Below, one piece after another: positions 1 through 25,163 of a stretch of DNA of 25,163 nt. Every line of letters begins with the position of its first letter. Positions within the stretch are counted from its first letter, which is position 1. The notes beneath the pieces were generated by a model that was given only the letters and a program-made list of their open reading frames with translations, made no database searches and was not told the DNA's origin. Where the stretch lies: positions 1-25,163 of the forward strand of contig NYZA01000162.1 in the NCBI GenBank assembly GCA_002686955.1. The letters run 5' to 3'. The stretch is from Gemmatimonadota bacterium (GTDB lineage Bacteria; GCA-2686955). Both the position numbers and the translations under genes were made by a program.

Positions 1-150
1 AGCCATGGATGGCGGAGGTGATCGCCGCAGGCGCCCCGCAGGGCGGGGCGCCTGGATGGCGCCCCGTCAAACCGAAGCCATGGATGGCGTAGGTGATCGC
101 CGCAGGCGCCCCGCAGGGCGGGGCGCCTGGATGGCGCCCCGTCAACGCAG
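1..150. repeat. Two tandem copies of a 75-bp GC-rich repeat
   Basis: Positions 1-75 and 76-150 are direct repeats with period 75; they agree over the first 70 bp except for one change (position 15 G, position 90 T), then diverge in the last 5 bp. Each copy holds a perfect hairpin, with 10-bp stem GGCGCCCCGC and 3-nt loop (30-52 and 105-127). The right arm can instead pair with a downstream GGCGCCCC (45-65 and 120-140), so two hairpins are mutually exclusive. There are no spacers between units, so this is not a CRISPR. The array may continue beyond the window edge. Confidence 0.9.
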
Positions 151-209
151 AGATCGGAACGAAGGCGGATGCCGGGCGAAGCGAAGGCTATGTGCAACAG
201 GCTCCTAGG
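110..209 (+). repeat. Left copy of ~100-bp repeat present inverted at the right window end
   Basis: Bases 110-209 match the reverse complement of 25064-25163 with about three mismatches near the inner end. The copy includes the end of the second tandem unit plus about 60 bp unique to the longer repeat. Because both window ends stop inside it, a dispersed repeat that broke the assembly is the simplest reading; terminal inverted repeats of a real 25-kb element are less likely because the content between is mostly ordinary chromosomal genes. Confidence 0.85.
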
Positions 210-247
210 ACCGAAAACCCCTCGCGGCCTCTGGAAGTGGCACACCG

Positions 248-1693
248 ATGATCAGCCTTGCCCGCTCTCCGCGTGCCCTGGCGCCAGTAGCCGCGATGGC
301 GCTGCTGATGATCGGCTCATTGACGGGATCGGCCGTTGCAAACGCACCGCTCATGCCGCTCTTCGGAATTCCGATGGCGATCTCCGCGTTACTGATGCTT
401 CGGCGTCCCGCGCTGGCCGTCGTTCTCTTCTTTGTTCAGCTCCCCTTCACCAGCCCCATGCTAGATTCGTTCTTTCCCGCGAAGCTCCAGGGGGGACGCC
501 CCTTCTTCGTGCTTCTGGTCGTTTCAGTCGTCCACGCCTGGCTCTTCCGCAACACAATTCCCCGCAGGCTCAACTCCACCGACGGCCTGGTCTTCGTTCT
601 ACTGGGATTGTCGTTCGTCTCGCTCTTCCGCTCGGTGATCGGATTCGCCGAAGTGTTCGATCTGTACCTGGCGTCGACCCTGATTCCACTGGTGATCTAC
701 TTCGCGGTGAGACCTCTGAGCCTGACGCCCCTCGATCTCGATCGACTGCTCGACGCACTGGGCGTGGTTGCGGCACTGATCGCCGCACTGCTCTGCCTCG
801 AACGGATTGTGCAGCTCAATCCCTTCAATCCCAGCGATCATCTGATCGGCTGGAACATCTATGCCACCGAGGCAACATACAGAGTTTCCGGGCCATTCGT
901 GAACCCAAACAACGCCGGAGCGTTCTTGGTAATGGGTGCGGCGCTCCTTACCCGCCATCTGCGCGGAGACCGTCGCTTGCTCGCGAAGGCGGCGGTGGCA
1001 ACCATCGTTGTCGCCATCTTTTTCACGATCTCGAGGGCCGCCTACTTCGCTCTTGTTCTATTGGCGGCGATCTGGCAGCTACATCGAGGACGCCTGACCC
1101 GAATGGTCGGCATTTCGATTGCCACGGGCATCGTCGGCGCAATGTTCGTCCCCTTTCTCATCTCCAACGAAACCGTGAGCGAAGGGATTCTGAATCCATC
1201 ATCGTGGCTCTATCGTTTCACCCTACTCGAGACCGCATGGCGGATGATCTCATCGGGACCGGAGAAGATCTTGTTCGGTTTCGGCTACGAGAACTTCCGC
1301 TACCTCGCACACGATTTCGCGCCGGAGAGTTTCGCGCAGGTACCGAAGCTCCGGGGTGCCGGAATGCCGGTCCACAACGACTTCTTGGCGGTCATGGTTC
1401 ATTATGGGATTGTGGGCTTCGGCGTGTTCATGGCGCTGATCTGGAAGGTCGTCGTTCGCGGATTGGATCTTCGCCGTCAAGCCTTGGCGCGGGATAATCG
1501 CAAGGGAGCCGACCGCGTCGTCGCTGTGTTGACGATCGTCGTTGTGCAGCTGGTCATGGCTACGTCTCACGTGCCATTCGCGACCTACCAGCTCGTAACA
1601 CTTTTTTGGTTGGCCGCTGTCCTTCTCGAGCACCACGGACAAGCGCTGATATCGATCCCGCCCCGAGGGCGAAGAGTGGACCTCCGAACGTGA
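248..1693 (+). CDS. O-antigen ligase / Wzy-like polymerase family membrane protein
   Basis: A 481-residue polytopic membrane protein of the Wzy_C (O-antigen ligase/polymerase) family, expected in the inner membrane to join or polymerise undecaprenyl-linked glycans. Seen: about ten or more hydrophobic segments; a family-like RVSGPFVNPNNAGAF stretch near residues 210-225; an ISRA segment near 261; and a long periplasmic loop ending in the typical MPVHNDFL motif near residue 375, whose HN is a family hallmark. Length is usual for WaaL/Wzy proteins. It overlaps the flippase gene by 4 bp (GTGA), so the two are co-translated and probably serve one surface-polysaccharide pathway. Ligase and polymerase cannot be separated by sequence. 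No glycosyltransferases are in view, so the rest of the cluster would lie to the left or elsewhere. Confidence 0.85.
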   Translation: MISLARSPRALAPVAAMALLMIGSLTGSAVANAPLMPLFGIPMAISALLMLRRPALAVVLFFVQLPFTSPMLDSFFPAKLQGGRPFFVLLVVSVVHAWLFRNTIPRRLNSTDGLVFVLLGLSFVSLFRSVIGFAEVFDLYLASTLIPLVIYFAVRPLSLTPLDLDRLLDALGVVAALIAALLCLERIVQLNPFNPSDHLIGWNIYATEATYRVSGPFVNPNNAGAFLVMGAALLTRHLRGDRRLLAKAAVATIVVAIFFTISRAAYFALVLLAAIWQLHRGRLTRMVGISIATGIVGAMFVPFLISNETVSEGILNPSSWLYRFTLLETAWRMISSGPEKILFGFGYENFRYLAHDFAPESFAQVPKLRGAGMPVHNDFLAVMVHYGIVGFGVFMALIWKVVVRGLDLRRQALARDNRKGADRVVAVLTIVVVQLVMATSHVPFATYQLVTLFWLAAVLLEHHGQALISIPPRGRRVDLRT

Positions 1694-3021
1694 CGCATTC
1701 CCGCTCGGCCTTACGCAATTTGATCGTGCGCGTGCTGCAAGCCGGAATCGCGATGGTGACGAGCGTGGTCGTCACGAGAATGCTCGGCGCTGAGGGCAGA
1801 GGCGCCCTGGCCCTTCTTCTGGTCGCGCCTCTTCTGGGCGCGCGCATGCTGAGCTTCGGCGTGGAATCCGCGCTCGTTGTGTTTGCCGGCAAGACCGGCC
1901 GGCGTGAGCTGATCGGCCATGCGGGCGCAGTCGTGGCTCTGTCGGGTTCGGTGGGGATGGCGGCCATCTTGGGACTTCAAGCGCTGGGCGGATTGCCCGG
2001 CCGTGAGCTTGCAACCTTCGCTGTGAGAGCGTTGGCGACCCTTGCTCTGCCCCTCCACTTGATCGCTTTCGCGGCGAACGGTCTGCTTCGGGGCGCGGGG
2101 CGTTTCGAGGAGTACGATCGCGGGCTCTTGGTCGGACCGGCCGTGCAGCTACCACTGGCGCTCCTGCTTCTTCTGGGCCTCGGCCTCGGCGTCGCGGGGG
2201 GGCTGGGCGCCTCGGTGGGTGCGATCGGAGTGACGGCCGGATTCCTGCTCGTGCGCGTATGGCTGAAGATCCCCGATGCGCGTCCATCGCTGCCGAAGGT
2301 GAGCGCACCGATGCTGCGATTCGGCCTCAAGGAGCACGCCGGCAATCTGGCTCAATACCTGAACCTGCGCCTCGATCTTCTGCTCGTCGGGATTTTCCTC
2401 GGCCCGAAGGAGACCGGACTCTACGCCGTGGCGGTCAGCCTGGCCGAGGTCGTTTGGTTCATCCCGGATGCTCTCGGAACGGTTCTTCTGCCCCGCATCG
2501 CGCGGACCGGGGCTGATACAGCACGTGCCGCCGCGGCCGGTGCCTGTCGCATCGCACTCACGATCTCGTCGGCCGCCGCTCTGGCGATCGTCCTCTTCGG
2601 CGGGACGCTGCTCGTTGTTCTGTACGGCCATGAGTTCGCGGGCGCGTGGACCCCACTCGCCTGGCTGATGCCCGGTGTGGTGCTGCTCTCGGTCTCCAAG
2701 GTGCTCTCGAAACACCTCTCCGGCACGGGACATCCGGGCCTGAGTGCTCGCGCGTCGCTCATCTCGCTGATCGCGACTCTGATCCTCGATCTCGCACTGA
2801 TTCCCACATTCGGCCTCGCGGGAGCCGCACTTGCGACGACGATCGCCTACGGAGTGCACGCCGCTCTCTGCACCGCCGGCTTCCGATTCCTGACCGGGGC
2901 GCCACTGGCGGAGCTCGCGGTGCCCAGTGGCAAGGATATTCGTCGTGTCACGACGCTGATCCGCGACGTGTTCAACGACCTGCCCGGGGCAGCCCGCGGC
3001 AGCGAAACCGCGAAAGGATAG
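1690..3021 (+). CDS. Wzx-like polysaccharide flippase (MOP superfamily)
   Basis: A 443-residue polytopic membrane protein resembling Wzx/RfbX oligosaccharide flippases of the MOP superfamily, which move lipid-linked glycan repeat units across the inner membrane. The family-like N-terminus (LRNLIVRVLQ followed by VTSVVVTRMLGAEGRG) and about 12-14 hydrophobic helices are visible, with an amphipathic RFGLKEHAGNLAQYL segment near the middle typical of the second half. I place the start at GTG 1690 rather than at an upstream in-frame ATG (1606), because 1690 gives the usual short N-terminus and a GTGA overlap with the preceding ligase gene. Its C-terminal ~35 residues are hydrophilic. Partner of the upstream gene by operon structure. 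Confidence 0.85.
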   Translation: MTHSRSALRNLIVRVLQAGIAMVTSVVVTRMLGAEGRGALALLLVAPLLGARMLSFGVESALVVFAGKTGRRELIGHAGAVVALSGSVGMAAILGLQALGGLPGRELATFAVRALATLALPLHLIAFAANGLLRGAGRFEEYDRGLLVGPAVQLPLALLLLLGLGLGVAGGLGASVGAIGVTAGFLLVRVWLKIPDARPSLPKVSAPMLRFGLKEHAGNLAQYLNLRLDLLLVGIFLGPKETGLYAVAVSLAEVVWFIPDALGTVLLPRIARTGADTARAAAAGACRIALTISSAAALAIVLFGGTLLVVLYGHEFAGAWTPLAWLMPGVVLLSVSKVLSKHLSGTGHPGLSARASLISLIATLILDLALIPTFGLAGAALATTIAYGVHAALCTAGFRFLTGAPLAELAVPSGKDIRRVTTLIRDVFNDLPGAARGSETAKG

Positions 3022-3105
3022 AGACTGCTCTCTGCCCCCATTGGGCCGCGTATTGCTAGTCTCTCTCACCGCCGCACGTCGACAGTCAACCGATTCCGTC
3101 CTTGA

Positions 3106-3471
3106 ATGGCTTCCACCATGTCCCGACCGACCCGAAACCACGAGTATCACTACGATGCAAGCGACCTCGACCGCTTCGCGGAGATCGGCGAAGCCGCGCC
3201 TGATCTGGCGCGAAAGTTCTTCGACTACTACGGAGCGGTTTTCGCCGAAGGAGCGTTATCGGAGCGTGAGAAAGCGCTGATTGGTCTTGCGGTGGCCCAT
3301 TCGATTCAATGCCCGTACTGTATCGACGTGTACTCCACCAAATGCCTCGAAAAAGGCTCGAATGTCGAGCAGATGACCGAAGCCGTGCACGTCGCCACGG
3401 CGATTCGCGGCGGCGCTTCTCTCGTGCATGGCGTGCAGATGCGAGGCCATGTCGACCGTCTTTCGATGTGA
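3106..3471 (+). CDS. Arsenosugar biosynthesis-associated peroxidase-like (CMD/AhpD-type) protein
   Basis: A 121-residue protein with the carboxymuconolactone decarboxylase/AhpD-type fold. The segment around residues 53-72 (EREKAL, then CPYC at 69-72) carries a redox CxxC; a third cysteine is at 80. The region QMTEAVHVATAIRGGASLVHG is highly typical of the small peroxidase-like proteins encoded beside arsS. Classical AhpD has a His four residues after the CxxC; here that position is Tyr (CIDVY), as I remember for this subfamily. It ends 10 bp before the likely ArsS start, so the two are in operon. Biochemical role is not established as far as I know; thiol-redox support of ArsS or arsenic chemistry is inference. 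No clear Shine-Dalgarno; Met5 (3118) is an alternative start. Confidence 0.85.
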   Translation: MASTMSRPTRNHEYHYDASDLDRFAEIGEAAPDLARKFFDYYGAVFAEGALSEREKALIGLAVAHSIQCPYCIDVYSTKCLEKGSNVEQMTEAVHVATAIRGGASLVHGVQMRGHVDRLSM

Positions 3472-3481
3472 GGCTCGCGGA

Positions 3482-4519
3482 ATGACTTTGGCCACCCAAC
3501 ATTCCCACCCGGCCGAACCGGTTCAACAGATGAAGCGACTAGAATCGCTCGATCTGTCGACATCTTTCGAGGCGGCGATTGCGACGACGCCTCTGGGTGA
3601 GCTCCGTTCAACGGAAGTACAGACACTTCAGATCAACGTGGGCAAGCGCTGCAATCAAGAATGTCGGCATTGCCACGTGGGCGCCGGCCCGGACCGACGC
3701 GAAGTGATGCCCGACGAAGTCGTCGATGCCTGCTTATCGGTGCTGTGTGAACGCGAGATCCCCAATCTCGACATCACCGGCGGAGCTCCGGAGCTGCACC
3801 CCCGTTTCGAAGAGATCATCACAACCGCCGCTCGCGCGGGCCGCCACGTGATGGATCGCTGTAACCTGACGATCCTCACGGTTCCGGCCTACCGGCATCT
3901 TCCCCGTTTTCTGGGGGACAACCGCGTCGAAGTAGTGTGCTCATTGCCCTACTACAACGCGCGAGAGACCGATGCCCAACGGGGTGACGGAGTGTTTCAG
4001 AGGAGCATCGAGGCGCTACGAATGCTCAACGAAGTCGGTTACGGCCGCAAAGACGGCAAATCGATTCTGACTCTCGTCGCGAACCCGGTCGGAGCGTTTC
4101 TACCCGCGCCCCAATCCTGTCTCGAAGACGATTTTCGCGAGGAGCTGCGCAAGCGCCACGGCGTCGAGTTCTCGCGTCTAATCACCATTGCCAATATGCC
4201 GATTGCGCGCTATCTCGATTGGTTGGATCGATCCGGGAACACCGATCGCTATATGGCCAAGCTGGTCTCTTCATTCAACGGCGCGGCCGCGCTCAGTGTG
4301 ATGTGCCGCAACACCATCTCCGTCCGCTGGGACGGTGCTCTCTACGATTGCGACTTCAATCAGATGCTCGACATGAAGATGTTGAACGGCTATCCCGGCG
4401 ACATCTTCGCCTTCGATGGGGCGCTTCTTCACGGCCGCCGAATCGCGGTCGGGCCACACTGCTTCGGCTGCACGGCCGGCCAAGGTAGCTCGTGTGGGGG
4501 AGCGACAGCAAATCAGTAG
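3482..4519 (+). CDS. arsS: Arsenosugar biosynthesis radical SAM protein ArsS
   Basis: A 345-residue radical SAM enzyme. The cluster-binding CxxxCxxC motif is C57-C61-C64 in KRCNQECRHCHVGAGP, and the cysteine-rich tail CFGCTAGQGSSCGG (C327, C330, C338) is the hallmark of the ArsS ('radical SAM/Cys-rich') family. LDITGGAPELHPRF is the usual GGE-like region. Characterised ArsS transfers a 5'-deoxyadenosyl group from SAM to dimethylarsenite en route to arsenosugars. The open frame extends back to 3428, but ATG 3482 is chosen because a TGAGG ribosome-binding match lies 8-9 nt upstream at the end of the preceding gene. The methyltransferase ArsM that usually supplies substrate is not in the window. 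The last 7 bp overlap the end of the convergent lipoprotein gene. Confidence 0.9.
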   Translation: MTLATQHSHPAEPVQQMKRLESLDLSTSFEAAIATTPLGELRSTEVQTLQINVGKRCNQECRHCHVGAGPDRREVMPDEVVDACLSVLCEREIPNLDITGGAPELHPRFEEIITTAARAGRHVMDRCNLTILTVPAYRHLPRFLGDNRVEVVCSLPYYNARETDAQRGDGVFQRSIEALRMLNEVGYGRKDGKSILTLVANPVGAFLPAPQSCLEDDFREELRKRHGVEFSRLITIANMPIARYLDWLDRSGNTDRYMAKLVSSFNGAAALSVMCRNTISVRWDGALYDCDFNQMLDMKMLNGYPGDIFAFDGALLHGRRIAVGPHCFGCTAGQGSSCGGATANQ

Positions 4520-5457
4520 AAGAGGTAGCTCAAGGGAAAGAACACGTCCGACTCCGCGACGAGGTAGATCTGCATGTCGGTGATCTCGATATCGGTGGAT
4601 GAGTAGATCGCGGAGTCGTTGAAGAAGGCCATGTGGAGCGTGGCATCTCCCCCTTCCGGCACGGCTTCAAACGCGGCGTCGACGATCGATACCACTGTAT
4701 CTCCTCGAAACACGATCTCTCTCTCTTCACCCGCCGGAACATCGATTCCGAGCCCGTATGCGTGCCAGAACTCATCCAGTGCCCCTTTTGGGTCGGAGTC
4801 GTCGTAGAAGGTACGGACTCCGCTCTCGCCGGCCGGAGTGAAAGCGAAGCGCAGCTCCAGAGAAATGTCTCGCGTGTCATGGTTGACGGCATGCAACGAG
4901 AGATTCGAGCGCGTGATCGCGTCCAGGATATCCCCCGCCTCCGCATCGAGCTCGGCACTGACGATGAACTCCTCGAGCTCCAACCCTTGGTTGATCAGAG
5001 CGGAGCCGAACGACTCGCTTGTCAATAGGGTCTCGAACGCGTGAGAGGGAAGGGCACATTCGTAGAGCTCGGTCAACTGTTCATCGCTCAGTCCGATGTC
5101 GATCGCGGCCAAACTCGTGCGCGTGAAATAGCAGATCCCCGCTTCTCTCTTGGCCGATTTGGTCGCGGCATCATCGGCGGGCCCAATCAAGTCACAGGGC
5201 ACTCCGGCGCCGGTGAGTATCGAAAGGCACTCTTCCGCTCCAACGCCCTGCCCAAAGCAAAGAGCCCCGAGTTGAGCGTTGATGAAAGTGAGGTCTACCT
5301 CTTCGAGGTAGGAATCACAATCGGTCTCCTCCGGAAAGACGATATGTATAGTCTCCTCCCCCAGCAGATCCGGAGTCAGAAGCGTGGTCTCGAAGCACCC
5401 TACCGACGCCACCGACGCGGAGGCGGCGATTGCGGATGTGAGCCATCTCATCATCAA
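4513..5457 (-). CDS. Predicted lipoprotein of unknown function
   Basis: A 314-residue predicted lipoprotein: N-terminal MMMRW basic start, hydrophobic Ala/Ser-rich segment, and a lipobox-like SVGC with Cys21. The mature part is acidic with several cysteines in its first third (CDSYLEE, LCFGQG, ECLSIL, PCDLI, ICYF), suggesting disulfides in the periplasm or on the outer membrane, followed by a beta-rich C-terminal half ending in PLSYLFY. I do not recognise a family. It starts 5 bp after the stop of the upstream barrel gene, with TAGGAGA as ribosome-binding site overlapping that stop, so the two are co-translated and may act together at the outer membrane. Convergent with ArsS with a 7-bp overlap of 3' ends, leaving no room for an intergenic terminator. 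Confidence 0.8.
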   Translation of the reverse strand: MMMRWLTSAIAASASVASVGCFETTLLTPDLLGEETIHIVFPEETDCDSYLEEVDLTFINAQLGALCFGQGVGAEECLSILTGAGVPCDLIGPADDAATKSAKREAGICYFTRTSLAAIDIGLSDEQLTELYECALPSHAFETLLTSESFGSALINQGLELEEFIVSAELDAEAGDILDAITRSNLSLHAVNHDTRDISLELRFAFTPAGESGVRTFYDDSDPKGALDEFWHAYGLGIDVPAGEEREIVFRGDTVVSIVDAAFEAVPEGGDATLHMAFFNDSAIYSSTDIEITDMQIYLVAESDVFFPLSYLFY

Positions 5458-5462
5458 GTCTC

Positions 5463-6266
5463 CTAGAATCTGAAGTACAGAGTCATGTGGGGAATGAAGG
5501 GAATGCTCGGTAGCTCCAGGTCCTCATCGTCGAGCACCAACAGATCTTCTTCGCCGAGATCGATGCCGGGCCAGGTGGCTCCAAGTCCGAATCGGAAAGG
5601 CCCAATGCCCGTCTCAAGACCGAGGCCGCCCCTGGCTCTGCCGTTGGTGAGATCCCGGGCGGCCTCGGCGACGAAGATCAACGCCCCCGAGAGGCGAAGA
5701 TCGACGCCCGCCGCCAGGGTGGTGTTGTCAGCGAGAAATGTCGTCGTCAGCTCGCCGTCCGCGAAATCCTCGGAGTCCGGTCCTCCGACAATCCGGGTCT
5801 CGAAGCGCCCCCGCAGCATCTGAAACCCTCCATGCACGCGCAGGCGCGGATCGAGCTCCTTGCTGGCGACGAAGAAGAGCTTGTAGATCGTCGCGTCCGC
5901 ATCGACCGTCGAATCGTCCAGGTTTTTCTCGAGCTCTTCGGTGAAGACATCGCTGTTGAAATGGTGCATCCATCCGGCGCCAACGGCCGCGCTGACCGGG
6001 TAGCCGTCCGACTCCCGCAGAACGGCGACTTTCGCATCGAAGTTGAGCGCCATGAGCAAGTCGAGGGGCAGGTTCGTCGTGATCTGGACCCGATCCGCGA
6101 TGCCCCCGACTCCGGTCTGCCCCAGCAGAGCGATCTGCACAAAGTCATCGGTGTAGGCGGTCTCGGTTCTGAGAAGGCGCGTCGTGGTGTGGGCGAGAGA
6201 TGCTGCGGGACATAGTCCTGCCAGCAAAGAGGCCAGAAGCGTTGCTCGAAAGGGAAGGGTCGGCAT
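5463..6266 (-). CDS. Predicted outer-membrane beta-barrel-like protein
   Basis: A 267-residue exported protein of unknown family. Start ATG 6266 is chosen over a longer frame (to 6413) because it has AGGAGAG upstream and begins a clear signal peptide (MPTLPFRATLLASLLAGL, cleavage near ASLAHT). The rest alternates hydrophobic and polar residues in short strands (RVQITTNLPLDLLMAL, VSAAVGAGWMHHF, RLRVHGGFQML, GLGLETGIGPFRFGLG) and ends in MTLYFRF, a C-terminal aromatic signature usual for BAM-assembled barrels. The family was not identified; a small porin or transport-type barrel is inference. First gene of a two-gene operon with the lipoprotein. Only 52 bp separate it from the divergent PEP-utilizing gene, so the promoters must share this short region. 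Confidence 0.75.
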   Translation of the reverse strand: MPTLPFRATLLASLLAGLCPAASLAHTTTRLLRTETAYTDDFVQIALLGQTGVGGIADRVQITTNLPLDLLMALNFDAKVAVLRESDGYPVSAAVGAGWMHHFNSDVFTEELEKNLDDSTVDADATIYKLFFVASKELDPRLRVHGGFQMLRGRFETRIVGGPDSEDFADGELTTTFLADNTTLAAGVDLRLSGALIFVAEAARDLTNGRARGGLGLETGIGPFRFGLGATWPGIDLGEEDLLVLDDEDLELPSIPFIPHMTLYFRF

Positions 6267-6318
6267 GGCTGTTCTCTCCTGGGAGCGGAGAATAGCGGAG
6301 ACTGCTATCCTTGGAGCA

Positions 6319-8433
6319 ATGTACTGGATCGAGGCGAACCAGATCGCCGCTGCTCGACTCGGAGAGGTTGGCGGCAAGGCGCTGCTGCTGGCCCGGCATC
6401 TCGGCCGCGGCATGTCGGTCCCAGACCTGGTCCTGATCCCCCCGAACGCCCACGTCGATTCGGTGGACAGCCTGGTCGAGCGGATGGGGCCCGGGCCATG
6501 GATGGTCCGCTCGTCCGCCCCCGATGAAGATCGCCCGGATGGCTCGGCCGCGGGGCGCTACCGATCCGAGCCGGTCGGGAGGGGCGATCGGCCGGGTCTA
6601 CTGGCGGCGATCGAACGGGTGCGGCGTTCCGGCGGACCGGATCGTGTGCTGCCGGTCTTGGTGCAACATCTTGTCGTTGGGCGCTTTGCGGGCGTGCTCT
6701 TCACTCGGCACCCCTTGCGCCCCGCGGAAGCCGTGCTCGAGGCGGCCCGCTCACGCGGCGACTCGATCACCGCTGGCGGCGCCGTCGACGAGCGATGGTC
6801 TTGGGACCGCCGGCGAGGGGGCTGGCGCGGTCGCGCCCGCCGCATCAGTCGGGGACGACCCCTTTTCGCGAGCCCAGGCGATGCCGCCCAAATCCTGGCG
6901 CTCGGGATCGAGATCGAGGCTCTCGAGGGGGGCGCGAGAGATATCGAGTGGGCCTGGGGCGATCGGGGACCGATCCTGCTGCAAGACCGGCCGGTCGAGA
7001 GCGGTCCGACGCTGAGCTCCTACTTTCTGCCCGAGCGCTTTCCGATCGGTGTCTCCTGCCTCGGTTGGTCCCTCCTGGGTCCCGCCATTCGTCGCCGTGC
7101 GATCGAGGATCCCTTGCGTTTCGTGGGCAGGCGGCTGCGTGGTCCGGCGATCGTGCCGCGGCGAGGGGTGCCGCATCTGACTCTCGAGGCGGAAACGGAG
7201 CTGTTCCGCTACTTTCCAGCGACAATTTTGCCGGACGAAGTACTGCGCGGAAATGCGGTCTTGCGGCGGCCGTGGTGGCGAAGAGTTGCCTCTGCATTTC
7301 CCGATATCGGTGCCCTTTGCCGTACCCTTCTGAATGAACCGGACTGGTATCCACCCGCGCATAGACGTCGCTGGTCCGAGTTCGTCACCGAATTGCACCA
7401 CGCACTCGAGGCGCCTCCGCTCGATCTCGAATGGATATCCGACGCAACCGCGGAGCAGACTCTGAGCGCGCTCGACGCGACCATCGCATGGACCGATCGA
7501 CTCCTGACGCTACATCGCTGGAGCTTGGTCCACGCCGAGCTCATCTGGCGATTGACCGGGAAGCGCCCACTGGAAGCACCGCGCCACGCAACGGCCCGAG
7601 TGCGCGACGATTTGGAAGAGCTGAGGATGAATAAGGATCGGGGAGGAATGAAACCCGATTTGGCCGATTTCCTGTTGCGACACGGCCACCGGGCCGCGTC
7701 GATCGATCCGGCCCAGCCGACATGGTCCGAAAGACCAGAGATAGTCGAGGAGCTGCTCGCTCTGAGACGGGCGGCGGCGTCACCGAACGGTGTTTCGCTT
7801 GCGCCGATGGCCAAGTGCCGGCGATCGATCCCAGCTCTCGGCCCGGTTGCGAGGTGGAGACGATTCGCGCTAGAGCTGCGGGAGGACCAGAGAAACGAAT
7901 GGCATCGCATTTTGGAACGGATGCGGGCGGCCGCGCTGCGTGCCGGCGGGCTCTTGATCGAAGCCGAGCACTTGGAATCGATCGAAGATGTGTTCCGAAT
8001 GCGGATGAGCGATCTGCGCGACCATCTCGAGGGCAGGGGCGAAACCGTGGAGCTCGCTCCTATCCGGACGCATTCGATCGATTCGAGCGCGGGCGGAAGC
8101 AGCGCGTCCACGCTCTTGCGCGGCCTCGGTGTTTCGATCGGGCGCGCGCGAGGAACCGTCCACAGGGTCGACCGGATGGAGGATCTGGCCGCGGTCCCAC
8201 CGGGGTGTATTCTCGTCACCCGTGCCGTCGATCCCGCATGGACCCCCGCCTTCGAGGCCGCGGGCGCTCTGGTGCAGGAGCTTGGCGGGCTGCTCTCGCA
8301 CGCGGCGATTCTGGCGCGTGAGAGCGGGCTTCCCGCGGTGATGAGCGTCGAACACGCCACGACGTCGCTTCGCGAGGGCGAGTTCGTCGAAGTAGATGGC
8401 GGAGCCGGAACTGTTGCGCGACTGAGATCGTGA
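6319..8433 (+). CDS. Compact PEP-utilizing phosphotransferase (PEP synthase / rifampicin phosphotransferase-like)
   Basis: A 704-residue protein with pyruvate-phosphate-dikinase-type layout. N-terminal ATP-grasp part (~1-226): GGK with K20, MVRSSAPDED with R64, GVLFTRHP with R130, DIEWAWGD with E210, and LLQDRPV with Q222 and R224. A helical linker of ~400 residues follows. The C-terminal swivelling domain carries catalytic-type His661 in GGLLSHAAILARESGLPAV. This is the order in rifampicin phosphotransferases and PEP-synthase-like proteins, but the N-domain is ~80 residues shorter: the stretch between the GGK lysine and the RSS motif is nearly absent. The substrate is unknown. A TATCCT -10-like box lies 7 bp before the ATG and there is no properly spaced Shine-Dalgarno, so a leaderless message is possible. 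Followed 13 bp later by a kinase-like gene. Confidence 0.85.
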   Translation: MYWIEANQIAAARLGEVGGKALLLARHLGRGMSVPDLVLIPPNAHVDSVDSLVERMGPGPWMVRSSAPDEDRPDGSAAGRYRSEPVGRGDRPGLLAAIERVRRSGGPDRVLPVLVQHLVVGRFAGVLFTRHPLRPAEAVLEAARSRGDSITAGGAVDERWSWDRRRGGWRGRARRISRGRPLFASPGDAAQILALGIEIEALEGGARDIEWAWGDRGPILLQDRPVESGPTLSSYFLPERFPIGVSCLGWSLLGPAIRRRAIEDPLRFVGRRLRGPAIVPRRGVPHLTLEAETELFRYFPATILPDEVLRGNAVLRRPWWRRVASAFPDIGALCRTLLNEPDWYPPAHRRRWSEFVTELHHALEAPPLDLEWISDATAEQTLSALDATIAWTDRLLTLHRWSLVHAELIWRLTGKRPLEAPRHATARVRDDLEELRMNKDRGGMKPDLADFLLRHGHRAASIDPAQPTWSERPEIVEELLALRRAAASPNGVSLAPMAKCRRSIPALGPVARWRRFALELREDQRNEWHRILERMRAAALRAGGLLIEAEHLESIEDVFRMRMSDLRDHLEGRGETVELAPIRTHSIDSSAGGSSASTLLRGLGVSIGRARGTVHRVDRMEDLAAVPPGCILVTRAVDPAWTPAFEAAGALVQELGGLLSHAAILARESGLPAVMSVEHATTSLREGEFVEVDGGAGTVARLRS

Positions 8434-8446
8434 CCGGAGGAGACGG

Positions 8447-9550
8447 ATGAGCGAGAGCCGCCGCCGAAACGGCGGACCGGATCGAAACGAGCTGCGCGAT
8501 GGACTGGTCGAGGAGTTGAGCGCGGTTCTGTCGGCTTTCGGGGTACAGGCAGAAGCGATGATGGTGCAAGGCGCCCCGACCCAGGACCCCTTGCGCGTAC
8601 TTGTGCAAGAGGTGGGGGGCGGCAAGGGACAGCTCAGGATCTACTCCGCCGCACCGGAGCTATCCCGGCACCTCATCGATGCCTCGGCCGTGCGAGCCCA
8701 TCTGGCCTCGCGGGCTCCGGATCGTGTACTGGAGCCTGTGTTGAGCTCGGGCGAGCTCACGATCACACGGAACGACGCGCATCATCTATACCTGCGGATC
8801 CCGGCCGGCACGCAGCCGATTCCTCCGGCCTGGGATCTCGTGACCCTGGTGCAGCTCGGCACCTGCTTCGGAGAGCTCTCTAGGGCGTCGGAGCGCTTTC
8901 GAAGCTGGCGTCATGCTCCCTCGCGCAGCGAGTGGCTCAAGGCCCTGCGGGAAAGGGTCGCGCGAGTGCACAGGGTGGCGGATCCAGCCGCTGGATACCA
9001 CGCGGTTCTGCCGGAGTCGATCTCGGAGCGGCTCCAGCGGGTCGGGGAGCTGTACACCTCCATAGCCGAGTCCGATGCCGCCGCCGCGGAAGCGCTCGTC
9101 GACACTTACGATTCCGCCGTGTGGGAAGCGGCGGGTGCCCGAGGATTCGTCCTCGATCCCCCTCCGCCGGCCGATCTCTTCTTGGGAAGCGATCGGCGGA
9201 TATGCATCGCATGGCCCGAGCGAGCGCGCCAAGGCCTGATCTGGGACGGCATGCTCGGCGAGATCGCTCTTCGAAGGGTGACTGAAGATCTCGATGCCGC
9301 GACCGAGGCGATCCTGGCCTCGCATCGTGTCGCCCCGATCTCGGCCGATCTGGTGAAACTGCTGGAGATCGAGGCCTCGCCGGTGCGACCTTTCCTGCGC
9401 GTAGTCGAAGGTGCGGTGGCCGATGCGCCGGTCCGCAGGGAGGAGCTGCTCGCCCAGCTCATCGATCGCCATTTCGCCGACCCCGAGGGAACGAAGAGGT
9501 GGCGTGATCGCCTGGCGAATCGGATCCGAGAAAAGGCCGATCAGGCTTGA
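8447..9550 (+). CDS. Hypothetical protein, probable CotS/APH-fold pseudokinase
   Basis: A 367-residue cytoplasmic protein with a strong ribosome-binding site (GGAGG, 6 nt before ATG), 13 bp after the PEP-utilizing gene. Without alignment tools I see the layout of CotS/aminoglycoside-phosphotransferase-fold proteins: an N-lobe-like region (LRIYSAAPELSRHL, then a YLRIPAGTQP hinge-like segment near residue 120), LGTCFGELSRASERF like the 'LxxLHrA' helix, a DLFLGSDRRICIAW stretch like the catalytic/metal-binding region, and a PISADLVKLLEIEASPVRPFLR tail like CotS proteins. But the expected HGDxxxxN is replaced by DPPPPADLF and the metal-binding IDW by IAW, so it would be catalytically dead. Family assignment is inference; unknown function is the safe label. 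Confidence 0.6.
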   Translation: MSESRRRNGGPDRNELRDGLVEELSAVLSAFGVQAEAMMVQGAPTQDPLRVLVQEVGGGKGQLRIYSAAPELSRHLIDASAVRAHLASRAPDRVLEPVLSSGELTITRNDAHHLYLRIPAGTQPIPPAWDLVTLVQLGTCFGELSRASERFRSWRHAPSRSEWLKALRERVARVHRVADPAAGYHAVLPESISERLQRVGELYTSIAESDAAAAEALVDTYDSAVWEAAGARGFVLDPPPPADLFLGSDRRICIAWPERARQGLIWDGMLGEIALRRVTEDLDAATEAILASHRVAPISADLVKLLEIEASPVRPFLRVVEGAVADAPVRREELLAQLIDRHFADPEGTKRWRDRLANRIREKADQA

Positions 9551-9939
9551 AAATGACGGGGTTGCGGGAGTTGTGGACAACTTGTGGAAAAAGTTGTGGA
9601 TCTCAATGTGAACCTGATATGACGCGCATAAAGCCTTGATATGTAACGCGTTGGAGCCAAAGTCCACGAATAGTGGCGGATCCGGGCAAAGACACTATTG
9701 GTGGAAAAGAGGAGGCCTCGATCAGATTTGGCCCTCTGTCTTCAGCAGGTCTTTCGTTTCTGGGGATTGGGGAGGCGATACGCGCCTTCCGATCCCCACC
9801 GCGCCGGCGACGCAATCTCCCCCGGCCGCGGGCCGAATCGGGGCTGAACAGCCGTAGCTTTTGAACGCGTGTGCGCTTGACCGTTTCGAGCCCTCCCGCT
9901 CTTTCCTCGCTTAAGGACACGTTCTTCTCCCTCGAGTCG
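9551..9939. other. Gene-free region with DnaA-box-like cluster
   Basis: No credible gene on either strand. Three direct TGTGGA-type boxes lie 11-12 bp apart: TGTGGACAA (9572-9580), TGTGGAAAA (9583-9591) and TGTGGATCT (9595-9603), each near the complement of the DnaA-box consensus TTATCCACA. A more AT-rich stretch follows (about 9601-9650). This resembles an origin or an origin remnant, but dnaA, dnaN, parAB and rpmH are not in the window. The remainder to 9939 shows nothing recognisable. Confidence 0.4.
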
Positions 9940-10319
9940 CTCCCACCAACACTTCGAGGGCAGCTCGCGGAATGGATGGCGGCGCAGCGGATCCGCCAAC
10001 TCGGTCACCGCGATGGCGGTGGGCCGAGCTCTGCTATTGGCAGCGGGAAGGTGGCCGTCCGGGCGAGGTGGACTACCTCGTGGAAGTCGGCGCTCAAGTC
10101 GTTCCGGTGGAGCTCAAGGCCGGAGCGGCGGGCGGGATGAAGAGCCTCCACGAGTTCATGCACGACTCGCTTCTCGAGCTCGCCGTCCGCTGCGACACCA
10201 ATTCCCCGAGTGTGCGGAACGTGAAGGTGAAAACCACACAAGGCCACCCGGTGAGCTACAGACTGGTCAACGTGCCCCACTACCTGGTCTGGAACCTGCG
10301 GAGGATCCTGGTCGAGTGA
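9940..10319 (+). pseudogene. C-terminal remnant of an AAA ATPase with DUF4143 domain
   Basis: A broken gene end. One frame reads RGQLAEWMAAQRIRQLG (about 9958-10010), and after a frameshift near 10005-10020 another frame continues AELCYWQREGGRPGEVDYLV, then QVVPVELKAGAAGGMKSLHEF. The ELxYW...EVDYLV...PVELKAG order is the nuclease-like C-terminus of AAA ATPases with a DUF4143 domain. No Walker A or B region remains upstream, so about three quarters of the gene is gone. Orientation is opposite to the second broken DUF4143 gene at 13.1-14.2 kb, and the sequences differ, so they are not copies of one recent duplication. Confidence 0.8.
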
Positions 10320-10396
10320 GGGGGCGCCCTATGTGAGGAGTGGTGCCCGTTCGCGAGCGCCGATCCCGCCCGGCGCGGATACCGTCAGACCTACCG

Positions 10397-10996
10397 TCAG
10401 CTGGGAGGTGCGGCCCCCGGTCTCGCCCGCGAAGAAGACGCTCGCGGGTCGACCGCACGGATGAGCGCCAACGCGCGGGATCTCGGCATCTTCGCCAGGA
10501 TCAGCGCCGCGTTGAAGGCATGCACCATGCCCTCGACGGGATCGGGCTCCACGTCCGCCAGTTCGGCCGCACGGAACCACGCCGCCACCTCGGGCCACGA
10601 CCAGTAACGCTGCCCTCCTCGGTGGTTCAGGATCGGCGCGGGAAACCCGCCAGGCCCACGGCTGCCGATCGTCAGGAGCCTCACACCTTCTTTCGTCCGC
10701 CCGGTGCGCCGCGCAATGTCCGCCAAGGATACCAGAGGATCGGGCGCCACTCGTCGCACGCACAGTCCCTCCACCACCATGTCCTTCACCGCCGTCTCGA
10801 CCGCCGCTTCGAACGACATCGCCCGGCGATCCACTTCGGCATAGGTGACTCCGGCCTCGCGGGTCAGGGAGATGTCGTCGCAACGCTCACCGATCCGGTC
10901 CGCCGCGTCGTCGAAGGTGGCGTCGTCGAGCGGGTCGAGCACCAGGCGGAATTCGTGATACCGGGGCGGGTTGTTCAGGGGGTCTCGGTCTTGCAT
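10397..10996 (-). CDS. HTH-domain protein, partner of the upstream HicA-like gene
   Basis: A 199-residue protein starting at ATG 10996, 22 bp inside the end of the upstream 76-residue gene. The N-terminal part (YHEFRLVLDPLDDATFDDAADRI, then CDDISLTREAGVTYAEVDR) resembles the antitoxin-like half of a widespread two-gene cassette. The middle (LVSLADIARRTGRTKEGVRLL, about residues 99-119) is a helix-turn-helix/excisionase-like DNA-binding segment, followed by GPGGFPAP and YWSWPEVAAWF, typical of MerR/AlpA-like HTH ends. A C-terminal ~50 residues is extra. I recall such pairs as uncharacterised; an autoregulating antitoxin role is inference. Frame and domain order look intact despite decayed surroundings. 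Confidence 0.7.
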   Translation of the reverse strand: MQDRDPLNNPPRYHEFRLVLDPLDDATFDDAADRIGERCDDISLTREAGVTYAEVDRRAMSFEAAVETAVKDMVVEGLCVRRVAPDPLVSLADIARRTGRTKEGVRLLTIGSRGPGGFPAPILNHRGGQRYWSWPEVAAWFRAAELADVEPDPVEGMVHAFNAALILAKMPRSRALALIRAVDPRASSSRARPGAAPPS

Positions 10997-11205
10997 CTGT
11001 CTACCAGTCTTCGGATCTCGCGAGCTCGATTCTCTGGGCGTCCGGGGGTTGCATGGATCGACTTGAGATGGTTGCCGTGCTCCTTGATGGGGCACACTAG
11101 AATGCCCCAGGTCTTGCCCCTCGGCCTCATGTGCACGGTCCAGCCGTGCAGTTCGGCGTAGCGGATCGCGGCTTCGAGCTCCTTGTTGGGGTGCTTGCTT
11201 CGCAT
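10975..11205 (-). CDS. Small HicA-like protein (putative toxin of a two-gene cassette)
   Basis: A 76-residue basic protein. The sequence HPNKELEAAIRYAELHGWTV, then GKTWGILVCP and a conserved-looking tail ENRAREIRRLVDRC, match a family of short proteins found just upstream of HTH proteins like the one that follows. The fold suggested by the alternating short strands and the 'GW.V......WG.L' pattern is HicA/dsRBD-like, but that is inference. The gene overlaps its partner by 22 bp. Only 5 bp separate its ATG from a palindromic MITE-like element, and no clear Shine-Dalgarno is seen in that space, so expression may depend on the element or may have been disrupted by it. Confidence 0.65.
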   Translation of the reverse strand: MRSKHPNKELEAAIRYAELHGWTVHMRPRGKTWGILVCPIKEHGNHLKSIHATPGRPENRAREIRRLVDRCKTETP

Positions 11206-11210
11206 TATTA

Positions 11211-11389
11211 GGGTCCGCGCAAGAAAAACTTGTCATCTTGGCGCCCAGATGTACCGCAGATCTGGTCGATCGGTGAGCTCCGAAACCGGAGGAGTAGTCG
11301 GGCTATTTCGAGGATTTCGGAGCTCGCCGATCGGACGGAGATGTGGTGCAGATGGGATGCCAAATGACAAGCTGTTCTTGTGCGGACCC
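11211..11389. mobile_element. MITE-like 179-bp long inverted repeat
   Basis: Arms 11211-11285 and 11315-11389 are each 75 bp and are complementary at 57 of 75 positions without gaps, leaving a 29-nt loop. Complementarity is highest at the outer end (GGGTCCGC, AAGAA, CTTGTCAT) and the inner end (CGATCGG.GAGCTCCGAAA, 15 of the last 16). There is no transposase inside. TA occurs just outside both ends, but a clear target-site duplication is not visible. A non-autonomous transposable element is the likeliest reading; a structured RNA or a decayed insertion-sequence end pair is possible. Confidence 0.7.
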
Positions 11390-11713
11390 CTACTGGGGGT
11401 TGTGCGGGTCGCGAGCCGTTGATCTTATTGTCTCAATATGCCGTATGTGTTGGCGAGCGTCAACACGTCGCTCGATTGGCGCCGGTCTGGATCGCCCGCT
11501 CGTTGACTTGCCGCCCAATCGGCACCAGGACGGAATCGGCGCGATGGGCACTAGGAGTCGGAACCGAGCCTGAGATCGACAGACCACCCCGATCCTCAAT
11601 TCGATGGCGCTCCTGCTCTCGAAGAAGAGTCATGGTCGCTCTCAATCCTAGACGATGGGTGCTCCTGGATACTGACTGAGCGCCGGCCGCTCCGCGTGCC
11701 ACACACCATCGGA
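11390..11713. other. 324-bp region without recognisable gene
   Basis: I see no coding region, RNA gene or repeat with support here. It lies between the MITE-like element and the 3' end of the FG-GAP/tail-fibre-like gene on the minus strand. A Rho-independent terminator for that gene is not evident. Confidence 0.5.
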
Positions 11714-13123
11714 TCACCGCAGAGTTATCACGATGTCCTTGCCGACGTCGGACTGGATGTTCAAGGTGTTGGCGGAATCCAAAATGATGCGCGCATCGTA
11801 ATCATGCGTTCCGCGGGTGAAATCGACATGGGGATTGCCACTGCCGGTGTGCATCATCTCGAGGCTGACGTCGCCGTCGTTCGCTCGAACCAACAAGCGC
11901 TCGACGCGCGCATCCCCGCCACGGACTTCGAGCTCGTAGTCCGGAGTGTCTGTTCCGATTCCCACGTTGCCGCTGCTGTAGTAGGTGCCGTATCCATTGG
12001 TGCCCCAGTGGGAGTCGCCAGGGGGGCCTTGCTCGCCTGGGGGACCTTGAGGGCCGGGCTCACCGATTACTCCCGACAGATTGGTGCCGTCGCCGTAGAA
12101 GGTTGTAGCAGACACGGCACCAACAACTTCGAGCTTTTGTGTCGGAGAATTCGTGCCAATCCCCACGCGCCCGCCCCCGCGCACTAGGGTCACATTCTCG
12201 CTTGAACTGTAGTTTATGTGGACCGAATCGTTGATGGTACCGCCGTCCTGCAGCGAGAGGAGCTCCTCAGAGTCCTTGCCCTCCAGTAGGTCGGCGTCCA
12301 AGTTGCTGCCTTCGCCGTCAGCAATCTTGTCTGCGGATAGACCTTGATTAGGGACATCCTCGTTACCGACTTCGAAAGTGTTGTCATTGACGTACTTGCC
12401 GTCGAGTTCGGCCCAGAGCGATGTCGAGATGTCAGAATCGCCAACCTCACCATCGTCATCGTTGACAAATCTGTCGTCCAGGAACTTGAGGATGCTCGTC
12501 TCCTCGGTGTCGATGTTCTGATTCTCGATCGACGAGGTAGCTTCCGGTAATTCGCCGTGAACGTCATCGCCAGGCAGTGCGACATCATCGCTTTCATTTC
12601 GCCCATACCCTGCGGAGGTGCTGTGAGCATCCGTCCCAAATTCAGGATACCCCGGCAAATCAGCCTCCTCGAATCGCTCTCCGCGATTCATGAAAACCTG
12701 AGCATCGAGCAACAGATCGAGCGCACCGTCAACGTCCAAATCGTCCAGCTGGATCGTGCAAGCCGCCGGCAAGGTCTGCGCGATCCTCGGAGTCGGTCCA
12801 CCCAAGGAGAACAGGTACGTTCCTCCCACGCCCGCGACCACGAGCTCTTCGCGATCATCTCCGATCAGATCCACCAAGCGCGCATCGAAGAGGGGCGAAT
12901 CGAATCGGTCCCACCGATCGGCTTCGAAGAAGCCATCCCCGAGATTGTGGATGAGCTGAGGCGGATTGCCTGGAACGTATCGGAGCAGGTCGTTGTCTCC
13001 ATCGGAGTCGACATCGACCAGCACGGTTCGGAGCGAGGAAGAGTGGTCGAGATGGTGGCTGGGCGCTGGACCGTGTCCGGCCAGAAGAGCCACCGACACC
13101 GGGATCGCGAAGCTGCCGCTCAT
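11714..13123 (-). CDS. Chimeric secreted protein: FG-GAP-like repeats, collagen-like stretch, tail-fibre-like repeats
   Basis: A 469-residue exported protein. The start is ATG 13123, with GGAGG 5 nt upstream, and begins a signal-like segment (SFAIPVSVALLAG). The open frame upstream to 14146 is a degraded neighbour read in another frame and is excluded. Domains: (1) about 30-160, VCBS/FG-GAP-like calcium-binding repeats (DVDSDGDNDLL, DLIGDDREELVVAG, DLDVDGALDLLLD); (2) about 190-270, acidic duplicated units (RFVNDDDGEVGDSDI / KYVNDNTFEVGNEDV); (3) a Gly-X-Y collagen-like run of six triplets near 354-371; (4) two VGIGT..P...LEV units before and after it, as in phage tail-fibre-like trimeric proteins. 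No C-terminal S74 chaperone domain follows. Likely a surface or extracellular fibrous protein. Its ATG overlaps the stop of the broken DUF4143 frame by ATGA. Confidence 0.8.
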   Translation of the reverse strand: MSGSFAIPVSVALLAGHGPAPSHHLDHSSSLRTVLVDVDSDGDNDLLRYVPGNPPQLIHNLGDGFFEADRWDRFDSPLFDARLVDLIGDDREELVVAGVGGTYLFSLGGPTPRIAQTLPAACTIQLDDLDVDGALDLLLDAQVFMNRGERFEEADLPGYPEFGTDAHSTSAGYGRNESDDVALPGDDVHGELPEATSSIENQNIDTEETSILKFLDDRFVNDDDGEVGDSDISTSLWAELDGKYVNDNTFEVGNEDVPNQGLSADKIADGEGSNLDADLLEGKDSEELLSLQDGGTINDSVHINYSSSENVTLVRGGGRVGIGTNSPTQKLEVVGAVSATTFYGDGTNLSGVIGEPGPQGPPGEQGPPGDSHWGTNGYGTYYSSGNVGIGTDTPDYELEVRGGDARVERLLVRANDGDVSLEMMHTGSGNPHVDFTRGTHDYDARIILDSANTLNIQSDVGKDIVITLR

Positions 13124-14231
13124 GGGAACCTCCAAGGGCGTGCTTGTTCGGCGTCGGGGGACTTGGCCACCGCTGAGGCCAGGCAACTTGGTGTCCTTGA
13201 CACGTAGAGCACGACACCAGCGCTGAAGTGCTCGCCGGCCGCCCCGGCGAGCTTGCACAGGCCGCGGAAGTCGGCGGTGGTGACGGTGGAGGAGGCCTTG
13301 ACCTCGATGCCGGCGAGCTTGCGGCCCGCGCGCTCGAGCACCACGTCTATCTCGTAGCCATCCTTGGCGCGGAAATGGTGGAAGCGAATCTCCTCCTCGA
13401 AGCCGCTCGCCAGGCGGCGCAGCTCGCCGAGCACGAAGGTATCGAGGAGCTGCCCGTATGTTTCCCGGTCCTCGTAGAGGGAAGCGGCGTCCAGACCGAG
13501 CAGCGCCGCGGCCAGCCCGGTGTCGCCCAGTTGCAGCTTCGGGCTTTTCACCAGTCGGCTGAGGCGATTGGTGTGCCAGGGTGGCAGCTCCTCGATCAGG
13601 AAGACCTGCTCGAGCAGCGTAGCGTAGTCGCGAATCGTCGGACGGCTGAGCTGGAACGGGCCCGCGAGGTCGGACACGTTGAGCAGGCGCGCGGTCTGGC
13701 CGGCGGCCAGCGCCAGGAGGCGGGGCAGCGCGTCGAGCGAAGCGATGCGGGCCAGGCTGCGGACGTCGCGCTGCACCAAGGTCTCGATGTAGCCCCGGTA
13801 CCAGGCTCCGCGCCGGCGCGGAGCGTTTCTGACCAGCGCCGCGGGATAGCCGCCCGCGACGACCCGCTCGGCGAGCCGGCGCCCGAGTCGCTCGCCCCGG
13901 CGGGTCGTGAACTGCCCCTGGAAGAGCGCTCCGAGAAAGGTGGCGCCATGTCCCTCGATCTCGCACTGCGCGTTGGGAAAGAGGCGTCCTGGTGCGCGAT
14001 CTCGATCCACCGCCACCTTGAGCGCACTGAACAGGCTCGGAACCCGCTGCACTTCGTCGAGAAGGGCGCGCGCGGGCAGGTCGGCCTCGGCGGCGGCGCG
14101 TGAGACCTCCTCGTTCAGATCGAGACAGGTGTAGCTCCCGGCCCACGCGTTGCGCCAGCGTCGTCTTGCCGCACTAGCGCGGCCCGTGGATGAGGACGAC
14201 CGGGCGGGGGGATGATCCTATCGGGTTTCAT
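13120..14231 (-). pseudogene. Broken AAA ATPase with DUF4143 domain
   Basis: Most of an AAA ATPase of the DUF4143 family, read from about 14231 to 13120, with multiple lesions. The Walker A reads LIHGPR-stop-CGKTTL: a TAG at 14174-14176 stands where CAG (Gln) is expected. The frame before it is shifted, and another frameshift falls near 14135, after which LDLNEEVS and the Walker B-type LLDEVQRVPSLFSAL are clean. The usual 'GRFLLTGSAN' sensor stretch is deleted (GRLFPNAQ joins directly). The C-terminal nuclease-like part (YEIDVVLERAGRKLAGIEVKA) is intact until a final frameshift after GVVLY. Three or more independent lesions mean it is dead. The intact-looking last ~310 residues end 4 bp into the following gene. 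Confidence 0.85.
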
Positions 14232-14380
14232 GGTGCCCGGTGGATAGCTCCATGGTCGTCGGATTGCAACCTTCATGGCCGGCTATTTGAAACTCTCTTG
14301 GCCGACTGATCGCAAGCCGCTCTCCGCTCGGAGCTCGCGCCCCGGAGGCGCCCGGAGGGATCCCTCCTGTCGAGTCGTGC

Positions 14381-14590
14381 TCACTCCGCCTTCACCACGC
14401 GCCGGCCGATCGCAAACAGGCGCTCGCTGTGCGTTCTCTGCGCCAGACGTTGCTCGAGCTGGTCGATGAGGGAGTCGTGCTTGTCCAGGATCTCGTCCTC
14501 GACCCGGAACATCTCGAGGTAGACCCGCTCGAACTGCAGGCGATCCCCCTCCCCGCCCCATCCGACTCCTCGCCAAACCCCGAGGAACTC
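14381..14590 (-). pseudogene. Orphan C-terminal fragment, coiled-coil, possibly helicase tail
   Basis: A frame open from the tRNA boundary to TGA at 14381-14383 reads, near its end, RLQFERVYLEMFRVEDEIL, then DSLIDQLEQRLAQRT and LFAIGRRVVKAE. This is a charged helical segment ending in an 'LFxIxxxVV' pattern that reminds me of C-termini of large SNF2/DEAD-type helicases. Only about 55 residues look protein-like, and the only internal ATG (14512) would give 43 residues. Probably the tail of a gene truncated at the tRNA-Lys side. The family assignment is a guess from memory. Confidence 0.35.
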
Positions 14591-14594
14591 AAAC

Positions 14595-14670
14595 TGGTGG
14601 GCCGTCAGGGAATCGAACCCTGGACCTTGAGATTAAAAGTCTCCTGCTCTGCCAACTGAGCTAACGGCCC
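14595..14670 (-). tRNA. tRNA-Lys (anticodon TTT)
   Basis: A complete 76-nt cloverleaf on the minus strand with encoded CCA. The acceptor arm GGGCCGT (14670-14664) pairs with ACGGCCC (14605-14599), the D-arm begins GCTCAGTTGGCAGAGC, the anticodon loop CTTTTAA has TTT at 14637-14635, and the T-arm contains GGTTCGATTCC. The 3' end faces the decayed region at 9.6-14.6 kb. I found no second copy of the tRNA 3' end at the far side of that region that would mark an att site. Confidence 0.97.
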
Positions 14671-14704
14671 GGGTAGAGGTTAGGGGTGGCCGCGGCTTCG
14701 GTCA

Positions 14705-15322
14705 ATGGCCGCAGCGCTTCCGCAGAACCGACAATCCCACGCGGCCTGCTCAGAAGCCACCCCGAAACCGGGCGAAACGGTCGAGGGCTGCTTCAAAGTC
14801 TCGGGCACCGAGCGCTCCTATCGCCTATTCGTCCCCTCGTCCTATCCCGGAGGCGACGGCCAATTGCCGCTGGTTATCGGCCTGCACGGAGGTAGCGACA
14901 AAGCGAAATCCTTCGAACGCTACACCAAATTCAGCGAGCTCAGCGAATCGACAGACGAATTCATCGCCGTTTACCCCAAAGGCATCGGTGGTCACTGGAA
15001 CGACGGCCGCGAGGGCGGGGCCGATGGCGACGAATTGCGCCGATGGAGAGCCCTTGCCGATCGCCTTCGCCTTCGCCTTCGGTCGCGAAGAAACTTCGTT
15101 CTTGACGAGCGGGCGACAGGTCAACCCCGTCAAACCCAGCCAACTTCGCGGACGACACATCGGCATCGGCCCAGCGTCGACCTATGGCACAAGCGAAACC
15201 GTTGCAAAGGTCGCATCGATTCCGAAGGGCCGATCGACCGCCACAAGAAGCGCTGGGGACCGAAGAACAACGACCACACGCGCTTCTTCGCCGCCATCGA
15301 CACGTCGGAACCTAAGGAGTGA
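14705..15322 (+). pseudogene. Truncated polyhydroxybutyrate depolymerase / LpqC-type esterase
   Basis: The first ~105 residues of this 205-residue frame match the N-terminal half of secreted PHB-depolymerase/feruloyl-esterase-type alpha/beta hydrolases: SYRLFVPSSYPGG, LPLVIGLHGGSDKAKSFER for the oxyanion loop, and FIAVYPKGIGGHWNDGR. After about position 15025 the similarity stops. The expected GxSxG nucleophile and the Asp and His of the triad are missing, and the rest is basic, low-complexity-like sequence, including three tandem CGCCTT units at 15062-15079. There is no signal peptide, and the frame starts only 35 bp from the tRNA. Broken at the 3' side for certain and probably at the 5' side. 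Nothing recognisable is encoded from 15025 to 15370. Confidence 0.75.
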
Positions 15323-15370
15323 TGATACCGTAGGTGACGGTAACCCGCTCGACCCCGGAGGACCGGCTCC

Positions 15371-16909
15371 TTGACCATCAAGTTGGTTGCATCGATGAGC
15401 TTCGTGCTCGTGGTTTGCCTCGCCCTCTTTGCTCTGCTCATAGATGAATCGGAAGAGCGGGTGATGGACGAGCTCAGCGACACAGTATCGTCGGTGGGGC
15501 GAGCGACGCTCGACGCGATCGGGAGCGAGGGCGCGGCCGGAGGGGCGATCGAAGAGCGCACGAAACACCTCGCGGGCGCCCGTATCGAGAGTGAGATCGT
15601 GGAGGTGCGCGAGCGGAAGACGGGCGGCTCTGTGCACGCGGAGGTCGTCGTCGTCCGCAAGGGAGAAGGCGGAAGGGTCGTGGTGCGCGGAGGCTCGGAA
15701 GAGAAAGAGGCGATCGACTCGCTCCGCGCCGTCGCGCGCGCCCGGCTCCCGCGGCCTTCGCCCGACGAAGACTCGCCCCTATCGATCTTCGTGCACAAGA
15801 TCATCACCGAATCGGATTCCGGGGCGCTGGTGATGAAGATCCCGGCGATCGATGCGGGCGGGGGCGCCGATTCGGCCGGCGCGACCTTCGAAAAGGGTAC
15901 GAGCGAGATTCGCGTTGCTTTTTCGACGGCCGACTACGACGCCCTTTTCGCCTCGACGCGCCGCCGACTGCTCCTCCTCTTCGCGTGCGTGCTCGCGACC
16001 GGAATCGTGCTCTCGGTCTGGCTGGCGCGCCGCTTCACCCGTCCGATCCGTTCGATGGACCGCGCGCTCGGGGCACTAGGACGGGGCGATCTCGAGGCGC
16101 GCGTGGAGGTGAAGGGGAACGATGAGCTTGCGAGGTTGGGTCGCGCTTTCAACGGGATGGCCGACTCGTTGGCCGCCGCGCGGGAGCGGGAGCGGCGCCT
16201 GGTGCGCAGCGAGAAGCTCACGGCTCTGGGACGGTTGGCCGCGGGGGTGGCGCACGACGTACGCAATCCGATCCACTCCGTCGGATTGACCCTGCAACAT
16301 ATCGAGGATTTCCGCCGCCTCGAAGACACCGCCGATGACGAGGAGCTAAATCGCTCGATCAGCATCATCCGAAGCGAGCTTCGCCGCGTCGATCGCCTCG
16401 TGGCCTCCTTCCTGCGCTTCGCCCAAAACGAGCCGATGGAGCGACAGAAAATCTCGATCGAGTCGCTGATGGACGATGTCGCCGCGCTCATCGAGGAGCG
16501 CGCGCGTCGATCGTCGATCAGGATCGAGATCGACACCGCCCCATCGCTCCCGGAGCTCTCGGTCGATGCCGAAGCGATCCGCACCTCGGTCTTGAATCTC
16601 GCCCTGAACAGCATCGACGCGATGCCGGAAGGGGGAGAGCTGCGCTTCTCCTGGCGCGCCCGCGGCGACGAAGTGGAGCTGGAGGTCAGCGACACGGGTC
16701 GGGGGATCAGCGAAGAGCACCTACAACATATTTTCGACTTCGGCTGGACCTCCAGAGACGACGGACACGGCCTTGGGCTGGCGATCGCGCACCAGATTGT
16801 CGTCGAGCAACACGGTGGACGGATCGACGCGCGGAGCCGGGTCGGCGAGGGGACCAAGCTCACTCTCGTTCTTCCGATCTCGTCACCGGAGAAGGAAGCG
16901 TCGTTATGA
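15371..16909 (+). CDS. NtrB/ZraS-type membrane sensor histidine kinase
   Basis: A 512-residue histidine kinase starting at TTG 15371, with GGAGG 9 nt upstream. TM1 is about residues 4-23; a ~175-residue periplasmic sensor follows; TM2 is about 199-216 (LLLLFACVLATGIVLSVWLA); a HAMP domain (RRFTRPIRSMDRALGALGRG) covers about 217-268; the H-box AAGVAHDVRNPIHS has phospho-acceptor His295; the ATPase domain has LNLALNSIDAMPEGG (N box), DTGRGI (G1) and GHGLGLAI (G2). H-box type and architecture match NtrB/ZraS-like kinases that pair with sigma-54 activators. The sensor domain is of no known type that I recognise but contains HKIITESDSGALVMKI, echoed in the exported acidic protein downstream. It overlaps the response regulator by 4 bp (ATGA). 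Confidence 0.93.
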   Translation: MTIKLVASMSFVLVVCLALFALLIDESEERVMDELSDTVSSVGRATLDAIGSEGAAGGAIEERTKHLAGARIESEIVEVRERKTGGSVHAEVVVVRKGEGGRVVVRGGSEEKEAIDSLRAVARARLPRPSPDEDSPLSIFVHKIITESDSGALVMKIPAIDAGGGADSAGATFEKGTSEIRVAFSTADYDALFASTRRRLLLLFACVLATGIVLSVWLARRFTRPIRSMDRALGALGRGDLEARVEVKGNDELARLGRAFNGMADSLAAARERERRLVRSEKLTALGRLAAGVAHDVRNPIHSVGLTLQHIEDFRRLEDTADDEELNRSISIIRSELRRVDRLVASFLRFAQNEPMERQKISIESLMDDVAALIEERARRSSIRIEIDTAPSLPELSVDAEAIRTSVLNLALNSIDAMPEGGELRFSWRARGDEVELEVSDTGRGISEEHLQHIFDFGWTSRDDGHGLGLAIAHQIVVEQHGGRIDARSRVGEGTKLTLVLPISSPEKEASL

Positions 16910-18291
16910 GCCCGGAGTCGAAGGGTTCGCTCCTGGTCGTCGACGATGAAGCGAATCAGCTCGAGATGCTCGCCCGCCTCTTGCGCCGCAGCGGATACAG
17001 CGTCGTCGCGGCGGAATCGGGATCGGAGGCGCTCGATATCGTGCGCGGAGCGCGCAACCTCGACCTGCTGGTCACCGACCAACAGATGCCTGGGATCGAC
17101 GGCCTCGACCTGATCGACGCCGTCCACAGCGAACGCCCCGGGCTCCCGATCGTGCTCGTAACCGCTTATGCCTCAGTCTCCAAGGCGGTCGAGGCGATGC
17201 GGCGCGGAGCATCGGACTACCTCACCAAGCCTTTCGAACGCGCCGACCTCTTGCGCGTGATCGAGCGGGTGTTGGAGCACCGCCGTCTCGAGCACGAAAT
17301 CGCATCGCTTCGCGCCGCGCTGGCGGGACGCCACCGACTCTGTGGAATCGTCGGCAAGTCCCCGGCGATGCAAGAGCTCTTCTCGCTGATCGAGCGGGTC
17401 GCCCCCAGCCAAGCATCGGTCTTGATCCGTGGGGAGAGCGGCACCGGCAAAGAGCTGGTCGCCAGGGCGCTGCACGCGCTCAGTCCGCGGGCGTCCGGAC
17501 CCTTCGTCGGGCTGAACTGCGCGGCCATCCCGGAAAACTTGTTGGAGAGTGAGTTCTTCGGGCACGAACGCGGCGCCTTCACCGGTGCCGATGCCGCTCG
17601 GCCGGGGCGATTCGAGCAGGCCGATGGAGGCACACTTTTCCTCGACGAGATCGGGGCAATGCGCGTCGACCTTCAATCGAAGCTGCTGCGCGTCATTCAG
17701 GAGCGAGAAATTTCGCGACTGGGCGCCACCACATCCCGCCCACTCGACCTGCGGATACTCGCGGCGACATCGGAGAAGCTGGAAGACGCCATCGGTGATC
17801 GTCGATTTCGAGAGGATCTTTTCTATCGCCTGAACGTCGTGGCCGTCGTCCTGCCTCCGCTTCGCGACCGCCCAGAGGATATTCCGCTCCTTGCGGAGCA
17901 TCTTTGCGAGCGAGCCTCCGAACGACTAGGGCGAGATCCCCTGCCCCTGGAGCCGGGCGTGCTGGACCGTCTTATCGCGCACTCCTGGCCCGGCAATGTC
18001 CGGGAGCTCGAGAACTGCATCGAGAGAATGGTGGTGCTGGCGCGCGGAGAACGATTGGAGAACGGAGACTTGCCGGAATCGATTCGCGATCGATCGAATG
18101 CGGAGGGCTCCGGGGATGTCTCTCTTCCCGCCGAAGGGCTCTCTCTCGAAGCGGTCGAGCGCAGCCTGATCTTGCAGGCATTGCGGCGCACGAGAGGCGC
18201 ACTGGCCCCGGCGGCCCGGCTGCTCGACATCTCCTACAAGACCCTGCAATATCGTTTGCGCAAGTTCGGAATCGATCGGGAGCGTTTCTGA
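16906..18291 (+). CDS. NtrC-family sigma-54-dependent response regulator
   Basis: A 461-residue activator. The receiver domain (1-120) has acidic pocket D13/D14, phospho-acceptor D58 (LLVTDQQMPG), the conserved Thr in VTAY and Lys in LTKPF. The AAA+ domain (~145-375) has Walker A GESGTGKE (176-183), GAFTGA (223-228), the sigma-54-contacting loop, fully intact, and Walker B GGTLFLDEIG. R-fingers are in the usual FREDLFYRLNV region. The C-terminal Fis-type HTH (ALRRTRGALAPAARLLDISYKTLQYRLRKFGI) binds DNA. Co-translated with the kinase and therefore its cognate partner. The nearest downstream promoter has sigma-54 consensus and a palindrome suited to this HTH, so it likely drives the acidic-protein gene. 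Confidence 0.95.
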   Translation: MSPESKGSLLVVDDEANQLEMLARLLRRSGYSVVAAESGSEALDIVRGARNLDLLVTDQQMPGIDGLDLIDAVHSERPGLPIVLVTAYASVSKAVEAMRRGASDYLTKPFERADLLRVIERVLEHRRLEHEIASLRAALAGRHRLCGIVGKSPAMQELFSLIERVAPSQASVLIRGESGTGKELVARALHALSPRASGPFVGLNCAAIPENLLESEFFGHERGAFTGADAARPGRFEQADGGTLFLDEIGAMRVDLQSKLLRVIQEREISRLGATTSRPLDLRILAATSEKLEDAIGDRRFREDLFYRLNVVAVVLPPLRDRPEDIPLLAEHLCERASERLGRDPLPLEPGVLDRLIAHSWPGNVRELENCIERMVVLARGERLENGDLPESIRDRSNAEGSGDVSLPAEGLSLEAVERSLILQALRRTRGALAPAARLLDISYKTLQYRLRKFGIDRERF

Positions 18292-18318
18292 TCCCCCCAA
18301 CCCCATCTCGGGCGGACC

Positions 18319-18334
18319 CACCTCATATGAGGTG
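18319..18334. promoter_or_regulatory. Perfect 16-bp palindrome, candidate enhancer (UAS) for the NtrC-type activator
   Basis: CACCTCATATGAGGTG is an exact inverted repeat with no loop, centred about 75-90 bp upstream of the sigma-54 promoter's -24 element and about 100 bp from the expected transcription start. That is the usual distance for an activator site of NtrC-like proteins. It is not followed by a T-run, so a terminator is unlikely. Confidence 0.65.
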
Positions 18335-18400
18335 AGAACATTGGCCTGCGAGGAGAGCCCCAAACGTTGTATCGCAATCACTTGCGGCCGAATTCGCCTC

Positions 18401-18417
18401 TGGCACGTTCACTGCGA
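18401..18417 (+). promoter_or_regulatory. Sigma-54 (-24/-12) promoter
   Basis: TGGCACGTTCACTGCGA matches the consensus TGGCAC-N5-TTGC except for C in place of the first T of the -12 box. The invariant GG and GC are separated by exactly 10 bp. Expected transcription start is near 18427, about 43 bp before the ATG of the acidic-protein gene. It lies directly downstream of the sigma-54 activator gene. Confidence 0.7.
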
Positions 18418-18469
18418 ACCCCACGACCGGCCGCCGGCTGGGGGTGGCCTTCCCAAGAAAGGCAACAGC

Positions 18470-19108
18470 ATGATTCCGCAACCGATCCGAACCGCACTGG
18501 CGGCACTCTCCATCACTCTTCTCCCCGCACTCTCTTCGGCCATCGAAGGCGCCACCGAGGAGCTGCATCTCTCCGATCTCGCCGACGGGGAAACCCGACT
18601 CTTCGGCGAGGGCGGCCACGCCATCAGCGCGACCCGCGACGGCGACATCGTGACCGTCTCGCTGCCCGGCGTCGAAGGCGACGAAGACCACGAAATCGTC
18701 GTCGATCTTTCCGAAGATGATGGCCACGTCGTGGTCGTCGGCGAAGATGAGCACCGCGCCGTTTGGGTCAAAGCCGGCGGGGAGCTGGACGCGGGCGAAG
18801 TCGAGATCGAGATCGAAGAGCTCGACGACGAGGAGCTCGAAGGCGCCCAAGTCATCATTCGCAAGATGATCACCGTCGAAGACGACGAAGATGGAGAAAA
18901 CACCACTTCCATGATGCGCGTTATTCGCGTCGGCGGGGAGCGAGAAGGAGGCGAGGGCGAAGAGATCGAAATCGATGTTGAAGCGTTGGTCGACGAGCTC
19001 GGAGAAGAGGCCGAGATCCGAATCATGAAGATCCACACCGAAGAGGGCGACGAAGGAACCAAAGTGATGGTGCGGATCGAAGCGGATGCCGAGATCGAGG
19101 AGGAGTAG
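18470..19108 (+). CDS. Small exported, highly acidic protein; likely output of the two-component system
   Basis: A 212-residue protein of unknown family. Start ATG 18470 is chosen over a longer frame (18332) because it begins a signal peptide (IRTALAALSITLLPALSSA) and lies just after the sigma-54 promoter, with AAAGG 7 nt upstream. The mature chain is extremely rich in Glu and Asp, with short beta-like repeats (HEIVVDLSEDDGHVVVVGED, VEIEIEELDDEELEG). A motif KM.TVEDDEDG...MMRVI (near 128-150) recurs as KIHTEEGDEGTKVMVRI (near 183-205) and resembles KIITESDSGALVMKI in the kinase sensor. Metal binding or chaperone-like action in the periplasm is inference. Position and promoter parallel ZraP in ZraPSR systems, though it is not a ZraP homologue by sequence. 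Convergent with mltD, 19 bp apart. Confidence 0.8.
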   Translation: MIPQPIRTALAALSITLLPALSSAIEGATEELHLSDLADGETRLFGEGGHAISATRDGDIVTVSLPGVEGDEDHEIVVDLSEDDGHVVVVGEDEHRAVWVKAGGELDAGEVEIEIEELDDEELEGAQVIIRKMITVEDDEDGENTTSMMRVIRVGGEREGGEGEEIEIDVEALVDELGEEAEIRIMKIHTEEGDEGTKVMVRIEADAEIEEE

Positions 19109-19127
19109 GTAAGGGTTCGCGCGAGAA

Positions 19128-20900
19128 TCAAGGGACGACGATACGCTGATCCGGGTAGATCGTGCTCCTGCTGGTGAGGCCGTTGGCGCGCATCAAGGCG
19201 CCCAAGTCGACACCGTACTTCCGCGCGATCTTCCCCAACGTGTCTCCCTTGCGCACGGTATGAACGCGAGCGCCGTGCCGGCTCCCCGGAACGATTCGGA
19301 GCTTGGTTCCCGGTGTGATTCGACTGCTGCTCAATCGATTCTCACGCTTAATTGTGTTAACGCTGGTTCCGTATCTCTTGGCGATGTCCCAAAGTGTGTC
19401 GCCCCTGCGAACGACATGAACGACGGGATCGGCCGAAACACCTTGACTCGCGAACGAGGGTGAGTAGCCGGCCGCCACCGGTATCTTGATGCGCCGGCCG
19501 GGGTAGATCCGATTGACGTTCCTGATACCGTTGGCGCGCGCGATCGCGTTGACTCCAACGCCGTAGATACTGGCTATGGTCGAAAGATTCTGCCCCCGTC
19601 TGACCCTGTGCGTGACGAACTTCGGGGTCGGTGGCGTGTAGACCGGCATCTCCCGCAGGCACTCCCGCACGCTCGCATGCCGCTCCGCGGGGACCTTCAG
19701 CTCGTAGGTGGCCTTCGGTGTGATCCCCCGTCGCAACTCGGGATTGTAGCGTCGCAGCAGCCCCTCGGGCAGGCCCAGGCGCGACTCGATCCCCTTCAGC
19801 TCAAACTCTTTCTCGGTCGTGACGACCATCGGGTCGGACAGCGGCTCCAAGGGCTCCGGCAGCTCGATCCCGAATCTCCCGGGATCCTCGATGATCGCCA
19901 GAGTCGCAAAGAAACGTGGGACGTAGCGCCGAGTCTCCCGGGGAAGCTGTTCGTAGAGGTCCCAGAAATCCAGGTCTTGCCCCGGCTCCTGCCGATCGAG
20001 GCGCAGCACCCGATGCTCGCCGCAGTTGTACGCCGCCAGCGCCTGCGGCCAGTCGCCGAATAGATCGTGCAGCTCGCTCAGATAGGCGATCGCCGCGTCG
20101 GTCGATCGTTCCGGGTCCATCCGCTCGTCGATCCAGGCATCGCGCGAAAGACCGTAGCGACGCCCCGTCGACAAGATGAACTGCCACATCCCCAGCGCCT
20201 TCGCCCGAGAATATGCATCGACCTTGAAACCGCTCTCGATCAGGGGCAGCCAGCTCAGCTGGCTCGGCAGACCGGCCTCGGCGAGCTTCGCGAGGATCAT
20301 CGGCCGGTAACGCCCGGAGCGACGATACGCCCCGATGAGGAATCCCCCTTCCGCCTTCTGAAACGACTTGATCTCCTGCTGCACTCGATCGTTCTCGACG
20401 ATCTGTATCTCCAGATCCCATTCGATCCGCGGCTCGCCGGCGGCGGTGCGCTGCGAAGCGTAGATATCCAGCAACTTCTCCGCGACAATCCGACGAATAT
20501 CCGCCTTGGTCTGCGCCGCCACTGGATCGCCGTTCTCCGGCAGATTCAGCATCAATTCGTAGGCGCGGTCGAGCGCCGCGATCGCATCGTCCAGCTCACC
20601 CTCGTCGAGAAACACCTCGGCCGACTCGCAAGCCTCGATCGCCTCTGCCTGCGCGGTCTGCGCGAGAGCCATCGGCGCCGCCTCGCTTCCATCCACCGCC
20701 GCCGATGCCCTCCCGGTCGAGTCCGCGGTGGCCTCTCGTGGAGGTTCCGCCGGCTCGATGCTCCGCTCATGGGACCGCCGCCCTCCGTAGGTGCCGGCGG
20801 TAGACACCTTGGAGCCACAGCCCAGAAGACAGACAAGAAGTGCCGGGCACAGAGCCCAAGGGATCGGTTTGCGTCGCGAAAGGGGGGGGAATGCCCGCAT
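19128..20900 (-). CDS. mltD: Membrane-bound lytic murein transglycosylase D
   Basis: A 590-residue lipoprotein (LLGC lipobox, Cys28) that cleaves peptidoglycan glycan strands between MurNAc and GlcNAc. In order: a linker with a short TPR-like helix pair (about 85-120), then the SLT domain with catalytic Glu222 in LPLIESGFKVDAYSRAKALG, the family's MWQFILSTGRRYGL and ALAAYNCGEHRV motifs, and three LysM repeats (about 430-474, 494-537, 546-590), each beginning [TV]H.VR.G..L. E. coli MltD usually has two LysM repeats; three is common elsewhere. The ribosome-binding site AGGAG is 5 nt from the ATG. It lies 67 bp after purA on the same strand and is probably the last gene of that operon. Confidence 0.95.
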   Translation of the reverse strand: MRAFPPLSRRKPIPWALCPALLVCLLGCGSKVSTAGTYGGRRSHERSIEPAEPPREATADSTGRASAAVDGSEAAPMALAQTAQAEAIEACESAEVFLDEGELDDAIAALDRAYELMLNLPENGDPVAAQTKADIRRIVAEKLLDIYASQRTAAGEPRIEWDLEIQIVENDRVQQEIKSFQKAEGGFLIGAYRRSGRYRPMILAKLAEAGLPSQLSWLPLIESGFKVDAYSRAKALGMWQFILSTGRRYGLSRDAWIDERMDPERSTDAAIAYLSELHDLFGDWPQALAAYNCGEHRVLRLDRQEPGQDLDFWDLYEQLPRETRRYVPRFFATLAIIEDPGRFGIELPEPLEPLSDPMVVTTEKEFELKGIESRLGLPEGLLRRYNPELRRGITPKATYELKVPAERHASVRECLREMPVYTPPTPKFVTHRVRRGQNLSTIASIYGVGVNAIARANGIRNVNRIYPGRRIKIPVAAGYSPSFASQGVSADPVVHVVRRGDTLWDIAKRYGTSVNTIKRENRLSSSRITPGTKLRIVPGSRHGARVHTVRKGDTLGKIARKYGVDLGALMRANGLTSRSTIYPDQRIVVP

Positions 20901-20967
20901 CTTTTCTCCTGTCAGGCGATTGCGGCTTCGATCTCAGGGTCCGCCAACTACCCGAACCGCTCCTGGA

Positions 20968-22269
20968 TCAACCGGTGATGAAGAGCTCGTGATCGGCGGT
21001 CCGCAGCGTCTGCGCCCGGTCCGGTCCCACCGACACCAACCCCACGGGAACCCCGGTTAGCGCCCCGATCCGCTCCAGATAGGCTCGCGCGCGTCCCGGC
21101 AACTCCTCCAGCTTCCTCAGCCCGCTGGTCTCGCTCTTCCACCCCGGAAGCCACTCATAGATCGGCTCGATCCCCTCCCACTCGTCCGAGCGCAAGGGCA
21201 CATCGTCGAGCTCCCTCCCGTCGATCCGGTAGCCCGTGCACACAGCGATCTCGTCCACCCGGTCCAGCACATCGAGCTTGGTCACCGCCAGCTCATCGAG
21301 GCCGTTGACGCGAGCCGCGTAACGCAGGGCCACCGCGTCGAACCAGCCGCAGCGCCTCGGTCGCCCCGTCGTGGCTCCGTATTCGCCGCCCCAATCTCTC
21401 AGCCGCTCCCCCATCTCCCCCTCGAGCTCCGTCGGAAAAGGACCGTGCCCGACCCGCGTCGCGTAGGCCTTCGCGATCCCCACCACTCGTCCAACGCGCG
21501 AGGGCCCGATCCCCGTCCCCAGGCACGCCCCCCCCGCCGTCGGATTGCTCGAGGTCACGAATGGGTAGGTGCCGTGGTCGATATCGAGCATCGTCCCCTG
21601 CGCCCCCTCGAGCAGCACGCGGTGCCCCGCCCGCATCGCCTCATCCAGCAGCCGCGAGGTGTCACGAATGCTCGACGCCAACCGCCCCGCCGCATCGGAA
21701 TAGCGCTCCAGAACCTCGTCGATCTCCACCCCCTCCTCCCCGAAAACCCGCTCCAGGAGCCGATTCCCCCGCTCCAGAACCGCGACGAGCCGCTCCCTCA
21801 GACGGCCCACATCGAGCAGCTCCGCCGCCTGAATCCCCCCCCGCTGCGCCTTCTCCGAGTAGGCGGGCCCGATCCCCCGCCCCGTCGTTCCGATCGAGCG
21901 CTCCCCCTTGCTCCGCTCCATCGCGCCATCGAGCGCCTTGTGGACCGGCAGGATCAGATGCGCCTTCGAGCTCAGGAGCACCCGCCCCTCCGTCTCGATC
22001 CCCCGCTGCCGAATCTGCTCGATCTCATCGAGCAGCGCGAGCGGATCGACCACCACACCGTTGCCGATCACGCAGATCTTGTCGGGGTAGAGCACACCCG
22101 AGGGCACGAGGTGGAACACGAACTTCCGACCCTCGACCACGACCGTATGTCCCGCGTTCGCACCGCCCTGAAAACGGGCGATAATGTCGGCCCGCTCGGT
22201 CAAATAGTCGATCACCTTGGCCTTGCCCTCGTCGCCCCACTGGGCGCCAACCACGACCGCTGCTTTCAT
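20968..22269 (-). CDS. purA: Adenylosuccinate synthetase
   Basis: A 433-residue enzyme joining IMP and aspartate with GTP, the first committed step to AMP. Seen: the P-loop region QWGDEGKAKVID with catalytic Asp13 (most relatives read GDEGKGKIVD, so Ala at 17 is a minor variant), His41 in GGANAGHTVVV, the IMP-loop IGTTGRGIGPAY, LLEGAQGTMLDIDHGTYPFVTSSN, and GATTGRPRRCGWFD. Full length for the family with all key motifs. Its ATG overlaps the stop of the upstream isomerase gene as ATGA. Housekeeping enzyme; the neighbours give no functional link. Confidence 0.98.
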   Translation of the reverse strand: MKAAVVVGAQWGDEGKAKVIDYLTERADIIARFQGGANAGHTVVVEGRKFVFHLVPSGVLYPDKICVIGNGVVVDPLALLDEIEQIRQRGIETEGRVLLSSKAHLILPVHKALDGAMERSKGERSIGTTGRGIGPAYSEKAQRGGIQAAELLDVGRLRERLVAVLERGNRLLERVFGEEGVEIDEVLERYSDAAGRLASSIRDTSRLLDEAMRAGHRVLLEGAQGTMLDIDHGTYPFVTSSNPTAGGACLGTGIGPSRVGRVVGIAKAYATRVGHGPFPTELEGEMGERLRDWGGEYGATTGRPRRCGWFDAVALRYAARVNGLDELAVTKLDVLDRVDEIAVCTGYRIDGRELDDVPLRSDEWEGIEPIYEWLPGWKSETSGLRKLEELPGRARAYLERIGALTGVPVGLVSVGPDRAQTLRTADHELFITG

Positions 22270-22871
22270 CGGATCCCATCCAATCGAAGAGCTTCCACCC
22301 GCTCGACCGCGTCGATGCGCGGATCATCGTCGCCCTCATCTCGCACGATCGCCCTTACCGTCTCCATCCCCTCCACGACCCTGCCGAACACCACGTACTT
22401 ACCATCTAGGTGTGCCAGACGGCTCAGGCAAACGAAAAACTCGCTCCCCGCGGAGTCCAGGAACTCCCGCTGCTCCTGACGATCTCCCAGAGCCTCGGGA
22501 TCCTCGGAGCGCACCATGCCCAACGAACCGAGCGAATGCTCCCCGGTCCCCAGCTCGAAAGGCAACACACCCGCCGCCGGATCATCCCCCTCGATTCGCC
22601 CGCCGACGATGAACTCCCCTTCGACCCGCCGGTGGAAGCTGCTCCCCGCAAAGGCGCCCGCATCGGCCCGCAACGCGAATCGTTCCGCCGTCAGCGGCGC
22701 ATGAAGTGTATCGAGCGACACCACGAACGTGCCGAGCTCGGTCTCGATTCGATACCGAGGTCCGTCGGCCGGCGCCACATCCACCCGGGCCGGAGGCTCC
22801 TCTTCCGCGCACGCCCACACTCCGAGCACAAGGAGTGCGAACGGAAAGTGGCGGATTCTCTGAGTCCTCAA
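22266..22871 (-). CDS. Cyclophilin-type PPIase lipoprotein with degenerate active site
   Basis: A 201-residue predicted lipoprotein starting at TTG 22871, whose codon overlaps the previous stop as TTGA. The signal peptide ends GVWAC (Cys21), an unusual lipobox with Trp. The cyclophilin fold is recognisable from YRIETELGTFVVSL, SSFHRRVEGEFIVGG, LGMVRSEDPEAL and SEFFVCLSRLAHLDGKYVVFGRVVEGM. Compared with human cyclophilin A, the catalytic Arg (FHR) is kept, but positions equal to F60, Q63, W121 and H126 are Glu, Val, His and Tyr, so activity may be weak or lost. Likely a periplasmic or outer-membrane folding factor. In operon with the lipoprotein before and purA after. Confidence 0.85.
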   Translation of the reverse strand: MRTQRIRHFPFALLVLGVWACAEEEPPARVDVAPADGPRYRIETELGTFVVSLDTLHAPLTAERFALRADAGAFAGSSFHRRVEGEFIVGGRIEGDDPAAGVLPFELGTGEHSLGSLGMVRSEDPEALGDRQEQREFLDSAGSEFFVCLSRLAHLDGKYVVFGRVVEGMETVRAIVRDEGDDDPRIDAVERVEALRLDGIR

Positions 22872-24370
22872 TCCTCGGTCGTCGACGCATCGACGTGGTC
22901 GATCACCTCGCCGAATATCACCAACTCGTTGAACTGGTCGTCCATGAATCGCGTATCGATGCGCCAGCTGAGCGCGTCATCCATGGTGATCGTCGTGTCC
23001 GGCGGGTCGCCCGGCGTGATCGCCGTATCGGGAACCCCGAAGTTACCCAGATCGACCATCGCCAGAACCTGCATGTTGTCCAGATCGACTCCGAGATCGT
23101 CCGGATCGACCGCGACGTGTGTCGTATCGCCGACCTCCACCTCATCGATCTCGAAGAAATCGAGCGCGATATTGGGAATCGGTGAGCCATCCGACACGAA
23201 AGCGTATCGGTCGTTCTCGTCGTCCCGATCCACGAACCAGACATCGGCCGGATCGTGCGTCGTGACCTCGAGCTCGCTCCCCTCGTTCACCTTGTTGGTG
23301 ATGATCAGGATCTGGCCGTTGGCCGCCGCGAGATTCGGAGCATCGCAGGGATCGCACGCGCCGGTCACCTCGCCCGTGACGAGATTCGCCGCCACATCGA
23401 TCCAGTACACGTCGACCGTGTCGTCCTCGACACGATAGAGGGCGATATCGGTGGTGTCCGACTGCCCCTCGCCGGTCTTGATCACTTGCCCCAAATGCCC
23501 CTGGATCGCATCTCCGGGCTCGAAGAGGCCGTGATCGAGCTGACTCGAATCCGCCCAGAAAACGATGGTGAAATCGGGCGTGGAGGTCGGCGTCGCATCG
23601 TGGTTCAGAACATGCGTCGCCGGGTCGTAGTCGGTGATCGTCTCCACTCCGTCGCGCCAACGGCTCACCCGAATCGTTCCGACCGAATCGATGACCTGGT
23701 CGGCGGGGTAGACCCCATCGAAGACCGGCGTGAATACCGTATCCGCGGGGAGCACATAGAAGTCGTTCGAGATGAGCGAATCGACCCGTGCGGCCACCCG
23801 GGCGGCCTTGTAGCTGGTCGCGTTGCCGAGAACCGCCCCGATCGCCTCGTCGGTGTCGACGTCCCATCCCACCAGCGGCGACACGACGCCCCCGTTGATC
23901 TCGAGAGCATCGTTGGTTCGCCAAGGATCGCGCTCCACGACCACTTCGCCGTACTCGCTGACGGTCGCCACGTACTTGGCCGGCCCGCTGACGCCCTGCT
24001 CCCGCACGGTGAGGGTCTGGTCGACGAGCGCAAGCTCCCAATTCGCGTAGAGACTCATGCCCAGATCGTCGGAGTCGAGGTCGGCTTCGATCCATGAGCC
24101 CGAAGCGCGCACGAGCGTCGCGTTCTCCACCGCCGTCGTGTCGCCACCGATGACGACGGGGCTGCCGTCCGCCTCGAGGTAGTAACCCTCGGCGATCGCC
24201 TGGACCACCTCGGCCAGCGCGGTCAGCGCCGAGCTGGGGGCCAGCTCGAGCGGCTCGGGACCGACCGGCGGGTCCGCCCCCCCATCATCATCGTCGTGAA
24301 AACACCCTGACACGCATAGCGCGCCGACAAGACCCAGCGCAGTAAGCCGGAACCATCGATTGGTAGGCAT
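22868..24370 (-). CDS. Large acidic lipoprotein of unknown function
   Basis: A 500-residue lipoprotein with a clean lipobox (LCVSGC, Cys23) followed directly by an acidic FHDDDDGG linker, so a flexible anchored spacer is likely. The body is rich in Asp and Thr, with many DTT/DTTxxxD stretches and beta-strand-like segments, and has one cysteine pair (ACDPCDAP near 335) that may bind a metal or form a disulfide. I do not recognise a family. First gene of the four-gene operon with isomerase, purA and mltD. The start ATG 24370 follows a GAGAGGAAC ribosome-binding match. Confidence 0.8.
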   Translation of the reverse strand: MPTNRWFRLTALGLVGALCVSGCFHDDDDGGADPPVGPEPLELAPSSALTALAEVVQAIAEGYYLEADGSPVVIGGDTTAVENATLVRASGSWIEADLDSDDLGMSLYANWELALVDQTLTVREQGVSGPAKYVATVSEYGEVVVERDPWRTNDALEINGGVVSPLVGWDVDTDEAIGAVLGNATSYKAARVAARVDSLISNDFYVLPADTVFTPVFDGVYPADQVIDSVGTIRVSRWRDGVETITDYDPATHVLNHDATPTSTPDFTIVFWADSSQLDHGLFEPGDAIQGHLGQVIKTGEGQSDTTDIALYRVEDDTVDVYWIDVAANLVTGEVTGACDPCDAPNLAAANGQILIITNKVNEGSELEVTTHDPADVWFVDRDDENDRYAFVSDGSPIPNIALDFFEIDEVEVGDTTHVAVDPDDLGVDLDNMQVLAMVDLGNFGVPDTAITPGDPPDTTITMDDALSWRIDTRFMDDQFNELVIFGEVIDHVDASTTED

Positions 24371-24443
24371 CGGTTCCTCTCAGTGAGATCCAGAAGACCG
24401 GTCAAAGACCCGCGCCGCGCGCGAATGGAGAGAAGGACCGACG

Positions 24444-24473
24444 ATGGTATGAGGGGGGCGAGAAGAGTGTCAA
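24444..24473 (-). promoter_or_regulatory. Sigma-70-like promoter for the lipoprotein-PPIase-purA-mltD operon
   Basis: On the minus strand a perfect -35 TTGACA (24473-24468) is followed after 18 bp by TACCAT (24449-24444, four of six -10 matches). The expected start near 24437 gives a ~66-nt leader before ATG 24370. Confidence 0.5.
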
Positions 24474-25063
24474 GCTCACCCCCCATCCAAACGGTATCGC
24501 CGAGCCCGAATCCCGATCCCCCGGTCACAGCCGGGCACTCACGATGGTGAGATTTGGAGTCTCGTCCCATTTCCGGCCGCAACTCTGTACCCTCGATGGA
24601 GAATCCTGCATGCTCGCCCTTCCTCTGGCCGCGGTCCCGCCCTGAGATTTCGTGTTCGCGATCGATGTAGACCCGGCCCGGTTCGTCGAGCTCGAGCGCC
24701 TGGCGATTCGCCAAAAGGAGCCGCGGTCCGTGGGCCGCGGGCTTGCGACAACCCTCTCGACTCACCAGTGGCACGATTTCGAGATTTGGCGGGTGACCGA
24801 CCCGGAGCGCGGGGGAGTAATAGAGGGCTGGCCACACCAAACCTGGAGCTCTCTACGGCAAGAGGATGAAGAGGAGGAGGTGGGAGACCGCGCACTGGTC
24901 CGCCGCTCACCGCCATTCGTGGCCAGGCCCGCCCAGTGGCTCCGCTTCCCCGAACGCAACGCCCTCTTCGCCGCTGGATCGTTGCGCTTCCGCACGCGCC
25001 CCACCTCGCACCAGTCGCGCCCGGGATCTCGTTCGGGTATGGACCGCGTGCCGGCGACTCCCC
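24474..25063. other. 590-bp region without convincing gene
   Basis: Frames are open here on both strands because of high GC, but none shows a recognisable family, a good start or a ribosome-binding site. A plus-strand frame from GTG 24652 (138 residues) and several minus-strand frames were examined and not accepted. It may be decayed coding sequence. Confidence 0.5.
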
Positions 25064-25163
25064 CTTAGGAACCTGTTGCGCATAGCCTTCGCTTCGCCCG
25101 GCATCCGCCTTCGTTCCGATCTCTGCGTTGACGGGGCGCCATCCAGGCGCCCCGCCCTGCGGG
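25064..25163 (-). repeat. Right, inverted copy of the ~100-bp repeat
   Basis: Reverse complement of 110-209 with about three differences. It contains the GGGGCGCC-ATCCA-GGCGCCCC hairpin at 25133-25153. The window stops inside it. Confidence 0.85.

Follow-up and report, generated by a model that had tools for sequence, protein, structure and literature searches.

A probable self-contained sigma-54 two-component circuit with an acidic orphan protein as its adjacent predicted target

We describe a sensor kinase and a sigma-54-dependent regulator which, with one adjacent target gene, quite probably form a self-contained two-component sigma-54 regulatory module. The genes lie in a window of 25,163 nucleotides (the whole stretch of DNA that was analysed), which is contig C162 of a 4.28-Mb genome (270 contigs, 84.5% complete). 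In the proposed circuit, the kinase would sense something outside the cytoplasmic membrane and phosphorylate the regulator, which would bind the palindrome CACCTCATATGAGGTG just past its own gene. By looping, the bound regulator would then reach the RNA polymerase with sigma-54 at TGGCACG-N5-TGC and activate the gene of an acidic protein, which is predicted to be exported (Table 1). The layout is ordinary, a common bacterial design of a sigma-54 two-component system with a single target, and will not surprise a specialist; the output protein, a true orphan, is the only new part. Activators encoded together with their sigma-54-dependent target operons have been described, one of them with a predicted palindromic site, and it is established that a neighbouring target can be regulated through such a site combined with a sigma-54 promoter (PMC4641369). 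A central role for sigma-54 in controlling the bacterial exterior has also been proposed (PMC3162934). The locus thus offers a clean, testable unit of regulator, site, promoter and target in a little-sampled phylum.

Table 1. Features of the predicted circuit (positions in the window)
Feature	Position	Strand	Details
Membrane sensor histidine kinase	15371..16909	+	HAMP, HisKA and HATPase_c domain matches
NtrC-type response regulator	16906..18291	+	REC, sigma-54 AAA+ with GAFTGA, Fis-type HTH
Perfect palindrome CACCTCATATGAGGTG	18319..18334		Putative activator (enhancer) site
-24/-12 sigma-54 promoter element TGGCACGTTCACTGC	18401..18415	+	GG-N10-GC exact
Strongly acidic orphan protein, 212 aa, predicted exported	18470..19108	+	Signal peptide about 1-24

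The initial annotation had read the first two genes as an NtrB-type kinase and an NtrC-type activator overlapping by 4 bp, which is borne out by their domains and by the ATGA common to the kinase stop codon and the regulator start (ATG at 16906). The kinase gene starts with the TTG at 15371, with a GGAGGA Shine-Dalgarno sequence 8 nt 5' of it. Its product has an N-terminal transmembrane segment, an extracytoplasmic region of ~170 aa and a second transmembrane segment, followed by HAMP, HisKA (H-box HDVRNP) and HATPase_c. Domain searches found the kinase of an NtrB/NtrC-type sigma-54 system, and also its regulator, with all three of the expected domains. The reading had been made to depend on the presence of rpoN, and the gene was found on contig C179 (Sigma54_DBD, 212.5 bits).

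The extracytoplasmic region of the kinase matched no known domain in Pfam and NCBIfam profile searches and had no relatives among 386 genomes; borderline matches were rejected, as the matched proteins are not kinases. A kinase search of genome contigs returned unrelated kinase cores only. The comparison set holds one further genome of the phylum, G001, of the same family as the source. Its best kinase match was rejected as a counterpart, its neighbours being unrelated genes, and a synteny comparison for the MltD neighbour gave only fragments of 34-41% identity on small contigs. No orthologous locus was found, and the comparative evidence is from within one genome. A single-sequence structure model of the kinase was unusable (mean pLDDT 42.9). 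Upstream of the kinase gene, the interval 14595-15322 holds a tRNA-Lys gene on the minus strand and then, just 5' of the kinase, a gene that matches the first third only of a polyhydroxyalkanoate depolymerase model and looks truncated or broken.

The single 178-bp gap between regulator and target holds both DNA elements of the circuit, each improbable by chance. The -24/-12 promoter with exact GG-N10-GC spacing that had been noticed earlier is indeed present: in TGGCACGTTCACTGC, predicted from sequence, GG occupies 18402-18403 and GC 18414-18415. The element ends 54 nt 5' of the ATG at 18470, the likely start of the acidic gene (an in-frame GTG at 18332 is an unlikely one). The clearest promoters of this genome carry TTGC; TGGCACGTTCACTGC carries CTGC. 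TGGCACG-N4-TTGC sites were intergenic in all cases examined and precede flgB, fliA, groES, dnaK and others, which indicates that the sigma-54 motif is in use in this genome. In contrast, four exact-pattern sites without TTGC (on contigs C108, C113, C122 and C124) are intragenic and appear to be chance matches. As TGGCACGTTCACTGC is of the weaker CTGC kind, its support comes from position more than from letters.

It could be argued that this match too is due to chance, that the acidic gene simply belongs to the operon as its third gene or is otherwise promoted, and that the pair acts on genes elsewhere. The CTGC variant would fit, as would the frequency of remote targets among activators and the 13 genome-wide matches to the reversed pattern, which mark the chance level. 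However, TGGCACGN5TGC occurs 22 times in the genome (4.28 Mb, both strands), and chance alone would place only ~3e-4 matches on this strand of the 178-bp gap that separates regulator and target, and sigma-54-like sites are enriched after activator genes (see below); we consider a chance match quite unlikely. No sigma-70-like promoter or terminator was found in 18200-19200.

The perfect 16-bp palindrome CACCTCATATGAGGTG, also reported initially as lying downstream of the pair, begins 27-28 nt past the regulator stop codon, and its centre is ~75 bp 5' of the -24 GG. The chance of a perfect palindrome of at least 16 bp in a random 178-bp region of the same G+C is ~0.45%. CACCTCATATGAGGTG is probably the activator (enhancer) binding site of the regulator; about 75 bp upstream of -24 is a usual position for an enhancer. 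A scan of the genome for the palindrome near other -24/-12 promoters had been suggested, and it found CACCTCATATGAGGTG to be unique: there was no second copy at up to 2 mismatches in the 84.5% complete genome, and at 3 mismatches the number of matches equalled that of the reversed-pattern control. The single copy fits a dedicated single-target regulator, but is not proof of one, as 15% of the genome is missing. Alternatively, CACCTCATATGAGGTG might act as an RNA stem-loop at the 3' end of the kinase-regulator mRNA and not as a regulator-binding site, given that it can form a 6-bp stem closed by an ATAT loop and lies 28 nt past the stop codon. This is unlikely, because no T-run follows it, no terminator-like site was found in 18200-19200, its distance from -24 is a usual one for enhancers, and at the corresponding place after a second regulator gene of this genome, on contig C257, the palindrome is another one, as would be the case for regulator-specific sites.

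The C257 locus also supports the circuit as a whole, as it repeats its layout. Its kinase/regulator pair includes a regulator 48% identical to that of the window; 14 nt past the regulator gene lies the palindrome GGGTCAGTGTCTGACCC, ~84 bp further on the sigma-54-like site GGGCACATTCCTTGCA, and then a gene for a 401-aa exported protein. The two modules are thus alike in the order of regulator, palindrome, sigma-54 site and exported protein, but their palindromes differ and the 401-aa output is unlike the acidic protein. The layout thus recurs within this genome, each instance having a palindrome and an output of its own. By simple consensus scoring in this one genome, sigma-54-like sites scoring at least 13.3, a threshold chosen post hoc after seeing the data, were found in the intergenic region after 7 of 20 sigma-54-activator genes; of 52 other intergenic regions between co-directional genes, 1 had such a site (Fisher p 3.5e-4). 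Of 19 gaps that follow activator genes, 4 contain inverted repeats whose arms measure at least 7, compared with 1 of the 49 other gaps. The enrichment of sites makes promoter, palindrome and neighbour a credible local circuit. Moreover, since sigma-54 activator genes here often directly precede their likely target, the arrangement helps to guess the targets of other activators.

As first described, the target gene encodes a small, strongly acidic protein with a predicted signal peptide, and its ORF end was correctly placed. The mature protein (187 residues) has 62 Asp/Glu (33%), 13 Lys/Arg, 6 His and 0 Cys, with a predicted pI of 4.05 and a charge of ~-48. Of the 220 proteins called in the regions analysed, no other is as acidic; a generally acidic proteome was rejected as a trivial cause of the low pI, as the median pI is 5.7. 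The protein matched no Pfam or NCBIfam model and no plasmid, had no convincing match among PDB chains and no convincing relative in 386 genomes, and none was found in GTDB contigs by peptide patterns. Weak matches in other genomes (E 0.002-1) were rejected as short acidic stretches, and a kinase/activator signature was found near only 1 of the 29 weak-match loci (L113, match E 0.04). A resemblance of the sensor domain to the output protein (a common 'K-[IM]-x-T...D-G' hairpin) was also rejected, the local alignment being no better than shuffles (p 0.13-0.41). The single-sequence structure model was unusable (mean pLDDT 44.9).

With no matches and models this poor, the function of the protein can only be guessed, and an inducible polyanion is the simplest guess. 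We tentatively suggest that it might be located in the envelope or secreted and, by binding cations or molecules with a positive charge, relieve the stress to which the kinase responds. It is rather doubtful that it is the first of a new class of polyanionic envelope proteins induced through sigma-54, buffers of cations or cationic compounds that would be paired with a new extracytoplasmic sensor domain. It is also possible, though not very probable, that the protein acts mainly on the kinase, as an accessory or feedback partner (compare QseG-QseE and CpxP-CpxA), and not as an effector that relieves stress; the sigma-54 promoter would then form a feedback loop. The protein is exported by prediction, its gene is directly adjacent and co-regulation is predicted; also, the lipoprotein QseG controls QseE/QseF, which is active on sigma-54 promoters (PMC6075780). 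QseE/QseG/QseF (GlrK/GlrR) resembles the predicted circuit in that a sigma-54 two-component system has the gene of an exported partner close by, but QseG is a kinase-binding lipoprotein (PMC6075780), whereas the signal peptide of the acidic protein is a typical one without a lipoprotein signal. Furthermore, the acidic protein has no significant similarity to the sensor region, and as the latter also carries a net acidic composition (31 Asp/Glu versus 22 Lys/Arg), simple charge attraction between the two is not suggested.

The circuit had been likened to ZraPSR, with envelope stress or a metal as its possible signal. The shared elements (two-component sigma-54 activator, promoter, palindrome, exported output and rpoN) were found, but a special link to ZraPSR was not supported by family scores, sensor, gene order or output, and the comparison holds as general logic only. 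In E. coli and Salmonella, the ChIP-exo targets of ZraPSR are zraP, zraSR and mgtA; it thus resembles the window in combining a kinase with a sigma-54-dependent response regulator of few targets, an exported protein among them (PMC7657598). The window differs in sensor domain, gene order and output protein, and no self-regulation site was found in it, its palindrome being unique. In NCBIfam scoring, AtoS (208 bits) exceeded ZraS (180 bits; cut-off 479) for the kinase, and AtoC (468 bits) exceeded ZraR (419 bits; cut-off 760) for the regulator, all of them below cut-off. The zraP gene is divergent from the zraSR operon; the target in the window is downstream and on the same strand. The output was rightly called sequence-unrelated to ZraP, as Pfam, NCBIfam and motif searches found neither a ZraP/CpxP/Spy match nor an LTxxQ motif. 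A true ZraPSR relative, responding to zinc or envelope stress and with ZraP replaced, would combine a kinase, a sigma-54 activator and an exported product by the same logic, but the family scores, the unmatched sensor, the gene order and an output with no Cys and only 6 His make it highly unlikely. For the best-scoring models, AtoS (kinase core) and AtoC, the scores are far under the equivalog cut-offs, the sensor region is unmatched and the predicted target is no metabolic operon.

Several other loci of the genome carry sigma-54-like sites. On contig C249 (34069; L164, about 6070-6220), a kinase/sigma-54-activator pair is followed by TGGCACATCGCTTGCG and, within ~150 nt and with no gene called between, by a G+C-rich hairpin with a T-run. 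This locus is a candidate for a sigma-54-driven small RNA, which we take to be comparable to CrcZ beside CbrAB; the region had no Rfam match. On contig C1 (109-2096; L080), a kinase, a sigma-54 activator and a 136-aa gene (PqqD-like by eye) precede a perfect sigma-54 site; the contig ends 109 bp further on, which cuts off the target. On contig C44 (13395-14216; L176), downstream of a sigma-54 activator come a palindrome, a sigma-54-like site and then a gene that encodes a sigma factor of the sigma-70 family, an order which suggests that one alternative sigma factor may control another. Finally, consensus sigma-54 sites lie directly 5' of groES-groEL (C120:70589, L088) and dnaK (C257:20715, L098), which suggests that cytoplasmic chaperones may be under sigma-54 control in this phylum, as a 2025 survey reported for Planctomycetota and Bacteroidota (PMC12316311).
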